From Gammaproteobacteria bacterium (lineage in GTDB: Bacteria > Pseudomonadota > Gammaproteobacteria > GCA-001735895): a stretch of 64,000 bases of DNA. Under the pieces are notes generated by a model, which made no database searches, was not told the origin of the DNA, and saw only the letters and a program-made list of their open reading frames with translations. The stretch lies in the NCBI GenBank assembly GCA_030066085.1, contig JASJCI010000036.1, positions 62,001 to 126,000 of the forward strand, in the 5' to 3' direction. A program made the position numbers and the translations under genes. Position 1 is the first letter of the stretch; each line of letters opens with the position of its first letter. Positions 1 to 64,000 of the stretch are shown here, piece after piece.

Positions 1-573
<573 letters not shown>

Positions 574-605
574 CGGCACAGCCTTCATCCCCGTGAAGTA
601 AAAGT

Positions 606-692
606 GTCATCCCCGCGCAAGCGGGGATCTCGCGAATATGGTAGTTTTCCCGAGGTCCCCGCTTGCGCGGCGGTCCGCCGAAGCGGGACGAC
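606..692. repeat. Dispersed hairpin repeat, GTCAT...GGGACGAC type
   Basis: Between the HisD-like gene and the aminotransferase there is a GTCATCCCCGC start, a CCCCGC/GCGGGG hairpin, a second inverted CCCCGC block and a GCGGGACGAC end. Related units occur at about 9.8-9.96, 17.2-17.3 and 49.6-49.7 kb. The unit lies entirely between genes and looks like a REP-like intergenic repeat, not a gene. Confidence 0.6.
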
Positions 693-703
693 GGGCAAAG
701 ATT

Positions 704-1906
704 ATGAGCAAGACGGTATTCGAAAAACCCTTCACCCAGCAGGAAGCGATTCCCGCCGCCGGTATCGAGCACGCGGTCGAGGTGCTGCGCTCGGGTCGCC
801 TGCACCGCTACAACACCCTGCCCGGCGAAACCTCCGAGGCCGCCCTGCTGGAACGCGAATACGCGCAGTGGCAGGGCGCGAAGTACTGTCTCGCCTGCGC
901 CTCCGGCGGCTACGCGTTGCACATCGCACTCAAGGCGGCAGGCCTCAAACCCGGTGACGCGGTACTCAGCAATGCGTTTACGCTGGCGCCGGTACCGGGT
1001 GCGATCGACAATGCCGGCGGGCGCGCGGTACTGGTCGAGATCGATGAAAACTACCGCGTCGACCTCGCCCACCTGGAAGCGCAGATGGCCGAATCGGGCG
1101 CGCGTTTTTTCCTGCTGTCGCACATGCGCGGCCACGTCGCCGACATGGACGCCATCGTGTCGCTGTGCGATCGTTTCGGCGTCACCCTGATCGAGGACTG
1201 CGCGCACACGATGGGCGCCGCCTGGAACGGCCGCCGCTCCGGCAACTTCGGCCGGGTCGCCTGCTTCAGCACGCAAACCTACAAGCATATGAACTCGGGC
1301 GAAGGCGGCCTGCTGACCACCGACGACGACCAGGTCATCGCGCGCGCGATCGTCTACTCCGGCTCCTACATGCTCTACGAACGTCATGGCACCCTGCCCG
1401 AGCCGTCCGCGTTCGCCGCGGTGCGGCTCGACACGCCCAACTACAGCGGCCGCATGGACAACCTGCGCGCCGCGATCCTGCGCGCGCAACTGCCCGCTCT
1501 CGAGGACAATTGTCACCGCTGGAACGAACGTTACGCCGCGCTCGCCGAACGTCTCGCGACCAATCCAGCAATTCAGCTGCCGCGGCGGCCGGCACAGGAG
1601 ACGATGGTCGGCAGCTCACTGCAGTTTCGCGTGCCCGGCCTCGATGAGCGGACCATCCCGGATTTCATCAGCGCCTGCGCCGCGCGCGGCGTCGAGCTGA
1701 AGTGGTTCGGCGGTGCCGAGCCGCACGGCTTTACCAGCCGCTACGACAGCTGGCACTACCTCGACAACGATCAACACCTGCCGCGCACGCTCGAGATCCT
1801 GGCGACGACTTTCGATCTGCGGATTCCGCTGACCTTCGACGTGGCGGACATGGCCGTGATCGGCGAAATCATCGACGACGAGGTAAACGCTGCCGCGGGC
1901 AACTGA
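704..1906 (+). CDS. DegT/DnrJ/EryC1/StrS-family PLP aminotransferase
   Basis: A 400-residue fold type I PLP enzyme. Asp165 in IEDCAH is placed to pair with the pyridine nitrogen, and Lys194 in QTYKHMNSGEGG is the expected Schiff-base lysine. CASGGYALHIAL near residue 67 is the phosphate-binding segment. Family members aminate keto-sugars or, less often, other carbonyl substrates with glutamate as donor. I start at ATG 704, because the upstream in-frame extension runs through the repeat. There are no sugar-nucleotide genes around it, so a sugar role is not supported. The preceding HisD-like dehydrogenase could supply an oxidised substrate, but that is inference. Confidence 0.9.
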   Translation: MSKTVFEKPFTQQEAIPAAGIEHAVEVLRSGRLHRYNTLPGETSEAALLEREYAQWQGAKYCLACASGGYALHIALKAAGLKPGDAVLSNAFTLAPVPGAIDNAGGRAVLVEIDENYRVDLAHLEAQMAESGARFFLLSHMRGHVADMDAIVSLCDRFGVTLIEDCAHTMGAAWNGRRSGNFGRVACFSTQTYKHMNSGEGGLLTTDDDQVIARAIVYSGSYMLYERHGTLPEPSAFAAVRLDTPNYSGRMDNLRAAILRAQLPALEDNCHRWNERYAALAERLATNPAIQLPRRPAQETMVGSSLQFRVPGLDERTIPDFISACAARGVELKWFGGAEPHGFTSRYDSWHYLDNDQHLPRTLEILATTFDLRIPLTFDVADMAVIGEIIDDEVNAAAGN

Positions 1907-1930
1907 ACCAGGCCTGCCCGCAGCGTCGGC

Positions 1931-2317
1931 TCAACGCTGCGCGCCCGGCGCGCCCTCCTGGTTCAGACCGAGCTCCTTTTGCCTCTTGCGGCTCAGGCCC
2001 AGCGACACGATTCGGTGCGACTCCCGCAGGTAATAGCGGAGTTCGTCATCGTCCGAATCCGGCGCGTCGTACTGCTGGATCCACTTCATTCCGCGTGCGG
2101 CGAGGTACGGCGCCGGCCTGTAACCGGGTTTGTCCGCGAGGTAATCATAGTTCAGCTGCGACGTCTTGAACGTGAACGCCGGCCGGTCAGCCTTGTCCCA
2201 GCCGCCGATAGCGAACACCTTGCCGCCGACTTTCCACACCTGCGCGCCGCCCCACTGAACGACGTGCGTGGTTGCGGGCAGCGCAGCACAGAAACGATTG
2301 AATTCGTCGTAAGTCAC
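1931..2317 (-). CDS. MmcQ/YjbR-like protein
   Basis: A small protein of about 128 residues. The pattern TYDEFNRFCAALPATTHVVQW, a WKVGGKVFAIGGW strand pair, FKTSQLNYDYLADKPGYRPAPY, and a C-terminal helix ending in SHRIVSLGLSRKRQKELGL match the YjbR/CyaY-like fold. Some members are annotated as DNA-binding; the biological role is unsettled. I chose the GTG at 2317 because the family normally begins right at the TYDEF segment; an upstream ATG at 2374 would overlap the preceding acetyltransferase gene by 20 bases. The two genes probably form one transcript. Confidence 0.8.
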   Translation of the reverse strand: MTYDEFNRFCAALPATTHVVQWGGAQVWKVGGKVFAIGGWDKADRPAFTFKTSQLNYDYLADKPGYRPAPYLAARGMKWIQQYDAPDSDDDELRYYLRESHRIVSLGLSRKRQKELGLNQEGAPGAQR

Positions 2318-2354
2318 GCCAGCTGTTGTGCGCAACGTCGGGCCGGCAGCGGTC

Positions 2355-2885
2355 TCACCACAGCGCCGGATCATTCAGCGGGTCGACACAGGTAATCCTG
2401 CCGCCCGCGACGCCGCTGTTGCGTGGCTTCAACTGCAGGGCCTGCCAGCCGAAATCGAACTGCAGCGGATAAGGCGGCGCGAAGCCCTCGGCGGCCTCGG
2501 CGCTGAAGCCGAAGCGCCCGTAGTAGGCGGGATCGCCGTAGACGAAGAGAACGTCGACGTCTCCCGTGCCGACCAGGCGCATGCCCTCGCGCACCAGCTG
2601 CGATCCGATACCCTTGCCCTGAAACGCCGGCAGGACGCCCAGCGGACCCAGCAGGAAAGCGCTGAACCGTGGATCACCGGTAAGTCCCACCGGGCTGAAG
2701 GCGACATGGCCAACCACCGCGCCGTCGCGTTCAGCCACCAGCGAAAGAGTCGGCGGCGAACCGTCATCGTCGAGCAATTCGAGCGCGAGGCGCGCGACGG
2801 TCTCGTTTTCGCTCGCATCGAAGGCCGCGCGATGCAGATCCTGGATTTGCGACCGATCCTGGCTGGTTGCCCTGCGAATAGTCAT
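2355..2885 (-). CDS. GNAT-family N-acetyltransferase (YhbS-like)
   Basis: A 176-residue single-domain GNAT protein. The acetyl-CoA pyrophosphate loop is QGKGIG at residues 89-94, preceded by the LGPLGVLPAFQ beta strand and followed by SQLVREGM. The YYGRFGF segment near residue 130 is typical of the YhbS-like subgroup. These enzymes move an acetyl group from acetyl-CoA to an amine; the acceptor is unknown here. The stop overlaps the possible early start of the downstream YjbR-like gene, suggesting co-transcription. Confidence 0.88.
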   Translation of the reverse strand: MTIRRATSQDRSQIQDLHRAAFDASENETVARLALELLDDDGSPPTLSLVAERDGAVVGHVAFSPVGLTGDPRFSAFLLGPLGVLPAFQGKGIGSQLVREGMRLVGTGDVDVLFVYGDPAYYGRFGFSAEAAEGFAPPYPLQFDFGWQALQLKPRNSGVAGGRITCVDPLNDPALW

Positions 2886-2905
2886 AGTTAACCTGGACCC
2901 TCCGC

Positions 2906-3175
2906 TCAGCCGTCCTGATCCCGCTTCAGCCGGGCTTTGCGTCTCATCAGGGAGACCATTTTGATCATCGACCAGAGCATGATCGCCGCGCCAACGGCGA
3001 TGGCGTAAAATGCGCCGTTGCGATTCTCCTGCGACCCGCCCGAAACATCGCCGCCGGCCGCGTAAACGAAATACAGGCCGATACCGACGAGCAAGGCGCC
3101 CAGCGAATCCAGTACGACGACGACCAGCAGCGCTCGCTGCACCTGGCCCAGTTCCGCTTCTTTATCGGTTTGCAA
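2906..3175 (-). CDS. Small two-helix membrane protein, unknown function
   Basis: I place the start at TTG 3175, giving 89 residues (initiator Met, then QTDKEAELGQVQR), because GGGAGG lies five bases upstream. A longer reading from 3253 adds an unconvincing Arg/Gly-rich N-terminus. Two hydrophobic segments are clear: ALLVVVVLDSLGALLVGIGL and AFYAIAVGAAIMLWSMIKMV. A positively charged RRKARLKRD tail follows, putting the C-terminus in the cytoplasm. No family recognised. It starts about 75 bases downstream (on the minus strand) of the lipoprotein-like gene's stop. Confidence 0.6.
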   Translation of the reverse strand: MQTDKEAELGQVQRALLVVVVLDSLGALLVGIGLYFVYAAGGDVSGGSQENRNGAFYAIAVGAAIMLWSMIKMVSLMRRKARLKRDQDG

Positions 3176-3249
3176 ATCGCCTCCCGCAACCCGTGGTTGC
3201 TCGTCGAATAAGGGCCGCCCGTGACCGCCTGCCGACGGCGGTCGAAATC

Positions 3250-3462
3250 TCACTGCGTTTCGGCGGCTTCATCGAGCGCTTCCCGGTAGGAATCGTAGGA
3301 TTCATTGTAAGCCGCCAGGCACTCCTCGTCCTGCGGCGGAGGCAACAGCTCACATTCCTGTTGACGGTTGTTTTGAATCGCTTCGTAAAGCTGCTGGTTG
3401 CTGCAACCATGAGCCAGGCCCGCCAGCAAAACGAGCATCAAACACGACCCAGTTTTTATCAC
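3250..3462 (-). CDS. Small putative lipoprotein
   Basis: Starting from GTG 3462, preceded by AGGGAA, the 70-residue product has a short basic N-terminus, a hydrophobic core (LMLVLLAGLA) and a cysteine in AHGC that could be a lipobox Cys, although His at -2 is unusual. The mature part is acidic and Gln-rich with two further cysteines (ECELLPPPQDEEC), which could form a disulphide in the periplasm. An upstream ATG at 3498 gives a poorer signal sequence. Function unknown. Confidence 0.6.
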   Translation of the reverse strand: MIKTGSCLMLVLLAGLAHGCSNQQLYEAIQNNRQQECELLPPPQDEECLAAYNESYDSYREALDEAAETQ

Positions 3463-3608
3463 TTCCCTGTATCCCGCATTCAGATAATATCCAGCCACTC
3501 AGTTCGCAGCGCCTTTGTGGCCCGCAGGCCAGCGCCAGAATCCTGCCAGTTTGGCCGCGACGCGACAAGCCGCGAAAATCGGGGTACGTCCCCGTTTATC
3601 CTGGAATT

Positions 3609-3947
3609 TCACTGGTCACTCGAACCGGGTTCGATCAGTTTGCCGTCGAACTCGACGTGCCTGATGGAACAGCTCTCGATGATTTCAGCGTATCCTTCTG
3701 GCAGGAAAGATTCTTGCCAGGTGTCGCCGAAGCGAAGCTTTATCGATTCCAGGTCTTGCCAGACCGAGATGAAAACGAGTTCGTTTTCATCGGCAGACAG
3801 GTTCGAGCCAAAAAAATAGCCGAGGTTGCCGGGCTTGCCGTCGACGACGGCAACAGAGGTGTCCGAGAGTTTCTGCTTCAACAGCCCGGCGCATCCCGCC
3901 CTGGCCCGCACCTCGAATATCCGCAGTATGGCCTTGTTCAGTTCCAT
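3609..3947 (-). CDS. ABM-like (dimeric alpha-beta barrel) small protein
   Basis: A 112-residue soluble protein. The pattern is a first strand (AILRIFEVRARAGC), a helix, a central strand (PGNLGYFFGSNL), ELVFISVWQDLESIKLRFG, and a final strand (IRHVEFDGKLI). This order resembles antibiotic-biosynthesis-monooxygenase-type ferredoxin-like domains, where VFISVWxDxxxI is a common strand-helix junction. No catalytic residues are diagnostic. The preceding secreted-protein gene ends 30 bases upstream, so the pair may be co-transcribed. Family assignment is moderate; function unknown. Confidence 0.6.
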   Translation of the reverse strand: MELNKAILRIFEVRARAGCAGLLKQKLSDTSVAVVDGKPGNLGYFFGSNLSADENELVFISVWQDLESIKLRFGDTWQESFLPEGYAEIIESCSIRHVEFDGKLIEPGSSDQ

Positions 3948-3977
3948 CGTATTTGCACCTGTATCGGATCGCGAGCC

Positions 3978-4514
3978 TCACAACTCCTCGATTTTCGATT
4001 CACCGAAGCCATTGAACCAGGGTGAAACGTCAGCCTCGGATGTCGATATTTTCGACACGTGCACTTCGACACAGTAACCTGCTTTCGATGCCGACAGAAC
4101 GTGAGCGTTCAACAACACGAACTCTCCCTGCGGATAACCGTAAATGAGCAGAAACGTGTTTTCATCCGCGCGCCCCCTGAACACCTGTTGCGGCTGCACC
4201 TCGTAGCGCGCCAGGATGGAAGTCGCGGAAGCGCTGGCGCAATCGATCGGCGTCATGCCGGGTTCGGCCGTGGGGGTAATGATCAATACGTTGATGTCCT
4301 GGTTATTACCCATCATTCGCAGGTGCGGCTTCTCCCCGTTCAACGGATGCCGCAACATTTCGATCCGGGGCAAATTGGGCAGCGTGATGCGGATAGCGGG
4401 TTGCGACAGTTCGAATCGATACATGGTCGAGCCCGAAGCCGGGGAGGTTTGCTTCTCCTCGCTGGCACTGGCCGACACCGCGACGATTAGTATCAAAAAG
4501 AGGTATTTACGCAT
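3978..4514 (-). CDS. Secreted hypothetical protein
   Basis: A 178-residue protein with a clear signal peptide: MRKYLFLILIVAVSASA, likely cleaved after ASA near residue 17. The mature chain is beta-rich (YRFELSQPAIRITLPN, INVLIITPTAE, TFLLIYGYPQGEFVLLNAHVL) with Cys residues near positions 102 and 147 that could pair. The FLLIYGYPQGEFVLLNAHV stretch looks like an enzyme-like or binding core, but I do not recognise the family. It probably shares a transcript with the downstream ABM-like gene. Confidence 0.6.
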   Translation of the reverse strand: MRKYLFLILIVAVSASASEEKQTSPASGSTMYRFELSQPAIRITLPNLPRIEMLRHPLNGEKPHLRMMGNNQDINVLIITPTAEPGMTPIDCASASATSILARYEVQPQQVFRGRADENTFLLIYGYPQGEFVLLNAHVLSASKAGYCVEVHVSKISTSEADVSPWFNGFGESKIEEL

Positions 4515-4568
4515 CGAGTTATCCTGGTTGAGGCTGGTGCGGAGGGACAGGTAACCCGCACCCTTCCG

Positions 4569-4764
4569 TCATGCCGATTGTTGCCACAGCTGCTGCATCT
4601 GCCCCAAAGCTTCATTCATGTGCGGCAGGTTTTTGCATCCTCGGCTGCGCCTGCTGCCTGGCATCGGCGGTCTTTTTGTCGAGATCGACTAGCTGCAGGT
4701 TGGGGCCGGCATGGTTAAAAATGAATTCGCAAATCTGCCGGGTGTTCAGCCCGCCAGCCGCATG
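4569..4764 (-). pseudogene. Possible frameshifted remnant of a small gene
   Basis: No intact gene was found between 4515 and 4799. On the minus strand, 50 codons stay open (4764 to 4612) and read like protein, with NTRQICEFIFNHAG and NLQLVDLDKKTADARQQ, but lack a normal start codon. The stop overlaps an ATG in another frame that continues as MNEALGQMQQLWQQSA to 4569. Together they could be a decayed gene with one frameshift. Weak support. Confidence 0.2.
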
Positions 4765-4799
4765 TTAACACCGACCGGCCGCCAGGTTCGTGCCATATT

Positions 4800-5702
4800 T
4801 CAGCCCTCGGCAACCAGCCAGTCGCGCAGGGTAACGGCATCCCGGCCGAGAAAACGACCCGGGGCCGATTCGATCAGGTAACCATAGCCTTCGAGGCGGC
4901 GATCGAACGGTGCTACCAGCGCCCCGGTCCGCAGTTCGTGTTCCATCATCGCATCGGCCAGTGTCCATCCCTGGCCGTCGATCGCGGCCTGGGTGCGCAC
5001 GTTGGCGTCATCGATCACGCGCCGCGGGTTGGCAAGCGATTCGGACTGCTCGCCGTACCAGGTTTGCCACAGGTCGAGTGCACGATCCTCGCACAGCAAC
5101 GGGGTCGAACCGAGCGGGCCCTGTACAAGCTCGCGCGGGTCGAGACGCGTGCGCGCCCCGGGCAGCCCGTGGCGCTCGAGCAGCCGCGGGCTGCAAACCG
5201 GAAACAGCGGCATCGGCATTTCCCGCAGCAGGCCGCGTCGGGGCCCTTCGCCGATGCAATCCCAGCGGATCGCAAAATCGACATCGTGCATGCGAAATTC
5301 GCGCGAATTCACGCTGTGCTGCAGGGTAACGGAGATATCCGGGTGGCGTTCGCTGAAACGGGCGATACGCGGTGACAGCCAGCGCAGCGCAACATAGGTA
5401 GTGGCACCAACGGTCACGTCGTGAGCGGCACTCGCCGGCTTGATCCGCGCCAGCGTATCGCCGAGCTCGTCGAACAGCCGCCGGGTCTGCAGGTACAGCT
5501 GCTGACCGGCATCGGTCAGGTATACCTGGCGGATAGAGCGTCGGAACAGCGCACAGTCGAGGTCTTGCTCGAGCTTGCGCACCTGGTAACTGACGGCACC
5601 TTTCGACAGGCAAAGCTCCTCCGCCGCCTTGCTGAATGACAGCAGGCGCGCCGCGGCCTCGAAGACCTTGAGCGCATCCAGCGAAGGCAGTGCATGTTTC
5701 AT
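4800..5702 (-). CDS. LysR-family transcriptional regulator (GcvA-like)
   Basis: A 300-residue LysR protein with an N-terminal winged HTH (LPSLDALKVFEAAARLLSFS, then AAEELCLSKGAVSYQVRKLE) and a periplasmic-binding-like effector domain (TVGATTYVALRWLSPRI). LPSLxALxxFEAAAR and the KGAVSYQ recognition helix are characteristic of the GcvA subgroup, whose best-known member controls the glycine cleavage system. It is divergent from the flavoprotein/MttB operon starting at 5868, and the shared 165-base intergenic region holds a perfect 23-bp palindrome. Most likely it activates or represses that operon; its ligand is unknown. Confidence 0.92.
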   Translation of the reverse strand: MKHALPSLDALKVFEAAARLLSFSKAAEELCLSKGAVSYQVRKLEQDLDCALFRRSIRQVYLTDAGQQLYLQTRRLFDELGDTLARIKPASAAHDVTVGATTYVALRWLSPRIARFSERHPDISVTLQHSVNSREFRMHDVDFAIRWDCIGEGPRRGLLREMPMPLFPVCSPRLLERHGLPGARTRLDPRELVQGPLGSTPLLCEDRALDLWQTWYGEQSESLANPRRVIDDANVRTQAAIDGQGWTLADAMMEHELRTGALVAPFDRRLEGYGYLIESAPGRFLGRDAVTLRDWLVAEG

Positions 5703-5764
5703 GGATTAATCAAACCTTTCGATTATTCAGCCGAATGCCGGAAAAGCCCGCCGGTATTGGTCCT

Positions 5765-5787
5765 ATAGTTTAAATGATTTAAACTAT
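5765..5787. promoter_or_regulatory. Perfect 23-bp palindrome, candidate LysR operator
   Basis: Between the divergent LysR gene and the flavoprotein operon lies an 11-bp arm ATAGTTTAAAT, one central G, and the exact reverse complement of the arm. It contains an AT-rich T-N11-A type core, typical of LysR-family sites, and stands out from the GC-rich surroundings. Its location fits an operator or activation site for the operon starting at 5868. Regulator identity is inferred from position only. Confidence 0.55.
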
Positions 5788-5867
5788 CTTGAACAAATTA
5801 GTCTTGCCGGCACGGGCTTTTGAGCTGATATTAGGCTCTATAACAGCGGAAGGAGGCTCGACCCGGC

Positions 5868-8294
5868 ATGGCAGAAGATATCCAGTCGCAGGCGCGCGCG
5901 GTCGTTATCGGCGGTGGAATCGCCGGTTGCTCGACGCTTTACCATCTTACCCGCGAGGGCTGGACCGACGTTGCGCTGGTCGAACGCGACGAGCTGACCT
6001 CCGGCTCGACCTGGCATGCGGCCGCGCAGGTCACGCAGTTTGGCGCCAACCAGACCATGGTGGCGCTCAAGCGTCACAGCATCGATCTCTATCGCGAACT
6101 CGCGGCCGATACGGAAAACCCCATTTCCTACCATATCACCGGCGGTATGCGCCTCGCGCACAAGCCCGAACACGTCGACATTTACAAACACTACGTCGGC
6201 ATGGCGGCCGGCATGGGCGTCGACATGGAGTTCATCGACGCGGCCGAGGCCGGCCGCCGCCATCCATTACTCAAGACCGACGGTCTGCTGGGTGCCTGGT
6301 GGGACCCGCTCGACGGTGACATCGATCCGGCCGGCATTACCTTCGCACTCGCGCGCAAGGCGCGCGAGGCCGGCGCAAGCGTGCATCGCTTCAACCCGGT
6401 CGAGGCGATAACGCGCAAGCCCAACGGCGAATTTATCGTGCACACCCGCAAGGGCGACATCACCTGCGAAATCGTGGTCAACGCCACCGGCTATCGCGTC
6501 AACGAGGTCGGCGCGATGCTCGGCGTACGTCACCCGGTCACATCGATGGAGCACATGTATTTCCTGACCGACACCATGCCGGAACTGGCAGCGCTGGATT
6601 TCCGCGTACCGATCATCCGCGACCCCGGTGACGACTTCTACAGTCGCCAGGAAAAACTCGGCCTGCTGGTCGGCGTTTACGAACAGGGCTGCAAAACTTT
6701 CGGTATGGACGGCATCGATCCCGACTTTACCCAGGCGCTGTGCCCGTCCGACCTCGACCGCTGCCTCGACAACATGGAGCGCATTTTCGAGCGCATGCCG
6801 GCGCTGATGGATGCGGGTATCCACACCGTGATCAACGGCCCGATTACCTACACTATCGACGGCGCGCCGCTGATCGGACCGATCCCGGGGATCGAAAACG
6901 CCTACTGCGCGATCGGCCTGCGTGCCGGCATCGGCGAGTCCGGCGGTCACGGCAAGGTGCTGGCCGAAATTATCGTTCACGGTGAATCGGAATGGGATGC
7001 CTGGTTTCTCGATCCACGGCGTTTCACCGAGTACGCCAATACCGAGGTCACCTGCCTCAAGGCGATCGAGGACTACCAGAACGAGTTCCACTACCACCTG
7101 CCGCACGAACATCGCCCGGCCGCACGCCTCGCGCGCACCACGCCGCTGTACCCGGTACTGGATAACCTGGACGCAGTGTGGGGCGTGGTCAACGGCTGGG
7201 AGCGCGCGCTGTGTTTCAAGCCCGAGACCGACTTCGTCGACGAGCACAGCTACCGATTCACGCCGACCCTGGACGTGGTGGCGCGCGAGGTGCAACACCT
7301 GCAGCAGCACGTCGGCATCATGGAAGTATCGGGTTTCAACCGCTACCAAATCGCCGGCGAAGGCGTCGAGGCGTTTCTCGACCGCATGATCTGCGGCCGC
7401 CTGCCGAGCGAGGTCGGCAAGCTGAGCCTGGCCTACCTGCTGACCGAGAAAGGCAACATACTGTCCGAGGCAACCCTGGTGAAACTCGGAGCCGATCGTT
7501 ACTGGTGGGGCTCGGCGGCCGCCGCCGAGTGGCACGACCGTGACTGGCTGAACCGGCACAAGCCCGACACGGTACAACTTACCGAGATGGCGGGCTCGCA
7601 CACGATCCTGGTGGTAGCGGGACCGAAGTCACGCGCCCTGCTGCAGTCGGTCTCGCCGCGCTGCGACTGGTCCGCGGCGGGCCTGCCGTGGTTGCGTGCA
7701 CGGCCGATGTTCATCGGTCACGCCGAGGTTATCGCGATGGCGGTCAGCTTCAGTGGCGAACTCGCGTACGAACTGCACGTACCGAACGAGCAGCTTTACC
7801 TGGTGTGGCAGATCCTGCACGAGGCCGGCGCCGGCTTCGACCTCGGGCACTTCGGACTCTATGCCACCGAGTCGATGCGGCTGGAAAAAGGTTACCTCCA
7901 CTGGAAGGCCGACCTGATCTACGAACATAACCCGTTCGAGGCCGGGCTGGATCGATTCGTCAAGCTCGACAAGGACAGTTTCATCGGCAAGCAGGCATTG
8001 CTCGAACAGGTCGAGCGCGGCCCGCGCAAACAACTGGTGTCGCTGACCGTCGATTGCGACATCGCCCCGGCCCACGGCGGTGACGGCGTATTCGCCGACG
8101 GCAAGCAGGTGGGTTCGGTTACGTCGGGGGGCTATGGTCACCGCGTTCGGCAAAACATCGCCTACGCTTACATCGAGCCGGCCTGCGCGGAGATCGGCAC
8201 CGGCCTCGAGATCGGTATCCTCGGCGAGCGTTACCCGGCGCGCGTGGCGCAGCCGATTCGTTACGATCCTGAGAACCGGCTGGTGCGCGCATGA
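5868..8294 (+). CDS. FAD-dependent dimethylglycine/sarcosine dehydrogenase-like protein with GcvT domain
   Basis: An 808-residue protein. Residues 10-35 form the FAD Rossmann motif (VVIGGGIAGCSTLYHL). His50 in GSTWHA is the position of covalent flavin attachment in dimethylglycine dehydrogenase relatives. A DAO-type oxidoreductase domain runs to about 390, followed by a GcvT/folate-binding domain (about 430-800; YATESMRLEKGYLHWKADL). Such enzymes oxidatively demethylate N-methyl amino acids, and the GcvT part passes the one-carbon unit to tetrahydrofolate. GGAAGGAGG lies 11 bases before the ATG. The gene overlaps the next (MttB-like) by four bases, so they are translationally coupled. Substrate unknown; DMG, sarcosine or a betaine-derived amine are candidates. 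Confidence 0.9.
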   Translation: MAEDIQSQARAVVIGGGIAGCSTLYHLTREGWTDVALVERDELTSGSTWHAAAQVTQFGANQTMVALKRHSIDLYRELAADTENPISYHITGGMRLAHKPEHVDIYKHYVGMAAGMGVDMEFIDAAEAGRRHPLLKTDGLLGAWWDPLDGDIDPAGITFALARKAREAGASVHRFNPVEAITRKPNGEFIVHTRKGDITCEIVVNATGYRVNEVGAMLGVRHPVTSMEHMYFLTDTMPELAALDFRVPIIRDPGDDFYSRQEKLGLLVGVYEQGCKTFGMDGIDPDFTQALCPSDLDRCLDNMERIFERMPALMDAGIHTVINGPITYTIDGAPLIGPIPGIENAYCAIGLRAGIGESGGHGKVLAEIIVHGESEWDAWFLDPRRFTEYANTEVTCLKAIEDYQNEFHYHLPHEHRPAARLARTTPLYPVLDNLDAVWGVVNGWERALCFKPETDFVDEHSYRFTPTLDVVAREVQHLQQHVGIMEVSGFNRYQIAGEGVEAFLDRMICGRLPSEVGKLSLAYLLTEKGNILSEATLVKLGADRYWWGSAAAAEWHDRDWLNRHKPDTVQLTEMAGSHTILVVAGPKSRALLQSVSPRCDWSAAGLPWLRARPMFIGHAEVIAMAVSFSGELAYELHVPNEQLYLVWQILHEAGAGFDLGHFGLYATESMRLEKGYLHWKADLIYEHNPFEAGLDRFVKLDKDSFIGKQALLEQVERGPRKQLVSLTVDCDIAPAHGGDGVFADGKQVGSVTSGGYGHRVRQNIAYAYIEPACAEIGTGLEIGILGERYPARVAQPIRYDPENRLVRA

Positions 8295-9823
8295 ACGAGC
8301 CGCAGAGACGCCGTCGTCGCGGCAGTAAAAGCCGCGAGGAAATGCTGGCAAAACGCAGCAAGCCGCCCGCTTTCAACCCGGCGCCACCCGGACCGGTTGG
8401 CGGCCAGTACCGGCCGTTGACCGATGCTCAACTCGAACAGGTCTGCAACACCTCGCTGCGCATGCTGGCGGAACTGGGCATGGGTGACGTGCCGCCAGCG
8501 CTCGAACAGCGGGCACTCGAACGCGGCGCCAGCATCAACGAACTGGGCCGCCTGTGTTACCCGCGGGCAATGGTCGAGGACATCATCGACGGCGCCTGTA
8601 AATCGTTTACGCTGCATGGCCGCGACGAACGCCACAGTTTCGAGGTTGGCGGCGACCGGGTCTACTTCGGTACCGGCGGTGCCGCGGTGCAGACGCTCGA
8701 TCTCGACAGCCACGTCTACCGCCCGTCGACGCTGGCCGACCTGGCCGATTTTACGCGCCTGGTCGACACCCTGCCGAACGTATCCTGGTTCACCCGCTGC
8801 TGTGTGGCCACCGACCTGCCCGAGATTATCGATCTCGACATCAACACCGCCTACTGCCTGATGCAGTACACGCAAAAACCGGTTGGCACCAGCATTACGC
8901 TCGGCAGCCACGTCGACCCGGTGGTCGACCTGTTCGATGCAGTTGCAGGCGGCCCCGGCAAGTTTGCCGAGAAGCCGTTCTGCAAGGTGCACATCAGCCC
9001 GATCATTTCACCGATGCGTTACGGCGAGGATGCTTTCGAGGTCGCCATGGCGTCGATCCGGCGCGGCATGCCGATCAATGCGATCATCGCCGCGATGTCG
9101 GGCGCCACCTCGCCCGCCACCATCGATGGCATGCTCGCGGCTTCGTTCGCCGAAACGCTGGCGGCGCTGGTGATGGTCAACCTGTTCGCGCCGGGCTACC
9201 CGATGATCTTTTCCAACTGGCCGTTCGTGATCGACCTGCGCACCGGCGCCTTCGCCGGCGGCGGCGGCGAAATCTCGATCCTGAACGCGGCCGCGGCCCA
9301 GCTGGCGAATCACATCGGCGTGCCGTCCGGGGTGGCCTCGAGCATGGCCGATGCCAAGGCAGTAGACGCGCAAATGGGGATGGAAAAAGCCCTGTCGTCG
9401 CTTGCCTGCGGCCTGTCCGGCGCCAACATGGTGTACGAATCGGCCGGCATGATGGCCAGCCTGCTCGGCGCATCCTTCGAGGCTTTCCTGCTCGACAACG
9501 AAATGCTGTCGCACGTCTACCGCATGATTCGCGGCATCGAGGTCAGCGAGGATACGCTCGCCTTCGACACGATGAAGAACGTGATTACCGGCGAGGGTCA
9601 TTTCATCGGCGAGACCCAGACCATGGAAGCCATGGAGCGCGATTACGTCTACCCGCGCCTGGGTGACCGACTCGAACCGACCGCCTGGGCCGAGGCAGGC
9701 GCCGAGGATGCCTGGCAACGCGCCAACGCGCAGGCACGCGAGATCCTGGCGCAACATCGGCCGCGATACATCGATGCAGCGATCGACGATTCGATCCGCG
9801 CGCAATTCAATATCCTGATTTAG
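8291..9823 (+). CDS. MttB superfamily (trimethylamine/betaine) methyltransferase, non-pyrrolysine
   Basis: A 510-residue TIM-barrel methyltransferase-like protein with a basic N-terminal tail (RRRRRGSKSR) and the MttB-family core (YFGTGGAAVQTLD, SKPFCKVHISPI-like segment, AIIAAMSGATSPATIDGML). No in-frame TAG occurs, so it belongs to the non-pyrrolysine majority, whose characterised members demethylate glycine betaine, proline betaine or carnitine in anaerobes with a corrinoid partner. No corrinoid protein or MtrH-like gene is nearby. Here it overlaps by four bases a DMGDH-GcvT flavoprotein, suggesting the two act on the same methylated amine. Mechanism in this setting is an open question. 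Confidence 0.88.
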   Translation: MNEPQRRRRRGSKSREEMLAKRSKPPAFNPAPPGPVGGQYRPLTDAQLEQVCNTSLRMLAELGMGDVPPALEQRALERGASINELGRLCYPRAMVEDIIDGACKSFTLHGRDERHSFEVGGDRVYFGTGGAAVQTLDLDSHVYRPSTLADLADFTRLVDTLPNVSWFTRCCVATDLPEIIDLDINTAYCLMQYTQKPVGTSITLGSHVDPVVDLFDAVAGGPGKFAEKPFCKVHISPIISPMRYGEDAFEVAMASIRRGMPINAIIAAMSGATSPATIDGMLAASFAETLAALVMVNLFAPGYPMIFSNWPFVIDLRTGAFAGGGGEISILNAAAAQLANHIGVPSGVASSMADAKAVDAQMGMEKALSSLACGLSGANMVYESAGMMASLLGASFEAFLLDNEMLSHVYRMIRGIEVSEDTLAFDTMKNVITGEGHFIGETQTMEAMERDYVYPRLGDRLEPTAWAEAGAEDAWQRANAQAREILAQHRPRYIDAAIDDSIRAQFNILI

Positions 9824-9960
9824 CGCTGTCGCGAGATCCCGGCGGACGGACGGGTCGGCACTGACTACGCAATTTCGGGATGACCGCGGGCTTCGGTGGA
9901 AATGGTTATGAAGTCTGGAGATCCCGGATATTTGCGCTCAGGCGCAAATTCCGGGATGAC
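9824..9960. repeat. Dispersed hairpin repeats (two units)
   Basis: Two units of the GATCCCGG...GGGATGAC family lie between the MttB-like gene and the convergent gene at 9991. The first spans about 9834-9883; the second, about 9917-9960, folds into an almost perfect hairpin around TTTGCGC/GCGCAAA. No gene is present. The family recurs at about 0.6, 17.2 and 49.6 kb. Confidence 0.5.
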
Positions 9961-9994
9961 CGCTATCGAATGCAAAGCATTCGATAGCGGTCAT
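9956..9994. terminator. Perfect 18-bp stem-loop between convergent genes
   Basis: Arms 9956-9973 (ATGACCGCTATCGAATGC) and 9977-9994 are perfectly complementary, with a three-base AAA loop. It overlaps the TGA stop of the minus-strand gene ending at 9991. No strong T-run follows on either side, so it may be a transcript-end barrier or RNA-stability element rather than a classical intrinsic terminator. Confidence 0.5.
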
Positions 9995-10497
9995 TTCTTG
10001 AGGTGCACCAGCGGCGGGAAGAGTTCGTAGGCGCGCAGGCTCTCGGCGAGGATGGTGCTGAAGCTGTTCTTGAGGCGCTCCTCGCGAAAAACGTTCTGGA
10101 TATCCATCACGTCGAAGTACATGTGCTCCTCGTACTTCGGGTTCCAGAAAATCAGCGGACACTGTTGCTTGCTGTAGATCGCGGTGCCCATACCCTTGTG
10201 GATCGAACGAACCTCGATTTCGCCGGAATCGTCGTTTTCGTTGAGGTAGAGGCAGGAGACGACATCGACGTCGATGATTTTCTCGATCACCGACAGCGGG
10301 TGAATTTCGGCTATGACGTGCACCATGCGCGTCACGTCATCGTCCGCGTCGGGATCGATAAGGTTGAACGGGCCCTGCACGTCGTCGCGCGCGAAATGGT
10401 AACCGCCGTCCTGGTAGAAGATGCGCCCGATCGTCAGCACGTTGCCCACGATATTGGCCGCGTAATACTTCGATATATCGTGAAAAATGTCTTCCAT
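9991..10497 (-). CDS. Conserved-looking hypothetical protein
   Basis: A 168-residue soluble, acidic protein (MEDIFHDISKYYAANIVGN...). It is beta-rich, with segments such as GYHFARDDVQGPFNLIDPD, HVIAEIHPLSVIEKIIDVDVV and YSKQQCPLIFWNPKYEE, and has no signal peptide or membrane helix. I do not recognise a family. Codon usage and length support a real gene. It faces the MttB-like gene across a repeat-rich spacer and has its own upstream region, so an operon link with neighbours is not evident. Confidence 0.65.
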   Translation of the reverse strand: MEDIFHDISKYYAANIVGNVLTIGRIFYQDGGYHFARDDVQGPFNLIDPDADDDVTRMVHVIAEIHPLSVIEKIIDVDVVSCLYLNENDDSGEIEVRSIHKGMGTAIYSKQQCPLIFWNPKYEEHMYFDVMDIQNVFREERLKNSFSTILAESLRAYELFPPLVHLKK

Positions 10498-10578
10498 CCG
10501 CGTTCCCGTTTATTGTTTTGTCGCGAGCATTCGCGCTGCCCGCCAAACTTCGATAATAACGGGGAGTATAGTGAATGA

Positions 10579-11487
10579 CTAGGATTTGTCGGAATCGCTT
10601 CGTTCGCCCGCCGCCGCGCGCAGGTATTCGATCAGCACGGCCACGGCGGTGCCGGCGCGCGCTGGCGCCGGCGTCGCGAGCTTCAGCGATCGCTTGACCT
10701 CGACACGTTCGGCGAATGGCGCCACCAGGCTGCCATCGTCCAGCGCCGCGCGCACCAGCGGCTCGTGCCCCATCAGGACACCGGCGCCGTTTTGCGCCTC
10801 CTGCAGCGCCAGGCTGTAGAGCGAAAAGCGGGCGCCGGTAGTATCAAGACCGAGGCCGGGTGCCGCAGACGCCAGCCAGTCCGGCCAGTCGTCGGTGAAG
10901 TGGGTATCGTGCAGGAAACGACAATTGCGCAAATCAGCAGGGTCGCGCAACCGATTCGCCAGCGCGGGAGCACAAACCGGGAAAATTCGGTCGCGGCACA
11001 GGTCGAAGTTATGCCCGCGGGTTTCGTCGGCGACGAAAAACAGGCTCAGGTCGAAGGGTTCACGCAACAGGTTCGGCGGCGTGTCCAGCGCGATGATCGA
11101 AATGGTCGTTTGCGCCAGGCTGGCGCGCACCGCGGGCAGCCTCGGCGACAGCCAGAGCTGGGCAATGCTCGGCAGCACCGCAATCCGGATTTCGCGCGGT
11201 TCCGCGCCCGCGCGCAAACCGTTTATCGCGTGACCCAGCTGGTCGAAGGCGAGACTGAAATCGCCGGCCACTCGCGCACCCAGCGACGTCAGGCGCACAC
11301 CCTGGGAAAGACGCTCGAACAGGGGCGCGCCGGCCCAGGCTTCGAGCGCTTTGACGTGTTGCGCGATTGCGCCCGGCGTAACCGACAGCTCGTGCGCGGC
11401 AGCACGAAAACCGCCCAGGCGCGCGGCGGCCTCGAAGGCGCGCAGGGCATTGAGTTGCGGCGCCGCGGGTTTATCGGGCTTTAGCAT
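10579..11487 (-). CDS. LysR-family transcriptional regulator
   Basis: A 302-residue LysR protein of GcvA type: PQLNALRAFEAAARLGGFRA, AAHELSVTPGAIAQHVKALE (HTH), then an effector domain starting EIRIAVLPSIAQLWLSPRL. I chose ATG 11487 because the family begins just before the PxLNALRxFEAAAR helix; the upstream in-frame ATG at 11523 adds an unlikely aromatic/basic stretch. It is divergent from the SHMT paralogue at 11592 across 104 bases, so it most likely controls that gene and perhaps those beyond. It is distinct in sequence from the LysR protein at 4800. Confidence 0.9.
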   Translation of the reverse strand: MLKPDKPAAPQLNALRAFEAAARLGGFRAAAHELSVTPGAIAQHVKALEAWAGAPLFERLSQGVRLTSLGARVAGDFSLAFDQLGHAINGLRAGAEPREIRIAVLPSIAQLWLSPRLPAVRASLAQTTISIIALDTPPNLLREPFDLSLFFVADETRGHNFDLCRDRIFPVCAPALANRLRDPADLRNCRFLHDTHFTDDWPDWLASAAPGLGLDTTGARFSLYSLALQEAQNGAGVLMGHEPLVRAALDDGSLVAPFAERVEVKRSLKLATPAPARAGTAVAVLIEYLRAAAGERSDSDKS

Positions 11488-11591
11488 TGCAGGCCTAGTT
11501 TTTCTACGCCAATAAAATAGCAAAACTGGTTTGCCGTCGGCAAGTGCCGCTGGTAGCTTGTTAACCCGGGATTCACCCGGAGGAATGTTTC

Positions 11592-12866
11592 ATGCTCGCG
11601 AAAGCCGCTCGTTTTAACGGTCACGCGCCGATCGGCGAGACTGACCCACTGATCAGCGAGGCGCTGCAAGGCGAACTGCGCCGCCAGCAGGATCACGTCG
11701 AGCTGATTGCATCGGAAAACATCGTCAGCCGCGCGGTACTCGATGCGCTCGGGCACCCGATGACGAACAAGACGCTGGAGGGTTACCCGGGACATCGTTT
11801 TCACGGTGGGGGTGAATTCGTCGACGTGGTCGAGCAGGCCGCGCTCGACCGCGCGCGCGAACTGTTCGGTTGCGACTACGTCAACGTGCAGCCGCACTCC
11901 GGCACCCAGGCCAACCAGGCCGTGTTTTTCGCCTGCCTCGAGCCCGGCGCGCGAATCCTGAGCATGAATCTCTCGGCCGGAGGTCATCTCAGCCACGGGG
12001 CGAAGCCGAATCAGTCCGGTCGCTGGTTCGACGCACAGCACTATGGCGTTAACCGCGACAGCGGCCTGATCGATTACGCTACGGTCGAATCGATGGCAGG
12101 CGAAATCGAACCTGCATTGCTGATCGCCGGCGGATCGGCCTACCCGCGGGTAATCGACTTCGCGCGCATGGCGCAGATCGCTCGCTCGGTCGGTGCACTG
12201 CTGCTGGTCGACATGGCGCACATCGCCGGGCTGGTGGCCGGCGGCGTGCATCCGTCTCCCCTGCCATACGCCGATATCGTCACCTGCACCACGACCAAAA
12301 CCCTGCGCGGCCCGCGCGGCGGCCTGATCCTCGCGCGGGCAGAATCCTGGCGCGACAAGCTGCAGCCGGCGATCTTTCCCGGCGTGCAGGGCAGCCTGCA
12401 CAGCCAGATCATCGCGGCCAAGGCGGTCTGTCTCGGTGAAGCGCTGCAGCCCGAATTCCGCGACTACGCGCAGCGGGTGGTCGACAACGCCCGCCGCCTG
12501 GCCGGGGTACTGGCGGAGCGGGAAATTCGCCTGGTAGCGGGTGGTACCGATACCCACATGGTATTGCTGGACCTGTCCGCGCGGGACCTGCGCGGGCAAC
12601 AGCTGCAGGATGCGCTGGCACGGGTAAACATCACCTCGAACAAGAACCCGATTCCGTTCGACTCGCCGCGGCCGACGGAATGGCGCGGTCTCAGGCTGGG
12701 TGTCGCCGCGGCTACCACGCGGGGATTCGGTGCAGCGGAGATCGACGTCCTCGGCGAAGTCATCGCCGAGGTCATCGAGTCGATCGATGATCTCGATGAA
12801 CAACGGATCCACGCCTGGCGCAGTCGCGTGCTGGAGCTGTGCGAGAGTTTTCCGATTTATACCTGA
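11592..12866 (+). CDS. SHMT-family PLP enzyme, probable alpha-methylserine hydroxymethyltransferase
   Basis: A 424-residue fold type I enzyme with the SHMT backbone: SENIVS, NVQPHSGTQAN, DMAHIAGLVAGG and Lys236 in TTTKTLRGPRGG as PLP lysine. Key active-site residues differ from E. coli GlyA: Tyr55 is Thr61, Tyr65 is His71 (GHRFHGGGE instead of GKRYYGGCE), and His228 is Thr235. A Thr at position 55 is the known distinguishing feature of alpha-methylserine hydroxymethyltransferase, which makes room for an alpha-methyl group. I therefore infer a paralogue using alpha-methylserine or a related amino acid, not the housekeeping GlyA. GGAGG precedes the ATG. A LysR gene is divergent. Confidence 0.85.
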   Translation: MLAKAARFNGHAPIGETDPLISEALQGELRRQQDHVELIASENIVSRAVLDALGHPMTNKTLEGYPGHRFHGGGEFVDVVEQAALDRARELFGCDYVNVQPHSGTQANQAVFFACLEPGARILSMNLSAGGHLSHGAKPNQSGRWFDAQHYGVNRDSGLIDYATVESMAGEIEPALLIAGGSAYPRVIDFARMAQIARSVGALLLVDMAHIAGLVAGGVHPSPLPYADIVTCTTTKTLRGPRGGLILARAESWRDKLQPAIFPGVQGSLHSQIIAAKAVCLGEALQPEFRDYAQRVVDNARRLAGVLAEREIRLVAGGTDTHMVLLDLSARDLRGQQLQDALARVNITSNKNPIPFDSPRPTEWRGLRLGVAAATTRGFGAAEIDVLGEVIAEVIESIDDLDEQRIHAWRSRVLELCESFPIYT

Positions 12867-12885
12867 GCCGCGCCGCGCGCGGGAG

Positions 12886-13440
12886 TCAGGACCAGCGACC
12901 GTTGCGCGAGAACTGCGTTTTCAGGAACTCCATCTGGTCGGCGAGAATGTTCTTGTTGGCGAGGTAAAAGAATTCGTAACGGTTCGGCACGAAGGGTACC
13001 GCGAGCAGCTCCATGCCGGCCTCCTCGGGCGTGCGATTGGCCTTGCGATGGTTGCAGCGCTTGCACGCGCTGACCACGTTGGTCCAGCTGTCGGTGCCGC
13101 TGCGCGAGACCGGCAGGATGTGATCGCGCGACAGGTAGTCCGCCCTGAACTCGCCGCCACAGTACATGCACAGGTACTGGTCGCGACGAAACAGGTAGGC
13201 GTTGACCAGCGGCGGCACGAAGTCGCTGAGCTTGACGCTGCCGTCGCTGGCGAGAATGCTCGGCAGCTTCAGCACCGATTGCTGCCCGAGACGATTGATC
13301 CCGCCGCGGATTTCAAAGGCATCCTCGCCCAGCGCCCAGACCACTTGCTCCTTGACGACCAGCGTGGCCGCTTCCTCGCGCGTGATCCAGTCGATCGGCG
13401 TTCCCGCCTTGTTCAGTCTGAGTATCTTGGCGTTACGCAT
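12886..13440 (-). CDS. HNH endonuclease family protein
   Basis: A 184-residue protein. The C-terminal half holds an HNH zinc-finger nuclease: CMYCG, then SRDHILPVSRSGTDSWTN, then CKRCNHRKANRTPEEAGM. The two CxxC pairs bind a structural zinc, and the DH and N of the centre are catalytic in the family. The N-terminal 90 residues (AKILRLNKAGTPIDWITREEAA) match the usual lead-in of this free-standing bacterial HNH group, which is widespread and chromosomal. No restriction or phage genes are adjacent, so a defence role is not supported. It converges with the SHMT-like gene. Confidence 0.9.
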   Translation of the reverse strand: MRNAKILRLNKAGTPIDWITREEAATLVVKEQVVWALGEDAFEIRGGINRLGQQSVLKLPSILASDGSVKLSDFVPPLVNAYLFRRDQYLCMYCGGEFRADYLSRDHILPVSRSGTDSWTNVVSACKRCNHRKANRTPEEAGMELLAVPFVPNRYEFFYLANKNILADQMEFLKTQFSRNGRWS

Positions 13441-13658
13441 GGCGGTTATTATGCCTGTTTGGCTACTGGCGTAAACCTCTGAAAAATTGAACTATTTACG
13501 CGTACGACACGGATTTCCGCGACCCGCGACAATTGCGCCACGGCGTGGTTAAGACGAGATGACAAAAAAGCCTGTTACCCCGGGCCGGATTCTGCTTAGA
13601 TGGCGCCTGCGCGCCGTATTTCGTGCCGGCGCGACCATGCCGGGGGTAGATCGACGTC

Positions 13659-14573
13659 ATGAAGCAACGTTCGCTGGCACTGTACGACGCTTTCTCCGAG
13701 CGTGCATTTGGCGGTAGCCAGGCCGCGATCCTGCGCGATGCGAGCGGGCTTTCCCGGGCAACACGCACCCGAATCGCGCGCGAAGTCGGTATGCCGGCAA
13801 CCGCGTTCGTCGACACGCTCGGCGATGACTGGATCCAGGCACAGTTCATGTCGACCGTGATGGAGCTGCCGATGTGCGGCCACGGCACCCTTTGCCTGTT
13901 GACTCACCTGTGCGAGACCGGTGACCTCGCGGTCGAACCCGGCAATACACGCGAATTCGAGCTGCGCCTGCCGAAAAATACCGCCAGGGTCGAGGTATCG
14001 CTGCGCGCGGACGGCCGTTATCGCGTCATGCTCGACATTACCCCGTCAACGCTTGCAGCCTTTGCGCCGGACCCGGGCCCGCTGCTGCGCGCACTCGGTA
14101 TCGATTCCTCGTCGCTGGACCCGACGCTGCCGCTCGAAGTGGCGCGCGGCGATTTCGTCCACCTGGCAGTGCCGCTGGCGGGGCTCGGCGCGATGCGCGC
14201 GATCGAACCGGATTTCGATGCGATCGTCGACTTTTGCCACGCGCACGGACTCGAAACCATCGCGCTGTTCTGCCGTGAGGTCGAACGCCCGGCCAGCACG
14301 ATCCACGTGCGCGACTTCTGCCCCGCGGTCGGCGTGGCCGAATCAGCCGCGGCCGGCACCACCAACGCCGCGCTGACCGCTTACCTCTGGCGCCATTCGC
14401 TGATCGACCGCAGGCGGGAACTGATCGTCATCGAAGCCGAGCAGGGTATCGAACTCGGTCGCCCGAGTTCGATACAATCGGTTATCCGGCAACGCGCCGG
14501 CGCGATCGACCGCCTGCAGGTCGGCGGCATCGCCACGCGCGTGATCGACGGGCACATCGAACTACCGGACTGA
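13659..14573 (+). CDS. PhzF-family protein with altered catalytic site
   Basis: A 304-residue protein with the duplicated diaminopimelate-epimerase-like fold: FSERAFGGSQAAIL at the start, MELPMCGHGTLCLLTHL near residue 70, and GVAESAAAGTTNAALTAYL in the second half. In PhzF enzymes a Glu in the SETAFV segment is the acid/base; here the segment reads MPATAFV, so it is Ala47. The later EDPATGSA motif is ESAAAGTTN. The fold is retained but the usual isomerase chemistry would not be expected. It precedes the M19 gene by three bases and so is in an operon with the two hydrolase-like genes. Confidence 0.83.
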   Translation: MKQRSLALYDAFSERAFGGSQAAILRDASGLSRATRTRIAREVGMPATAFVDTLGDDWIQAQFMSTVMELPMCGHGTLCLLTHLCETGDLAVEPGNTREFELRLPKNTARVEVSLRADGRYRVMLDITPSTLAAFAPDPGPLLRALGIDSSSLDPTLPLEVARGDFVHLAVPLAGLGAMRAIEPDFDAIVDFCHAHGLETIALFCREVERPASTIHVRDFCPAVGVAESAAAGTTNAALTAYLWRHSLIDRRRELIVIEAEQGIELGRPSSIQSVIRQRAGAIDRLQVGGIATRVIDGHIELPD

Positions 14574-14576
14574 CAC

Positions 14577-15566
14577 ATGACCGCAGCCACGCAAAAACTC
14601 TTTACCGACGCACTGGTGTGGGACGCGCATGCCGGCGTCTTCCCGAGCCCGCAGGTCGACCTGAACCTGCTCGACCACTGGCAGCAACAGGGGGCGAGCT
14701 ATCTCAGCATCAACGTCGGCTTCGATGTGATGGACTGGCAGGACACGCTGGCCACGCTGGCCGCCTACCGCAACTGGATCCTGGCAAGGCCTGAACGTTT
14801 CGTCCTGGTTGGTGACACCACCGATATCGATCACGCGCGGGCCGAGGGCAAGTTTGCGCTGTCGTTCGATATCGAGGGCATGAACGCACTCGACGGTAAT
14901 CTCGACATGGTCGGTGTCTACCATGCACTCGGCGTGCGCCAGATGCTGTTCGCCTATAACCTGAACAACGCCGCCGCCGGCGGCTGCCATGACGACGACC
15001 GCGGCCTGTCCGAGTTCGGCCGCGCGGTGGTGCACGAAATGAATCGTGTCGGCATGATCGTCGATTGCTCGCACGCCGGTCACCGGACCACGCTCGACAT
15101 CATGCAGGAATCCGACATGCCGGTCGTGTTCTCGCATTCGAATCCGACCGCGGTCTGGGATCACCAGCGCAACATCCACGACGACCAGATCCGGGCCTGC
15201 GCCGACACCGACGGCGTCATCGGCCTCAACGGCATGGGCATATTTCTCGGCGACAACGACATCAGTATCGACACGATGCTGCGCCACCTGCACCACGTCA
15301 GCGACCTGGTCGGCGCGCGACATATCGGCTTCGGTTTCGACTATTCGCCCGCGCTCGATATCGACATCGGCGCAATCCTGGCCACGCGGCCCGATTTCTG
15401 GCCCGCCGGCCAGCAATACGAAACCCGCGGGATCAAACACGCCGGCCCCGAGCTGCTGCCGCCACTGATCGACGCGATGGCGGCTTCGGGTTTCGGCGAC
15501 GACGACATCCGCGGCTTCCTCGGCGAAAACTTCCGGCGCGTCGCGGCGCAGGCATGGCATGCCTGA
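14577..15566 (+). CDS. Membrane dipeptidase (peptidase M19)-like protein
   Basis: A 329-residue TIM-barrel amidohydrolase of the renal dipeptidase type. Metal-site segments are WDAHAGVF (residues 15-22), SFDIEGMNAL with the bridging Glu, VDCSHAGHRT with a His ligand, FSHSNPTAV, and GFGFDYSP with the catalytic Asp. The first motif is normally HxD; here it is His18-x-Gly20, so one metal ligand is missing. M19 enzymes hydrolyse dipeptides or act on related amides. It lies three bases after the PhzF gene and overlaps the M20 gene by eight bases, so all three are co-transcribed. Confidence 0.85.
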   Translation: MTAATQKLFTDALVWDAHAGVFPSPQVDLNLLDHWQQQGASYLSINVGFDVMDWQDTLATLAAYRNWILARPERFVLVGDTTDIDHARAEGKFALSFDIEGMNALDGNLDMVGVYHALGVRQMLFAYNLNNAAAGGCHDDDRGLSEFGRAVVHEMNRVGMIVDCSHAGHRTTLDIMQESDMPVVFSHSNPTAVWDHQRNIHDDQIRACADTDGVIGLNGMGIFLGDNDISIDTMLRHLHHVSDLVGARHIGFGFDYSPALDIDIGAILATRPDFWPAGQQYETRGIKHAGPELLPPLIDAMAASGFGDDDIRGFLGENFRRVAAQAWHA

Positions 15567-17151
15567 TCCGCGTCTCGGCCCGCTGGATAACGACACCCTG
15601 GCATGGGTCGACGCCCGCATGCCGGAGCTGTCCGACTGGCACCAGGTCATCTTCGACCTTGGCGAAACCGCCTGGCGCGAGTATCGCTCGAGCAACTGGT
15701 ACATCGAGCGCCTGCGAGCCGAGGGCTTCAGCGTCGAACCCGGCAGCGGCGGCATGCCGACCGCGTTTTGCGCGCAGTGGTCGAACGGCGAAGGACCGAC
15801 GATCGGCGGTTACGCCGAGTACGACGCGGTGCCCGGCAATTGCCAGGCCGCGGACACGCGCGAGCGGCCGCGCGAAGGTCTGACCCGGCACGCCGGCGGG
15901 CACACCGACCCGCACTCGGCGCTCGGGATCGGTGCGCTGGGCGGATTCCTCGCGGCCAAGGCAATGATGGAACGCCACGAGATTCCGGGCCGACTGAAGT
16001 TTTTCGGCGAACCCGCGGAAAAGGTCCGTGGTTCGAAACCGATCCATGCGGCACGCGGTTATTACGACGAGCTCGACGCGGCGATCAGCTTCCACCCTTT
16101 CTACATGCTGCCACTATGCAACACGGTGCGCTGGAATACGCACTGCGGTGTCGCCTACGCGATGGTTTACAGCTTCGAATGCGACCAGCCCGAAACCTGG
16201 CTGGCGCAGGCCAACGACGCCGACAGCCCGATCGCGGCCGCGCATTCGGCGGCCCGCGCGCCGGGGGCCAACGACGCCCTGGTCAACATGTACCAGACCT
16301 CCAAATCGCTCAGGGAACACATGGTCGCCGCCGGCTGCGGCTGGTCGATGAACGAGTTTATCCTGACCGCGGGCCAGGCTACCGCCGACAACCTGCCGGC
16401 ACAGCTGGCGCAAATCCAGTACCTGATGCGCGTACCGACGATCGAAATGGCCGAGCGTGTCACGCGGGTGCTCGACGCCAACGCCGCGGCCGCGGCGTCG
16501 ATCAGCCACTGCAGCTGGCGCCGCGACTGGGTCAGTAAATCTCGCCACGGGCTTGCCAACCACGCGCTTGCCGATGCTACTTTCGCCGCGCTGCAAAAGG
16601 TCGGCGCGCCGCGTTTCGATACGACGGAAGCCGTCACCGCCGCGCGCGACATCCAGCGCAGCCTCGGCCTCGAGCCGATGGAGCGTCCCTTCCTGGCCGC
16701 AACCGGCGAGCTTATCGAACCGCGGACAGCGGAAGCGGAGTTGCGCAAGCAGTTGCCGGACTGGCAGGAACACTTCACGTCCGACGACTACACCGAGTAC
16801 TGCTGGCACGCGCCGACGGTGCGGCTGTATATCGCGCGACCGACACTGGCGTCACCTGCACCCGGTTATCGCTACCCGGCCTGGGCCATGAACGCGCTCG
16901 GCGGAATTCGCGCGACCATCGACCCGATGATTGCCTGCGCGGCCAAGACCATCGGGCTCAGCGTGCTCGAACTGATGACCAGCAACGAATTGCTGACCGC
17001 GGCGCAGCGTGAATTCGAGCAACGCACCGGCGGCGGTATCGGCGGCGACAACTGGCAGGCGCCGCTGTGCGATTACCAGCCGCCGATCGGTTTTCGCTGG
17101 CCCGAATACATTACTACCGAGCGCGGCCGGGAGTGGTGGATACCGGGCTGA
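15559..17151 (+). CDS. M20-family amidohydrolase (AbgB-like)
   Basis: A 530-residue M20 metallopeptidase-like protein. The first metal motif is GYAEYDAVPG followed by AGGHTDPHSALGIGALGG; the usual catalytic PAEEG dyad reads GEPAEKVRG with Glu154-Lys155, then a distal His in AAISFHPF. AbgB relatives cleave p-aminobenzoyl-glutamate; others hydrolyse N-acyl amino acids. The substitution of the second Glu by Lys makes normal dizinc chemistry uncertain. Its start overlaps the M19 gene by eight bases. With the PhzF- and M19-like genes it forms a three-gene string in which each enzyme departs from its family's active site. Confidence 0.85.
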   Translation: MPDPRLGPLDNDTLAWVDARMPELSDWHQVIFDLGETAWREYRSSNWYIERLRAEGFSVEPGSGGMPTAFCAQWSNGEGPTIGGYAEYDAVPGNCQAADTRERPREGLTRHAGGHTDPHSALGIGALGGFLAAKAMMERHEIPGRLKFFGEPAEKVRGSKPIHAARGYYDELDAAISFHPFYMLPLCNTVRWNTHCGVAYAMVYSFECDQPETWLAQANDADSPIAAAHSAARAPGANDALVNMYQTSKSLREHMVAAGCGWSMNEFILTAGQATADNLPAQLAQIQYLMRVPTIEMAERVTRVLDANAAAAASISHCSWRRDWVSKSRHGLANHALADATFAALQKVGAPRFDTTEAVTAARDIQRSLGLEPMERPFLAATGELIEPRTAEAELRKQLPDWQEHFTSDDYTEYCWHAPTVRLYIARPTLASPAPGYRYPAWAMNALGGIRATIDPMIACAAKTIGLSVLELMTSNELLTAAQREFEQRTGGGIGGDNWQAPLCDYQPPIGFRWPEYITTERGREWWIPG

Positions 17152-17234
17152 CGACTTGCCCACGGACCAATACTCGTCATCACCGCTTACGACCCGCCAT
17201 CCCCAAGGCTTCTCCGTCATCCCCGAAATTACCT

Positions 17235-17331
17235 CGTCACCCCCCGGCTCGACCGCGGGGTCCAGTGATATAGGTACATGTTATATAGATCCCGCGGTTT
17301 CAGGCCCTTTGGGTCCAAGCCGCGGGATGAC
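17235..17331. repeat. Dispersed hairpin repeat, GTCAC...GGGATGAC type
   Basis: The 222-base spacer between the convergent M20 and sulfatase genes holds this unit. It starts GTCACCCCCCGG, has a CGACCGCGGGGTCC segment, a central AT-rich part with GGTACATG, then GATCCCGCGG and AAGCCGCGGGATGAC. The unit at 49609-49685 shares both ends closely. It could act as a bidirectional transcript end. Confidence 0.6.
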
Positions 17332-17373
17332 AAAACAAATCAGGGGGTGCGAGAACAGGGAGGCCGGCGCCGG

Positions 17374-18846
17374 CTACTTCGGCGACATATCCTGCCAGCT
17401 GAGGCCGGGCGGCGGCGAATAGGAAAAGCCGCCCATTTTGCGTAACACTTCCCGCCTGCCGCCGTGGCGTTCGATCAGTTCGCGTTGCGCGTGCTTGGCC
17501 CTGCGATCCTCGGCTTCCGGATCGAGCCAGTCGCGCAGCAGCGACAGCATGCGCGCCAGCGCCTGTGGATCCTGCGTGGCAATATCGTTGGCTTCGAGCG
17601 GATCGGTTTCCAGGTCGTACAGCTGCGGCGGCATGTCGACGAAGTAGATCAACTTGAGATTACCGTCACGCACCACGTAGCCGGCGTCCAGCGTGCAACA
17701 GCCATGGTACTCCGCGACCAGCGGTTTACGTGCGGGTGACCCGTCGAACAGGCGAAACAGGCTTTCGCCGTACAGCCCGGAGTCGCGTTGGTCGACAGGC
17801 ACTCCACAGGCTTCCAGCAGGGTCGGGAACAGGTCCACGTGGGACACCGGCGTCGCTACCCGCGCGCCCGCCGGCACATCGGGACCGGCCATGATCAGGG
17901 GTACACCAAGCGACTCCTCCAGCAGGTGGAACAGGCCGAAAATATAGTGGTCGCCGCAGCTGAAGCCGTGATCGGAGGTGTAGACGACGCGCGTCGATTC
18001 GGCGAGCCCCTGTTCCTCCAGCGTGTCGAGCAGGCGGCCGACGAGTGCATCGAGGTAAGTCACGGTTGCAAAGTAGGCCGCGCGAATCTGCTGCACCTGT
18101 TCGACGCTACAGTCGTACTCGGTACCGATCGAGCGGCGCAGGTGCTCGATCGACGGATGCCGCGGCCGCTCGTTTTCGGCGAAACGAATCGGCGGCGGCA
18201 GGCTGGCGGGGTCGTACAGGTCGCGGTACTCGCGCGGCACGACGAAGGGAGCATGCGCGGCGATGGTATGTACCGACAGCGCCCAGGGTTTATCGTCGCG
18301 ACCCGCCTCGTCGCGCAGCCAGGCTATCGCCCGCTCGATAATGCGCTCGTCGTAGCGGCGGTAGGGATCCTGGTCGCCGGTACCGTACTGCCGGGTCCAC
18401 AGGTCCCACAGGCCGGGGTAGGTCGGTTCGGCGTGTTCCCAGCGCAGCGCCCCGACCAGGTCGCCGATGCCGTCGGCGATGTGCATGGTCTCGCAGAACT
18501 CGCTGTAACCGTAGTCGTCGGCATCGCGGCGGAAGTGCATCTTGCCCATGCCGGGCGTGTGATAACCGCCCTCGCGCAGGCGTTTCATCCAGCTGTCGAC
18601 GCGGCCGTCGAAAGCCAGCGAACTTTCCCAGTACCCGCTCTGGTGCGGAAATTGCCCGGTGGCTATCGCCGCGCGCGCCGGCACACACAGCGGGCTCGCG
18701 CAGTAGGCTGCATCGAACAGCGTACCGCGGCGCGCGAGGCGATCGAGGTTGGGCGTGTGGATATACGGGTTGCCGAGTGCGCCGAGCAGGTCCGGCGCAT
18801 GGCTTTCAGCGAGAATGAACAGCAGGTTGGCGGGCGCGACGGTCAT
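17374..18846 (-). CDS. Sulfatase-family hydrolase (formylglycine type)
   Basis: A 490-residue alkaline-phosphatase-fold enzyme. Cys54 in SPLCVPARAAIATG fits the C-x-P-x-R signature that is oxidised to formylglycine. HTPNLDRLARRGTLF and VYTSDHGFSCGDH are further sulfatase motifs. The N-terminal metal Asp pair, usually DD or DQ, reads AES (residues 13-15), a notable change. No signal peptide is visible, suggesting a cytoplasmic enzyme, as in choline-sulfatase. No FGE or AtsB maturase gene is in the window. A choline sulfate substrate would suit the betaine theme but is only a guess. Confidence 0.88.
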   Translation of the reverse strand: MTVAPANLLFILAESHAPDLLGALGNPYIHTPNLDRLARRGTLFDAAYCASPLCVPARAAIATGQFPHQSGYWESSLAFDGRVDSWMKRLREGGYHTPGMGKMHFRRDADDYGYSEFCETMHIADGIGDLVGALRWEHAEPTYPGLWDLWTRQYGTGDQDPYRRYDERIIERAIAWLRDEAGRDDKPWALSVHTIAAHAPFVVPREYRDLYDPASLPPPIRFAENERPRHPSIEHLRRSIGTEYDCSVEQVQQIRAAYFATVTYLDALVGRLLDTLEEQGLAESTRVVYTSDHGFSCGDHYIFGLFHLLEESLGVPLIMAGPDVPAGARVATPVSHVDLFPTLLEACGVPVDQRDSGLYGESLFRLFDGSPARKPLVAEYHGCCTLDAGYVVRDGNLKLIYFVDMPPQLYDLETDPLEANDIATQDPQALARMLSLLRDWLDPEAEDRRAKHAQRELIERHGGRREVLRKMGGFSYSPPPGLSWQDMSPK

Positions 18847-18873
18847 GGCGACTGCTGGTTAGCTCCGTCCATG

Positions 18874-19719
18874 TCAGCGCTCGTTGCGTGCCTGCAGCAA
18901 GGTTCGCAGCTCTGCGATCTCGGCGCGCAGCGAACTGACTTCCTGGTGCAGGTCGGCCTCGATGTGCGCGCGCGCCTGGTCGACTTCATGGCGGGTTTCG
19001 GCGGCTTCCTGCTCGGCGAAGCTTTGCATCGCGTTGACTATGATCGCAATAAACAGGTTCAACATGGTAAAGGTTGCAATCAGGATGAAAACGACGAAGA
19101 ACATCCACGCGTGCGGATGCACCTCCATGACCGGGCGCACGATACCCATCGACCAGCTCTCGAGCGTCATGATCTGGAACAGGCTATAGAGCGATTCCCC
19201 GATCGAGCCGAACCACTGCGGGAAATTTTCGCCGAACAGCTTGGTCGCCATGACCGCGAACACGTAGTAGATGAGCAACAGTACCAGTGCAATCGAACCG
19301 AGGCCGGGAATCGACGCGAGCAAGGCGCCGACCACGCGGCGCATCGACGGTACCAGCGTCAGCAGCCGCAGTACCCGCAACACGCGCAACGCCCGCAGCA
19401 CGGCGAAGGGCCCGCTCGCGGGCACCAGCGCAATCGCGACCACGGTGAAGTCGAACAGGCTCCAGGGATCGCGAAAAAAGGCCAGCCGGTGAGCAAAGAT
19501 GCGCACCACGATCTCGACCACGAAGATACCCAGGATGAACGAGTCGGCGGCGAGCAGGAAAGTACCGAAACGCTCCATCGCCGCCGGCACGGTTTCGAGC
19601 CCGAGAATCGCGGCGTTGATCACGATCAGCACCATGATCAGGTTCTGTACTATCGGATTTTCCACCCAGGCGCGCAGTTTTTCGCGCAGTCCGGCCGGCG
19701 GGGAAGAATCTGTCGTCAT
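18874..19719 (-). CDS. Voltage-gated ion channel of NaChBac/NavAb type
   Basis: About 281 residues, the size of bacterial single-domain sodium channels. S1 is near 24-43, S2 near 57-78, S3 near 89-101. S4 (VLRALRVLRVLRLLTLVPSMRR, 107-128) has regularly spaced arginines. The pore helix and filter read TLESWS at 185-190, the NaChBac/NavAb sodium-selective filter, followed by S6 (ATFTMLNLFIAIIVNAMQSF). An acidic C-terminal coiled coil (235-280) is the usual tetramerisation tail. I prefer ATG 19719; ATG 19749 adds ten residues. In marine relatives such channels serve excitability or motility; role here unknown. Confidence 0.93.
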   Translation of the reverse strand: MTTDSSPPAGLREKLRAWVENPIVQNLIMVLIVINAAILGLETVPAAMERFGTFLLAADSFILGIFVVEIVVRIFAHRLAFFRDPWSLFDFTVVAIALVPASGPFAVLRALRVLRVLRLLTLVPSMRRVVGALLASIPGLGSIALVLLLIYYVFAVMATKLFGENFPQWFGSIGESLYSLFQIMTLESWSMGIVRPVMEVHPHAWMFFVVFILIATFTMLNLFIAIIVNAMQSFAEQEAAETRHEVDQARAHIEADLHQEVSSLRAEIAELRTLLQARNER

Positions 19720-19919
19720 GGTTACGCTTGTCCGTCGAGGCCGCGCCATTATCTGCTACCGCCAGCGTCGAATTCAACTGACGGGGCCGCGCTCTACCCG
19801 GTACACGGCTCCGGGGCAGCACTCGCGCGCAACCCCGCGAGCGGGTTGGGCGAGTTGTTTGACAAGGCGCCGTCCGCGGTTTTGAATGCTGGTAGCAGAT
19901 GAACCGGGAGGATAACACG

Positions 19920-20351
19920 ATGGCGCGCCGCACCACCCAGCCGCAAGTGTCTTGCCTGCGGGCCAATACCGAGCCGCTGCACCTGCGCCTGCCGAAAACC
20001 GACGGGCAGGGCCGTTTCCCCGGCGACTTCATGATGCTGATCCCGGGCTTGCGGGAGCTGTCCGCGGCGCAGACCGAGACCCGCCTGGCACAGCTGCAGG
20101 GCATCCTCGATGCCGATGACGACGTGATCTTCGCCGACCTGAACCTGCCGCTCAACCTGCTGTGGGTTTCCGTGCGCCAGCGCCACGGCGTCGTAACCGC
20201 AGTGGCGTCCATGATCCGCGAACACTTTCCTGCCGCCAGGCTGGTCGGACATACCACCCTGGAAAAAAAGCCCGCCGCCCGGCCGGCCAGCTTGCGCACC
20301 AGGCTCGCGCTGTGGGCCCGGCGCGTCGGCAGACCCCTGCTGCCGCGTTAG
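19920..20351 (+). CDS. Hypothetical protein with basic C-terminus
   Basis: A 143-residue protein. ATG 19920 is preceded by GGGAGG at a good distance; a start at 19899 is less likely. The middle (FMMLIPGLRELSAAQTETRL and ILDADDDVIFADLNLPLNLLW) is amphipathic, and the C-terminus is strongly basic (KKPAARPASLRTRLALWARRVGRP), suggesting nucleic acid or membrane-surface contact. No signal peptide and no recognised family. Its stop overlaps the stop of the convergent methyltransferase by four bases. Confidence 0.55.
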   Translation: MARRTTQPQVSCLRANTEPLHLRLPKTDGQGRFPGDFMMLIPGLRELSAAQTETRLAQLQGILDADDDVIFADLNLPLNLLWVSVRQRHGVVTAVASMIREHFPAARLVGHTTLEKKPAARPASLRTRLALWARRVGRPLLPR

Positions 20352-21127
20352 GCCTGCAGCGGTTTGCGGCCGCGGCAGTAGGCCTGGCGCATTTCGCCCT
20401 GGTCGATCACCTTGACCATCACGCGCCAGTTTTCGACGAAGTGATCAGCGTCCGCCTGGCCGATAAGTTCGACCATTGGCTGGTAGAGTTCGCCACGCAG
20501 GCGGCCATATTCGACCCGCGCCTCGCGCCGGTACCAGTCGGTGGCATCCTCGGCGGTAACGTCGGTGAAACCGGCGCCCCGCAGCAGCGCCGCCTGTTCG
20601 TCCAGGGTGACCATGGCATAGGTCAGCCCTTCCATCTCGAACCAGTAGCGCATGTCTTCGGAATAGTCGCCGTCAATCTTCATCCAGTCGTAAACGCTGA
20701 ACCAGCCGCCGGGCCGCAGGATGCGTAATACCTCGGACAGTATCGTGCCCTTGTCAGCAGTCTGGGTCAGAGCGCCGGCGGAAGTAACGATATCGAATTC
20801 CGCGTCAGCGAACGGCATCGGGCCGACCTCGACCTGTCGAAAATTGCAGCGCTCGGCGAGACCCGCCGCGGCGGCATCATTGTTGGCGCGCTCGACCAGC
20901 GGCGCCTCGAGGTCGATGCCCACGACCTCGGCACCGTGGTTGCGCGCCATCTCCATCGCCGGTCCGCCGATACCGCTGCCGATATCGAGGATGCGCTTGC
21001 CCCCGGGTTCGAGGCCGTCGAGCATTTTGGCTACGTTGCCCGGCCCACCCGGGGCCATGTAACCGGCACCCCAGATGATCTCGAGCAATTTCACCATTGC
21101 GTCGTGGTATTCGTTCTCGTGGCTCAC
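20348..21127 (-). CDS. SAM-dependent methyltransferase (sarcosine/dimethylglycine or phosphoethanolamine type)
   Basis: A 259-residue class I methyltransferase. Motif I is RILDIGSGIGGPA (about 45-57), then VVGIDLEAPLVERAN (motif II acidic residue), FDIVTSAGALTQTADK (motif III/IV) and LRPGGWFSVYDWMK. The GAGYMAPGGPGNVAKML lead-in matches the group containing phosphoethanolamine and sarcosine/dimethylglycine N-methyltransferases, which make phosphocholine or glycine betaine. It is last of the minus-strand operon with the two Rieske-fusion enzymes and lies 63 bases after the ThDP gene. A methyl acceptor produced by those enzymes is a reasonable inference. Confidence 0.87.
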   Translation of the reverse strand: MSHENEYHDAMVKLLEIIWGAGYMAPGGPGNVAKMLDGLEPGGKRILDIGSGIGGPAMEMARNHGAEVVGIDLEAPLVERANNDAAAAGLAERCNFRQVEVGPMPFADAEFDIVTSAGALTQTADKGTILSEVLRILRPGGWFSVYDWMKIDGDYSEDMRYWFEMEGLTYAMVTLDEQAALLRGAGFTDVTAEDATDWYRREARVEYGRLRGELYQPMVELIGQADADHFVENWRVMVKVIDQGEMRQAYCRGRKPLQA

Positions 21128-21190
21128 AAGGCTTCCCCCGGGTCGGCTGGCGCGGTCGACCGCAGTGCGCGGCCTGCTTTTGCTCCGATC

Positions 21191-23179
21191 CTACACCAGT
21201 TCGACATCGCTGACGATTTCGACCAGCGCCGGGCCCTTGTAGGCGAGCGCATCGGCCAGCGCCTTGCCGAGCTGTTCCGGTTTGGTCACCCTGACACCGT
21301 ATCCGCCGCAGAGCTTGGCGTATGCGGCAAAACTCGGGTTGTGCAGGCTGGTCTGCCACACCGGCCATTCACCGGCTCGCTGCTCCTTGGATATCTTGCC
21401 GAGCTCCGAATTGTTGAGCAGCACGTGGGTCATGTTCATCGCGTACTTGACCGCGGTATTGAAGTCGCCCATGTACTGGCCGAAGCCGCCGTCACCGCTG
21501 ATCGAGACGACCTGGCGACCGCGGTACTCGGCGCGATCCTGGGTCGCCGCCCAGGCGCCCATGGCTGCCGGAAAGGAAAAGCCGATCGAACCGAGGTAGC
21601 CCGACATCAGCACGCGCTGGCCACTGCTTTCGAAGTAGCGCCCGAACGAATAGGTATTGTTACCGACATCGACCGCGATGATCGCATCGGCGTCGATGGC
21701 GTCGGCCAGTTCGGCGAACACGATCGAGGAATTGACGCCCGCACCACGGTCGTCGGCGATGCGGCTGGCTTTTTCCGCGCGCCAGATCTGCCAGCGCTCG
21801 GCCAGTTCGTCGCGCTGGTCGACGGCGGCAACCGATTCCGGCAGGGTGCTTTTCAGCATCGCCGTGGTAACGCCGATTTCACCCCAGAGCGGGATCTCGA
21901 CCGGGTGAAACTTGCCCAGCGTCATGCGATCGAAGTCGACCTGGATGATCGGACGCTTCGGTGTGATGCCGGTATGGTTGGAAAACGACGCGCCGAAGGC
22001 CAGGATCAGGTCGCACTCGTTCATGAACCAGCTCGCGACCGGAGTGCCCGAACGCCCGAGCACGCCGGCCGCCAGCGGATGCGCGTCCGGAATCTGGCCC
22101 TTGGCCTTGAACGTGGTCAGCACCGGCGCGTGCAGGGCATCGGCCAGCTCGATGATCTCGGCCATCGAATCGCGCGCGCCGTAGCCGACGACCACGATCG
22201 GCCGCCGGGCGCCCGCGAGCTTGTCGACAGCCTGCTGCAGCACGGCGGCATCGGGCGCGATGCGCGGCACCGAGACCCGTCCGTCCGGCTTGCCGGCTGC
22301 AGCGCTGTCCGCGGCCGGCAGGGTCTGCACGTCGTCCGGGAATATCAGGTGGGCAACGTCGCGTTCGACGATCGCGTTCTTGCAGGCGAGGTTCATCAGC
22401 TCGGCGTGTTTCGACGTGTGCAGCACGGTCTGGCTGAAACGCGCGACCGGCGCGAAGGCGGCGGCAAGATCGATTTCCTGGAACGCGCCCGGACCGAACA
22501 CCTGTGCGTCAACCTGCCCGGTCAGCGCGAGTACCGGCGCGCGGTCGACTTTGGCGTCCCACAGGCCGGTCGTGAGGTTGGTTGCACCCGGTCCGGCAAT
22601 GGCCAGGCAGGCAGCCGGTTTACCGGTGAGCTTGGCGTAGCCGGAGCAGGCAAACGCGGCGGCACCCTCGTGGCGCACGCCGTAATAGCGCAGCCGACCC
22701 TGCTTTTCCTGCAGGCGCAGCGCGTCGGCGAGGCCGAGGTTGGAATGGCCGACCATGCCGAAAACCGAGGTCACGTCCCAGTTGGTCATGGTTTCGGCCA
22801 TGACGTCGGTTACCGTGGTGGCGTGCGGCGCCTCGGCCTCGAGGCCGACGTAGATCCCGTCGGCGCGCACTTCGAGCGGGAATAGCTGCTGCCCGGTGTC
22901 CTCGTGGCCGCCCGGCGGCCGGCCGGTGCGCGGATCGAAATCCCAGCCGTGCCACGGACAGCGCAGCCAGCACTCGCCCCCTTCGCCGCGCTCGATCGAG
23001 CCCTCGCCCAGCGGTCCGCCCTGGTGCGGACAGCGGTTGTCCATCGCGGTGTACTCCCCGTCGATATGCGTCAGCGCCATCGAGTGCGTACCCGCGGTGA
23101 CGGTCTTGACCCGTCCCTCGGGGAGTTCATCGGTTGCGGCAACCTTGTACCACTCCAGCTTCGCATCGGATTCGCTCAT
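21191..23179 (-). CDS. Rieske - thiamine diphosphate enzyme fusion
   Basis: A 662-residue protein with two parts. Residues 1-115 are a Rieske [2Fe-2S] domain: Cys50-Pro-His52 and Cys74-Pro-Trp-His77, the standard CxH and CxxH ligands. From about 120 the chain is a full acetolactate-synthase-type ThDP enzyme: VRHEGAAAFACSGYAKLTGK with the activating Glu, AGPGATNLTTGLWDA, a central domain, and GDGGFGQYMGDFNTAVKY ending in LLNN (the GDG...NN cofactor motif). Such enzymes cleave or join 2-keto acids; the Rieske part implies electron transfer. Downstream of the DUF5996-like gene by about 20 bases. I know of no characterised enzyme with this layout. Confidence 0.9.
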   Translation of the reverse strand: MSESDAKLEWYKVAATDELPEGRVKTVTAGTHSMALTHIDGEYTAMDNRCPHQGGPLGEGSIERGEGGECWLRCPWHGWDFDPRTGRPPGGHEDTGQQLFPLEVRADGIYVGLEAEAPHATTVTDVMAETMTNWDVTSVFGMVGHSNLGLADALRLQEKQGRLRYYGVRHEGAAAFACSGYAKLTGKPAACLAIAGPGATNLTTGLWDAKVDRAPVLALTGQVDAQVFGPGAFQEIDLAAAFAPVARFSQTVLHTSKHAELMNLACKNAIVERDVAHLIFPDDVQTLPAADSAAAGKPDGRVSVPRIAPDAAVLQQAVDKLAGARRPIVVVGYGARDSMAEIIELADALHAPVLTTFKAKGQIPDAHPLAAGVLGRSGTPVASWFMNECDLILAFGASFSNHTGITPKRPIIQVDFDRMTLGKFHPVEIPLWGEIGVTTAMLKSTLPESVAAVDQRDELAERWQIWRAEKASRIADDRGAGVNSSIVFAELADAIDADAIIAVDVGNNTYSFGRYFESSGQRVLMSGYLGSIGFSFPAAMGAWAATQDRAEYRGRQVVSISGDGGFGQYMGDFNTAVKYAMNMTHVLLNNSELGKISKEQRAGEWPVWQTSLHNPSFAAYAKLCGGYGVRVTKPEQLGKALADALAYKGPALVEIVSDVELV

Positions 23180-23198
23180 GTCACCTGTCTCCTGGTTA

Positions 23199-24032
23199 TC
23201 AGTCGCCGAGCCTGCGCCGGCCTTCGTCGAGCAATGCTTGCCATTGCGCTAGCAGCGCGGCCGCCGCATCGGGACCCTCGCGAAGGCTTGCATAGCGCCA
23301 GACCATACCGGTAAAACCTTCGCGGTACCATTCGGCACCATCGACGAGCGCGGTCTCGGGGAAACCTTCCGGCAGCGGGTAAGCAGTGGCGTAAAAGTAA
23401 GGCTCCGACAGCATCGAGTCGCCGAAGGTGAAGCCAAAATTCATTTGCCGGTCGGCGAATTCCTCGTCGGCCGGATCCTGGCCCTCGATCTTGCCGCCCG
23501 CTAACCAGAGCATGGCGAGGTCGAAGTGGTGCGGCCACAGGCCGATCGGTCCGGCTTCCTCGCGGATAGCGGCGCGCAGCCGGTCGAGCACGACAGCGGT
23601 CGTGGCAAGGGCCCGGCCGAGCCTGGAGGCTTGTTCACTGGAGTAACCCGAAAACCCCGTCTCGCTCACCGGCGGCGCTGGCAACCGCGCGCTCGGCAGC
23701 CCGGCATCGACCAGGAACGCCTGCAGTTCCGTGGCCAGGGTAGCGGCCGGTTGCCCGTGTAATACCCGGGTCCAGTGCTCACCGCGCGCGGTACGGGCAA
23801 TCAGCTGGCTCGTGCGCAGATCGAGCTCGATTTCGAAATCGAGCGGGCCGGCATAAACCACGCCGGTGGTGGCGCCATGCAGCGATAGCCTCAGGCTCGC
23901 GTGCCACCAGTGTTTGCGGCGTGCGCGGCATGCCTTGAGGTAGTCGCCGAGGATTTTACTGTAGGCCTGCAGCGCGTCGCGGGTGTTTTCGAATTCGCCG
24001 GCAACGAGGCCCGGGAATCCGTGATCCGTCAT
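23199..24032 (-). CDS. DUF5996-like protein
   Basis: A 277-residue soluble protein. Residues 30-60 (YSKILGDYLKACRARRKHWWHASLRLSL) and the later GPIGLWPHHFDLAMLWLAGG and YFYATAYPLPEGFPE segments match the DUF5996 pattern, a bacterial family without known function. HWWH and WPHHFD could supply metal or cofactor ligands. The ATG at 24032 sits one base after the TGA of the Rieske-GltS gene, and the Rieske-ThDP gene starts 20 bases after its stop. This tight spacing makes it part of the operon and suggests it aids or acts with the two Rieske enzymes. Confidence 0.8.
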   Translation of the reverse strand: MTDHGFPGLVAGEFENTRDALQAYSKILGDYLKACRARRKHWWHASLRLSLHGATTGVVYAGPLDFEIELDLRTSQLIARTARGEHWTRVLHGQPAATLATELQAFLVDAGLPSARLPAPPVSETGFSGYSSEQASRLGRALATTAVVLDRLRAAIREEAGPIGLWPHHFDLAMLWLAGGKIEGQDPADEEFADRQMNFGFTFGDSMLSEPYFYATAYPLPEGFPETALVDGAEWYREGFTGMVWRYASLREGPDAAAALLAQWQALLDEGRRRLGD

Positions 24033-24033
24033 G

Positions 24034-25656
24034 TCAACGTTCCCCATCGAAATCGACGCCGCCGTAGGCAACGCCGCTCAGGCGCGTCATGTCGGTATCG
24101 AAAGTGGTCAGGTCTTCGCGGTTGAACTTCGACAGGTGATCGTGGCCCGCGGCCCGCGCCAGCACCTTCATCAGGTCGACCGCGGCGCCGAAAAACCGCG
24201 CGAGGCGCTCGGCCGCCTCGTCGACCGGCAAGCGGTCGCGCAGGTGGGGCTTCTGGGTCGCGATTCCGACCGGGCAATTGTTGCTGTTGCACGCGCGCAT
24301 CCCGAGGCAGCCGATTGCCTGCAGCGCGGCGTTCGAGAGTGCGATGCCGTCGGCGCCGAGCGCCAGCGCCTTGGCAAAATCGGCCGGGTGACGCAGGCCG
24401 CCGGTGATGATCAGCGTAACACCGTCCGCATCACAGCGATCCAGGTGGCGGCGCGCCCGCGCCAGTGCCGGGATCGTCGGCACCGAGATATGGTCACGAA
24501 AAATCAGCGGCGCGGCGCCGGTGCCGCCGCCTCGACCGTCGAGAATCACGTAATCGACACCAATTTCGAGCGCCGCGTCGAGATCCTTCTCGATGTGTTG
24601 CGCCGACAGTTTGAAACCGACCGGGATACCGCCGGTACGTTCGCGCACCTCGGTGGCGAAGTCGCGGTACTGCTCAAGCGAAGTCCAGTCAGGAAAACGC
24701 GCCGGGGATATCGCGGACTGACCTTCCGGCAAGTTGCGCACCTCGGCAATCTTGCCCTTGACCTTGTTGCCGGGCAGGTGCCCCCCGGTGCCGGTCTTGG
24801 CGCCCTGCCCACCCTTGAAGTGGAAAGCCTGGGTTTTTTCGACCTTGTCCCAGGAAAAGCCGAAACGCGCCGAGGCAAGCTCGTAAAAGTAGCGTGAATT
24901 AGCCGCCTGCTCTTCCGGTAACATGCCACCCTCACCCGAACAAATGCCGGTGCCGGCCAGCTCGGCACCTTTCGCCAGCGCCACCTTGGCTTCTTCGGAC
25001 AGCGCGCCGAAACTCATATCGGAAACGAACAGCGGGATATCCAGTCGAAGCGGTCTCGACGCATTCGGACCAATGACGATATCGCTGCCGACCGGGTCTT
25101 CGTCGAGCAGCGGCAGTCTGGCTAACTGGCCGACCACAAACTGGATATCGTCCCACTTCGGCAGCTGATCGCGCGGTACTCCCATGGCATCGGACGGGCC
25201 GTGGTGGCCGGTTTTGTCCAGGCCTTCCGAAGCCAGCTTGCGAATGAACTTGACCCAGGGTTCGTCCACCGTCCCCGTCAGATCCTGGTAAGCACCCTGG
25301 TAACTGTCACGCTGGTACGGCTGTGGATTCTCCTCGGCCCAGGCCCGGATTTGATCTTCGTCGACGCAGACCTGGCCATCCTCGATCCAGGCGGTGAACT
25401 TGTGCAGGATCTCGCTGTTGTTGTACTCGCTGACGCCGCTATCCATGCGGTAGTCCCAGTGATGCACGCCGCAGATCAGGTTGTGACCGGACACGTAGCC
25501 GTCGGCCATCAGCGCACCGCGATGCGCGCAGCGCCCGTAGAGTACGCTGAGCTCGTCGTCGAATCGCAGGACCACGAGGTCGACATCGGCGACCAGCGCA
25601 TGGGTTGGCTTGCGGTCGGCCAGGTCGTCCCAGCTCAGCAGGGCTAGCTTTTTCAT
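24034..25656 (-). CDS. Rieske - glutamate synthase-type (FMN, 3Fe-4S) fusion
   Basis: A 540-residue protein. N-terminal Rieske-like domain: Cys43-x-His45 (GRCAHRGAL) and Cys62-x-x-His65 (CGVHHW). Residues about 190-520 are the FMN-binding domain of glutamate synthase: DMSFGALSEEAKVALAKGAE, GICSGEGGML, HFKGGQGAKTGTGGHLPG, VDYVILDGRGGGTGAAP, and Cys450-x5-Cys456-x4-Cys461 matching the [3Fe-4S] ligand spacing of GltB. The glutaminase and central domains of GltB are absent. Related stand-alone domains include MgsC, the catalytic subunit of N-methylglutamate synthase. It heads the operon; an amine-to-glutamate type reaction is possible but unproven. Confidence 0.9.
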   Translation of the reverse strand: MKKLALLSWDDLADRKPTHALVADVDLVVLRFDDELSVLYGRCAHRGALMADGYVSGHNLICGVHHWDYRMDSGVSEYNNSEILHKFTAWIEDGQVCVDEDQIRAWAEENPQPYQRDSYQGAYQDLTGTVDEPWVKFIRKLASEGLDKTGHHGPSDAMGVPRDQLPKWDDIQFVVGQLARLPLLDEDPVGSDIVIGPNASRPLRLDIPLFVSDMSFGALSEEAKVALAKGAELAGTGICSGEGGMLPEEQAANSRYFYELASARFGFSWDKVEKTQAFHFKGGQGAKTGTGGHLPGNKVKGKIAEVRNLPEGQSAISPARFPDWTSLEQYRDFATEVRERTGGIPVGFKLSAQHIEKDLDAALEIGVDYVILDGRGGGTGAAPLIFRDHISVPTIPALARARRHLDRCDADGVTLIITGGLRHPADFAKALALGADGIALSNAALQAIGCLGMRACNSNNCPVGIATQKPHLRDRLPVDEAAERLARFFGAAVDLMKVLARAAGHDHLSKFNREDLTTFDTDMTRLSGVAYGGVDFDGER

Positions 25657-25666
25657 GTTTCCTCCA

Positions 25667-25867
25667 TTAATCGGATGGTTTCATCATCACCTCGCGCAGG
25701 GGCAGTTCCGCACCGGAGCGATTTTCTACACGATCGCCAACGCCCGCGGCCAGCCGGGCGCTGGCGCTTGCCAGCGGCGCGATAATCGCCGTGTCACGCA
25801 GGCGATCACAAACGAAGGCACGTAGCAGCAGTCCGGCAGCAACTACCGCGATTGTCTGGATGTCCAT
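25667..25867 (-). CDS. Possible small membrane-anchored protein
   Basis: A 66-codon frame ending ten bases before the Rieske-GltS start. The N-terminus (MDIQTIAVVAAGLLLRAFVCDRL) is one hydrophobic helix; the rest is Ala/Arg-rich and hydrophilic. No clear ribosome site and no recognised family. The position at the head of an operon fits either a real small protein or a chance frame in GC-rich DNA. Confidence 0.3.
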   Translation of the reverse strand: MDIQTIAVVAAGLLLRAFVCDRLRDTAIIAPLASASARLAAGVGDRVENRSGAELPLREVMMKPSD

Positions 25868-26046
25868 GCAGCATCGAGGTCAGTTTTGGCAAGCATGCCT
25901 GTTTTTCACCGTCCCGCCATGCTCGTTTATTCGACGCCACTTGAGCACATACGCTGTGAAACCGGGCGCGGCATTCAGCACCGCGCCTTTCGCGCCCGCC
26001 TTTCATTTCATTCGCACCGGGCGCCAGGATTAGACGGCGCGCAGCT

Positions 26047-27165
26047 TCAGCAAAACACGGTCAGTACACCGGTGTAGCCGTACAGGCGATTGTGGAAGAT
26101 CTCGCCGTTGGCAAAAAAACCGACCAGCGGAATGTCGCCGAGTTCCGCGCGAATGAATCCGAGTTCTTCCGAGTTAGCGCCGAACTGGTAGCGGCCACGG
26201 CCAAGACAGGAGTAGTAAACCGCACCCCTGGCCCGGCCATCGAGCCGGCCGCGAATATCGGCCAGCATGCGCAGCATGTCCTCGCGTGCACTATTGCCGT
26301 CGCGCCGGCAAAACATGACTTCAGTGCCCGGCTCGACGATTTCACCGATTGCGACCAGGCCCTGTTCCGGGTCTATGCCCATCAGGTTGCGCACCATGTA
26401 GTCACCGGTATCCGAGCCGCGAATCGGGATGCCGGCAAAGATATAGCCGGCGACCCGCTGCAGGTCCTGCGCCATGACCTCGCCGATATCCTGTTTGAAA
26501 ACATCCAGCGCCGGGCGGCCGTCGAGCTCGATCAGTACGTTATGCTGGCATGACGTGATGACGTGTTTAGCGCCGATCGGGGTGCAGCCCTGCGTGTGTC
26601 CGCTGACTACCGGCACCTCGCTGGAAAACAGTACGCCCGATATCCCGCCGCCGGTTACCGCGTCGGCCACCTGCGGATTTTCGCCATGCGACGAGGTCAA
26701 CCCGCCGACGAAAAAAGCTCCGGGAGTCGCCTCGGACAGCTCCGCGATGAGCCCTGGCGAAGCGGGGTTGCCTGGATCGGCGTGCAGGATACCGAAGTGA
26801 AACGCGTCCTGCCGCAGCCAGGCGGCCGCACTGTCGGTGAAGGTGCCGACACCTTCGCGCAGCGGTGGCACAGCGCACAGCGCGGGTTCGGGAAACCCGG
26901 CGAGCATTACCGCCAGCGCGGGCTGTTCGTAGTACTCGCGCCCGGTAGCACAAATACCGACACCGACGGTACCGGTCCAGTGCGGGATAGCCGTGGCCTC
27001 GCGCAACCTGGTCAGCACCGCGTCGAGCTCGGGTGCGAGCGCATCGGTCGCGTAGACGAATCCCAGGTTAGCCGACGAATCGACCGGACCGAGCTGTTGC
27101 AGGCAATCGTCGACCAGGCAATCCGCACCGGCGCCGCTGGCGTGACCAAGCTGGAAACGCTCCAT
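26047..27165 (-). CDS. FIST domain protein
   Basis: A 372-residue protein with the FIST N and C domains: LGFVYATDALAPELDAVLTRL, GTVGVGICATGREYYEQPALAVML, PGAFFVGGLTSSHG in the N-terminal part, and GVLFSSEVPVVSGHTQGCTPIG, AIGEIVEPGTEVMFCRRD, ARGAVYYSCLGRGRYQFG and DIPLVGFFANGEI in the C-terminal part. FIST domains are predicted ligand-binding sensory modules for small molecules such as amino acids, and often work with chemotaxis or signalling proteins; here it is free-standing. I start at ATG 27165 (GGGAAC upstream) because the upstream in-frame segment is not FIST-like. Confidence 0.9.
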   Translation of the reverse strand: MERFQLGHASGAGADCLVDDCLQQLGPVDSSANLGFVYATDALAPELDAVLTRLREATAIPHWTGTVGVGICATGREYYEQPALAVMLAGFPEPALCAVPPLREGVGTFTDSAAAWLRQDAFHFGILHADPGNPASPGLIAELSEATPGAFFVGGLTSSHGENPQVADAVTGGGISGVLFSSEVPVVSGHTQGCTPIGAKHVITSCQHNVLIELDGRPALDVFKQDIGEVMAQDLQRVAGYIFAGIPIRGSDTGDYMVRNLMGIDPEQGLVAIGEIVEPGTEVMFCRRDGNSAREDMLRMLADIRGRLDGRARGAVYYSCLGRGRYQFGANSEELGFIRAELGDIPLVGFFANGEIFHNRLYGYTGVLTVFC

Positions 27166-27293
27166 GTCTGTTCCCGTTTCGAATGTTGACGCCGGGGAGT
27201 ATATCACCGGCATAAAACGGGCAGGGTCGCGCGCGGAGGGGTCGAAGACCCGTCGTCATTCGGAAGCAGGCAAAACCCGCGACGGTTGCGGGA

Positions 27294-27503
27294 TCAGGTC
27301 CCGAACAGGATCGGCATCGGCTGCGTCATCGCCGTGACCTGGCTGCGAACGCGCCGGTCTTCGACGCCGCTGCGCCGATCCTGGATGGCAATCCGACGAG
27401 AGTGGTCGGTGAGATTGGGCAGGACGCTGGAGCGTCGATCCCCGAAGAGGCGTCGATCACGTTTGGCAGCGCGGCGATCGACCGGCACAGTGGCTTGCGA
27501 CAT
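27294..27503 (-). CDS. Small arginine-rich protein with DRR repeats
   Basis: A 69-residue protein preceded by a strong ribosome site (AAGGAGTGG, about eight bases before the ATG) in an AT-rich upstream region unlike the surrounding DNA, which favours a real gene. It contains VDRRAAKRDRRLFGDRRSS and later IQDRRSGVEDRR. Spaced DRR motifs occur in small unassigned proteobacterial proteins. The charge suggests nucleic acid or acidic-surface binding. Downstream of it by about 130 bases is the FIST gene. Confidence 0.5.
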   Translation of the reverse strand: MSQATVPVDRRAAKRDRRLFGDRRSSVLPNLTDHSRRIAIQDRRSGVEDRRVRSQVTAMTQPMPILFGT

Positions 27504-27673
27504 GTTGGGTTGCCACTCCTTGCTCTGACATGTGAGCCATTAATGTTCCAATAAATTTAATGACTTATGTGCAAAATGTAAAGTGAAATATTAGTTTTTG
27601 CTCGTAACTATAAAGGCGGCCGTGGCGATTATGTCCGATGACTGGATAGTTCACCGTTTCGGGATCGGCGGGA

Positions 27674-28831
27674 CTATACGGCCCGTTCTTGCATGAAATG
27701 CAGGTAGGTTTCGTGGAAATGGCGCAGCATGACCTCGGAAATCTCCTGGTTGTCCGGATCGATCATGTACCAGCCGTGCTCGAAGCAGCGCTGCGACATG
27801 CCTTCGTGCACCGATTCCATGAACGCGATGTCTTCCTGCTGCAGGACGTCGCGCGCCCAGGCCGTGCGCAGCTCGCGCCGCTCGAGCATGCCGGGATCCG
27901 TCGGCTCGGCAATGTCGAGCTGCACGATATCGCGATAGGCCCGATCCATTCCGCGCGGCGTCCACTGCGACAGTGACAGGTTACCCGGCCCGGCGAACTG
28001 GGCCAGCGCGATGTTCGGAAACAGGTGCCAGAAATGCAGGTCCATGACGTCGTGTTCGGGCAGCAGCGGGTACGCCTTGTTGTCCACCTTGCCGGACGAT
28101 GGAATAAACACGTAGCTGTAGTTCGGATGTAGCGTCTGCTTCTGCCTGGCTACGTCCAGCATATCGGCAAAAGATTCATGGCCGATGCGGCAGTGGTAAC
28201 ACTCGAGAAAATTATCGACCTGGATTTTCCAGTTGGCCTTTACATCCACCGAGTGCAGCGCCGACGCCTGTGCGCTGAGCTGGTAACGATCCAGATCCGG
28301 AATGGCGGATTTGACCTGCTCCTCGAGACCGGGCCAGAAGTCCGCAATCGGTTCCGCACCCGGGTCGAGATTGACGAAGACGAAGTCGAACAGGCGGTCG
28401 ACGCGTACCGGCGCCAGGCAGATCGCGCTGACATCGGGGGTTTCACTGCTCGCGGTGCTGCGATCGTGCCGCAACTTGCCATCGAGCGAATAACTCCACT
28501 GGTGATAGGGACAGACGATGACCTTCTTGTGTCCCGCGCCCTCCAGCAGCTTGTGACCACGATGTGGACAGACATTGTAGAAAGCCTTCAGCTCTCCGTC
28601 GCGATCGCGCACGACGAAAACGTTCTGCCCCATGATTTCGGTCGCCACGTAGGCGCCGTGACCGTCGAGTTGGTCGATGTGGCAGGCGTACTGCCAGGAC
28701 CTGAAGAACACCTGCTCACGTTCGCGTGCCAGCACGTCGGCCTCGACGTAGTAGCGCGCGGGCAGCGCGCGCAGTCGATCGTTCGGCGCGAAGTCAAAAC
28801 AGGCGGGTTGTTGCACTACCCTCGACGTCAT
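27674..28831 (-). CDS. Rieske oxygenase of quaternary-amine type (GbcA/CntA/choline monooxygenase-like)
   Basis: A 385-residue oxygenase alpha subunit. ATG 28831 has GAGGAGGG five bases upstream. Rieske ligands: Cys88-Pro-His90 and Cys107-Pro-Tyr-His110. Mononuclear iron site: DNFLECYHCRIGH with His213 and His218 and Glu210 at the bridging position, where most Rieske oxygenases have Asp; the LECYHC variant marks the choline, glycine betaine, carnitine and stachydrine group. These enzymes demethylate or hydroxylate quaternary amines using O2. The needed flavin reductase is not adjacent. It is divergent from a GbdR-like regulator. Confidence 0.9.
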   Translation of the reverse strand: MTSRVVQQPACFDFAPNDRLRALPARYYVEADVLAREREQVFFRSWQYACHIDQLDGHGAYVATEIMGQNVFVVRDRDGELKAFYNVCPHRGHKLLEGAGHKKVIVCPYHQWSYSLDGKLRHDRSTASSETPDVSAICLAPVRVDRLFDFVFVNLDPGAEPIADFWPGLEEQVKSAIPDLDRYQLSAQASALHSVDVKANWKIQVDNFLECYHCRIGHESFADMLDVARQKQTLHPNYSYVFIPSSGKVDNKAYPLLPEHDVMDLHFWHLFPNIALAQFAGPGNLSLSQWTPRGMDRAYRDIVQLDIAEPTDPGMLERRELRTAWARDVLQQEDIAFMESVHEGMSQRCFEHGWYMIDPDNQEISEVMLRHFHETYLHFMQERAV

Positions 28832-28975
28832 GATGCCCTCCTCTCGAAGCAGAGTCCGGTTTGACCAAAGGGGGGCCGGGCGCGGAATGCTACCGGCAAC
28901 CCTGGTCAGCGCTTGACTCGTTCGACATGATGGCATACCCATGCGAAAATCAGGGTGCTTTAACCGACAGATACA

Positions 28976-29968
28976 GTGCCTAAACAGACACTTTTGCCTG
29001 ACAGTCACAGCGAGCCTTGCGAGGTGCTTATCCTGCTGGTACCGCGCTACTCGCAACTGACGCTGGCGGCGCTGGTCGAGCCGTTGCGCATGGCGAATAC
29101 CGTGGCGAACCGACAGCTCTACCACTGGCGCCTGTGCAGCGAGGACGGAGACCCGGTGACTTCCAGCAGTGGTTTTACCCTCGCGGTCGACGAGGACATT
29201 GCTGGCAACAGCAATTTCGACACCCTGTTCGCGCTTGCCAGCTATGACGTCACGCAGTTTGCCACGGCGCGCATCAACGCTTTTCTGAAACGATCAGCGC
29301 GCAGCGGCGCAATCGTCGGCGGCCTGGATGCGGCGCCCTACCTGCTGGCCAGCGCGGGATTGCTCGACGGTCACCGCGCCACCACGCACTGGGATGAACT
29401 CGAGGATTTCCGCGTTCGTTACCCGCGTATCGACGTAGTACCCGAACGTTACGTGATCGATCGCCAGCGCATCACGACCAGCGGGTCGTTACCGTCTTTC
29501 GACCTGGTGCTCGAATTCATTCGCCGGCGCAATGGCCTGATGCTGGCAATGAACGTGTCGGGTAATTTCCTTTACGACCAGGCAAGGCCTGGCTCCGAAT
29601 CGCAGTACATGATTGCCGCGTCGCTGATCAACGCGCGTCACCCGATGATCTCGCGGGTTGTTCACCTGATGGAACGTAACCTGCGTTCGCCACTCGGCAT
29701 ATCGCAGCTGGCCGCGGCGGTCGGTCTCAGCGAGCGTTCGCTGCTGCGCCGGTTTCGCGCAACCCTCGGCATCGGTCCTCGTCAGTATTACCGCGCACTG
29801 CGACTCGATGCCGGCAGACGCCTGCTCGACAACAGCGATCTCAGCGTGACCGAGATCGCGATCGCCTGCGGTTTCGATTCGCGCGGATCATTTACCCGTG
29901 CATTCAGGCAGGTATTCGGGATCCCGCCGTCAGCGCAGCGGCCGGCAGGGCGGTTCGACCGCCGCTAA
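28976..29968 (+). CDS. GlxA/GbdR-like AraC-family regulator
   Basis: A 330-residue regulator with an N-terminal DJ-1/GATase1-like ligand domain (CEVLILLVPRYSQLTLAALV; GAIVGGLDAAPYLLASAGLL) and a C-terminal AraC double HTH (ISQLAAAVGLSERSLLRRF; VTEIAIACGFDSRGSFTRAF). This architecture is shared by GbdR and CdhR, which sense glycine betaine/dimethylglycine or carnitine-related compounds. Start is GTG 28976. It is divergent from the Rieske oxygenase across 144 bases, which strongly suggests it regulates that gene in response to the quaternary amine or its product. Confidence 0.9.
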   Translation: MPKQTLLPDSHSEPCEVLILLVPRYSQLTLAALVEPLRMANTVANRQLYHWRLCSEDGDPVTSSSGFTLAVDEDIAGNSNFDTLFALASYDVTQFATARINAFLKRSARSGAIVGGLDAAPYLLASAGLLDGHRATTHWDELEDFRVRYPRIDVVPERYVIDRQRITTSGSLPSFDLVLEFIRRRNGLMLAMNVSGNFLYDQARPGSESQYMIAASLINARHPMISRVVHLMERNLRSPLGISQLAAAVGLSERSLLRRFRATLGIGPRQYYRALRLDAGRRLLDNSDLSVTEIAIACGFDSRGSFTRAFRQVFGIPPSAQRPAGRFDRR

Positions 29969-30212
29969 ACAATCCGTGGAACCGAGTCGCGGAGCAACGA
30001 TCGACAACACACGCAAGGTCTGACATTCTGGCGCAAGGCTGCAACCGGACTCGGCAAAGAACCATGCATACAGGCGTCAGCAAACTCAAACCACTCCATG
30101 CGCCGGCGCAAGCCGAATCCGCCGACTCGAGGCACTCGATTCGACCGGTGGCCGATCGAACTACGGCACTGGACTCAGCGCGGGTTTGAGTACCACCGAA
30201 GCAGGTAAGCGA
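29969..30212. other. Intergenic stretch without a recognised gene
   Basis: Between the AraC-type regulator and the membrane hydrolase I see no hairpin, repeat or RNA gene. A TTG at 30186 could extend the hydrolase by nine residues. A 41-codon ATG frame at 30063 has no ribosome site and unremarkable composition. Confidence 0.4.
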
Positions 30213-31736
30213 ATGTCCCGCGGCGCGCTGGTTGTGGCGATACTGGCAGCGCTACTCATCGGCGGCGCGCTCTACCAGCTCGATCGTGCCAATGCCGGCG
30301 TGGTGACGAGCACGACGCGTCTCGGCGCCACTCCCGTTACCGTGTTCCGCGCACAGGATACGTCCGCCGACCAGCCGCGGCCGGTGATCGTCATAGCGCA
30401 CGGTTTTGCGGGCTCGCAGCAGTTGATGCAGCCATTCGCGGTCACGCTGGCGAAAAACGGTTACCTGGCGGTGACCTTCGATTATTACGGTCACGGGCGT
30501 AACCATGCCGCACTCGCCGGCGACATCACCCGGGTCGAGGGCGCAACGATCTCGCTGCTGCAGCAGACCCGCGAAGTGGTCGATTACGCGCTGTCGTTAC
30601 CGGGCGCGAGCGGTGATCTCGCCTCGCTTGGCCATTCGATGGCCTCGGATATCATGGTGCGCTACGCCGCGATCGACGCGCGGGTCGATGCGACGATCGC
30701 GGTGTCGATGTTCTCACCGGCAGTAACCGCCGAAAATCCGCGTAACCTGCTCGTGGTCGTCGGCGGGCTGGAGAGATTCCTGCAGCAGGAGGCGCTGCGC
30801 GTGCTGGGCATGGTCACCGACACGCCGCAGGAAGGTATAACCGTCGGCGCTTTCGACAACGGCAGCGCGCGGCGGGTCGCATTCGCCGATGGCGTCGAGC
30901 ACGTCGGCGTGCTCTACAGCAGCGAAAGCATGCGCGAAGCCGTCGCCTGGCTCGACCGGGTTTACGGTCGCAACGGCGGCGGCTATGTCGACGAGCGCGG
31001 CTTCGCGCTGGTTGCGCTAATCATCGGTATCGGCCTGCTGACCTGGCCGCTGTCGAAATTGCTGCCGGTGGTCAGCCGGCCGGCGCGGGGAGCTTCATTG
31101 CGCTGGCGGCAACTGCTGCCCGCGGCGTCAATCCCGGCGATCGGCACGCCACTGCTGCTGTGGTGGTTTCCGGCCGACTTCCTCGGGGTGCTCGTCGGCG
31201 GCTACCTCGCGATCCACTTTCTCGTTTACGGCCTGCTGACCGCCGCTTGCCTGTACTGGATCGGGCGCAGCGAAACCGGCACGCCCGTCACCGCTTCGAG
31301 CTACCCGCGACTCGCGGTTGCCAGTCTCCTTGCAACCCTGTACGTGGCCGGACTTATTGCGCTGGTGCTCGACACCTACGTAACGTCTTTCGCAATCACG
31401 CCGCCGCGTGTACCGCTGTTGTTCCTGATGCTGGTTGGCACCCTATGTTACTTTGTCGCCGACGAATGGCTCACGCACGGCGCCAAGACCGCCCGAGGCG
31501 GTCACCTGTTCACGCGCATCTGTTTCCTGGTTTCGCTTGGCCTTGCCGTTGCCCTGTCGTTCGAGGACCTTTTCTTCCTGCTGATCATTGCCGGCGTCAT
31601 CGTCATCTACTTCCTGGTCTACGGCCTGTTCAGCAAATGGATTTACCTCGCCACCGGGCATCCGGCGGTCGGCGCGCTGGCCAATGCCGTGGCGTTCGCG
31701 TGGGCGCTGGCTGCCGTGTTCCCGATGCTGTCATAA
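30213..31736 (+). CDS. Membrane alpha/beta hydrolase with multi-helix C-terminus
   Basis: A 507-residue protein from ATG 30213 (AGGTAAG upstream). One N-terminal anchor helix (ALVVAILAALLIGGALYQL), then a periplasmic alpha/beta hydrolase domain: VIVIAHGFAGSQQLMQPF with the oxyanion loop and ASLGHSMAS with the nucleophile Ser. From about residue 265, seven or so hydrophobic segments follow (FALVALIIGIGLLTW, ADFLGVLVGGYLAIHFLVYG, LAVASLLATLYVAGLIALV and others). A hydrolase fused to a multi-pass domain suggests action on a lipid or a transported ester. No partner gene is evident. Confidence 0.8.
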   Translation: MSRGALVVAILAALLIGGALYQLDRANAGVVTSTTRLGATPVTVFRAQDTSADQPRPVIVIAHGFAGSQQLMQPFAVTLAKNGYLAVTFDYYGHGRNHAALAGDITRVEGATISLLQQTREVVDYALSLPGASGDLASLGHSMASDIMVRYAAIDARVDATIAVSMFSPAVTAENPRNLLVVVGGLERFLQQEALRVLGMVTDTPQEGITVGAFDNGSARRVAFADGVEHVGVLYSSESMREAVAWLDRVYGRNGGGYVDERGFALVALIIGIGLLTWPLSKLLPVVSRPARGASLRWRQLLPAASIPAIGTPLLLWWFPADFLGVLVGGYLAIHFLVYGLLTAACLYWIGRSETGTPVTASSYPRLAVASLLATLYVAGLIALVLDTYVTSFAITPPRVPLLFLMLVGTLCYFVADEWLTHGAKTARGGHLFTRICFLVSLGLAVALSFEDLFFLLIIAGVIVIYFLVYGLFSKWIYLATGHPAVGALANAVAFAWALAAVFPMLS

Positions 31737-31739
31737 CTG

Positions 31740-31763
31740 CCCGCCAAGCGGGTGATTCTTTTT
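31740..31763 (+). terminator. Likely intrinsic terminator after the membrane hydrolase
   Basis: CCCGC, a CAA loop, GCGGG, then TGATTCTTTTT, starting three bases after the hydrolase stop. The stem is short (5 bp), but the T-rich tail and position fit. Confidence 0.5.
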
Positions 31764-31773
31764 ATATTTAATG

Positions 31774-31815
31774 TTTTGGGCGTCGTGAGTGCGTCGAGCG
31801 CAAGGCGGATTTTGC
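31774..31815 (+). repeat. Half copy of the long-palindrome (MITE-like) repeat
   Basis: About 40 bases beginning TTTTGGGCGTCGTGAG match the left half of the full unit at 33727 with a single difference over 36 bases, then diverge; the inverted right half is missing. Confidence 0.6.
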
Positions 31816-31878
31816 TCGGGCCGCGCAGCTGCGATATCGGGAATACTTATACGCCTTGACCAAGATGACCGTTTACGC

Positions 31879-33291
31879 TCAGCGCAGGGAAAAACCCATG
31901 TTGTCGGCGACGATGAAAATGCGCCGACAACTCTCTGCGAGACGTTCGCCAAGTCGCCCGAGGTCGTGATTATCGGCCAGCAACCGGCCATGCCGCTTCA
32001 TAATCCGGCCACCAACCAGCACCGTGTCCACATTACCCTGGTGCGCGTGGCTGACGATGGTTTGCACCGGGTCGATGGCCGGCAGCAGATTAAGGTCATC
32101 CCTGCGCACTAGCAGGATATCGGCCTGTTTACCTGGCGTCAGCGACCCCGTGCGACTCTCGAGTCCGAGCGCCCTGGCATTGTTGATGGTCGCCCACTCG
32201 AGCGCGTCTATCGGCGTACACCAGAGATCGCCGGCCGTCGGCACGGAATCGATATCGGGCCTACCGACCTGCTCGCGCGCTCCGTCGGGGTCCCAGGCCG
32301 CCATCGAATCGAAGGCGTTGTGCAACGACAGCGCGCTGCGCATGCAATCAAACATGGATCCCGCGACATCAATCTCTGTATCGATCGCGATCGACGGTTT
32401 GCCGCCCGCGCGGATCACGCCAGCAATCATCGGCGGTTTCGGCACACCCACCTCGATCGCCGGGGTCGCGGTGATGGACGCGCCCTGGTCAACCAGCAGT
32501 CGAACCAGATCGTCATCGAAAAAATTAGCGTGCACGGCGTTGTGGCGCGGATCCATGAGCCCCTCGTCGACGAGAGTGCGGTAGCCACCAGGTGTTTTCC
32601 AATCACCGCCACCCCAGACGTGTGCGCTGGTCATCAGGTCCAGCTCGCGTGCCAGCGCGAAATCGTGGCGGTTGACGTCAAGACTACCGTAGTCGGGCCC
32701 GAGGATGCATAAGGCCAGGCTGACCAGGCCACTGTCATTGTCGGCGAAGCGGCCACAGCGCAGGCGCCGCGCCTCGGCGGCCGGGAACGGCAGGGTCGAG
32801 AAATGCGCTTCGCCGGGTTCGGGATTGGGCTTGGGTGTGCCGTGGCCGAAAACGGCCCGGATCCCCGAATCCTCCAGTGCCCTGATCGCCATGTCCGTGT
32901 GCTCCGGGGTGGCCGTGTTGTGGCACCAGTCCAGGATTGTCGTGCACCCGCCATCGAGCTGGTTGAGCGCACCCATCAGGGTGCCGATATAAATATCCTC
33001 AGGCTGGAAGTGCCGGGCGATCCGGCCAAGCAATACGTCAAAGTAAGTGCCATCGTCCCAGCTGGCACCCAGACCTCGCAACATGGTCTCCCAGGTATGG
33101 ATGTGGGCGTTGATCAACCCCGGCATGGCAATCATGCGGCCGGCGTCGATGACTTCCGCACTCGCAACGTCTATGCCGGGACGCACCTCGAGGATCGATT
33201 CGCCTTCGACCAGGATATCGCAGTCATCGATGACGCCAAGAACGGGATCCACACTGACGACCTGCGCGCCCCGGATCAGGGTTCTCGCCAT
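31879..33291 (-). CDS. Amidohydrolase (TrzA/AtzB/cytosine deaminase-like)
   Basis: A 470-residue amidohydrolase. After a beta-sandwich start (LIRGAQVVSVDPVLGVIDDCD) comes the metal motif INAHIHTWE with HxH. Further active-site segments are FGHGTPKPNPE, LMTSAHVWGGGDW with a His ligand, NAVHANFFDDDL and SIAIDTEIDVAG with the catalytic Asp, ending in the usual TPGKQADILLVRRDD. Members deaminate or dechlorinate N-heterocycles and related amines. I start at ATG 33291 because AGGGGGG lies a good distance upstream. The gene is bracketed by a half and a full copy of the MITE-like repeat. Substrate unknown. Confidence 0.9.
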   Translation of the reverse strand: MARTLIRGAQVVSVDPVLGVIDDCDILVEGESILEVRPGIDVASAEVIDAGRMIAMPGLINAHIHTWETMLRGLGASWDDGTYFDVLLGRIARHFQPEDIYIGTLMGALNQLDGGCTTILDWCHNTATPEHTDMAIRALEDSGIRAVFGHGTPKPNPEPGEAHFSTLPFPAAEARRLRCGRFADNDSGLVSLALCILGPDYGSLDVNRHDFALARELDLMTSAHVWGGGDWKTPGGYRTLVDEGLMDPRHNAVHANFFDDDLVRLLVDQGASITATPAIEVGVPKPPMIAGVIRAGGKPSIAIDTEIDVAGSMFDCMRSALSLHNAFDSMAAWDPDGAREQVGRPDIDSVPTAGDLWCTPIDALEWATINNARALGLESRTGSLTPGKQADILLVRRDDLNLLPAIDPVQTIVSHAHQGNVDTVLVGGRIMKRHGRLLADNHDLGRLGERLAESCRRIFIVADNMGFSLR

Positions 33292-33315
33292 GATCAGCGA
33301 ACCCCCCTTCGGCAC

Positions 33316-33668
33316 GCAACAAAAATGCCCGCGCGACTGGCTAAAAATACGTTGGGAGAAATGCAGGGTATCATTGGCAAACGCCCACAGGTACGGGATT
33401 ACTGCGTAATATACCAGTCCTTTGATCAGGACAGGGTCAGGAAGCTCCGGGACAGTCGGAGAAAGTGGCCAGTACTTCCTCGAAGATTTTCGAGCTGCCT
33501 GACCAGCTTGTGGACATGATCCAGAACCTGTTCATGTGCAGCCTTGCATCAAACGAAGCAACCGGGATCGCGCCTCCGATCCCTGGCGTGTGAAAAATTC
33601 TGGAGCTCCGGCAAACCGCAATGGACTGCCAGTAATTAGCTAACGCGGCTATCGACTTGGGTAGGCGA
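33316..33668. other. Intergenic region with possible small-ORF remnant
   Basis: About 350 bases without a clear gene. On the plus strand a frame open from about 33430 to the stop ending at 33594 reads ASTSSKIFELPDQLVDMIQNL and looks protein-like, but its best start (GTG at about 33467) has a poorly spaced ribosome site. It could be a small protein or the end of a lost gene. Nothing else is seen. Confidence 0.25.
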
Positions 33669-33693
33669 AAAAATGGTGGCTACGCCCTGATTT
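33669..33693 (-). repeat. Duplicated 3' end of tRNA-Met
   Basis: These 25 bases are identical to 33853-33877, which cover the CCA end and part of the T-arm of the complete tRNA-Met plus five flanking bases. Just beyond, a degenerate T-arm (ATTTAAAGGG) can still be followed, so this is a tRNA 3' fragment 184 bases from its parent. The MITE-like repeat lies between the two. Confidence 0.7.
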
Positions 33694-33726
33694 AAAGGGA
33701 CTAGTAAGGATCCTAGGGCATAGAGG

Positions 33727-33857
33727 TTTTTTGGGCGTCGTGAGGGCGTCGAGCGCAAGGCGGATTTTTTTGTGAAGGCGCGAGCATACAAGCCAGTATG
33801 TGAGCGTCTCGCAAAAAAATCCAACGCCGCGATCGACGTGCTCACGGCGTCCAAAAA
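33727..33857. repeat. Long imperfect palindrome, MITE-like repeat (full copy)
   Basis: A 131-base unit. The left end TTTTTTGGGCGTCGTGAG pairs with the right end CTCACGGCGTCCAAAAA. Internally, GGATTTTTTTGTGAAGGCGC pairs with the GCGTCTCGCAAAAAAATCC side and the centre is ATACAAGCCAGTAT. The whole unit can fold into one long hairpin. The right end abuts the CCA of tRNA-Met. A relative lies at 49788-49917. Confidence 0.75.
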
Positions 33858-33934
33858 TGGTGGCTACGCCCTGATTTGAACAGGGGACCCCATCATTATG
33901 AGTGATGTGCTCTAACCAACTGAGCTACGTAGCC
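33858..33934 (-). tRNA. tRNA-Met (CAT), elongator type
   Basis: Read on the minus strand: acceptor GGCTACG pairs with CGTAGCC, the D-arm is GCTCAGTTGGTTAGAGC, the anticodon loop is ACTCATAAT with CAT, the T-arm is CCCTGTTCAAATCAGGG, and CCA is encoded. The G-C start pair and loop indicate elongator tRNA-Met rather than initiator. It stands alone, with a MITE-like repeat right at its 3' end. Confidence 0.97.
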
Positions 33935-34303
33935 ATCGCGAAACCGCGCGCCGGATTGCCCGGCTTCGAAGAGCGCGCGATTTTCGCGTGAACGCCGCTT
34001 GCTGTCAAGCAGGCGCCCGCCATTCGACCCGCTCATGCAGTCCATCGTTCCGTGGCAAATATCACCGGGCGACTCTCCACCGAGCCGGGTGTTGCCGCCC
34101 CGGTGCTGCACGAGCCCGGGCGGAACTCCGCCGCCTGACTCACGAATTCCGCCCCGCCCCTACGCGGCGCTTCGCCTGGTCGTAAGCACCCCTGCCCGCT
34201 CAATGCCGGTGCGAGCGCATTGGCGAATTGATTTGGCGCGAAATCTGGGATACCTTGCGGTCAAAACCAATAATCAAAATAAAGACTGGAGGGAGCGCAC
34301 ACC
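33935..34303. other. Spacer upstream of the polyamine-type transporter operon
   Basis: About 370 bases between the divergent tRNA-Met and ABC operon with no recognised gene. It must hold both promoters; none is obvious. GGAGGGAG lies just before the ATG at 34304. Confidence 0.4.
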
Positions 34304-35404
34304 ATGCCCGCTAACGGCGAGGTGCCGGCCATTCGGGTTGAAGAAGTCGACAAGATCTTCGGTAACGATGCCGATCGGGTCGTCGCCCTCAACCGGGTAT
34401 CGGTCGCCATCGAAGAAAACGAGTTTTTCACCCTGCTCGGACCCTCGGGTTGCGGCAAGACGACCCTGCTGCGCCTGATTGCCGGTTTCGAGCAACCGAC
34501 CGCGGGCCGTATCCTGCTGCAGGACGACGATATCACGCGGCTTGCGCCCTACGATCGCCCGGTCAATACCGTGTTCCAGAACTACGCGCTGTTCCCGCAC
34601 ATGACGGTCGAACAGAACATCGCGTTTGCTCTCGAGATGCTCGAGAAACCGGCGGCCGAGATCGATCAAACCGTCACCGATATGCTGCGCCTGGTGCGCA
34701 TGGAGCAGCTGCGCGATCGCAGGGTCGACCAGATCTCCGGCGGCCAGCAGCAGCGCGTGGCGCTCGCGCGCGCGCTGGCACCGCATCCGCGCGTGCTGCT
34801 GCTCGACGAGCCCCTGTCGGCGCTCGACTACAAGCTGCGCAAGGACATGCAGATCGAACTCAAGCGACTGCAGCACGAGACCGGTATCACGTTCATCTTC
34901 GTTACCCACGACCAGGAAGAAGCACTGACCATGTCGGACCGGGTCGCGGTCATGAACGATGGTAATATCCTGCAGGTTGGTCCGCCGCACGAAATCTACG
35001 ATCACCCCAGCGAACGATTCGTCGCCGACTTCATCGGCGATACCAACTTCCTGCCGGCCGATATCATCGAACGCGGCGGCGACGCCGTGTCCTGCCGTCT
35101 CGAGTCGGGGGAAGTGCTCGCGGTACCTGCCGGTGTCGATCTGCCCGATCACGACCGGGTGACGCTCGCGATTCGCCCGGAGCAGGTCACCCTGTGCGAG
35201 ACAGCCGGGGACGCAACCCTGCAGGGTACGCTGCAGGACGCGGTTTACATCGGCACCGATACGCACTATCGCATCCGCCTCGCCGACGACAGCCTGTTTA
35301 CCGCGCGCGTGCAAAATGCGCGCGGGCGCGCGCAACTGTTCGAGAGCGGCGATCGGCTCGGCATCCGGCTCGACCCGGAACACGTACAGTTGCTGAAGGA
35401 CTGA
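34304..35404 (+). CDS. potA: Polyamine-type ABC transporter ATP-binding protein
   Basis: A 366-residue ATPase. Walker A is GPSGCGKTT (46-54), the signature [15 protein letters not shown], Walker [14 protein letters not shown]-loop VTHDQEEAL. The C-terminal TOBE-type domain ([24 protein letters not shown]) is usual in the PotA/FbpC-like CUT1-type group. It energises uptake through the two permeases just downstream. First gene of a four-gene operon; spacing to the next gene is only three bases. Polyamine specificity is inferred from the operon order and the family of all four proteins. Confidence 0.93.
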
Positions 35405-35407
35405 AGC

Positions 35408-36343
35408 GTGGCATCGGTTTCGCCCTACTCCAACGCGCCGGTACTCGACCTCGAGGCCCTGGCGCGGCGGCGCGAGGTCAAGACCAACGTCCTGCTGACC
35501 GTACCGGCACTGACGGTGCTGGTCGCGGCCGCGTCCGGGCCGCTGCTGATCATGCTGATCTTTTCCTTCCTGACGCCGGGCGATTACGGCGGCGTGAAGT
35601 GGGAACTGTCCTTCGACGCCTGGTTCCAGGTCGTCTTGCACCGGGACATCTTCGACGACACCATCTCGCTTGCCGACGCGCACCTGTCGATCCTGTGGCG
35701 TTCGGTCAAGCTGTCGTTCCTGACGACACTGGTGGCCTTCATTCTCGGCTTTCCGACGGCCTACTTTATTGCCACGCGACCGCCCGAAACGCGCAATATC
35801 TGGCTGTTCCTGGTCACCATCCCGTTCTGGACCAACCTGCTGATTCGCACCTTCGCGATCCTGGAAATCATCCGCAACCAGGGCGTGATCAACTCCGCCC
35901 TGCTCGGCATGGGTCTGATCGACGCACCGCTGGACATGCTGTACACCGACATAGCGATCCTGCTCGGCATGACCTACGTCTACATCCCGCTGATGATCCT
36001 GCCGATCTATGCGTCGATGGAGCGGCTCGACTTCCGCCTGGTCGAAGCCGGTTACGACCTCTACGCCAGCCGCTGGAAAGTGCTCAAGCGAATCATCCTG
36101 CCGCTGGTCAAACCCGGCGTGATCGCCGGCTCCATCCTGGTGTTCATCCCGTCCCTCGGCGCCTACGTCACGCCGCGGGTGCTCGGTGGCGGCAAGAACC
36201 TGATGCTCGGCAACCTGATCGAACTGCAGTTCGGCCAGGGGCGCAACTGGCCGCTGGGCGCCGCGCTGTCGCTGACCCTGCTGGTCATCGTCATGTTCGC
36301 GCTGATCTTCTACGTCCGCAGCGCCCAGCGAGAGACGCACTGA
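35408..36343 (+). CDS. potB: Polyamine-type ABC transporter permease (PotB-like)
   Basis: A 311-residue inner membrane permease starting with GTG three bases after the ATPase gene. About six hydrophobic segments are visible, beginning TVPALTVLVAAASGPLLIML and ending SLTLLVIVMFALIFYV. The coupling EAA-like loop is VEAGYDLYASRWKVLKRIILPLVKPG. The pattern TAYFIATRPPETRNIWLFLVTIPFWTNLLIRTFA is typical of PotB/PotH. It pairs with the following PotC-like permease, whose start is one base past its stop. Confidence 0.92.
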   Translation: MASVSPYSNAPVLDLEALARRREVKTNVLLTVPALTVLVAAASGPLLIMLIFSFLTPGDYGGVKWELSFDAWFQVVLHRDIFDDTISLADAHLSILWRSVKLSFLTTLVAFILGFPTAYFIATRPPETRNIWLFLVTIPFWTNLLIRTFAILEIIRNQGVINSALLGMGLIDAPLDMLYTDIAILLGMTYVYIPLMILPIYASMERLDFRLVEAGYDLYASRWKVLKRIILPLVKPGVIAGSILVFIPSLGAYVTPRVLGGGKNLMLGNLIELQFGQGRNWPLGAALSLTLLVIVMFALIFYVRSAQRETH

Positions 36344-36344
36344 G

Positions 36345-37160
36345 ATGGCGGTCGCACGGCAAAAACCTTTCGTCATCCGGCACATGCCGGGATTCCCGAC
36401 GCTCGCGATCGTGTGCTTTTTTGCGCTCTACATGCCGCTGGTGCCACTGGTCATCTATTCCTTCAATGCCGGCAACAACATCGCGCTGTGGGAAGGTATT
36501 TCGTTTCGCTGGTATGTCGCCGCGTGGGACAACGAACTGGTCAAGGCAGCCGCGGTGCGTTCACTGGTGGTCGCCAGTTTTGCGTCATTTTTCGCCACCA
36601 TCCTCGCCACCATGGCGGCGCTCGGGACCACGCGCACCCGGGCTTACCGCGGCCAGACGACGATCTACGCGTTGATCAACCAGCCGCTGATGGTGCCCGA
36701 AATCGTGACCGCGGTAGCGCTGCTGATCCTGTTCGCGATGATCAAGGAAGCTACCGGCTATCACGGCTACGCCTACCTGATCATCGCCCACACCGCGTTT
36801 TGCATTCCGTTTGCCTACCTGCCGATTCGAGCGCGCCTCGAGGGCATGGACAAGACCCTGGAAACTGCCGCGGCCGACCTGTACGCACGACCCTGGCCAA
36901 CTTTTCGCCGGGTTACACTGCCGCTGATGTTGCCGGGAATTTTTGCCGGCGCAATGCTGGCTTTTGTCATCTCACTCGACGACGTCGTCATCACCGAGTT
37001 CGTCAAGTCGGCCGGCCAGGATACCCTGCCGACCTACATGCTCGGCCAGTTGCGACGCGTCATCACGCCCGAGATCAACGCAATCTCGAGCGTGTTGTTA
37101 CTGATCTCGGTGATCCTGGTAACCCTGATCTTCTTTCTCAGCCGCAACAAAACGGCATGA
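36345..37160 (+). CDS. potC: Polyamine-type ABC transporter permease (PotC-like)
   Basis: A 271-residue permease with an N-terminal helix (LAIVCFFALYMPLVPLVIYSF), the coupling loop ETAAADLYARPWPTFRRVTLPLMLPG and the PotC/PotI-like segment SLDDVVITEFVKSAGQDTLPTYM. VKAAAVRSLVVASFASFFATILA is the second helix. Forms a heterodimer with the PotB-like protein in the inner membrane. It starts one base after the PotB stop and is followed after 16 bases by the binding-protein gene. Confidence 0.92.
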   Translation: MAVARQKPFVIRHMPGFPTLAIVCFFALYMPLVPLVIYSFNAGNNIALWEGISFRWYVAAWDNELVKAAAVRSLVVASFASFFATILATMAALGTTRTRAYRGQTTIYALINQPLMVPEIVTAVALLILFAMIKEATGYHGYAYLIIAHTAFCIPFAYLPIRARLEGMDKTLETAAADLYARPWPTFRRVTLPLMLPGIFAGAMLAFVISLDDVVITEFVKSAGQDTLPTYMLGQLRRVITPEINAISSVLLLISVILVTLIFFLSRNKTA

Positions 37161-37176
37161 CCAACCGGAGGTACCC

Positions 37177-38208
37177 ATGAAAACCTTTGTAACAACCTTC
37201 CTGAGCAGCCTGCTGGTGTTTGCCAGCGGTACCGCGCTGGCGGCGGGCGAGCTCAACCTGTTCAACTGGGGTAACTACACCAATCCCAAGCTGATCGAGA
37301 AATTCGAGAAGGAGCACGGCGTCAAGGTAACGATTACCGACTACGACTCGAACGAAACCGCGCTGGCCAAGGTTCGCGCCGGCGGCCACGGTTTCGATCT
37401 CGCGGTGCCGTCGCACTCGCACCTGCCGATCTGGATTTCCGAGGGCCTGCTCGCCAATCCGCGTGTCGACCAGATGGAGAACTTCAAGCACGTCTCGGAG
37501 CAGTGGCGCAATCCCGACTGGGATCCGGGCCGCCAGTACAGCGCACCCTGGCAGTGGGGCAGTGTCGGCGTGGTCGTGGATACCTCGGTGTATGACGGCG
37601 ACATCAACACCGCCGCAATCGTGCTCGATCCGCCGCAGGAACTGATCGGCAAAATCAACGTCGCGCCCGAGATGCTGGACGTCATCCACACCACCGTGCT
37701 GTACGTCGGCGGCGAAGTCTGCACCACCGACAAGGCCGTGCTGCGCAAGGTGCGCGACAAGCTGGTCGAGGCCAAGCCGAAGTGGAAGTCGATGGACTAC
37801 GGTATCATCGAAAAATTCGCCGGTCGCGACCTGGCCGCATCGCTGTACTGGAACGGCGCCGCGTTTCGTGCGCGACTGAAAAACCCGGACGTGCGTTACG
37901 GTTACCCGCGCGAGGGTTACTCGCTGTGGGCCGACGCGGTGGTACTGCTGAAGGACGCCAAGAACGTCGACAACGCGAAGAAATTCCTGAACTTCATCAT
38001 GGCGCCCGAGAATGCGGCGCTGATCTCGGAATTCGCGCGTTATGCCAACAGCATCGACGGTTCGGAAAAGTACATGCCGCCAGACATGGCCACGGCGAAC
38101 GAAATCATCGTTCCCGACGAGTTCAAGTCTGCCGGGCAGTTCTACCCGACCTGTCCGCCGGCGGCGCAGAAGATGTACACCGCCATCTGGACCGAGCTGC
38201 AAAAATAG
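37177..38208 (+). CDS. Periplasmic binding protein of polyamine-type ABC transporter
   Basis: A 343-residue solute-binding protein. Signal peptide MKTFVTTFLSSLLVFASGTALA, likely cleaved before AGELNLFNW. The mature N-terminus (LNLFNWGNYTNPKLIEKFEKE, KVTITDYDSNETALAKVRAG, FDLAVPSHSHLP) is PotD-like, as is GYPREGYSLWADAVVLLKDAKN near residue 245. The PotD family binds putrescine or spermidine, but relatives bind other amines or amino-acid derivatives; the VPSHSH segment differs from the usual VPSxxY/F, so the ligand is uncertain. Last gene of the operon, followed by a terminator-like hairpin. Confidence 0.9.
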   Translation: MKTFVTTFLSSLLVFASGTALAAGELNLFNWGNYTNPKLIEKFEKEHGVKVTITDYDSNETALAKVRAGGHGFDLAVPSHSHLPIWISEGLLANPRVDQMENFKHVSEQWRNPDWDPGRQYSAPWQWGSVGVVVDTSVYDGDINTAAIVLDPPQELIGKINVAPEMLDVIHTTVLYVGGEVCTTDKAVLRKVRDKLVEAKPKWKSMDYGIIEKFAGRDLAASLYWNGAAFRARLKNPDVRYGYPREGYSLWADAVVLLKDAKNVDNAKKFLNFIMAPENAALISEFARYANSIDGSEKYMPPDMATANEIIVPDEFKSAGQFYPTCPPAAQKMYTAIWTELQK

Positions 38209-38219
38209 GCGCAGCCTGA

Positions 38220-38249
38220 CCGGGCGGCGCCAACGCCGCCCGGGCTTTC
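38220..38249 (+). terminator. Terminator-like hairpin after the binding-protein gene
   Basis: CCGGGCGGCG, a CCAA loop and the exact complementary CGCCGCCCGG, followed by GCTTTCC. A 10-bp GC-rich stem with a short T-run, placed between the binding-protein gene and the hydrolase gene. It may end or attenuate the transcript and let the binding protein be made in excess. Confidence 0.65.
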
Positions 38250-38270
38250 CTGCTTTACGGGAGGTTCACC

Positions 38271-39452
38271 TTGAGTCGAATCATGCAGGGCTTTCCGGTC
38301 GCTTCGAGTGACCGCGTGCCGTTAGAAGACTGGGACCGCGCACCCTGGAACCGCTGGAGTTTTCAGCACGTGCGCGAAATCGTGCCGACCGCGGAAGTCT
38401 GGCGCGGCACGGGTGAACCCTGGAACCTGCCGCAACAGCCGCGCGATTTTGGCGGCATCGAGTTCCGCGATGCCGATGGCGTGGCCAGGTCGCTGGCGGA
38501 TTTTTTCGTCGAACAATACACCGACGGCCTCATCGTGCTGCATCGCGGCGCGGTCGTGCACGAGAGTTACCATAACGGCATGACACCGCGCAGCCTGCAC
38601 CTGTCGCAGTCGGTAGCCAAGTCGGTAACCGCCTGTGTCGCCGGCGCGCTGGTCGGCCGCGGATTGCTCGACCCGGCGGCACGGATTACCGATTACCTGC
38701 CCGAGCTCGAGGCGACTGCCTACCGCGGCGCCACCCTGCGCAACGTGCTCGACATGTCGAGCGGCGTGCGTTACGTCGAGGATTACGAGGCACTGGATTC
38801 ACACATCGCGGCTACCGATATTGCCTGCGGCTGGAAACCACCGCGGCCAGGCTTCGATGCGCCGGCCTGTATCTGGGACCAGATCCTGACACTGACCGAG
38901 GCCGACTGCGCCCACGGTGAACGATTCAATTACCGCTCGATCGAGACCGACGTGATCGCGCACTGCATGGAGCGGGTCAGCGAAACGCGCCTGCCCGAGC
39001 TGATCAGCCGCGAGCTCTGGCAACCGCTGGGCTGCGAGGAAAGCGCCTGTTTCACGGTCGATCCGGCCGGCTATGCACTCGCCTGCGGTGGCCTGAACGC
39101 GAGCCTGCGCGACTATGCCCGCGTCGGCCTGATGCTGGCCAACGGCGGTTACGGCAACGGCCGGCAAATCGTGCCAGCGGCCTGGATCGAGGATACGCTG
39201 ACCTGCGACAACAACATGCATGACGAGGAGCGCAAGCGCGCGTTTCCCAACGGCGGTTACCGCAACCAGCTCTGGCTGCGCGACGTCGATACGCGGGTCA
39301 TGATGGCGCGCGGGGTATTCGGCCAGCTGATCTACGCCGACCCGGATCGCGAGCTCACGGTGATCATCCTGTCGAGCTGGCCCGAATTCACGTCGATCGA
39401 TCGCACGATCACCGCGCTCAACCTGATCGACGCCATCGCCGCCGACCTGTAA
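38271..39452 (+). CDS. Serine hydrolase, class C beta-lactamase / 6-aminohexanoate-dimer hydrolase fold
   Basis: A 393-residue penicillin-recognising-fold enzyme. Catalytic SxxK is Ser114-Val-Ala-Lys117 and the Tyr motif is Tyr221-Arg-Ser223 (NYRSIETD). The NylB-like start (WDRAPWNRWSFQHVREIVPTAE) and WLRDVDTRVMMARGVFGQLIY near the C-terminus match the 6-aminohexanoate-dimer hydrolase group of amide hydrolases. TTG 38271 is the start: GGGAGG precedes it by six bases, while the ATG at 38283 has none. No signal peptide, so cytoplasmic. Its place after a polyamine-type transporter suggests it cleaves an imported amide. Confidence 0.9.
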   Translation: MSRIMQGFPVASSDRVPLEDWDRAPWNRWSFQHVREIVPTAEVWRGTGEPWNLPQQPRDFGGIEFRDADGVARSLADFFVEQYTDGLIVLHRGAVVHESYHNGMTPRSLHLSQSVAKSVTACVAGALVGRGLLDPAARITDYLPELEATAYRGATLRNVLDMSSGVRYVEDYEALDSHIAATDIACGWKPPRPGFDAPACIWDQILTLTEADCAHGERFNYRSIETDVIAHCMERVSETRLPELISRELWQPLGCEESACFTVDPAGYALACGGLNASLRDYARVGLMLANGGYGNGRQIVPAAWIEDTLTCDNNMHDEERKRAFPNGGYRNQLWLRDVDTRVMMARGVFGQLIYADPDRELTVIILSSWPEFTSIDRTITALNLIDAIAADL

Positions 39453-39464
39453 ACCGTCCCCGAA

Positions 39465-40556
39465 TTAGACGTTGAAGCGGAAGTGGACGACGTCGGCTTC
39501 GCGCATCACGTAGTCCTTGCCCTCGAGGCGCCACTTGCCGGCGTCTTTCGCCCCCTGCTCGCCGCGGTTGGCGACAAAATCGTCGAAGGCGACGACCTCG
39601 GCACGAATAAAACCCTTTTCGAAATCGGTGTGGATGCGACCAGCCGCACGCGGAGCCGTGTCACCGACACGGATCGTCCACGCGCGCACTTCCTGCGGCC
39701 CGGCAGTAAAAAAGGTCTGTAACCCGAGCAGACGGTAACCGGCATGAATTACGCGGTCCAGGCCCGGCTCATCCAGGCCCATCTCCGCCAGGAACTCGGC
39801 AGCCTCTTCACCTTCGAGTTCGGCCAGGTCAGCCTCGATCGCGGCGCAGACCGCAACCACGCCGGCACTCTCGGCGGCGGCAAATTCGCGCAGGCGGTCA
39901 AGATGCGGATTGTTTTCAAACCCGTCCTCGGAGACGTTGGCAATGTAAAGCACGGGCTTGGCGGTAATCAGGTGCAGTTCTTTCATCCACGGTTTCTGCT
40001 GATCGTTCGGCTCGAAAGCCCGCGCGGGCTGGCCGGCCTCGACATGCGCCTGCACGGCAAGCAGGAATTCGTGTTTTGCCATGGCCTCCTTTTCGTGCGA
40101 CTTCGCCTGCTTGCCGGCGCGCTCGACCTGGCGACTGATCGACTCCATGTCAGCCAGCAACAGCTCGGTGTTGATCGTGTCGATATCGCTGAGCGGATCG
40201 ATCGCGTTGCTGACGTGGGCGATGTCGTCGTTCTCGAAGCAGCGCACCACGTGCGCTATCGCATCGGTCTCGCGGATGTGTCCGAGAAACTGGTTACCCA
40301 GGCCCTCGCCCTTCGAGGCGCCGGCCACCAGGCCAGCGATGTCGACGAACTCCATCGTTGTCGGTATCACTTTTTTCGGTTGCACGATATCAGCCAGCTG
40401 CTGCAGGCGCGCATCGGGTACTTCGACCACCCCCACGTTCGGGTCGATGGTGCAGAACGGATAGTTTTCGGCCGCGATTCCGGCCCTGGTCAGGGAGTTG
40501 AACAGCGTCGACTTGCCCACGTTGGGCAGACCGACGATGCCGCATTTGAAACCCAT
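39465..40556 (-). CDS. ychF: Redox-regulated ATPase YchF
   Basis: A 363-residue OBG-family P-loop protein. G1 is GLPNVGKST at the N-terminus, switch and G3 region [20 protein letters not shown], and the C-terminal TGS domain starts near [17 protein letters not shown]. The ending [21 protein letters not shown] and [16 protein letters not shown] is the YchF signature. It hydrolyses ATP rather than GTP and associates with ribosomes. It starts at the last base of the pth stop, so pth-ychF are coupled, as in most Gammaproteobacteria. Confidence 0.97.
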
Positions 40557-41152
40557 TAGATATTCTCTCGGCTATGCAGGGCATGCATCGCTTTCTCGAT
40601 GTTGCCCTCGTAAATCAATGGCATCACGGCGAGCGTGTCGCGGTTGGCGTCGGCGATCGCCGCGCTATCAGCCTGCGACGGTTTGCGCAGCACGTAATTG
40701 ATGACCTTTTTGCTGTCGCCGGGATGACCGATGCCAATGCGAATGCGGAAAAAATCGCGGCTGCCGAGGTGACTGACGATATCGCGCAAGCCGTTGTGCC
40801 CGCCGTGTCCGCCGCCATACTTGATTCGGCTGGTGCCGGGCGGCAGATCGAGTTCGTCGTGCACGATCAACAGCTGCGCCGGCGTGAACTTGTAAAAACG
40901 CATCAACGCGCCCACCGCCTGGCCACTGCGATTCATGAAGGTCATCGGCTTGAGCAGGTGCACATCGCGCGCCAGCGGGCTGATCTTGCAGACGTCGCCG
41001 TGGTAACGCTTGTCGAAGCGGAAGGTCGCACCGGCATCGGCCGCGATCTCGTCGACCAGCCAGAATCCCGCGTTGTGGCGGGTGTCAACGTAATCGGCCC
41101 CGGGATTCCCGAGGCCGACTACAACGCGAATGTCCGCGGTCAGGGCCGCCAT
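40556..41152 (-). CDS. pth: Peptidyl-tRNA hydrolase
   Basis: A 198-residue enzyme that frees tRNA from dropped-off peptidyl-tRNA. Family motifs: [20 protein letters not shown] with the catalytic His, [40 protein letters not shown] with the catalytic Asp, and [17 protein letters not shown]. Length is normal. It lies between rplY (14-base gap) and ychF (overlapping stop/start), the conserved translation-linked cluster. Confidence 0.97.
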
Positions 41153-41166
41153 GCCGTGTGGCCGCG

Positions 41167-41898
41167 TCAGCCCTCGTCGCCGCCTTCGCCCCCGGCGTCG
41201 CCACCGGCATCACCTTCACCGCCGGCTTCGGCTTCGCCTTCACCGACAATCTCGGTTTCGGGCGCCTCGGGTGCCTCGTCCTCGATGACTTCCTGACGGG
41301 TCTTGACCACCGACACGACACCGAGGTTGTGGTCGTCGTGTTCGATGTCTTCGACATCCTCGAGGTGCGACAGCGAAACGATTTGCACGCCTTCCGGCAT
41401 CTTGATGTCGGTCAGGTGCAGGGTTTCGCCGAGGTGCAGGTTCTCGACGTCGATTTCGAGCACTTCCGGCAGGTCCTTCGGCAGCGCGATGATCTCGATT
41501 TCGGTGATCGTCTGGGTCAGCATACCGCCGTCGAGCTTGACGCCGACACATTCCTCGGCGTTCATCGTCTGCACCGGCACAACCACGTTGATCGGCTTGT
41601 TCTCGTCGATGCGGAAAAAGTCCGCGTGCATGATCTTGTTCTTGTAAGGATGACGCTGCAGATCGCGCAGGATTACGTCCTGTTTCTTGTCACCCACGCG
41701 CAGCTCGATGACCTGGGTATAAATCGCGTCGTTCTCGAGTTCGTGGATGAACTCGTTGTGCGCGATGCTAATCTGCCGGGGCGGCCGATCGCCGCCGTAA
41801 ACGATTGCCGGAACGAGGCCCTCGCGTCTCAGGCGGCGGCTCGCACCTTTCCCCGAGTCGGAGCGCAGTTCGGCATTCAAGTGGATACCGTCTGACAT
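41167..41898 (-). CDS. rplY: 50S ribosomal protein L25, long (CTC) form
   Basis: A 243-residue protein. The N-terminal half (LNAELRSDSGKGASRRLRREGLVPAIVYGG) is the 5S rRNA-binding L25 domain; the second half (NVVVPVQTMNAEECVGVKLDGGM) is the CTC/TL5 beta domain, and the tail is an acidic Glu/Gly-rich low-complexity run. The long form is common outside the enteric lineage. It is the second gene of the prs-rplY-pth-ychF string and follows prs after a strong terminator-like hairpin. Confidence 0.96.
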   Translation of the reverse strand: MSDGIHLNAELRSDSGKGASRRLRREGLVPAIVYGGDRPPRQISIAHNEFIHELENDAIYTQVIELRVGDKKQDVILRDLQRHPYKNKIMHADFFRIDENKPINVVVPVQTMNAEECVGVKLDGGMLTQTITEIEIIALPKDLPEVLEIDVENLHLGETLHLTDIKMPEGVQIVSLSHLEDVEDIEHDDHNLGVVSVVKTRQEVIEDEAPEAPETEIVGEGEAEAGGEGDAGGDAGGEGGDEG

Positions 41899-41915
41899 GT
41901 TGTGTCTCCAAAAAT

Positions 41916-41936
41916 AAAAAAACCGTCCGCGGACGG
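41916..41936 (-). terminator. Intrinsic terminator downstream of prs
   Basis: On the minus strand CCGTCCGCGGACGG forms a self-complementary stem followed by seven T's, between the prs stop (41990) and the rplY start (41898). A second hairpin (CCCGC...GCGGG) lies just upstream. It would end or attenuate prs transcripts before rplY. Confidence 0.8.
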
Positions 41937-41989
41937 GTTCCCGCCTTGCGACCAGGCGGGGTCTCGATCAGCGGCCGAGGCCGCTACCG

Positions 41990-42955
<966 letters not shown>

Positions 42956-43067
42956 CGGACTCTCTCTCTGGCCAAAAATCCGGCGCCGTATGCTTTACGG
43001 GCCGGATGAAGATCATCCGGCCCGTGGGGCATATGGCTGGGCCCTTTTTACAGGCGCCCATTTAGTT

Positions 43068-43142
43068 TGGCTGGGCCGGCTGGATTCGAACCAACGAATG
43101 CCGGGATCAAAACCCGGTGCCTTACCACTTGGCGACGGCCCA
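43068..43142 (-). tRNA. tRNA-Gln (TTG)
   Basis: On the minus strand: acceptor TGGGCCG/CGGCCCA, D-arm CGCCAAGTGGTAAGGC, anticodon loop GTTTTGATC with TTG, T-arm GTTGGTTCGAATCCAGC, discriminator G and encoded CCA. A complete, standard glutamine tRNA lying between ispE and prs. Confidence 0.97.
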
Positions 43143-43200
43143 ATAAACTCATCTCCGGCTTCCGTGCCAGCTCCTCCACTCGCTCGACCCATCGACCGAA

Positions 43201-43362
43201 CCGGCTGGATTGTGAAATACATCCTGTATTTCACCCTTACGGACAACCTGCGGTTGTCCTTCAGGGCCGCGCTGCGCTCGTCCAAAATCGCTCCCGGCGA
43301 TTTTGTCGAACCAACGAATGCCGGGATCAAAACCCGGTGCCTTACCACTTGGCGACGGCCCA
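43201..43362 (-). pseudogene. Disrupted second tRNA-Gln copy
   Basis: From the 5' end (43362) to the T-loop (43306) the sequence is identical to the tRNA-Gln at 43068, including anticodon TTG; identity extends into the 5' flank to 43366 (61 bases, offset 220). It then breaks in the T-loop. The next piece of the T-arm, CCGGCTGGATT, resumes at 43211-43201 after a 94-base insert of three hairpins, and the acceptor 3' strand beyond is degenerate. It should not make a functional tRNA. Confidence 0.75.
43212..43304. repeat. Three-hairpin palindromic element inside tRNA-Gln copy
   Basis: Three perfect stems in series: GTGAAATACA at 43212-43221 with its complement at 43225-43234; GGACAACC at 43241-43248 with 43252-43259; AAAATCGC at 43284-43291 with 43297-43304. 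The block sits exactly where the second tRNA-Gln copy is interrupted. Confidence 0.65.
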
Positions 43363-43370
43363 ATAACTCT

Positions 43371-44219
43371 CTAATCCTGCAGCTGCTCGAGCTCGCGATG
43401 CGCGGGACTACGATTCGATCCACGCGTCACGATCGCCTGCCAGCGCCGCGGAACCCTCGATTTTACCGATTCTGCCCGCGCATGGCTATCGAAGGCGGCA
43501 AAAATGCAGCCGCCAGTGCCACTCAGGCGCGCGTCGCCGTGCTCACGAAGCCAGTCGAGCGCTGATCCCACTTCGGGATACAGCTCGCGCGCCACCGGTT
43601 CACAGACATTTTTGCCCGTGCCCTGCAGAAAGCCGCGTATTGTGCTGGGATCGCAGTTGCGTGTCAATTCCGGCGCGGCGAATACGCGCGCGGTGGAAAC
43701 GCTGATTCCGGGATCGATAACAAGATACCACGGACAGGGCAAATCGACCGGCTCGAGGACTTCACCGACGCCGCTGGCCCAGGCCGCGTTCCCCATGACA
43801 AATACCGGCACGTCAGCGCCGAGCTCGAGGCCGATTGCGGCCAGTTGCCGCTGGTCCATCCCGAGCTGCCAGAGCCGGTTCAGGGCGAGCAGGCAGCTGG
43901 CCGCGTCACTGCTGCCGCCACCGAGCCCGCCACCGATCGGAATCCGCTTGTCTACCCGGATATCGGCGCCCAGGGCAACATCGGCGTGTCGAGCCAGCAG
44001 CCGCGCGGCGCGCAGGGCGAGATCATCCGCCGCGGGAACCGGGCTATCGCCCAGGCGCCGAATAACGCCGTCCTTGCGCAGGCTGATTGCAACCCGATCG
44101 GCGAGCTCGACGAACTGGAACACGGTTTCGAGCAGGTGATAGCCATCGGCGCGCCGCCCGGTGATGTGCAGCATCAGGTTGAGCTTGGCTGGTGCCGCCA
44201 GTTCGAGCTCGCGCAGCAT
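43371..44219 (-). CDS. ispE: 4-diphosphocytidyl-2-C-methyl-D-erythritol kinase
   Basis: A 282-residue GHMP kinase of the MEP isoprenoid pathway, phosphorylating CDP-ME with ATP. Motifs: ELAAPAKLNLMLHITGRRADGYH at the start with the family Lys, IPIGGGLGGGSSDAASCLLAL (ATP loop, near residue 95), and LSGTGGCIFAAF. I start at ATG 44219, one base after the lolB TGA; the longer open frame upstream lies within lolB. The C-terminal end (RSPAHRELEQLQD) reaches close to the repeat-rich region beside tRNA-Gln. Confidence 0.97.
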   Translation of the reverse strand: MLRELELAAPAKLNLMLHITGRRADGYHLLETVFQFVELADRVAISLRKDGVIRRLGDSPVPAADDLALRAARLLARHADVALGADIRVDKRIPIGGGLGGGSSDAASCLLALNRLWQLGMDQRQLAAIGLELGADVPVFVMGNAAWASGVGEVLEPVDLPCPWYLVIDPGISVSTARVFAAPELTRNCDPSTIRGFLQGTGKNVCEPVARELYPEVGSALDWLREHGDARLSGTGGCIFAAFDSHARAESVKSRVPRRWQAIVTRGSNRSPAHRELEQLQD

Positions 44220-44220
44220 G

Positions 44221-44859
44221 TCAGTCGAATTCGGGGAACAGCCCGGGAGCGGTATCCTCGACCTGCGCCGGCTGCCAGTGTTCGACCACCAGCTTGAGCG
44301 CGATATCGTCTCGGGCGAGGTCGATACGTTTCGGCAGGGGCGGGACGTCGGCAAAATAATCGAGGTAGTCGATATCCCAGCGATCCTGCCGCAGGCTACG
44401 GGTATTGCCTGAACCGGCGACGCGGCGGGTGTAAGCGCTGTCCGGACGCGGCAAGCCCCGAATCCAGTACTCGAGCCCGCTGATCGGAATCGACCAGCCC
44501 AGCAATTCATCGAGCAGGGCCTCGGCCGAGTCGTTGCGATAGATTCGCCCGTCCGGCAGGTGCAGGCGATAGCTGCCTGCCGGGTCGCGGTCGATGCGGA
44601 TCACCCCCTGGCCGAAGGGTGCTTCGAGTAACAGCACGAAACGTTCCGCGTCACGCCGCCAGCTGAGGCCGACCTGGTAGGCTTCACCTTCCAGTCGCAG
44701 CACGGCGCGCGCGCGCAGGTTCCAGTCCTGGACTGACGCCAGCTCCAGCTGGCGCTGCTGCCATTGCTGCTCGCCTGCCGTATCGGTTGGCAGGCCGCTT
44801 TTGCTACTGCAGCCCGCCAGCACCAGCAGCACCACGGCGGTTGTGATGAAGCGGGACAA
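44221..44859 (-). CDS. lolB: Outer-membrane lipoprotein insertion protein LolB
   Basis: A 212-residue lipoprotein: signal peptide ending in the lipobox VLAGC, then a beta-barrel-like half shell (VQDWNLRARAVLRLEGEAYQVGLSWRRD, ERFVLLLEAPFGQGVIRIDRD, GLEYWIRGLPRPDS). LolB receives lipoproteins from LolA and inserts them into the outer membrane. Its gene sits between the TPR lipoprotein gene and ispE, the usual lolB-ispE pair; its stop is one base from the ispE start. Confidence 0.95.
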   Translation of the reverse strand: MSRFITTAVVLLVLAGCSSKSGLPTDTAGEQQWQQRQLELASVQDWNLRARAVLRLEGEAYQVGLSWRRDAERFVLLLEAPFGQGVIRIDRDPAGSYRLHLPDGRIYRNDSAEALLDELLGWSIPISGLEYWIRGLPRPDSAYTRRVAGSGNTRSLRQDRWDIDYLDYFADVPPLPKRIDLARDDIALKLVVEHWQPAQVEDTAPGLFPEFD

Positions 44860-44875
44860 GCCGGGTCGGTCAGCG

Positions 44876-46612
44876 TCAGGGAATGAAGCGCTGCATGACC
44901 TGCAGCAGTTTCGGGTCTTCCGGGAATTCCTTCAGCGCGCGCTGCCATACGTCGCGCGCCTCGTCCTGCTGACCGGTTACCCACAGGACCTCGCCGAGGT
45001 GCGCGGCAATTTCCGGATCGTCGAGCCGCGACAGCGCGCGCCGCAGGTAGCGCAACGCCTCGTCGTACTTGCCGAGACGGTAGTGAACCCAGCCCCAGCT
45101 GTCGATGATGGCCGGGTCGTCAGGCATGATCTCGATCGCGCGTTCGAGCAGTTCGTAAGCTTCCTGGTAGCGGTCGGTCTGGTCCGCAAGGGTGAAGCCA
45201 AGGGCGTTCAAGGCATGCGCATTGTCGGGTTCGGTGCGCAGGATTTGCAGGATATCGGCTTCGAGCAGGTCGATGCGCCCGAGTCGCTCGGCCACCAGTG
45301 CACGCGCGTAAAGCAGGTCGCTGTTGCCGGGTACGATGTCGAGCGCGGTATTGAAGACTTCCATAGCCGCCTCGTAGCGCCGCGCACCGCGCAACAGTTC
45401 ACCCTTGGTGATGTAGATACGCACCAGCGAGCCGGTGGACTGGCTGCCTTTCAGCATCGCATCGAGATGTTCGAGCGCCTCGTCGGTGCGGCCGAGGTAA
45501 CCGAGCAGATCGGCGATACGCAATCGCGCATCGAACTTGTACTCGCCGGCGTGTATCTGGCGATACCATTCGATAGCTTCCTCGTAAAGCCGTCGATTCT
45601 CGTTGATGCGGCCGAGGTAGTACTGCGCCTCGTCTTCGCGCTGGTCCAGCCGAATCAACATCATCATGTACTTTTCGGCATCGTCGAGTCGCTGCGCTTC
45701 CAGCGACAGCAGGCCAAGGGTGTAAAGCAGCTCGGCGTCCTCCGGCGCGGCCTGGTGCAGCTTTTCGAATTCTACGCGCGCCTTTTCATATTCCTTGGCG
45801 TCGACCAGCACGCGGGCGTAAGTCAGTCGCAGGTTCTGGTCATCAGGGTATTGCTCTACCGCACGCTCGAGGCTGACGACGGCATCGGCGGTGCGGCCGA
45901 GTCGCAACAGTACCCGCGCCCGGGTGACATGCACACCCTCTATTTCCTCGATGGCGAGACTGCGATCAAAGTATTTCAGCGATTCCTCGGAACGGCCGTC
46001 CTGTGCCGCCAGCATGGCATGCAGGTATTGCGCGTAGGCGCGCTCGGGGTTTTCGCGCGCGATGCGCTGGGTCACCGCCAGCACCGTGTTGGCATTTTTC
46101 TCGCGCGCAAGAATTCCGAGCAGCGGCGGAAACAGCTGGTCATCGCTGATTTCGCTGCTGCGGATGAGCTCGTTGAGAAACACGAAAGCCTCTTCGATCT
46201 TGTCCTGGCGGATATAGATCGCGGCGATGAACTGGCGTGCCTCGATGCGCTCAGGATCGAGTTCGACCCAGCGCTGCGCGGCCTGGATAGCGGCCTCCAG
46301 GTCCTGCCCGTCGAGGGCAACCCGCAGCGCACGCGCGGCGATCGCGATGCTGTCCTGCGAACGCGCGAGGCTCAGGTAACGCTCGATGGCGATCTCGGTT
46401 TCCCCGCGCGCCAGCGCGATCTCCGCGACCATCAGGTCGAGCGCCGAATCGGCAAACACATCCTGCTGTTGCGCGGGCGCGGTATTGATTCTGACCTGCT
46501 GTTCGCCAACTGCCGTCCCGCCACCCAGGGTGGTATCCAGACTGCTGCAGGCCGAGAGCAAGAGAAGAGCTGCGCCGAAAGTAACGCGCGCAGTTGCGGG
46601 GAAGAGTTTCAA
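44876..46612 (-). CDS. TPR-repeat lipoprotein
   Basis: A 578-residue protein. Signal peptide with lipobox LLLLSAC near residue 22, then tandem TPR helices across nearly the whole chain (for example AIDIQAAQRWVELDPERIEARQ-like and YARVLVDAKEYEKARVEFEKL repeats, ending PAIIDSWGWVHYRLGKYDEAL). TPR lipoproteins of this size beside lolB are common in Gammaproteobacteria and probably scaffold envelope complexes. Divergent from hemA. Last repeat unit reads AHLGEVLWVTGQQDEARDVWQRAL. Confidence 0.93.
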   Translation of the reverse strand: MKLFPATARVTFGAALLLLSACSSLDTTLGGGTAVGEQQVRINTAPAQQQDVFADSALDLMVAEIALARGETEIAIERYLSLARSQDSIAIAARALRVALDGQDLEAAIQAAQRWVELDPERIEARQFIAAIYIRQDKIEEAFVFLNELIRSSEISDDQLFPPLLGILAREKNANTVLAVTQRIARENPERAYAQYLHAMLAAQDGRSEESLKYFDRSLAIEEIEGVHVTRARVLLRLGRTADAVVSLERAVEQYPDDQNLRLTYARVLVDAKEYEKARVEFEKLHQAAPEDAELLYTLGLLSLEAQRLDDAEKYMMMLIRLDQREDEAQYYLGRINENRRLYEEAIEWYRQIHAGEYKFDARLRIADLLGYLGRTDEALEHLDAMLKGSQSTGSLVRIYITKGELLRGARRYEAAMEVFNTALDIVPGNSDLLYARALVAERLGRIDLLEADILQILRTEPDNAHALNALGFTLADQTDRYQEAYELLERAIEIMPDDPAIIDSWGWVHYRLGKYDEALRYLRRALSRLDDPEIAAHLGEVLWVTGQQDEARDVWQRALKEFPEDPKLLQVMQRFIP

Positions 46613-46754
46613 ACCGGTTTCCGTCTGTCCTGTCTAAACGTCGAGTTTAGCATTTCAGGATAGGATTGTATTTATCCGGATTTGTTCCGCGCCGGTTGTA
46701 TTTGCCAGTTTAATACCCGAAAATCCCGTTTAAAGCAGAAACATTCGCTAAAAC

Positions 46755-48005
46755 ATGGCCTTATTGTCGCTTGGCATCAACCATCTGACGGCCCCGGTGG
46801 ATATTCGCGAAAAGGTCGCGTTTGGACCGGAGCAGATGCCCCAGGCATTGCAGGAACTACAGGGTATCCCGGCAATCAACGAGTCGGTTATCGTGTCGAC
46901 CTGCAATCGCACCGAAATCTACTGCGATGCATCTTCCGACAGCAGCTCGGTGATTACCGACTGGCTGTCGACCTACCATGGCCTGACCAACGGCAAGCTC
47001 AGCCCCTACATCTACCACCACGTCGACCAGGAAGTAGCGCGTCACCTGTTTCGCGTCGCTTCCGGGCTCGACTCGATGGTGCTGGGAGAGCCGCAAATCC
47101 TCGGCCAGCTGAAAGATTCCTACGACCAGGCGCGCGGCGGCAACGCCGTCAACGCCATCCTGGATCGACTGTTTCAGCACTCCTTCAGCGTCGCCAAACG
47201 CGTGCGCACGGACACCGAGATCGGCGCCAACCCGGTATCGGTGGCTTTCGCCGCGGTCAACCTGTCGAAGCAGATCTTCGGCAAGCTCGACAAGCTGCAC
47301 GCGCTGCTGATCGGTGCCGGCGAAACCATCGAGCTGGTATCGCGGCATCTGAAGACCCAGCATATCGGTTCGATGACGATCGCCAACCGCAGCCTCGAGC
47401 GCGCGCAGGCGCTGGCGTCGGATATCGGCGCCGACGCGGTCCAGATCAACGAGGTGCCCGAGAAGCTGGCGAAGGCCGACATTGTCATCTCGTCGACCGC
47501 GAGCCAGCTGCCGATCCTCGGCAAGGGCGCCACCGAGTCGGCCCTGCGCGAGCGCAAGCGCCGCCCTATCTTCATGGTGGATCTCGCGGTGCCGCGCGAT
47601 ATCGAGCAGGAGGTCGGCGAGCTGGATGATATCTATTTATATACCGTCGACGACCTCAAATCCGTGGTTGACGAAAACCTGAAAGGCCGTGAGCTGGCCG
47701 CCGAAGCGGCACACGAAATTATCAACCTCGAGGTAACGGCCTTCGCCCAGTGGCTCAAAACTCACCAGTCGGCGGATCATATCCGCCAGCTGCGTGACAG
47801 CGCTGAGCTGGTCAAGCAGCTGGCGCTGGAGCGCGCGCTGTCGCAGTTACAGCAGGACGGCGATCCGCAACAAATCCTCGAGCGCCTGGCCAACGACATC
47901 ACCAACAAGCTGCTGCACAAGCCGACACTCGAAATGCGCCGCGCGCTGCAGGAAGACGACGATGCCCGCGTGCGGCTGCTAAAGTACCTGCTCAGCAGAG
48001 ACTGA
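46755..48005 (+). CDS. hemA: Glutamyl-tRNA reductase
   Basis: A 416-residue enzyme, first committed step of C5 haem synthesis: reduces glutamyl-tRNA to glutamate-1-semialdehyde with NADPH. Nucleophile Cys50 is in [31 protein letters not shown] and the NADPH domain ([17 protein letters not shown]) follow, and a C-terminal dimerisation helix ([18 protein letters not shown]) ends it. The GAGE variant replaces the usual GAGEM. Two bases separate it from prfA, the classic hemA-prfA pair. Confidence 0.97.
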
Positions 48006-48007
48006 CC

Positions 48008-49105
48008 GTGAAAGAGTCACTGCTGCACAAGCTCGAGGCGCTGTGCGCCCGGCACGAGGAAATCGCCGGCCTGCTCTCGGACATCGAAATCATCAACGAC
48101 CAGGATCGATTTCGCTCGCTGTCGATGGAGTACGCGCAGCTCGAAGACGTAGTCAGGAATTTCAGTCGCTACCGCGAGGCGCAGGAGGCGCTCGCAGCGG
48201 CACGCGAAATGCTGGCCGAGGACGACGCGGAGATGCGCGAACTGGCCGAAGAGGAAATCAGCCTCAACAACGAAACGATCGAACAGCTGGACGTTACGCT
48301 GCAGAAGCTGTTGCTGCCGAAGGATCCTAACGACAGCGCCAACGTGTACCTCGAGATTCGCGCCGGCACCGGCGGTGACGAGGCCGCGATTTTTGCCGGC
48401 GACCTGTTCCGCATGTACAGCCGCTACGCCGAATCGCAGGGCTGGCAGCTGGAAGTGCTCAACAGCAGCGAGGGCGAGCATGGCGGCTACAAGGAGATTA
48501 TCGCCCGCATCGCCGGCAACGGCGCCTATTCGCAGCTCAAGTTCGAATCAGGCGCGCATCGCGTGCAACGCGTGCCCGAGACCGAATCGCAGGGAAGGGT
48601 GCACACGTCGGCGGCCACCGTCGCGATCATTCCGGAGAGCGCCGAGGTCGAGATGATCGAACTCAATCCCGCCGACCTGCGGGTCGACACCTTTCGCGCT
48701 TCGGGCGCGGGCGGCCAGCACGTCAACAAGACCGACTCGGCAATTCGCCTGACCCACCTGCCGACCGGCATCGTCGTCGAGTGCCAGGACGAGCGGTCGC
48801 AGCACAAGAACCGCGCGCGCGCGATGTCGCTGCTGCAGGCGCGCATCTACGACGCGGAAAAGCAGAAACAGGACGCCGAGCAGGCCGCCGAACGCAAGTC
48901 GCTGGTCGGCAGCGGCGATCGCTCGGAGAGGATCCGCACCTACAACTTCCCGCAGGGGCGCATGACCGATCACCGTATCAACCTGACCCTGTACAAGCTC
49001 GACGAAATCATGCAGGGAGGCCTCGCACAGGTAGTCGATCCGTTGATGCACGAATACCAGGCCGAGCAGCTGGCCAGTCTCGCCGAGGACGATCGCGGGC
49101 TGTAA
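48008..49105 (+). CDS. prfA: Peptide chain release factor 1
   Basis: A 365-residue class I release factor reading UAA/UAG. The GGQ motif is in [22 protein letters not shown] and the PxT-type anticodon region is [17 protein letters not shown]-terminal coiled helices and the conserved [24 protein letters not shown] segment follow. GTG start two bases after hemA. The usual next gene, prmC, which methylates the GGQ Gln, is about 930 bases away, separated by a VOC-family gene and repeats. Confidence 0.97.
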
Positions 49106-49142
49106 GCGCGGCAACATCACCCAAACCACGGAACAAATCGAT

Positions 49143-49595
49143 ATGAGTGAGCAGACCAGGGCCCGCGCCATCGGCATCAACCACGTGGCGCTGGAAGTCG
49201 GCGATATCGACGAGGCGCTCGAATTTTACGGCGCCTGGCTCGACTTCGAGCTGCGCGGACGCAGCGAGGACATGGCGTTCATCGACCTGGGTGACCAGTT
49301 CATGAATTTTACCCGCGGGCGGACCCAGGCGGCCGACGACGAACGTCACTTCGGCCTCGTAGTCGACGATCGGCAAAAGATTCTCGACCGGCTCGCGGAA
49401 ATGGGCATCGAACTGATACCGGGACCGTTCAAGGATTTTCACGACCCCTGGGGTAACCGCATCGAACTGATCGATTACGCCGGCATCCAGTTCACCAAGG
49501 CAGCGCACGTACTGCGCGGCATGGGTCTCGGCGACCTCGAAAAGACCGACGAAGCCATCGCCGAACTCACCGAAAAAGGCATGGCTCCCGACTGA
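49143..49595 (+). CDS. VOC-family (glyoxalase/bleomycin resistance-like) protein
   Basis: A 150-residue protein with one betaalphabetabetabeta module pair: INHVALEVGDIDEALEFYGAWLDF with the first metal His, DLGDQFMNFTRG, ERHFGLVVDDRQKILDRLAEMGIE and the final DPWGNRIELIDY with the metal Glu. Such proteins may be dioxygenases, isomerases or resistance binding proteins; the substrate is unknown. It starts 38 bases after prfA. Its presence between prfA and prmC is unusual. Confidence 0.85.
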   Translation: MSEQTRARAIGINHVALEVGDIDEALEFYGAWLDFELRGRSEDMAFIDLGDQFMNFTRGRTQAADDERHFGLVVDDRQKILDRLAEMGIELIPGPFKDFHDPWGNRIELIDYAGIQFTKAAHVLRGMGLGDLEKTDEAIAELTEKGMAPD

Positions 49596-49608
49596 TCAGG
49601 GAACACTT

Positions 49609-49685
49609 GTCACCCCGCGGGTCCACCGCGGGGTCCGCAACTGACGCATCGGACCCTGGATCCCGCGGTCAAGCCGCGGGATGAC
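49609..49685. repeat. Dispersed hairpin repeat, GTCAC...GGGATGAC type
   Basis: Starts GTCACCCCGCGGGTCCACCG, ends GGATCCCGCGGTCAAGCCGC then GGGATGAC. Both ends match the unit at 17235-17331. Located in the 440-base spacer between the VOC gene and prmC. Confidence 0.65.
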
Positions 49686-49787
49686 AATGAGCGCTTTTCT
49701 GGTGCCGGGCCGCAAGCACTCGATTCACGAACGTCATCGCCAGCGCACAAAAGATATGTGAGCGTCTCTCGTATGAGGTAGCGGAGG

Positions 49788-49917
49788 TTTTCTAGCGTCG
49801 TGAGCGCGATGAGGGCAAGGCAAAAAATCTCGCGATGGCGTGAGCATACATACGAGTATGTGAACGCCTCGCGAGATTTTTTAACGCAGCAATCGCCGTG
49901 CTCACGGCGCTAGAAAA
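49788..49917. repeat. Long imperfect palindrome, MITE-like repeat (full copy)
   Basis: About 130 bases: left end TTTTCTAGCGTCGTGAGCGC and right end CTCACGGCGCTAGAAAA are near-complementary; AAAAAATCTCGCGATGGCGT pairs with the CGCCTCGCGAGATTTTTT side; the centre is ATACATACGAGTATG. Same family as 33727-33857. A short relic (TATGTGAGCGTCTC) at 49755-49768 matches an internal part of the 33727 copy. The rest of the spacer up to prmC has nested inverted repeats (TGGCCT...AGGCCA enclosing GGGGG...CCCCC), maybe an RNA structure. Confidence 0.75.
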
Positions 49918-50035
49918 AGAGTGGCCGTCCCTGGCCTGTGATATCATCAATATATTCGGGGGAGGAGTGTATTGATGTACACCCCCTATTTATAGGCCAG
50001 CCCCGGATTTTCCATAGTGAACCAGTTCATAATCG

Positions 50036-50884
50036 ATGAGTGAACAAATCGACACCGCACTGGCGCACGCTGCTTCCCGTATCGAGCCCCTGAGCGAAAC
50101 CCCTCGCCTCGACGCCGAGCTGTTGCTCGCGTTCTGCCTGGGGAAAACCCGCGCTTACCTCTATACCTGGCCCGAGCAGGAGCTCGAAGAAAATACTCTC
50201 GCGCATTTTCTAAGCCTGGTGGACGAACGCTGCAAGCCGACGCCGGTAGCCTACCTGCTTGGCTGGCGCGAGTTTTACGCGCGCGAATTTCGCGCGACCC
50301 CGGCAGCGCTGGTGCCGCGGCCGGAAACCGAGCTACTGGTCGAACAGGCGCTGGCGCGTCTCGACCCCGCTCGGCGGTACGGGGTACTCGATCTCGGCAC
50401 CGGCAGCGGAATCGTCGCCATCACGCTCAAGCTCGAGCGGCCAGGTATCCGGGTCGTTGCAACCGACATCGACCCGGGCAGCCTGGAACTGGCGCGCGAC
50501 AACGCGCGCCTGCTCGGCGCCGAGGTCGAATTTATCGAGTCCGACTGGTACACGCAGCTGCCCGCGGATCAAACTTTTGACCTGGTCGTGTCCAATCCGC
50601 CCTACGTGGCCGCGGAACACCCGTTCCTGCGCGCCGGCGACCTGCCGGCCGAACCGCAGCACGCGCTGACCCCGGGTTCTTCCGGTCTAGAGGCGATCGC
50701 TACGATTGTCGCGCAGGCACCCCGGTTTCTCGAGCCGGGCGGTGAAATCGTGCTCGAGCACGGCTACGACCAGCAGGCAGCCGTACGCGACCTGCTCGCG
50801 GCATCTGGCTTTATCGATATCGAATGCCATCTCGACCTTAACGACCTGCCGCGCTGCACGACAGCCAAACTATTTGAAAAATAA
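50036..50884 (+). CDS. prmC: Release factor glutamine methyltransferase
   Basis: A 282-residue SAM methyltransferase that methylates the GGQ glutamine of RF1/RF2. Motifs: LLGWREFYAREFRATPAALVPRPETELLVEQAL, VLDLGTGSGIVAITLKLERP (SAM site), and FDLVVSNPPYVAAEHP with the NPPY catalytic loop. N-terminal helical domain is intact. Its distance from prfA, filled by a VOC gene and two repeat families, is odd for this pair. Confidence 0.96.
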   Translation: MSEQIDTALAHAASRIEPLSETPRLDAELLLAFCLGKTRAYLYTWPEQELEENTLAHFLSLVDERCKPTPVAYLLGWREFYAREFRATPAALVPRPETELLVEQALARLDPARRYGVLDLGTGSGIVAITLKLERPGIRVVATDIDPGSLELARDNARLLGAEVEFIESDWYTQLPADQTFDLVVSNPPYVAAEHPFLRAGDLPAEPQHALTPGSSGLEAIATIVAQAPRFLEPGGEIVLEHGYDQQAAVRDLLAASGFIDIECHLDLNDLPRCTTAKLFEK

Positions 50885-50908
50885 CCATGGGCGTCGTAGG
50901 CTTTTGCC

Positions 50909-51301
50909 ATGGAAGAAGCGGAAAACTATCGTTGTCGCCGCATCTACCTGAAGCCGAGCGACGATCCCGCGGCCCAGGCGCAGGCTGCCTGTAACGCACT
51001 CGCCAATATCGACGGCATCGAGCTGGCGGCACCGCACACCGAATCCAGTATTCACATCATCTATTCGCTCGACAAGATTTCATTCGCGATCCTGATCGAG
51101 GTACTCGACGAGCTGGACTTCCAGATGGACACGTCGATCCTGGTGTCGCTGCGCAACACCATCTTCCACTTCCTCGACGAGAACGCGCGCGAGCAGATCC
51201 CGGAGCAGGCCGAAAGGATCGAAGAAGTCGACACGGACGAGGGCGAGACGCCCGAGATCCCGCACGCCGACGACGAGCAGTACTGGAAGGATTATCACTG
51301 A
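50909..51301 (+). CDS. Conserved small hypothetical protein, HMA-like fold
   Basis: A 130-residue soluble protein. The pattern RRIYLKPSDDPAAQAQAACN, ALANIDGIELAAPHTESSIHIIYSLD and FAILIEVLDELDF is like a ferredoxin-like heavy-metal-associated domain but without the CxxC metal pair. The acidic tail (DTDEGETPEIPHADDEQYW) is low-complexity. Such proteins are found beside prmC and transporter genes in Gammaproteobacteria. Function unknown. It lies between prmC and a FetB-like permease. Confidence 0.7.
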   Translation: MEEAENYRCRRIYLKPSDDPAAQAQAACNALANIDGIELAAPHTESSIHIIYSLDKISFAILIEVLDELDFQMDTSILVSLRNTIFHFLDENAREQIPEQAERIEEVDTDEGETPEIPHADDEQYWKDYH

Positions 51302-51349
51302 TTTGCCAAGCAACGCCGTCTCACCCGGCCCCGGGACAGGAGTCACCGC

Positions 51350-52069
51350 ATGTACGCGATAACGCTGGTCGACATCGCGGTGGCATTCATCCCGGTCGCG
51401 GTAACGCTGGTGCTGATCCTGTTCTGGTCCAGTAACCTGCGTCACGCCATCATCGCTATCCTGCGCATGCTGCTGCAGCTGCTGCTGATCGGCTATGCGC
51501 TCGAGTACATTTTCAACGCCGACAGCCACTGGATAATCCTGGCGGTGCTGAGTTTCATGCTCGCGGCGGCCAGCTGGATCGCGCTGGCCCCGCTGCCGGT
51601 AAAAAACCGCGAGCTGTTAGTCCTCAGCCTGGTCGCAATCGCGGTCGGCGGTATTTTCAACCTGGCGTTGATTACCCAGGCGGTACTGCACGCCGATCCC
51701 TGGTACGCTCCCGCGGTAATGATCCCGATCGCCGGAATGGTGTTTTCCAACGCAATGAACAGCGTGAGTCTCGCGGGCGAACGCCTCTACAGCGAACTCG
51801 ATCATCACGGCGACTACGGGCGCGCGCGCAACGCCGCGTTCCAGGCCGCTATGATCCCGATTACCAACTCGTTGCTTGCGGTTGGACTGGTGTCGCTGCC
51901 CGGCATGATGACCGGGCAAATCCTGGCCGGCGCTTCCCCGCTGGTAGCGGCACGCTACCAGATCATCGTGATGTGCATGATTTTCAGCTCGGCCGGCATT
52001 TCGGCGGCGGTGTTCCTGTGGTTGTTACGAGATCGACTGCGCGTCGAGACCGGGCGGGAATCCAGCTGA
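51350..52069 (+). CDS. FetB/YbbM-type ABC permease (UPF0014)
   Basis: A 239-residue inner membrane protein with about six or seven helices (VDIAVAFIPVAVTLVLILFW, IIAILRMLLQLLLIGYALEY, WIILAVLSFMLAAASWIAL, LVLSLVAIAVGGIFNLALI). The UPF0014 signatures MIPIAGMVFSNAMNSVSLAGERL and LVSLPGMMTGQILAGASPLVAARYQI are clear. In E. coli, FetAB is an iron exporter; its ATPase FetA is not seen here, so the partner must be elsewhere. AGGAG precedes the ATG. The stop overlaps the start of the next gene. Confidence 0.9.
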   Translation: MYAITLVDIAVAFIPVAVTLVLILFWSSNLRHAIIAILRMLLQLLLIGYALEYIFNADSHWIILAVLSFMLAAASWIALAPLPVKNRELLVLSLVAIAVGGIFNLALITQAVLHADPWYAPAVMIPIAGMVFSNAMNSVSLAGERLYSELDHHGDYGRARNAAFQAAMIPITNSLLAVGLVSLPGMMTGQILAGASPLVAARYQIIVMCMIFSSAGISAAVFLWLLRDRLRVETGRESS

Positions 52070-53079
52070 TGTGGATCGCATTCGGCTTGCTGACGGTTTT
52101 GCTCATCGCCGTGCTCGGCTATCTCGCGAGCCTGCCCGCCGAGTTCCGGGTACGCCGCAGTCTCGCGGTGGCAGCGCCGCTGCAGCAGGTCTTTGCCGCG
52201 ATCGTCGACCTGCGGGGCTGGCCCGAGTGGAGTCCCTGGCTGCTGCACGAACCGGACGCCCGGCTCGAATTCAGCGAGCAGCCGCAGCAGGAGGGTGGCT
52301 GCTACACCTGGGACGGCGAACGCGTCGGTGCAGGCCGACTCACGCACAGGTCGATTGTCGAGGGCCGCCGTATCCAGCAGGAGATAGAGTTCCGGCGGCC
52401 ATTCAAATCGATCGGCGAGGTCAACTGGGCGTTCGAGGCTGACGGCGAAACTACCGTTGTCAGCTGGGAAATGATCGGACGTATGCCTTTCCTGTTCCGT
52501 TTCATGGCGAAGCACATGGCGCCGATGATCGAGCGCGACTACGACCTCGGCCTGGCGCTGCTCAATGGCTACCTGAACCCAGCAGCGGAACATCCGCGCC
52601 TGGGGTTTGCCGGCGCGGAATCGCTACAGGATTTTAGTTACTGGGCGGTGCCGTTTCGCGGCAACCTGCGGCAGCTAGAATCTACCCGCAGGTCGGGTAT
52701 CGCCGCGCTGCAGGCCGCGGCCGGGGGCAAGCCGGGACTGGCACTTGCCCTGTATCGCAACCTCGATCCGCTGGCCACTGAGTACCAGGCCGAAATTGCG
52801 CTGCCGGTCGCGGATAACACGCCGGCATCGAACTACACGCGGCGAGAGTTCCGTGGCGGGCGTTACTTCAAGCTGGTTCACAACGGCTCCCACCGCTTTT
52901 TACCGCTTGCCTGGCATGCCCTATTCAGCCACTGCAAAATGCTGGGCATAAAGCATGACCGCGACCGGCCGGCGCTCGAAATCTACCACGACGAGCCGGG
53001 AGACGGCGCCGCCAGCAACACCCTCACGACCGCACTCTACCTGCCGATCCGGCAGGCAGCGAGCAGCGGCGAATCGTGA
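52069..53079 (+). CDS. SRPBCC (polyketide cyclase-like) plus GyrI-like effector-binding protein
   Basis: A 336-residue protein: one N-terminal helix (MWIAFGLLTVLLIAVLGYLA) as an anchor, then an SRPBCC domain (VRRSLAVAAPLQQVFAAIVDLRGWPEWSPW, FEADGETTVVSWEMIGRMPFL), and a C-terminal GyrI/AraC-effector-binding-like part (ALPVADNTPASNYTRREFRGGRYFKLVHNGSH, ALEIYHDEPGDG). Similar membrane-anchored SRPBCC-GyrI proteins are widespread but uncharacterised. It is translationally coupled to the FetB-like permease (ATGA overlap). Confidence 0.8.
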   Translation: MWIAFGLLTVLLIAVLGYLASLPAEFRVRRSLAVAAPLQQVFAAIVDLRGWPEWSPWLLHEPDARLEFSEQPQQEGGCYTWDGERVGAGRLTHRSIVEGRRIQQEIEFRRPFKSIGEVNWAFEADGETTVVSWEMIGRMPFLFRFMAKHMAPMIERDYDLGLALLNGYLNPAAEHPRLGFAGAESLQDFSYWAVPFRGNLRQLESTRRSGIAALQAAAGGKPGLALALYRNLDPLATEYQAEIALPVADNTPASNYTRREFRGGRYFKLVHNGSHRFLPLAWHALFSHCKMLGIKHDRDRPALEIYHDEPGDGAASNTLTTALYLPIRQAASSGES

Positions 53080-54045
53080 TTACGTCAGCACGACGCGCCC
53101 GGCGACCTTGCGGTCCTGTAACAACTGCAGTGCCCTGGGCAGCTCGGAGAATGGCAATGAGCGGCCGACGCGCGGATTGATAACACCCTGTTCGATCAAT
53201 TCGGTGAGTCCCGGCCACATGCGCGCAATTCGCTGCGGATCCTTGCTGCAGGTCAGGCCGAAAGACACTCCGAGCACGCCCTGGTGCCTGATCAGAACCT
53301 GGTTCAGCCGCAGGTTCGGAATCTTGCCGGAAGCGAATCCGAGCTCGATCATGCGGCCGTTGTAGCGCAGGCAGCGCAGCGTATCGTCGAAAAACCGACC
53401 GCCTACCGGATCGATAACGACGTCGACACCGTCGGGCGCGATCGCCGCGATGTCGTCCTGCAGGTGGCGTGAACGAGACGATACCGTTTCGTCGGCGCCA
53501 CAGGCCAACGCAACTTTTTCCTTGGCGCTGTCGCCGACGCAGGCGATTACGGTCGCAGCGCGGTGTTTCGCAAGCTCGATACAGGCTGTACCCACCGCCC
53601 CGCCGGCACCACCGATCACCACCACTTCGCCGCTAGCGAGGCCGGCGCGCTCGAGCGCCAGCTGCGCGGATCCGTAGGACACCGGGAATGCGGCCGCGAT
53701 GGAGGCGGGCATGGATTCGGGGATATGCGCAACCTGCGTTGCCGGAGCGACGACCTTGTCGGCATAGCCACCGTACTTGACGTAGGCGGCGACCTTGTCA
53801 CCGGTTTTCAGATCCCCGCAGTCGGCGCCGGTACGCGTGATGCGCCCGGCAACCTCCATACCCGGCACGAACGGCAGCGTCGGCTTGACCTGCGAGCGAC
53901 CGGCAATAACCAGCAGGTCGGAGTAGTTGACCCCGCAGGCCTTGACCGTGATTTCGACCTCGCCATCGCCGCATACGGGATCCGGCATACTGCCCTGCTT
54001 GAGATGACGCGGCCCACCCCAGGTTTCGCATTTCCAGGCGTGCAT
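53080..54045 (-). CDS. Zinc-independent NADPH:quinone oxidoreductase-like (MDR family)
   Basis: A 321-residue medium-chain dehydrogenase/reductase. N-terminal GroES-like part: ITVKACGVNYSDLLVIAGRSQVK and LPFVPGMEVAGRITRTG. The Rossmann motif is VVIGGAGGAVGTACIELAKH and the NADPH region follows (IACVGDSAKEKVALACGAD). No zinc-ligand cluster is seen, so it is of quinone oxidoreductase/crotonyl-CoA reductase-like type. The end is convergent with the SRPBCC gene; the two stop codons are adjacent. Confidence 0.93.
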   Translation of the reverse strand: MHAWKCETWGGPRHLKQGSMPDPVCGDGEVEITVKACGVNYSDLLVIAGRSQVKPTLPFVPGMEVAGRITRTGADCGDLKTGDKVAAYVKYGGYADKVVAPATQVAHIPESMPASIAAAFPVSYGSAQLALERAGLASGEVVVIGGAGGAVGTACIELAKHRAATVIACVGDSAKEKVALACGADETVSSRSRHLQDDIAAIAPDGVDVVIDPVGGRFFDDTLRCLRYNGRMIELGFASGKIPNLRLNQVLIRHQGVLGVSFGLTCSKDPQRIARMWPGLTELIEQGVINPRVGRSLPFSELPRALQLLQDRKVAGRVVLT

Positions 54046-54156
54046 GGGATTTCCCCGGCTGATTGGTTTTGGTCATCAGTGTACGCGTTTCACGGGGATT
54101 GGAAAGCAGGTATGGAGTGTCGGCCTGGCGGTTCACCCGCAGCGAAACCCTCGGGC

Positions 54157-54185
54157 AAAAAAAAAGGCCGGTTTTGCAACCGGCC
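54157..54185 (-). terminator. Strong intrinsic terminator (minus strand)
   Basis: GGCCGGTT, a four-base loop and AACCGGCC form an 8-bp stem followed on the minus strand by nine T's. It would end leftward transcripts coming from the 3-hydroxyisobutyrate-dehydrogenase-like gene before the quinone oxidoreductase gene. Confidence 0.8.
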
Positions 54186-54224
54186 TAAAGTCGTAATCGA
54201 CAATTATAACCAAAGGAGGACATC

Positions 54225-54269
54225 GTGAGAGAGGTTAAGGTATTAACCTTCACACAAGTGTGTATATAG
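54225..54269 (+). CDS. Putative 14-residue micro-ORF
   Basis: GTG AGA GAG ... TAG encodes MREVKVLTFTQVCI. AAAGGAGG lies five bases upstream, one of the best ribosome sites in the window. A small terminator-like hairpin follows seven bases after the stop. It could be a leader peptide, a small protein, or a small-RNA element; no downstream plus-strand gene exists for it to attenuate. Confidence 0.4.
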   Translation: MREVKVLTFTQVCI

Positions 54270-54398
54270 GTCATATCTGGAAAAAAACCAGAAATTTTTT
54301 GATAAACGGTAGAAAAAACAGTGTATCTGGGCCGATTTCATCACCTGGTTTGTGATTAATTTAGTATAACTTTATGATTTAACGCATAAAAAGTTGAT

Positions 54399-54418
54399 TT
54401 ATCCACAATTTATCCAGA
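54399..54418 (+). promoter_or_regulatory. Two DnaA-box-like nonamers, 11 bp apart
   Basis: TTATCCACA (54399-54407) is a perfect consensus DnaA box; TTATCCAGA (54410-54418) has one mismatch. The starts are 11 bp apart, one helical turn, in the same orientation, in the AT-rich island. Two sites are too few for oriC; a DnaA-titration or regulatory site is possible. Confidence 0.5.
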
Positions 54419-54441
54419 ACATTTCAAATTCGAAAAAAAAT

Positions 54442-55308
54442 TCAGCTCCGACGGAAACGGCGGATCAGGCTGGACGTGTCCCAGCGCCCGCCGCCCATTT
54501 CCTGGACCTCGCCATAGTAATCGTTGACGATACGGGTAATCGGCAGCTCGGCACCGTTCTTCTGGGCCTCGGCGAGACAGATCGCGAGGTCCTTGCGCAT
54601 CCAGTCGACCGCGAAACCAAAATCGAACTGGTCGTCGAGCATCGTGCCGCCGCGGTTTTCCATCTGCCATGAGCCGGCCGCACCCTTGGAAATGACGTCG
54701 ACGACCTTGTGCCCGTCGAGACCGGCGCGCTCGGCAAAGTTGAGTCCCTCGGACAGGCCCTGCACCAGCCCGGCGATACAGATCTGGTTAACCATCTTGG
54801 TCAGTTGGCCGGCGCCGACCGCGCCCATCAGCTCGCAGGCGCGCGCATAACTCAAGATCACCGGCCTGGCCGCGTCGAAAGCCGCCGAATCACCACCGAC
54901 CATGACCGTCAACACGCCGTTCTCGGCACCCGCCTGGCCACCGGAAACGGGTGCATCGAGAAAAGACACCTCGGCACGCTCGCCTATCTCGCGGGCGACG
55001 TCAGCCGACGCGGTGGTGTGATCGACCAGTACCGCGCCAGGCTTGCAGCCTGCGAGCGCGCCGTCTGCGCCAAACACCACCGAGCGCAGATCGTCGTCAT
55101 TACCGACGCACATGAAAACGAAGTCGGCTCCGTCCGCGGCCTCGCGCGGCGTGGTGGCGAAACTGCCGCCGTATTCCGCGCACCACTGCTCCGCTTTTCC
55201 CGTGGTACGGTTGTAAACCCTTGTCTCGTGCCCCGCTTTTGCAAGATGTCCCGCCATCGGGTAGCCCATGACGCCGAGGCCGATGAATGCTACTTTGCTT
55301 TGACTCAT
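54442..55308 (-). CDS. 3-hydroxyisobutyrate dehydrogenase-family NAD(P)-dependent oxidoreductase
   Basis: A 288-residue beta-hydroxyacid dehydrogenase. Rossmann motif AFIGLGVMGYPMAGHLAKAGH, substrate motif FLDAPVSGGQAGAENGVLTVMVGG, catalytic Lys region GAGQLTKMVNQI, and cofactor loop VYNRTTGKAEQW (Arg after Asn suggests NADPH preference). Substrates in the family include 3-hydroxyisobutyrate, tartronate semialdehyde and succinic semialdehyde; this one is not resolved. I start at ATG 55308; the earlier frame overlaps the end of uvrD. Followed by a strong terminator. Confidence 0.93.
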   Translation of the reverse strand: MSQSKVAFIGLGVMGYPMAGHLAKAGHETRVYNRTTGKAEQWCAEYGGSFATTPREAADGADFVFMCVGNDDDLRSVVFGADGALAGCKPGAVLVDHTTASADVAREIGERAEVSFLDAPVSGGQAGAENGVLTVMVGGDSAAFDAARPVILSYARACELMGAVGAGQLTKMVNQICIAGLVQGLSEGLNFAERAGLDGHKVVDVISKGAAGSWQMENRGGTMLDDQFDFGFAVDWMRKDLAICLAEAQKNGAELPITRIVNDYYGEVQEMGGGRWDTSSLIRRFRRS

Positions 55309-55348
55309 GATTCGTTTCCCTGGTTGTCGTTTAGATAGTCGATGAAGT

Positions 55349-57526
55349 TCAGGCAGGCTGCAGGTTAGCCATGCTGGCAATCAGCCACTTGCTGCCTTCG
55401 CTTTCGAAATTAACCTGCACCCGCGATTGCGGACCCTGGCCCTCGAGATTGAGCACGATCCCGGGGCCGAAGCGCGCGTGGCTGACGCGCTGACCGACGA
55501 ACAGACCGGTGTCGGCTTCGGCAACGCCAAAGTCGTCCTGCCGCCCTCTCGGCGCCGCCATGACCGGGCGGCTGAAATTGGCCTTCGGTCGAATTTCCTG
55601 GATCAGCTCCTCGGGCAATTCCCGCACGAAACGCGACAGCATGTTGTAGTTTTCACTGCCGAACAGGCGCCGCACCTCGGCACTGGTGACCACCAGCTGC
55701 TCGCGGGCACGGGTTATGCCGACGTAACACAGGCGGCGTTCTTCTTCCATGCGCCCCGGTTCCTCGCTGGAGCGCTGGTGCGGGAACAGGCCTTCCTCCA
55801 TGCCGACCAGGAATACCAGCGGAAACTCGAGCCCCTTGACCGAGTGCATGGTCATCAGCTGCACGCAGTCCTCCCACGCATCAGCCTGGCCTTCGCCGGC
55901 CTCGAGCGCGGCGTGCGCGAGGAAGGCATCCAGCATCGACAGGTTTTCGTCGATGACGACATCGTACTGAAAACTCTTGCCGGCACCGACCAGTTCCTGC
56001 AGGTTCTCGATGCGCGCCTCACCCTTCTCGCTGCGGTCTTTCCTGAAATGCTGCTCGAGACCGCTCATGTCGACCGCGAGTCGAATCTGTTCGTCGAGCG
56101 CCAGCTCGCCGAGCTCGGCGGTCATGCGGCGCACCAGGTCGACATAGGTTTGCAGCGCGGTCCTGGCGCGTGTCGGCAGGCGGTCGGATTCGAGCAGCGA
56201 CAGCGAAGCGCTCCACAGCGACGCCGAATCTTCACGCGCCACCGCGCGAATCTCGTCGATGGTTTTCTGGCCGATGCCGCGCGGCGGCTGGTTGACGGTG
56301 CGTTCGAACGCAGGGTCGACGGTCGGATTCGATATCATCCGCAGGTAGGCCAGCGTGTCCTTGATTTCAGCGCGTTCGAAAAAGCGCAGTCCGCCGTAGA
56401 CGCGGTAGGGGATGCCGCGCGTCACCAGGGTTTCCTCGAACTGGCGCGATTGCGCGTTGGAGCGATAGAGCACCGCGATCTCGCTGCGGGCGCGTCCCTC
56501 GGAAATCCAGCCCTCGATCCGATCGACCACGAAACGCGCCTCGTCGCGTTCGTTGTAGGCGGAGTAGTACAGTATGGGTTCACCGTCACCACTCTCCGTC
56601 CACAGCTCCTTGCCGAGACGCTCGCGGTTGTTGTCGATCAGGGCGTTGGCCGCCTTCAGGATAGTGCTGGTCGAGCGGTAATTCTGCTCCAGGCGGATCA
56701 CCCGGGTGTCGTTGAAATCACGCTCGAAGTGGTGAATGTTCTCGATCCGGGCTCCGCGCCAGCCGTAGATCGACTGGTCGTCGTCACCGACCACGAATAC
56801 CGGCGTTTCGCTGCCCGCCATCAGCCGCAGCCACGCGTACTGGATCGCGTTGGTGTCCTGGAACTCGTCGACCAGGATGTGCTTGAAGCGCCGCTGGTAG
56901 TGTTCGCGCACGTCGTCACGGTCGCGGATCAGTTCCAGGGTACGCAGCAGCAGCTCGGCGAAGTCCACCACGCCGGAGCGCTGGCAGTAATCTTCGTACA
57001 GCCGGTAGATCTCGAGCCACTGTTGCTGTATCGGATCCTGCCCGGGATCGATATGCGCCGGCCGGTGGCCCTCGTCCTTGTGATGATTGATGTACCACTG
57101 GGCCTGTTTCGGCGGCCAGCGCGCCTCGTCGAGATCCAGCTGGCGTATGACGCGCTTGATCGCGCGCAGCTGATCGTCGCTGTCGAGAATCTGGAACGAC
57201 TGCGGCAGGCCGGCGTCCTCGTAATGCAGGCGCAGCAGGCGGTGGGCGAGTCCGTGAAAGGTACCGACCCACATCGCCGCCGCGGAAATACCGAGCAGCG
57301 ACTCGACCCGTGCGCGCATCTCGGCTGCCGCCTTGTTGGTGAAGGTTACGGCAAGCACGCTGAACGGCGACAGGCCGCCGACTTCGCATACCCACGCGAT
57401 GCGGTGCGTCAGAACGCGGGTCTTGCCGCTGCCCGCGCCCGCCAGCACCAGCAACGGCCCCGCCTCGGCGGTTACTGCCTCGCGCTGGCGCTCGTTGAGC
57501 GGGTCGATGATGTGGGATACGTCCAT
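55349..57526 (-). CDS. uvrD: DNA helicase II (UvrD/PcrA type)
   Basis: A 725-residue SF1A helicase with 3'-5' polarity, acting in excision and mismatch repair. Walker A LAGAGSGKTRVLTHRI, motif II LVDEFQDTNAIQY, GDDDQSIYGWRGA (motif III), EQNYRSTSTIL (IV), MTMHSVKGLEFPLVFLVGMEEGLFP (V), and VGITRARE (VI). The C-terminal Tudor-like segment (GQRVSHARFGPGIVLNLEGQG) is typical of UvrD/PcrA. Length and motif set are complete. A LexA box was not found upstream. Confidence 0.97.
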   Translation of the reverse strand: MDVSHIIDPLNERQREAVTAEAGPLLVLAGAGSGKTRVLTHRIAWVCEVGGLSPFSVLAVTFTNKAAAEMRARVESLLGISAAAMWVGTFHGLAHRLLRLHYEDAGLPQSFQILDSDDQLRAIKRVIRQLDLDEARWPPKQAQWYINHHKDEGHRPAHIDPGQDPIQQQWLEIYRLYEDYCQRSGVVDFAELLLRTLELIRDRDDVREHYQRRFKHILVDEFQDTNAIQYAWLRLMAGSETPVFVVGDDDQSIYGWRGARIENIHHFERDFNDTRVIRLEQNYRSTSTILKAANALIDNNRERLGKELWTESGDGEPILYYSAYNERDEARFVVDRIEGWISEGRARSEIAVLYRSNAQSRQFEETLVTRGIPYRVYGGLRFFERAEIKDTLAYLRMISNPTVDPAFERTVNQPPRGIGQKTIDEIRAVAREDSASLWSASLSLLESDRLPTRARTALQTYVDLVRRMTAELGELALDEQIRLAVDMSGLEQHFRKDRSEKGEARIENLQELVGAGKSFQYDVVIDENLSMLDAFLAHAALEAGEGQADAWEDCVQLMTMHSVKGLEFPLVFLVGMEEGLFPHQRSSEEPGRMEEERRLCYVGITRAREQLVVTSAEVRRLFGSENYNMLSRFVRELPEELIQEIRPKANFSRPVMAAPRGRQDDFGVAEADTGLFVGQRVSHARFGPGIVLNLEGQGPQSRVQVNFESEGSKWLIASMANLQPA

Positions 57527-57901
57527 AGGATCGGTTCGGAAATAGCAGCGGGCATTGTATCAATTCGGGCTACGGTCGTAAGCAGCCAGATCTGCAATTT
57601 TGGGAGGATCCCGGCCGGGTCGATCAGGCTTTCACAGGAATGATGTTTCCTGCTGTCGTCTCGACTTGACTTAAACGACCGCGGGTAAAAAAAGTCCCCG
57701 CCTTGGCGGGGACAGCAGGGAATTTACTCTGGGTGGTTGTCAGACAGTCGCGGCCGGAAATCGTTCCCTGGCCACCTGGTCGTGGTAGCGATCAGGTTCG
57801 CAGCGGTACGGGGCATCGACGGGGAACATCCCGGGCGGAACAGGCGCCGCATGCAGGTCATGTACGGGAACCGGCCGAGTCCCGGCCGCCCCCCTTCGGG
57901 C
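57527..57901. other. Spacer between uvrD and a small gene
   Basis: Apart from the terminator at 57687-57713, I see no gene in this stretch. It holds the uvrD promoter region on its left side. Confidence 0.4.
57687..57713 (-). terminator. Intrinsic terminator, minus strand
   Basis: GTCCCCGCC, TT, GGCGGGGAC: a 9-bp GC-rich stem followed on the minus strand by seven T's. It would end transcripts from the small gene at 57902 (and moeA-moaE read-through) before uvrD. Confidence 0.8.
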
Positions 57902-58180
57902 TCAGATCATTCCATCGAGAAGCTGACCGACCAGCGGCGGTTCCCTGGCCACGTCGAGATAGGCGTTGATCGCGCGCTGGTTCTGCGGATCGACCTGCAG
58001 GTTGGTTTGCGGCCGGTAGCGGCGTTGCGGGGGAGCCCCGTCCAGCAGTTCACCCCGATAGACATACTGCTGACGCTGTTGTCCCGCGTCACGCAGGCGT
58101 CCTTCGGCCACGACATCGACCCGGCGCGTCGTCGGACGCTCCGGCACCAGCGGCAGGTTGACGGGGTTCGCTGTGATCAT
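57902..58180 (-). CDS. Small conserved-looking protein, unknown function
   Basis: A 92-residue protein from ATG 58180 (MITANPVNLPLVPERPTTRR); a TTG nine codons earlier is possible. Proline- and arginine-rich middle (RRVDVVAEGRLRDAGQQRQQ, RRYRPQTNLQVDPQNQ) and a C-terminal helix (AINAYLDVAREPPLVGQLLDGMI). No signal peptide. Not recognised; similar short proteins exist near repair and molybdopterin genes. A strong terminator follows. Confidence 0.6.
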   Translation of the reverse strand: MITANPVNLPLVPERPTTRRVDVVAEGRLRDAGQQRQQYVYRGELLDGAPPQRRYRPQTNLQVDPQNQRAINAYLDVAREPPLVGQLLDGMI

Positions 58181-58270
58181 GTAGGGCTCGATATCATCTC
58201 GCAGCAACGGTCGGGATTACCAAAGCATGCATTATATGAATCGAAAACGTCAAATTTTTGTCGATCCGGT

Positions 58271-58720
58271 TCACTTTTCCCATTTCTTTTGTGCAAATAA
58301 GTCACTTTTGCGGGCCTGGACCCAGTCAGAACCCTGGTTTCCGGTCTCTTTCTTCCACAGCGGCGCATCCGTCTTAAGATAGTCCATAATGAACTCGCAG
58401 GCGGCAAAAGCATCGCCGCGATGCGCACTCAGCACCATGACCAGCACGATCTGGTCGCCCGGATGCAGCTTGCCCACGCGGTGAATCACGGCGTAATCGA
58501 GCACCTGCCAGCGCTCGCAGGCCTCGGCGCCAATCCTGGAAAGTGCGTTTTCGGTCATGCCGGGGTAGTGCTCGAGCTCCATGGCCGCGAGAGGATCGTC
58601 GTCGCGATCGCGCACCAGGCCGATAAAACTGGCCAGCGCACCGACATCGTTACGACCCCGGGTCAGTTCCCGCTGGATCGCCGCCGTGTCGAAGTCATCG
58701 GTTTGTACGCGAACGATCAC
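58271..58720 (-). CDS. moaE: Molybdopterin synthase catalytic subunit
   Basis: A 149-residue MoaE. Motifs: VGALASFIGLVRDRDDD, LELEHYPGMTENALSRIG, WQVLDYAVIHRVGKLHPGDQIVLVMVLSAHRGDAFAACEF, and KTDAPLWKKE with the catalytic Lys. It inserts sulphur from MoaD-COSH into precursor Z. The partner MoaD is not visible beside it, so it is elsewhere. Follows moeA by seven bases. Confidence 0.95.
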   Translation of the reverse strand: MIVRVQTDDFDTAAIQRELTRGRNDVGALASFIGLVRDRDDDPLAAMELEHYPGMTENALSRIGAEACERWQVLDYAVIHRVGKLHPGDQIVLVMVLSAHRGDAFAACEFIMDYLKTDAPLWKKETGNQGSDWVQARKSDLFAQKKWEK

Positions 58721-58727
58721 ACCCGGA

Positions 58728-59960
58728 TCACTCCAGGAACTGCGTGAACGGCAGGTAATCGACCCGGTCGCCGACGGCCACGGTCGAGTTTTCCGGGATC
58801 TCGACGAACCCGTCGGCCCACACGGTCGAGGTCAGCACACCGGAATCCTGGTTGGGGTAGATCTGCACGCGCGTGTCGCCCGCGGTATCGGCCACCAGGC
58901 GAGCGCGCAGGAACTCGCGCCGACTGTCGGGCCGGGGCCAGTCGAAATCGGCCCGTAACGGCAACGACAGCGGCTTGCGAAACTCGCGTCCCTGCATGAT
59001 CTTGATAACCGGCACGACGAACAGGCAAAAGGTCGCGAACACCGACACCGGGTTACCGGGTAAGCCGATAAACGCGGTGCCCTCGATCTGGCCGTAAGCC
59101 AGCGGTTTGCCCGGCTTGATTCCGAGGCGCCACAGACGTAGCTCGCCGAGCCGTTCGATCGCGACGCGCACGTGATCTTCCTCGCCCACCGAAACCCCGC
59201 CGCTGGTGACCACGAGATCGGCACGGCCGGCCGCACCCAGCATCGCATCACAGGTGGCTGCGAGCGTATCGCCCACCAGGCCCAGGTCGACGATCTCGCA
59301 GCCGAGGCTACGCAACAGGCCATCGAGGGTATAGCGATTGGAGTCATAGATCTTGCCCGGCGCCAGGTCTTCGCCCGGTTCGACCAGTTCGTCGCCGGTA
59401 AAAAACATGCCCACGCGCACCGGTTCGTGAACCATCAGCGCGGACAGCCCGATCGAGGCCGCGATACCGATGTCCTGCGCCCGCAGGCGTTGCCCGCGGT
59501 TGAGAATTCGGTCACCGCGACGAATGTCGTTACCGGCCGGGCGAATGTTGTCGCCGGCGGGCGGGCGCACCGAAAAACGAATACCGTCGTCGTCGAGCTC
59601 TACCTGCTCCTGCATGATGACCGCATCGGCACCGTCGGGTATCGGCGCACCGGTGAAAATGCGCGCCGCGCTGCCCGGGGCCAGGGGCGCGCCGGCACTG
59701 CCGGCCGGGATACGTTGCGACAGCAGCAGGCGAGTGTCGCCCGCTGCGGCGAAATCGCCCGTATTGACGGCATAACCGTCCATCGACGACATTGCACAAG
59801 CCGGCACATCGAGCTCCGAATCGACGTCTTCGGCCAGCACGCGGCCCAGGGCTTCGCGCAACGGCACGGCCTCGCGCTGACGCGACGGCTCGATGCCGGC
59901 GGTCAGTTGCGCGAGCGCGTCGTCGTAGGCAACCAGCGGCGTGGTATCACAGGATTTCAT
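58728..59960 (-). CDS. moeA: Molybdopterin molybdenumtransferase
   Basis: A 410-residue MoeA. Motifs: VLAEDVDSELDVPACAMSSMDGYA (substrate segment), RIFTGAPIPDGADAVIMQEQV, LVVTSGGVSVGEEDHVR, KPGKPLAYG and GLPGNPVSVFATFCLFV. It inserts molybdate into adenylylated molybdopterin. In operon with moaE. All four domains are present and length is normal. There are no molybdoenzyme genes in the window. Confidence 0.96.
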   Translation of the reverse strand: MKSCDTTPLVAYDDALAQLTAGIEPSRQREAVPLREALGRVLAEDVDSELDVPACAMSSMDGYAVNTGDFAAAGDTRLLLSQRIPAGSAGAPLAPGSAARIFTGAPIPDGADAVIMQEQVELDDDGIRFSVRPPAGDNIRPAGNDIRRGDRILNRGQRLRAQDIGIAASIGLSALMVHEPVRVGMFFTGDELVEPGEDLAPGKIYDSNRYTLDGLLRSLGCEIVDLGLVGDTLAATCDAMLGAAGRADLVVTSGGVSVGEEDHVRVAIERLGELRLWRLGIKPGKPLAYGQIEGTAFIGLPGNPVSVFATFCLFVVPVIKIMQGREFRKPLSLPLRADFDWPRPDSRREFLRARLVADTAGDTRVQIYPNQDSGVLTSTVWADGFVEIPENSTVAVGDRVDYLPFTQFLE

Positions 59961-60034
59961 GGCGAATCATTAGACCTCAGTGTCGCTGGACTGACAACCG
60001 GAATCGACCGACCCCGCCCCTTCAAATACGGGGA

Positions 60035-62128
60035 CTAGCCGACGTTGGTGTAATCCTGGCGCTCACCGATCCAGTTGCGCAGCAGCTCGGCGCGGGCATC
60101 GGCGGACTCGGAACGCTGCAGCAATCGCGCGAGATCTTCGACCTGTGCAAACCAGTGCTGAGCGCGCATCAGGTCGGCAATCTTGAAACTCATTTCGCCG
60201 GTCTGGCGCGTACCGAGCACTTCGCCCGCGCCGCGAATCTCGAGATCGCGCTCGGCAATCTCGAAACCGTCCTGGGTCGAGCGAATGATTTCCAGGCGCT
60301 TGCGCGCGAGATCTCCCAGCGCCCGGCCGACCAGCAGGATACAAAAGCTCTCGCGCGCACCGCGCCCGACCCGGCCACGCAACTGGTGAATCTGCGACAG
60401 GCCGAGACGCTCGGGATTTTCTATGATCATGATGCTCGCATTCGGCACATCGACCCCGACCTCGATTACGGTCGTGGCCACCAGCAAGTGCAGATCACCG
60501 CGCTTGAAAGCCTGGATGACCTCGTCTTTCCGGGTCGATTTCATGCGTCCGTGCACGAGGCCGACCTCGAGATCAGGCAGCGCGCGGACCAGGTTTTCGT
60601 AGGTCTGCTCGGCAGCCTCGGCCTGCAGCGCATCCGATTCTTCCACCAGCGTGCAAACCCAGTAGACCTGGCCGCCGTCGGCACAGGCGGTCGCCACGCG
60701 CCGGACCAGGCTGTCGCGCTGTTGCTCCGAGACTATCGACGTGGTCACCGGCTTGCGCCCGGGCGGCAGCTCGTCGATCTGCGAGTAATCGAGATCGGCA
60801 TAAATCGTCATCGCCATCGTGCGCGGAATCGGTGTTGCCGTCATGATCAGCTGGTGCGGCGTTTCGCCATCACGGGTCTTGCGTTGCAGCGCGAGCCGCT
60901 GCTCCACGCCGAAGCGGTGCTGCTCGTCGAACACGATGAAGCCGAGACGATGGAAGTTGACGTCGTCCTGGAACAGTGCATGCGTGCCAACGACAACCTG
61001 GGACTCGCCGCTGGCGATACGTTCCAGCTTGGCGGTGCGCCGGCGGCCCTTGTCGGCACCGAGCAGGCAGACGACTTCGAGACCCAGGGGTTCCAGCCAG
61101 CTGCTGAAGTTGCGCAAATGCTGTTCGGCCAGGATTTCGGTCGGCGCCATCAGCGCGGCCTGGTAACCCGATTCGACCACCGGCAGGCAGGCCAGCGCCG
61201 CCACCACCGTTTTACCCGAGCCGACATCACCCTGCACCAGCCGGATCATCGGTTTTCCCGAGGCGAAATCGGTGGTCAGATCGCCCAGCGCGCGCTGCTG
61301 GGCGCCGGTCAGGGTAAACGGCAGCGCGGCCGACAGGCGCTGCTGCAAATCCGCCGCCGGCGTAATGCGCGGTGTCTTGCGCTGCCGAATCAGCTCTCGT
61401 CGCTCGAGCAGCGCCAGCCGATGCGCCGCCAGTTCTTCGACCGCGAAACGATGCTGTGCCGGGTGCTCGTTGCGCGCGATCAGGTCACTGGCGCGACGGT
61501 CGCCCGGACGGTGCAGGTCGAGCATCGCGCCAACGATCCCCGGAAATTGATTGGCATCGAGCCAGTCCTGCGGCAGGGTTTCGGCGATACCCTCGTCGGC
61601 CAGGCGATCGATCGCCTGGCCGACTATTTTCTTGATCGACAGTTGATGCAGTCCCTCGGTGGTCGGGTAGATCGGCGTCAGGGTCTGCGCCAGCGGCGGC
61701 GGATCGCCGGCATCGATCGCCTCGATTTCGGGATGAATCATTTCCAGCGCACCCATTGCGCTGCGAACTTCACCGAAACAGCGCAGCCAGTTGCCCTTTT
61801 CCAGTAAAGCCTGCTGCCCGGCGCTGAAATAGAACAGTCGCAGCGTCAACATGCCCGTGTTGTCGGCCAGGCGAGCGGTAAGCACGCGCCGCGAGCGACC
61901 GCCGCGGCGAAAGCTGACCGCGCTTTGCAGCACCTCGGCTTCGACGAGGCAACGCTGCCCGGGCTGCAGCGAACCGATCGGGCTGATAAAAGTACGGTCT
62001 TCGTAGCGCAGCGGCAGGTGGAACAGCAGATCCCGCTGCACGAACAGGCCGAGCCGCGCGAGCTTTTCCGCCACCCGCGGGCCCACCCCCTTGAGATAAC
62101 GTATGTCCTGTGCGGACCAGTGCGTCAT
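60035..62128 (-). CDS. recG: ATP-dependent DNA helicase RecG
   Basis: A 697-residue SF2 helicase that reverses stalled forks. N-terminal OB wedge domain: [14 protein letters not shown]. Helicase motifs: [19 protein letters not shown] (I), [11 protein letters not shown] (DExH), [14 protein letters not shown] (III), then [40 protein letters not shown] (IV-VI). C-terminal TRG-like segment follows. Length is normal. It lies between moeA and ridA, with spoT beyond. Confidence 0.97.
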   Translation of the reverse strand: [697 protein letters not shown]

Positions 62129-62149
62129 GCCCTTCGACGCGGAGCGATG

Positions 62150-62533
62150 TCAGTCGATGACCATCACCGCGTCCATCTCCACGCCAACTCCCTTGGGCAG
62201 TGCCGCGACGCCGATCGCCGCACGCGCCGGGTAGGGCTGCTGGAAATACTGCGCCATGATTTCGTTGACGGTCGGAAAGTTAGCGAGGTCGGTGAGGAAG
62301 ATATTGAGCTTGACGATACTGGAAAGGCTGCCGCCGGCGGCCTCGGTCAGCGCCCGCAGGTTGTCGAATACGCGCCGGATTTCGGCCTCGATACCACCCT
62401 CGACCACTTCCATGGTCGCCGGGTCCAGCGGAATCTGTCCCGACAGGTAGACCGTGTTGTCGACCCGCACGGCCTGCGAATAGGTCCCGATCGCGGCCGG
62501 CGCGTCGTCGGTTTGGATGATGGTTTTGGCCAT
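62150..62533 (-). CDS. ridA: RidA/YjgF-family imine/enamine deaminase
   Basis: A 127-residue RidA. Motifs: [53 protein letters not shown] and [25 protein letters not shown] with the active-site Arg near residue 103. It removes 2-aminoacrylate-type imines made by PLP enzymes; the many PLP and amine genes in this window fit such a need. I use ATG 62533, with GGGAGA upstream. It sits between spoT and recG, a common gammaproteobacterial position. Confidence 0.95.
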
Positions 62534-62617
62534 TCGATGTCTCCCGCTGAAAAGTTGCCGATTATGCGGGTATTCCACCCGCTGACAATCAAAATCTCCG
62601 CCGCGACCGGGCGCCGA

Positions 62618-64000
62618 TCACTTGCGCCAGATTCGGTTCACAACCGGCAGGCGGCGCAGTTTTTTCATGATCCGTGCGAGGTGGATACGATCGTTGACGG
62701 TGACGATGAACTCGATGGTCGATATACGACCGTCTTTCTCGGTAAGGTTGACGTGCTCGATGTTCGACGCCATGTCGGCGATGGTCGCCGCCAGCGTCGC
62801 CAGCACGCCGCGCTGATTGGCCACCTGTACCCGCATGAAGGCGAGGAACTCGCCCTCGACGTGATCCGACCACTGCACCGACAGCAAGTCGCCCTTGGCA
62901 CGCTCACTGATGTTGGGACAGCCGCGCTGATGGATCACGATACCCTTGCCCGAGGACATGTGGCCGGCAATCGCGTCACCCGGCACGGGTCGACAACACT
63001 TGCCAAAAGAGACCACCATCCCCTCGGTGCCCTTGATCGCGAGCGGATTGCCCGAATCGTCGAACGCGGTGGCATCCTCCTCGACGTCGAACATGGCCTT
63101 GGCCACCAGGCTGGAGTTACGGTTACCGAGCCCGATTTCCGCCAGCAGTTCGTTGCGGTCGGACATCTCGTATTGATCGAGCACCTTCTTGAAGCGCCGC
63201 TTCGAAATAGCGAACTCCCGCCCCTGAATCTGGTTGACCGAGCGCTGCAGCAGCCGTTGCCCGAGCGCAATCGCCTCCTCTTTTTGCAGCGACTTGAGGA
63301 AGTGACGGATATTGGTCCGCGCGCGCGCGGTGGTGACGAAGTCGAGCCAGCTCGGGTGCGGGCGACTGGCCTCCGAGCAGATGATCTCGATGGTCTGCCC
63401 GTTGTACAGGCGGCTGCCGAGCGGTGACATCTGGTGATCGATTCGCGCCGCGACGCAGGTGTTGCCGACGTCGGTGTGTACCGCGTAGGCAAAATCGACC
63501 ACGGTCGCGCCTCGCGGCAGCTTCTTGATATCGCCCTTGGGCGTAAAAACGTAGATCTCGTCCGGGAACAGGTCGACCTTGACGCTTTCCAGGAACTCCT
63601 GCGAACTGCCCGACTTCTGCTGCATCTCGAGCAGGTTCTTGAGCCAGTCGAGCGCGCGTTTCTGCGCCGTGGTGGTACTGCTTTCGCCTTCCTTGTAAAT
63701 CCAGTGCGCGGCAATACCGGACTCGGCGAAATGATCCATCTCCTCGGTGCGGATCTGCACCTCGATCACGACCCCGTGCGGGCCGAACAGGCTGGTATGC
63801 AGCGACTGGTAACCGTTGGCCTTCGGGATTGCGAGGTAATCCTTGAACCTGCCGGGCAGTGGCTTGTAAAGGTTGTGCATCACGCCGAGCACCCGGTAAC
63901 AGTCGTCCACCGAGTTGGTCAGGATACGCACGCCGAAGACGTCGGTGAGTTCCTTGAAGCTGAGCTTCTTGTCCTTCATCTTGCGGTAAATACTGTGGAT
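62618..64000 (-). CDS. spoT: SpoT/RelA bifunctional (p)ppGpp synthetase/hydrolase, C-terminal part
   Basis: The gene continues past the right edge; about 460 residues are present. The synthetase domain is visible from the edge (YRVLGVMHNLYKPLPGRFKDY, ANGYQSLHTSLFGPHGVVIEVQIRT), followed by the TGS domain (DEIYVFTPKGDIKKLPRGATVVDFAYAVH), the zinc-finger/RIS region with GKCCRPVPGDAIAGHM, and a C-terminal ACT domain (QVANQRGVLATLAATIADMASN). The HD hydrolase part lies outside. Neighbour ridA and recG support spoT rather than relA. Confidence 0.95.
   Translation of the reverse strand: MHSIYRKMKDKKLSFKELTDVFGVRILTNSVDDCYRVLGVMHNLYKPLPGRFKDYLAIPKANGYQSLHTSLFGPHGVVIEVQIRTEEMDHFAESGIAAHWIYKEGESSTTTAQKRALDWLKNLLEMQQKSGSSQEFLESVKVDLFPDEIYVFTPKGDIKKLPRGATVVDFAYAVHTDVGNTCVAARIDHQMSPLGSRLYNGQTIEIICSEASRPHPSWLDFVTTARARTNIRHFLKSLQKEEAIALGQRLLQRSVNQIQGREFAISKRRFKKVLDQYEMSDRNELLAEIGLGNRNSSLVAKAMFDVEEDATAFDDSGNPLAIKGTEGMVVSFGKCCRPVPGDAIAGHMSSGKGIVIHQRGCPNISERAKGDLLSVQWSDHVEGEFLAFMRVQVANQRGVLATLAATIADMASNIEHVNLTEKDGRISTIEFIVTVNDRIHLARIMKKLRRLPVVNRIWRK

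Follow-up and report, generated by a model that had tools for sequence, protein, structure and literature searches.

What is a Rieske [2Fe-2S] domain doing in front of a complete ThDP enzyme, and is the join between the two real? The question is raised by one gene in a 64,000-nucleotide stretch of a gammaproteobacterial contig (GenBank JASJCI010000036.1, positions 62,001 to 126,000), which we refer to as the window. We examined whether the fused architecture is conserved, which ThDP enzymes it most resembles, which genes travel with it, and where electrons from such a protein would be likely to go.

Architecture and distribution of the Rieske-ThDP fusion

The open reading frame starts with ATG and runs for 662 codons with zero internal stops (Table 1). 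The initial annotation had read it as a Rieske domain placed in front of a complete ThDP enzyme, and this architecture is borne out by Pfam, by the single frame and by conservation in 86 aligned sequences. The Rieske part matches PF00355 at residues 9 to 87 with 68 bits (gathering cut-off 20.3) and is joined to the Pyr domain by a linker of only ∼9 residues. The ThDP part contains the three domains of the superfamily together with the activating Glu and the GDG...NN motif that had been noted from the sequence, and the fold of the AF2 model (pLDDT 90.6, pTM 0.86) agrees with this assignment.

Table 1. Features of the fusion gene, its neighbors and related loci. Positions without a locus prefix are those of the window; residue numbers are those of the encoded protein.
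Feature	Position	Strand	Evidence
Rieske-ThDP fusion gene, 662 aa	21191..23179	(-)	single open frame; Pfam Rieske + TPP_enzyme N/M/C; full length kept in 86 sequences
Rieske [2Fe-2S] domain, residues 9-113	22841..23155	(-)	PF00355, E 6.8e-19; solved relatives 3d89, 1fqt; AF2-model strands 8-14 to 108-114
First ligand pair, C50-P51-H52	23024..23032	(-)	C50 and H52 invariant, 86/86
Second ligand pair, C74-P-W-H77	22949..22960	(-)	C74 and H77 invariant, 86/86
ThDP enzyme N (Pyr) domain, residues 122-239	22463..22816	(-)	PF02776, E 5.8e-32
Activating Glu, E171	22667-22669	(-)	86/86 sequences
ThDP enzyme middle domain, residues 314-440	21860..22240	(-)	PF00205, E 8.7e-33; domain in which POX/AHAS relatives have their FAD site
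ThDP enzyme C (PP) domain, residues 504-655	21215..21670	(-)	PF02775, E 8.2e-33
ThDP/Mg motif, GDGG (562-565) ... NN (589-590)	21410-21496	(-)	sequence motif
Active-site segment, K595-I-S-K-E599	21383..21397	(-)	profile alignment to L. plantarum POX and its F479W variant; K595 and E599 invariant, 86/86
DUF5996 protein gene, between the two Rieske fusion genes	23199..24071	(-)	PF19459, E 5.5e-33; recurs in ∼17 related loci (10 + 7)
Partner gene, N-terminal Rieske + glutamate-synthase FMN domain, 540 aa	24034..25656	(-)	Pfam Rieske + Glu_synthase; GltS-type Cys motif
CDGSH-bearing fusion clade	L055:9722-11956, L064:9635-11968, L067, L093, L013, L015		
Ferric-reductase-like transmembrane + Rieske protein, example	L045:6705-7769		

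Scanning genome contigs with Rieske-derived patterns identified 80 loci in which the match, at ∼64 to 81% identity, is full-length or nearly so; whole-genome searches supplied additional members. The domain pair recurs with the same architecture throughout the 86 aligned sequences, and C50, H52, C74, H77, E171, GDG, N590, K595 and E599 are invariant in all of them, the CxH and CxxH ligands lying at exactly the residues (50/52 and 74/77) originally assigned. The fusion loci belong to Gamma- and Alphaproteobacteria, Acidobacteriota, Nitrospinota, Nitrospirota, Calditrichota and Cyanobacteriota, plus one Actinomycetota-labeled MAG (L018) that is possibly misbinned, and the names of many isolates and MAG sources point to a marine origin. 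Five further members were found in a collection of 72,556 plasmids, four on haloarchaeal plasmids (60 to 62% identity) and one on a plasmid of Mycobacteroides abscessus (53% identity); all five are annotated merely as 'thiamine pyrophosphate-binding protein', and the Rieske ligand motif is the same in the four of them that were read. Judged by these sequences, the fusion is a family common to marine bacteria and salt-loving archaea.

Because the patterns used in the contig scan derive from the Rieske domain, unfused close relatives would be invisible to it, and these were sought instead with a ThDP-only query in 398 genomes of the phylum and with a search of the class. Neither search found a close relative of the ThDP part that lacks the Rieske part: in the 398 genomes the matches at 66 to 67% identity were all fused, and the next relatives, at 31 to 36%, were unfused; one additional hit (L014) is a fragment that lies at the end of a contig. 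A frameshift, a misassembly or a gene-prediction artifact that joins two separate genes is ruled out, since the cluster ligands and the frame are conserved across phyla and domains; the 86 sequences all share one continuous frame, as do the homologues on four archaeal plasmids and a mycobacterial one. We found nothing in favor of such an artifact and assign this explanation a negligible probability. That the fusion is genuine, with a predicted cluster site that is intact, is thus well supported.

The closest solved relatives of the Rieske domain are a small Rieske protein (3d89) and the Rieske ferredoxins of aromatic dioxygenases, such as 1fqt. The domain does not contain the second Cys pair of bc1-type Rieske proteins, which we take to point to a low-potential cluster. 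Its similarity to dioxygenase ferredoxins, and a GbcA-like Rieske oxygenase gene ∼4.5 kb away in the window, raise the possibility that the domain serves another protein, for example as the ferredoxin of the neighboring oxygenase, and is simply parked covalently on the ThDP enzyme. However, related loci do not keep the oxygenase in the vicinity of the fusion and, among close relatives, the ThDP part is never found without the Rieske part, and we consider this arrangement improbable.

The oxygenase gene (27674-28822) is accompanied in the window by a choline-sulfatase-like gene (17374-18846) and an AraC-type regulator (28976-29968), a possible betaine/choline theme that is likewise not conserved with the fusion elsewhere. 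A role tied to a nearby Rieske oxygenase, ion channel, FIST protein, sulfatase or methyltransferase was rejected, as none of these is conserved beside the fusion. The same genome encodes a further Rieske fusion on another contig, C12 (L174:1504-3114), with the Rieske domain at residues 19 to 91 of 537 and the other ∼420 residues without a Pfam family.

Relation of the ThDP part to pyruvate oxidases and acetolactate synthases

The initial annotation described the catalytic part as an acetolactate-synthase-type ThDP enzyme. The ThDP-enzyme assignment stands, but the profiles place PoxB and pyruvate oxidase closer than acetolactate synthase. The top NCBIfam models are pyruvate oxidases, all of them scoring far under their cut-offs (NF006377, 380 bits versus a cut-off of 742; NF006591 (PoxB), 305 versus 792; TIGR02720, 271 versus 638). 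Acetolactate synthase shares the superfamily and the domain order with the fusion but has no Fe-S head, and the score against the model of its large subunit, TIGR00118, is 287 bits versus a cut-off of 538, so that acetolactate synthase proper was rejected. No regulatory small-subunit gene of AHAS was recognized among the recurrent neighbor clusters of the 80 loci, in which single genes were not all identified. With the family profile, the best solved relative by sequence is Escherichia coli PoxB, at 299.7 bits versus 259 for POX and AHAS I. On these scores, PoxB/pyruvate oxidase is a nearer relative of the ThDP part than acetolactate synthase is, but no curated family cut-off is reached.

Structural comparison gives a similar but less discriminating picture. 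The best Foldseek match of the AF2 model is PoxB, with a TM score of 0.92 on the target, and E. coli PoxB (3eya) and C. glutamicum PQO (9ev4-9ev6) share its three-domain ThDP fold. Using VIA-align, however, PoxB, PQO, acetolactate synthase, HKA synthase and other ThDP enzymes are about level (Z 42 to 44), and because PoxB is not separated from the others the fold alone does not decide between oxidative and non-oxidative chemistry. PoxB and PQO are redox enzymes in which oxidative 2-oxoacid decarboxylation feeds a membrane acceptor. The fusion differs from PoxB, with which it shares 28% identity, in its N-terminal Rieske head and in having a Lys close to ThDP where POX and PoxB have a Phe. The alignment of the family profile with PoxB stops at residue 528 of 572, which leaves nothing in the fusion that corresponds to PoxB's C-terminal membrane segment.

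The comparison with L. plantarum POX (1pow, 1y9d, 4fee), an O2-using FAD enzyme without Fe-S clusters, is equally mixed. The ThDP motifs are shared, the middle domain is similar, and POX Glu483 is kept as E599, whereas Phe479, which in POX sits between ThDP and FAD, is replaced by K595 (profile alignment, 86 of 86 sequences); only the Glu of this active-site pair is therefore retained. In the middle domain, G332, G334, A335, G375, G396, F399 and D415 are invariant in the 86-sequence alignment, and we take the Gly and Asp positions to be those of the FAD pocket in relatives. The best PDB matches to the middle domain alone mix FAD and non-FAD enzymes, many of them FAD enzymes of the AHAS/POX group. 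The 2-oxoacid:ferredoxin oxidoreductases (OFOR) also combine ThDP with Fe-S clusters for oxidative decarboxylation, but they are another ThDP enzyme family, are CoA-dependent and carry [4Fe-4S] clusters.

Given that KpALS, HKA synthase, PDC and other non-oxidative enzymes have this fold and score about as well in structural comparison, the Rieske domain could instead sense redox state or oxygen and so gate a ThDP enzyme without oxidative chemistry, either a 2-oxoacid decarboxylase or an acetolactate-type carboligase, the cluster switching activity and carrying no catalytic electrons. The invariant Lys595 in place of POX Phe479 could in that case mean that the POX electron path has been lost. 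On the other hand, the flavoenzyme encoded next door, the tandem CDGSH pair of one clade and the Rieske membrane protein described below look more like serial electron carriers than sensors, and we regard sensing as unlikely. Oxidative decarboxylation with outward electron flow is favored because of the nearness to PoxB and POX and the conserved POX-type E599.

A GltS-type partner and the exchange of Fe-S heads

Upstream of the fusion gene lies a second gene with an N-terminal Rieske domain, here in front of a glutamate-synthase FMN domain. Alignment to GltS identifies the Cys motif GCxxMRAC....CPVGxATQ. A GltS-type gene is within reach of the fusion in 38 of the 79 loci with a placed anchor, in many cases within 60 bp, a count that ignores shared descent; nearly all of these genes carry a Rieske head, and the one at L055 carries a tandem CDGSH head. 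In a set of 369 gammaproteobacterial genomes, counting only GltS matches that include the Rieske part, Rieske-GltS was present in 5 of 7 genomes with the fusion versus 9 of 362 without it (Fisher p 7e-7, relatedness ignored). Full-length Rieske-GltS occurs on only 3 of the 72,556 plasmids, and all three also carry the fusion; on a Salinirubellus archaeal plasmid the two genes are <2 kb apart. The fusion is absent from four plasmids of marine bacteria on which the GltS match begins only beyond the Rieske part. The partner was not found in 19 of the 43 fusion-carrying genomes searched, mostly those whose loci have no adjacent partner and many of them incomplete MAGs, which indicates that the pair is not obligatory.

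The intervening DUF5996 gene, whose listed start overlaps the end of the partner gene, is separated from the fusion gene by 19 bp. Its product has a conserved PHHxD motif, and its AF2 model (pLDDT 89) gave no Foldseek match in the PDB at E 0.001 or better.

The Fe-S heads have been exchanged between relatives of the ThDP enzyme and of its GltS partner. One fusion clade of six members (SH-aLRT 99) carries a tandem CDGSH pair ahead of the Rieske domain, which gives its ThDP enzymes up to three predicted [2Fe-2S] sites per protein, and at L055 tandem CDGSH is present on both the GltS partner and the ThDP enzyme. Among the genomes, the GltS-type partner is Rieske-headed in, for example, G000, G093, G167, G206 and G405, and tandem-CDGSH-headed in G154, G265, G286, G291 and G361. 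The matching of heads is loose: the genome of L093 encodes Rieske-GltS together with a CDGSH-Rieske-ThDP enzyme, and in G286 CDGSH-GltS accompanies a ThDP enzyme that has the Rieske head alone. Type 5 CISD proteins combine tandem CDGSH domains and a glutamate synthase FMN domain in a single fused protein (Lin et al. 2011, PMC3174974; see also PMC5859297), and the account in PMC3174974 makes no mention of Rieske, thiamine or acetolactate. Relatives of the partner gene (such as L101-L105 and L146) have this type 5 architecture; in the window partner and at most fusion-linked loci a Rieske domain stands in place of the CDGSH pair.

The pair could also form a closed circuit, in which the ThDP enzyme would supply electrons and the GltS-type flavoenzyme would consume them. 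Reductive amination would then be powered by 2-oxoacid oxidation by way of the [2Fe-2S] heads, with no need for NAD(P)H or soluble ferredoxin. Consistent with this, the genes adjoin, often at the short distances given above, the two proteins bear matching head types (most clearly at L055), and the GltS part retains the Cys motif that binds the [3Fe-4S] cluster in GltS. The several fusion genomes that show no GltS partner speak against such an internal couple, as does a ferric-reductase-like Rieske protein near many loci that suggests an exit of electrons to the membrane, and we think it quite unlikely.

Proposed route of electrons and its implications

This ferric-reductase-like membrane protein, with a C-terminal Rieske domain, is encoded near 27 loci, many of them alphaproteobacterial. 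A search of ten gammaproteobacterial genomes, that of the window among them, gave no match to it at E 1e-15; the set contained no positive control. A membrane-anchored protein of ∼258 residues is encoded near 26 loci, 22 of which also have the ferric-reductase-Rieske protein; it has zero matches in Pfam or NCBIfam and a conserved D-x-K-C...H-x2-C-A-x2-C motif (L086:8912-9688). A cation/proton antiporter gene is near 23 loci, and one lies ∼3 kb from the fusion gene on the M. abscessus plasmid. On three haloarchaeal plasmids (NZ_CP078064.1, NZ_CP053942.1 and NZ_CP147842.1; L180, L181 and L183) the fusion is near genes annotated as mercury(II) reductase or dihydrolipoyl dehydrogenase, and two of the three plasmids also have TauE/SafE exporters nearby.

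We propose, with slightly better than even confidence, that the fusion is a POX-type oxidative 2-oxoacid decarboxylase whose Rieske head exports electrons and which works with the GltS-type flavoenzyme. POX passes its electrons to O2, and PoxB passes them to ubiquinone, aided by its C-terminal membrane peptide. In the fusion, a 2-oxoacid would be decarboxylated on ThDP, and the two electrons of the ThDP intermediate would pass singly to the enzyme's own N-terminal cluster, perhaps via an FAD in the middle domain. From the Rieske head they would go to an outside acceptor, in place of O2 or the direct reduction of ubiquinone. The neighboring flavoenzyme, Rieske-headed here and with tandem CDGSH elsewhere, would exchange electrons with the same acceptor, a role that in many alphaproteobacteria probably falls to the ferric-reductase-like membrane protein. 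We infer the outward direction because a Rieske-headed flavoenzyme is encoded next door and a Rieske-bearing membrane protein in many related loci.

More broadly, and as a tentative suggestion that we hold to be possible rather than probable, the loci may encode a hitherto undescribed redox module common to bacteria and archaea. Its ThDP 2-oxoacid enzyme and GltS-type flavoenzyme would bear interchangeable [2Fe-2S] heads, of the Rieske or the tandem CDGSH kind, and would feed electrons to one shared acceptor. In many alphaproteobacteria this acceptor would be a ferric-reductase-like cytochrome that itself contains a Rieske domain, and the module would amount to a 2-oxoacid:Rieske oxidoreductase branch of respiration.

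Each part of the protein comes from a known family, and the combination is new. A full-text literature search whose coverage leaves out most subscription journals found no paper on the Rieske-ThDP fusion, its pairing with Rieske-GltS or the combinations with CDGSH; given that scope, this absence is weak evidence of novelty. Members occur in named isolates such as Labrenzia sp. THAF82, Stappia sp. BW2 and Haloferax larsenii, which makes the family experimentally approachable. ThDP 2-oxoacid oxidases with FAD are known, as are ferredoxin-linked ones with [4Fe-4S] clusters; a Rieske head attached covalently to a POX-type enzyme would represent a different route for electrons out of the ThDP intermediate. 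Two groups of poorly understood proteins, the type 5 CDGSH (mitoNEET-like) glutamate-synthase fusions and the ferric-reductase-Rieske membrane proteins, may also gain a context from the linked genes.

Follow-up and report, generated by a model that had tools for sequence, protein, structure and literature searches.

Organization of the locus

The window analysed here is a 64,000-nt stretch of a gammaproteobacterial contig (JASJCI010000036.1). Between two oxidoreductase genes on its minus strand lies a short segment that can be read in both directions: on the plus strand it presents a micro-ORF with a ribosome-binding site, and on the minus strand the parts of a predicted small RNA (sRNA) gene. 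The features, in order of coordinates and with the evidence that places them, are:

53080..54045, minus: zinc-type alcohol dehydrogenase/quinone oxidoreductase gene, downstream of the sRNA and past its terminator; an inconstant neighbour
54157..54257, minus: predicted sRNA gene of ~100 nt (about 101), from covariance model (CM) matches and fold
54157..54186, minus: intrinsic terminator, AGGCCGGTT-GCAA-AACCGGCCT with a T-run, from the terminator scan and compensatory changes
54190..54201, minus: short middle hairpin GUCGAUUACGAC, from the fold
54210..54220, minus: anti-Shine-Dalgarno (anti-SD) core UCCUCCUUUGG, the complement of the plus-strand ribosome site AAAGGAGG
54223..54257, minus: 5' hairpin with inner stem GGUUAA/UUAACC, the source of the inverted repeats of the micro-ORF
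54225..54269, plus: micro-ORF of 14 codons with a GTG start, on the strand opposite the sRNA
54263..54268, minus: -10 box TATATA, kept as TATAnn in the genus loci
54276..54292, plus: terminator-like hairpin of the initial annotation, from the terminator scan and the alignment of relatives
54286..54291, minus: -35 box CTGGTT, whose complement is part of that hairpin
54301..54310, minus: upstream element ACCGTTTATC, a possible activator site, from conservation 42 bp before the -10 box
54445..55308, minus: 3-hydroxyisobutyrate-dehydrogenase-type oxidoreductase gene (Pfam NAD_binding_2 and NAD_binding_11), upstream of the sRNA

The 5' end of the predicted sRNA is placed from the -10 box and is accurate to a few nucleotides.

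Promoter, fold and strand of the predicted sRNA

Read in the minus orientation, the aligned genus loci show the parts in this order: upstream element, promoter, a hairpin that varies, the nearly frozen UCACGAUGUCCUCCUUUGGUUAU, then a short hairpin and finally a strong terminator and its T-run. The promoter elements CTGGnn and TATAnn, separated by 17 bp, are found in 25/25 genus loci of the main set. The consensus scan does not list this promoter, because CTGGTT is far from TTGACA, and the support for it is conservation. At this spacing, in other genera, CTGG occupies the -35 position in three of seven loci and TGG in five of seven; CTGG was not found at -35 in the G014 copy (L076). Further upstream, at a distance of 42 bp from the -10 box, [AG]CC[GA]TTTAT is intact in 18 of the 25 genus loci, altered by one base in three and not retained in four. 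In five of the seven loci of other genera this element lies 61-62 bp before the -10 box, a shift of 19-20 bp, i.e., near two helical turns further. The distance from the -10 box to the core is 51-55 nt in the genus and about 115 nt in the other genera. The AT-rich stretch upstream of the promoter (about 54360-54440, and its counterparts in relatives) holds sequences that resemble an IHF site. The sole further copy of the upstream element in the window is at 11218 on the plus strand.

The minus strand of 54158-54258 folds to -33.5 kcal/mol (z -5.6). Its core, AUGUCCUCCUUUGGUUAU, is nearly frozen and is predicted to present the six-base loop UCCUUU in a weak hairpin closed by CC/GG: the loop is unpaired with a mean probability of 0.95-0.99, and the flanking CC/GG are mostly paired (0.12-0.26). 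The outer flanks AUG...GUUAU are almost as invariant as the loop itself. The 5' hairpin, the exposed core, the short middle hairpin and the U-tailed terminator are arranged as in Hfq-bound sRNAs. On the evidence of sequence and conservation only, the locus has the promoter of its own and the U-tailed intrinsic terminator that are expected of an Hfq-dependent sRNA; it also has a conserved seed, the loop, that is predicted to be single-stranded between its paired flanks, and the genome encodes hfq (PF17209, 100.2 bits).

Covariation is concentrated in the terminator stem, where six of nine pairs show compensatory changes (both sides altered in at least one sequence) and 99.1% of the cells are paired. 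For the structure as a whole, the covariation score was reached by none of 500 shuffles and the number of pairs changed on both sides by 2 of 500; further pair types were not above the shuffles (500/500 reached). The core hairpin is devoid of covariation because its letters hardly vary, and three of its five pairs depart only by unpaired cells.

Folding energy was considered as a guide to the strand and discarded: over the same stretch, z-scores do not separate the strands (mean -5.1 sense, -5.7 antisense), which fold equally, and a contrast of -7.25 vs -2.27 came from different stretches. The minus strand is chosen because the terminator with its T-run, the conserved promoter elements and the balance of G-U and A-C variation all point there. 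When each strand is scored with its own consensus structure, the minus-strand RNA has 47 G-U and 1 A-C cells, the opposite strand 17 G-U and 14 A-C; in a wider alignment, the G-U/A-C counts are 4/0 for the minus strand vs 0/4 for the opposite one.

Distribution

With 54150-54440 as the query, matches were obtained in 26 of 57 genomes (the window's own included), all of them within the 31 genomes of the same genus; one of the 26, G029, is matched on the promoter side only, and the sRNA body was not found in that genome. In G029, an IS91-type transposase gene with Y2 transposase and IS91 zinc-binding domains (L094:5253-6281, plus strand) lies just past the sRNA promoter. A collection of 84,980 species contains the core in its genus form on 23 contigs, all of them from metagenome-assembled genomes of the genus; this pattern would miss other genera because their 5' flank differs.

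Two CMs extend the picture. R1, built from 23 distinct sequences with the window copy among them, scores 102.4 bits on the window. With E values up to 0.1 accepted, it matches 27 of the 31 genomes of the genus, or 26 after G001 is dropped. The G001 match (L077, E 0.00126) is false: it overlaps a cspA leader, and R2 finds nothing in that genome. R1 led to copies in two other genera, and R2, built from 26 sequences of three genera, finds a single copy per genome in 33 of the order's 41 genomes, with 3/3 genera represented; its scores are partly circular because the model contains many of the matched sequences. Alignment rows were chosen by a core expression, but a reading of all 33 matched genomes, one by one, showed TCCTCCTTTGGTT in every copy (25 + 8). 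Neither the sRNA nor the dehydrogenase gene (E 1e-60) was matched in G001, G003, G018 and G023; the apparent loss of the sRNA from these genomes is uninformative because the dehydrogenase gene is missing too and the locus may be unassembled.

Spread outside the order is not borne out. A class-wide draw of 369 genomes, with 13 candidates scored in each, gave eight matches, three of them from the order; the other five are weak (E 0.0039-0.0076) where about four are expected by chance, and the core is absent in three of the five. Viral contigs gave no matches.

Genomic neighbourhood and probable independence of the predicted sRNA gene

When the longer copies of two contigs are counted, the dehydrogenase gene neighbours the sRNA on its upstream side in 24 of the 25 genus loci. 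A rival origin for the RNA is as mainly a processed or shared 3' end of the dehydrogenase mRNA and not the product of an independent gene. In 22 of the 25 loci, 102-298 nt separate the end of this gene from the -10 box on the same strand, and from the gene's stop codon to 54186 the scan lists no further minus-strand terminator, as a 3'-UTR product would have it. Against this origin, promoter elements with fixed spacing stand between the gene and the RNA; two contigs (L027/L029 and L017/L047) place the gene 1.1 and 1.5 kb upstream of the -10 box, and in one (L025/L037) it was not found; and the RNA is kept in other genera and in G014, where the immediate neighbours are different. We therefore consider a 3'-UTR product unlikely and an sRNA gene with its own promoter the better description of the locus.

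The wider setting of the more distant copies recalls that of the window. A UvrD/Rep helicase gene is present in L096 (tblastn through L081) and in L095 (by reading of the sequence), L096 also has a permease gene resembling that at 51350-52069 of the window, and L076 has a PrmC-like gene; UvrD was not seen in the 8 kb of L097 that were read.

Relation to known sRNA families

At gathering score, Rfam recognizes two tRNAs in the window and leaves the sRNA unmatched; in the loci of seven relatives it recognizes only the cspA leader in L077. Below threshold, the families that come up by E-value are RF00519, anti-hemB, BjrC1505 and SorY, and by bits sroB. In CyaR of enterobacteria, an anti-SD loop pairs with ribosome sites; the Rfam result lists for the locus contain no CyaR match. 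The highest bit score in the stretch (28.3, gathering score 44) belongs to sroB (RF00368) and comes from the terminator and the 5' part, with a 37-nt stretch of our RNA, core included, left unaligned. Anti-hemB (RF02837) is a small terminator-ended RNA whose CCUCC letters align with ours, at 23.4 bits and below its gathering score of 49.5. The Betaproteobacteria toxic small RNAs (RF02278), also terminator-ended, score 20.7 bits against a gathering score of 50, and are described as toxic when cloned in E. coli (PMC4603805).

The closest parallels in design are alphaproteobacterial. The alpha-r8 family (RF00519, suhB/MmgR, with SisA-D of Caulobacter) gives the best E-value in the stretch (0.00044, at 27.2 bits, below the gathering score of 41) and, like ours, comprises short sRNAs in which an anti-SD core precedes an intrinsic terminator; SisA is described as silencing its targets through Shine-Dalgarno pairing (PMC12559287). 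The core letters of the model, CUCCC, differ from ours and are not superposed on our core, the similarity being mainly in the terminator, and alpha-r8 RNAs are present in several copies in some genera, whereas ours has one copy per genome. The alpha-r14 family, represented by NfeR1, is reported to act on Shine-Dalgarno sites and to silence translation, and it resembles our RNA in that the anti-SD motif is ultraconserved and lies unpaired in hairpins whose stems vary (PMC10746234). It has three hairpins, each with CCUCCUCCC, whereas ours has the single core UCCUCCUUUGG.

A search of titles and abstract openings, largely outside subscription journals and hardly covering the core letters, found no published report of this sRNA. 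Judged from its sequence, the RNA appears to represent a new family that would work like an anti-SD sRNA and that scores below the threshold of every family tested. A family that Rfam does not match at threshold is thus captured in a CM and added to a genus whose 23 contigs found here all come from metagenome-assembled genomes.

Proposed mode of action and search for targets

Taken together, promoter, core and terminator make it quite likely that the locus is a non-coding sRNA gene of the minus strand, with its own promoter and intrinsic terminator, whose product would act in trans on Shine-Dalgarno sites. Transcription of the sRNA would start at this promoter, within the 3' flank of the hydroxyisobutyrate-dehydrogenase-type gene, and stop at the intrinsic terminator; the promoter may be activated by a regulator that binds the upstream element. 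With Hfq, the weak core hairpin would open, the core could then pair with the Shine-Dalgarno sequences of several mRNAs, and this pairing would block ribosome entry, lowering the expression of these mRNAs. The sRNA probably switches genes off by covering the translation start signal, since its exposed loop matches the signal that ribosomes use. It is, in our analysis, probably an Hfq-associated, trans-acting silencer of mRNAs.

Searches for extended pairing partners gave counts close to their controls. In the 31 genus genomes, AAAGGAGGA-N2-9-RTG occurs at 100 sites, of which 26 are the sRNA locus itself; the 74 left compare with 80 for the reversed-pattern control. CAAAGGAGGA-N2-9-ATG, at 15 vs 9 for the reversed pattern, is not clearly commoner, and in the window's own genome AAAGGAGG-N3-10-ATG occurs 8 times vs 6. 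A long complementary partner, whether target or sponge, was sought in the same genome with as many as 3 mismatches allowed in 17 and was not found: the search gave 6 other sites, vs 4 in the control. The longest own-genome match before an ATG lies upstream of a glgC-like gene (L102; named from reading of the sequence), whose start region reads CAAAGGAGGAGACATG. Two linker strings, each common to two genomes, were considered as shared targets and set aside, since unrelated genes follow them: the L102 linker precedes an unrelated short frame in G014, and the other (G029, G003) precedes unrelated genes. Among extended matches, as distinct from 6-7 nt pairings, no mRNA start recurs in the genus; therefore the targets, if any, would pair via shorter stretches.

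The same result bears on a different function, that of a global decoy. Here CCUCCUUU, which is like the tail of 16S rRNA, would compete with the tail of the ribosome or be held by a sponge, and no chosen mRNAs would be silenced; a core that is frozen over three genera while mRNA starts with extended matches do not recur speaks for it. A bare decoy does not obviously need the AUG...GUUAU flanks, which are nearly as frozen as the loop, and the long-match sponge was not found in the own genome, so that this function seems decidedly improbable. The chances are equally slim for its broadest version, a lineage-wide RNA that copies the anti-SD tail of the ribosome as a global titrator of translation initiation and not as a regulator of a few mRNAs; the bacteria that would host such a titrator show no enrichment of extended AAAGGAGG ribosome sites ahead of their start codons. 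For the trans-acting silencer that we favour, the retention of a 13-nt core though matching strong ribosome sites do not recur poses a testable question: how an anti-SD sRNA chooses its targets.

The micro-ORF as an antisense image of the core

The initial annotation had read the plus strand, as a compact small-transcript unit without a tie to a downstream gene, and the elements it listed are all in the sequence. The 14-codon frame MREVKVLTFTQVCI runs from GTG at 54225 to TAG at 54267-54269; AAAGGAGG lies at 54212-54219, leaving a 5-nt spacer to GTG; the inverted repeats GGTTAA/TTAACC and ACACA/TGTGT are both within the frame; and TCTGG-A7-CCAGA at 54276-54292 is followed by AATTTTTT, a hairpin that the scan lists as terminator-like on the plus strand. 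A compact small-transcript unit without such a tie is borne out, and the stretch is conserved; the strand, the coding capacity and the terminator assigned to it are probably wrong.

The ribosome site is not unusual taken alone: in the window, AAAGGAGG-N3-9-RTG occurs once vs 0.21 expected (at least once in 18 of 100 shuffles) and AAAGGAGG twice vs 0.77 expected. It is non-random because it is conserved in relatives, and AAAGGAGG-5 nt-GTG is found in 25 of 26 genus loci. This retention also follows from the conserved CACG, which is complementary to the GTG and precedes the core of the minus-strand sRNA. What lies beyond the start varies in length and in peptide. When the relatives were checked for the peptide, a frame of 14 codons was found in the window alone; 16 of the 26 loci have seven codons, 13 of these reading MREVRCS, and the remaining frames have 2, 2, 6, 6, 8, 8, 8, 18, and 48 or more codons, although a start of the form M-[RK]-x-[VIL]-[KR] is common to several further loci. 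The two-codon frames are found in L076, which reads MC, and in L019, where the third codon is TAG. The seven loci of other genera keep AAAGGAGG, but in two of them the frame is an ATG-TAA start-stop, one has no start (ACG) and one begins with CTG; the other three have ATG or TTG. On the comparison of frame and length across the loci, the micro-ORF was rejected as the main reading, and a leader peptide or other translated micro-ORF would have start, frame and peptide conserved, which is not the pattern found.

The plus-strand terminator was rejected as well. In the alignment of relatives, the TCTGG/CCAGA hairpin belongs to the window alone, and what is constant in it, CCAG, is the other strand of the -35 box of the minus-strand promoter. 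Different weak plus-strand hairpins do precede T-runs in relatives (L013 -6.4, L017 -5.3 and L021 -7.8 kcal/mol, with -5.3 in the window), and a T-run of five is absent from the plus-strand stretch in 6 of 26 genus loci; the conserved terminator is that of the minus strand. Ahead of the ribosome site, the promoter scan reports nothing on the plus strand; the one plus-strand promoter that it lists here, at 54350-54378, lies downstream. A short plus-strand transcript with a translated micro-ORF, be it a leader peptide or a regulatory ORF, is on this evidence highly improbable, the shared start and the MREVRCS frame notwithstanding.

The micro-ORF is best understood as the antisense image of the sRNA core, because the opposite strand of an anti-SD sequence looks like a perfect ribosome site. 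The complement of an anti-SD sRNA can thus mimic an ideal micro-ORF, which makes it a trap for small-ORF surveys.

Other short elements

Two further elements were observed in the course of the comparison. Upstream of the sRNA in G034, CUCUCUCCUCCUCCUUUU stands between possible hairpin arms and is followed by a terminator-like repeat (L095 ~1060, plus strand; also L078 ~229, plus strand). It was not seen in 8 other loci scanned; a shorter CTCCTCCTTTT is present in L096, outside any such hairpin and terminator setting. In two genomes of another gammaproteobacterial family (L110 and L114), the minus strand at ~1501-1615 carries a TTGACG/TATAAT-like promoter, CUCCUCUAUAUCCUCCUUUGG and an intrinsic terminator. 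This short element has no Rfam match at gathering score and is perhaps an independent or distant anti-SD sRNA.
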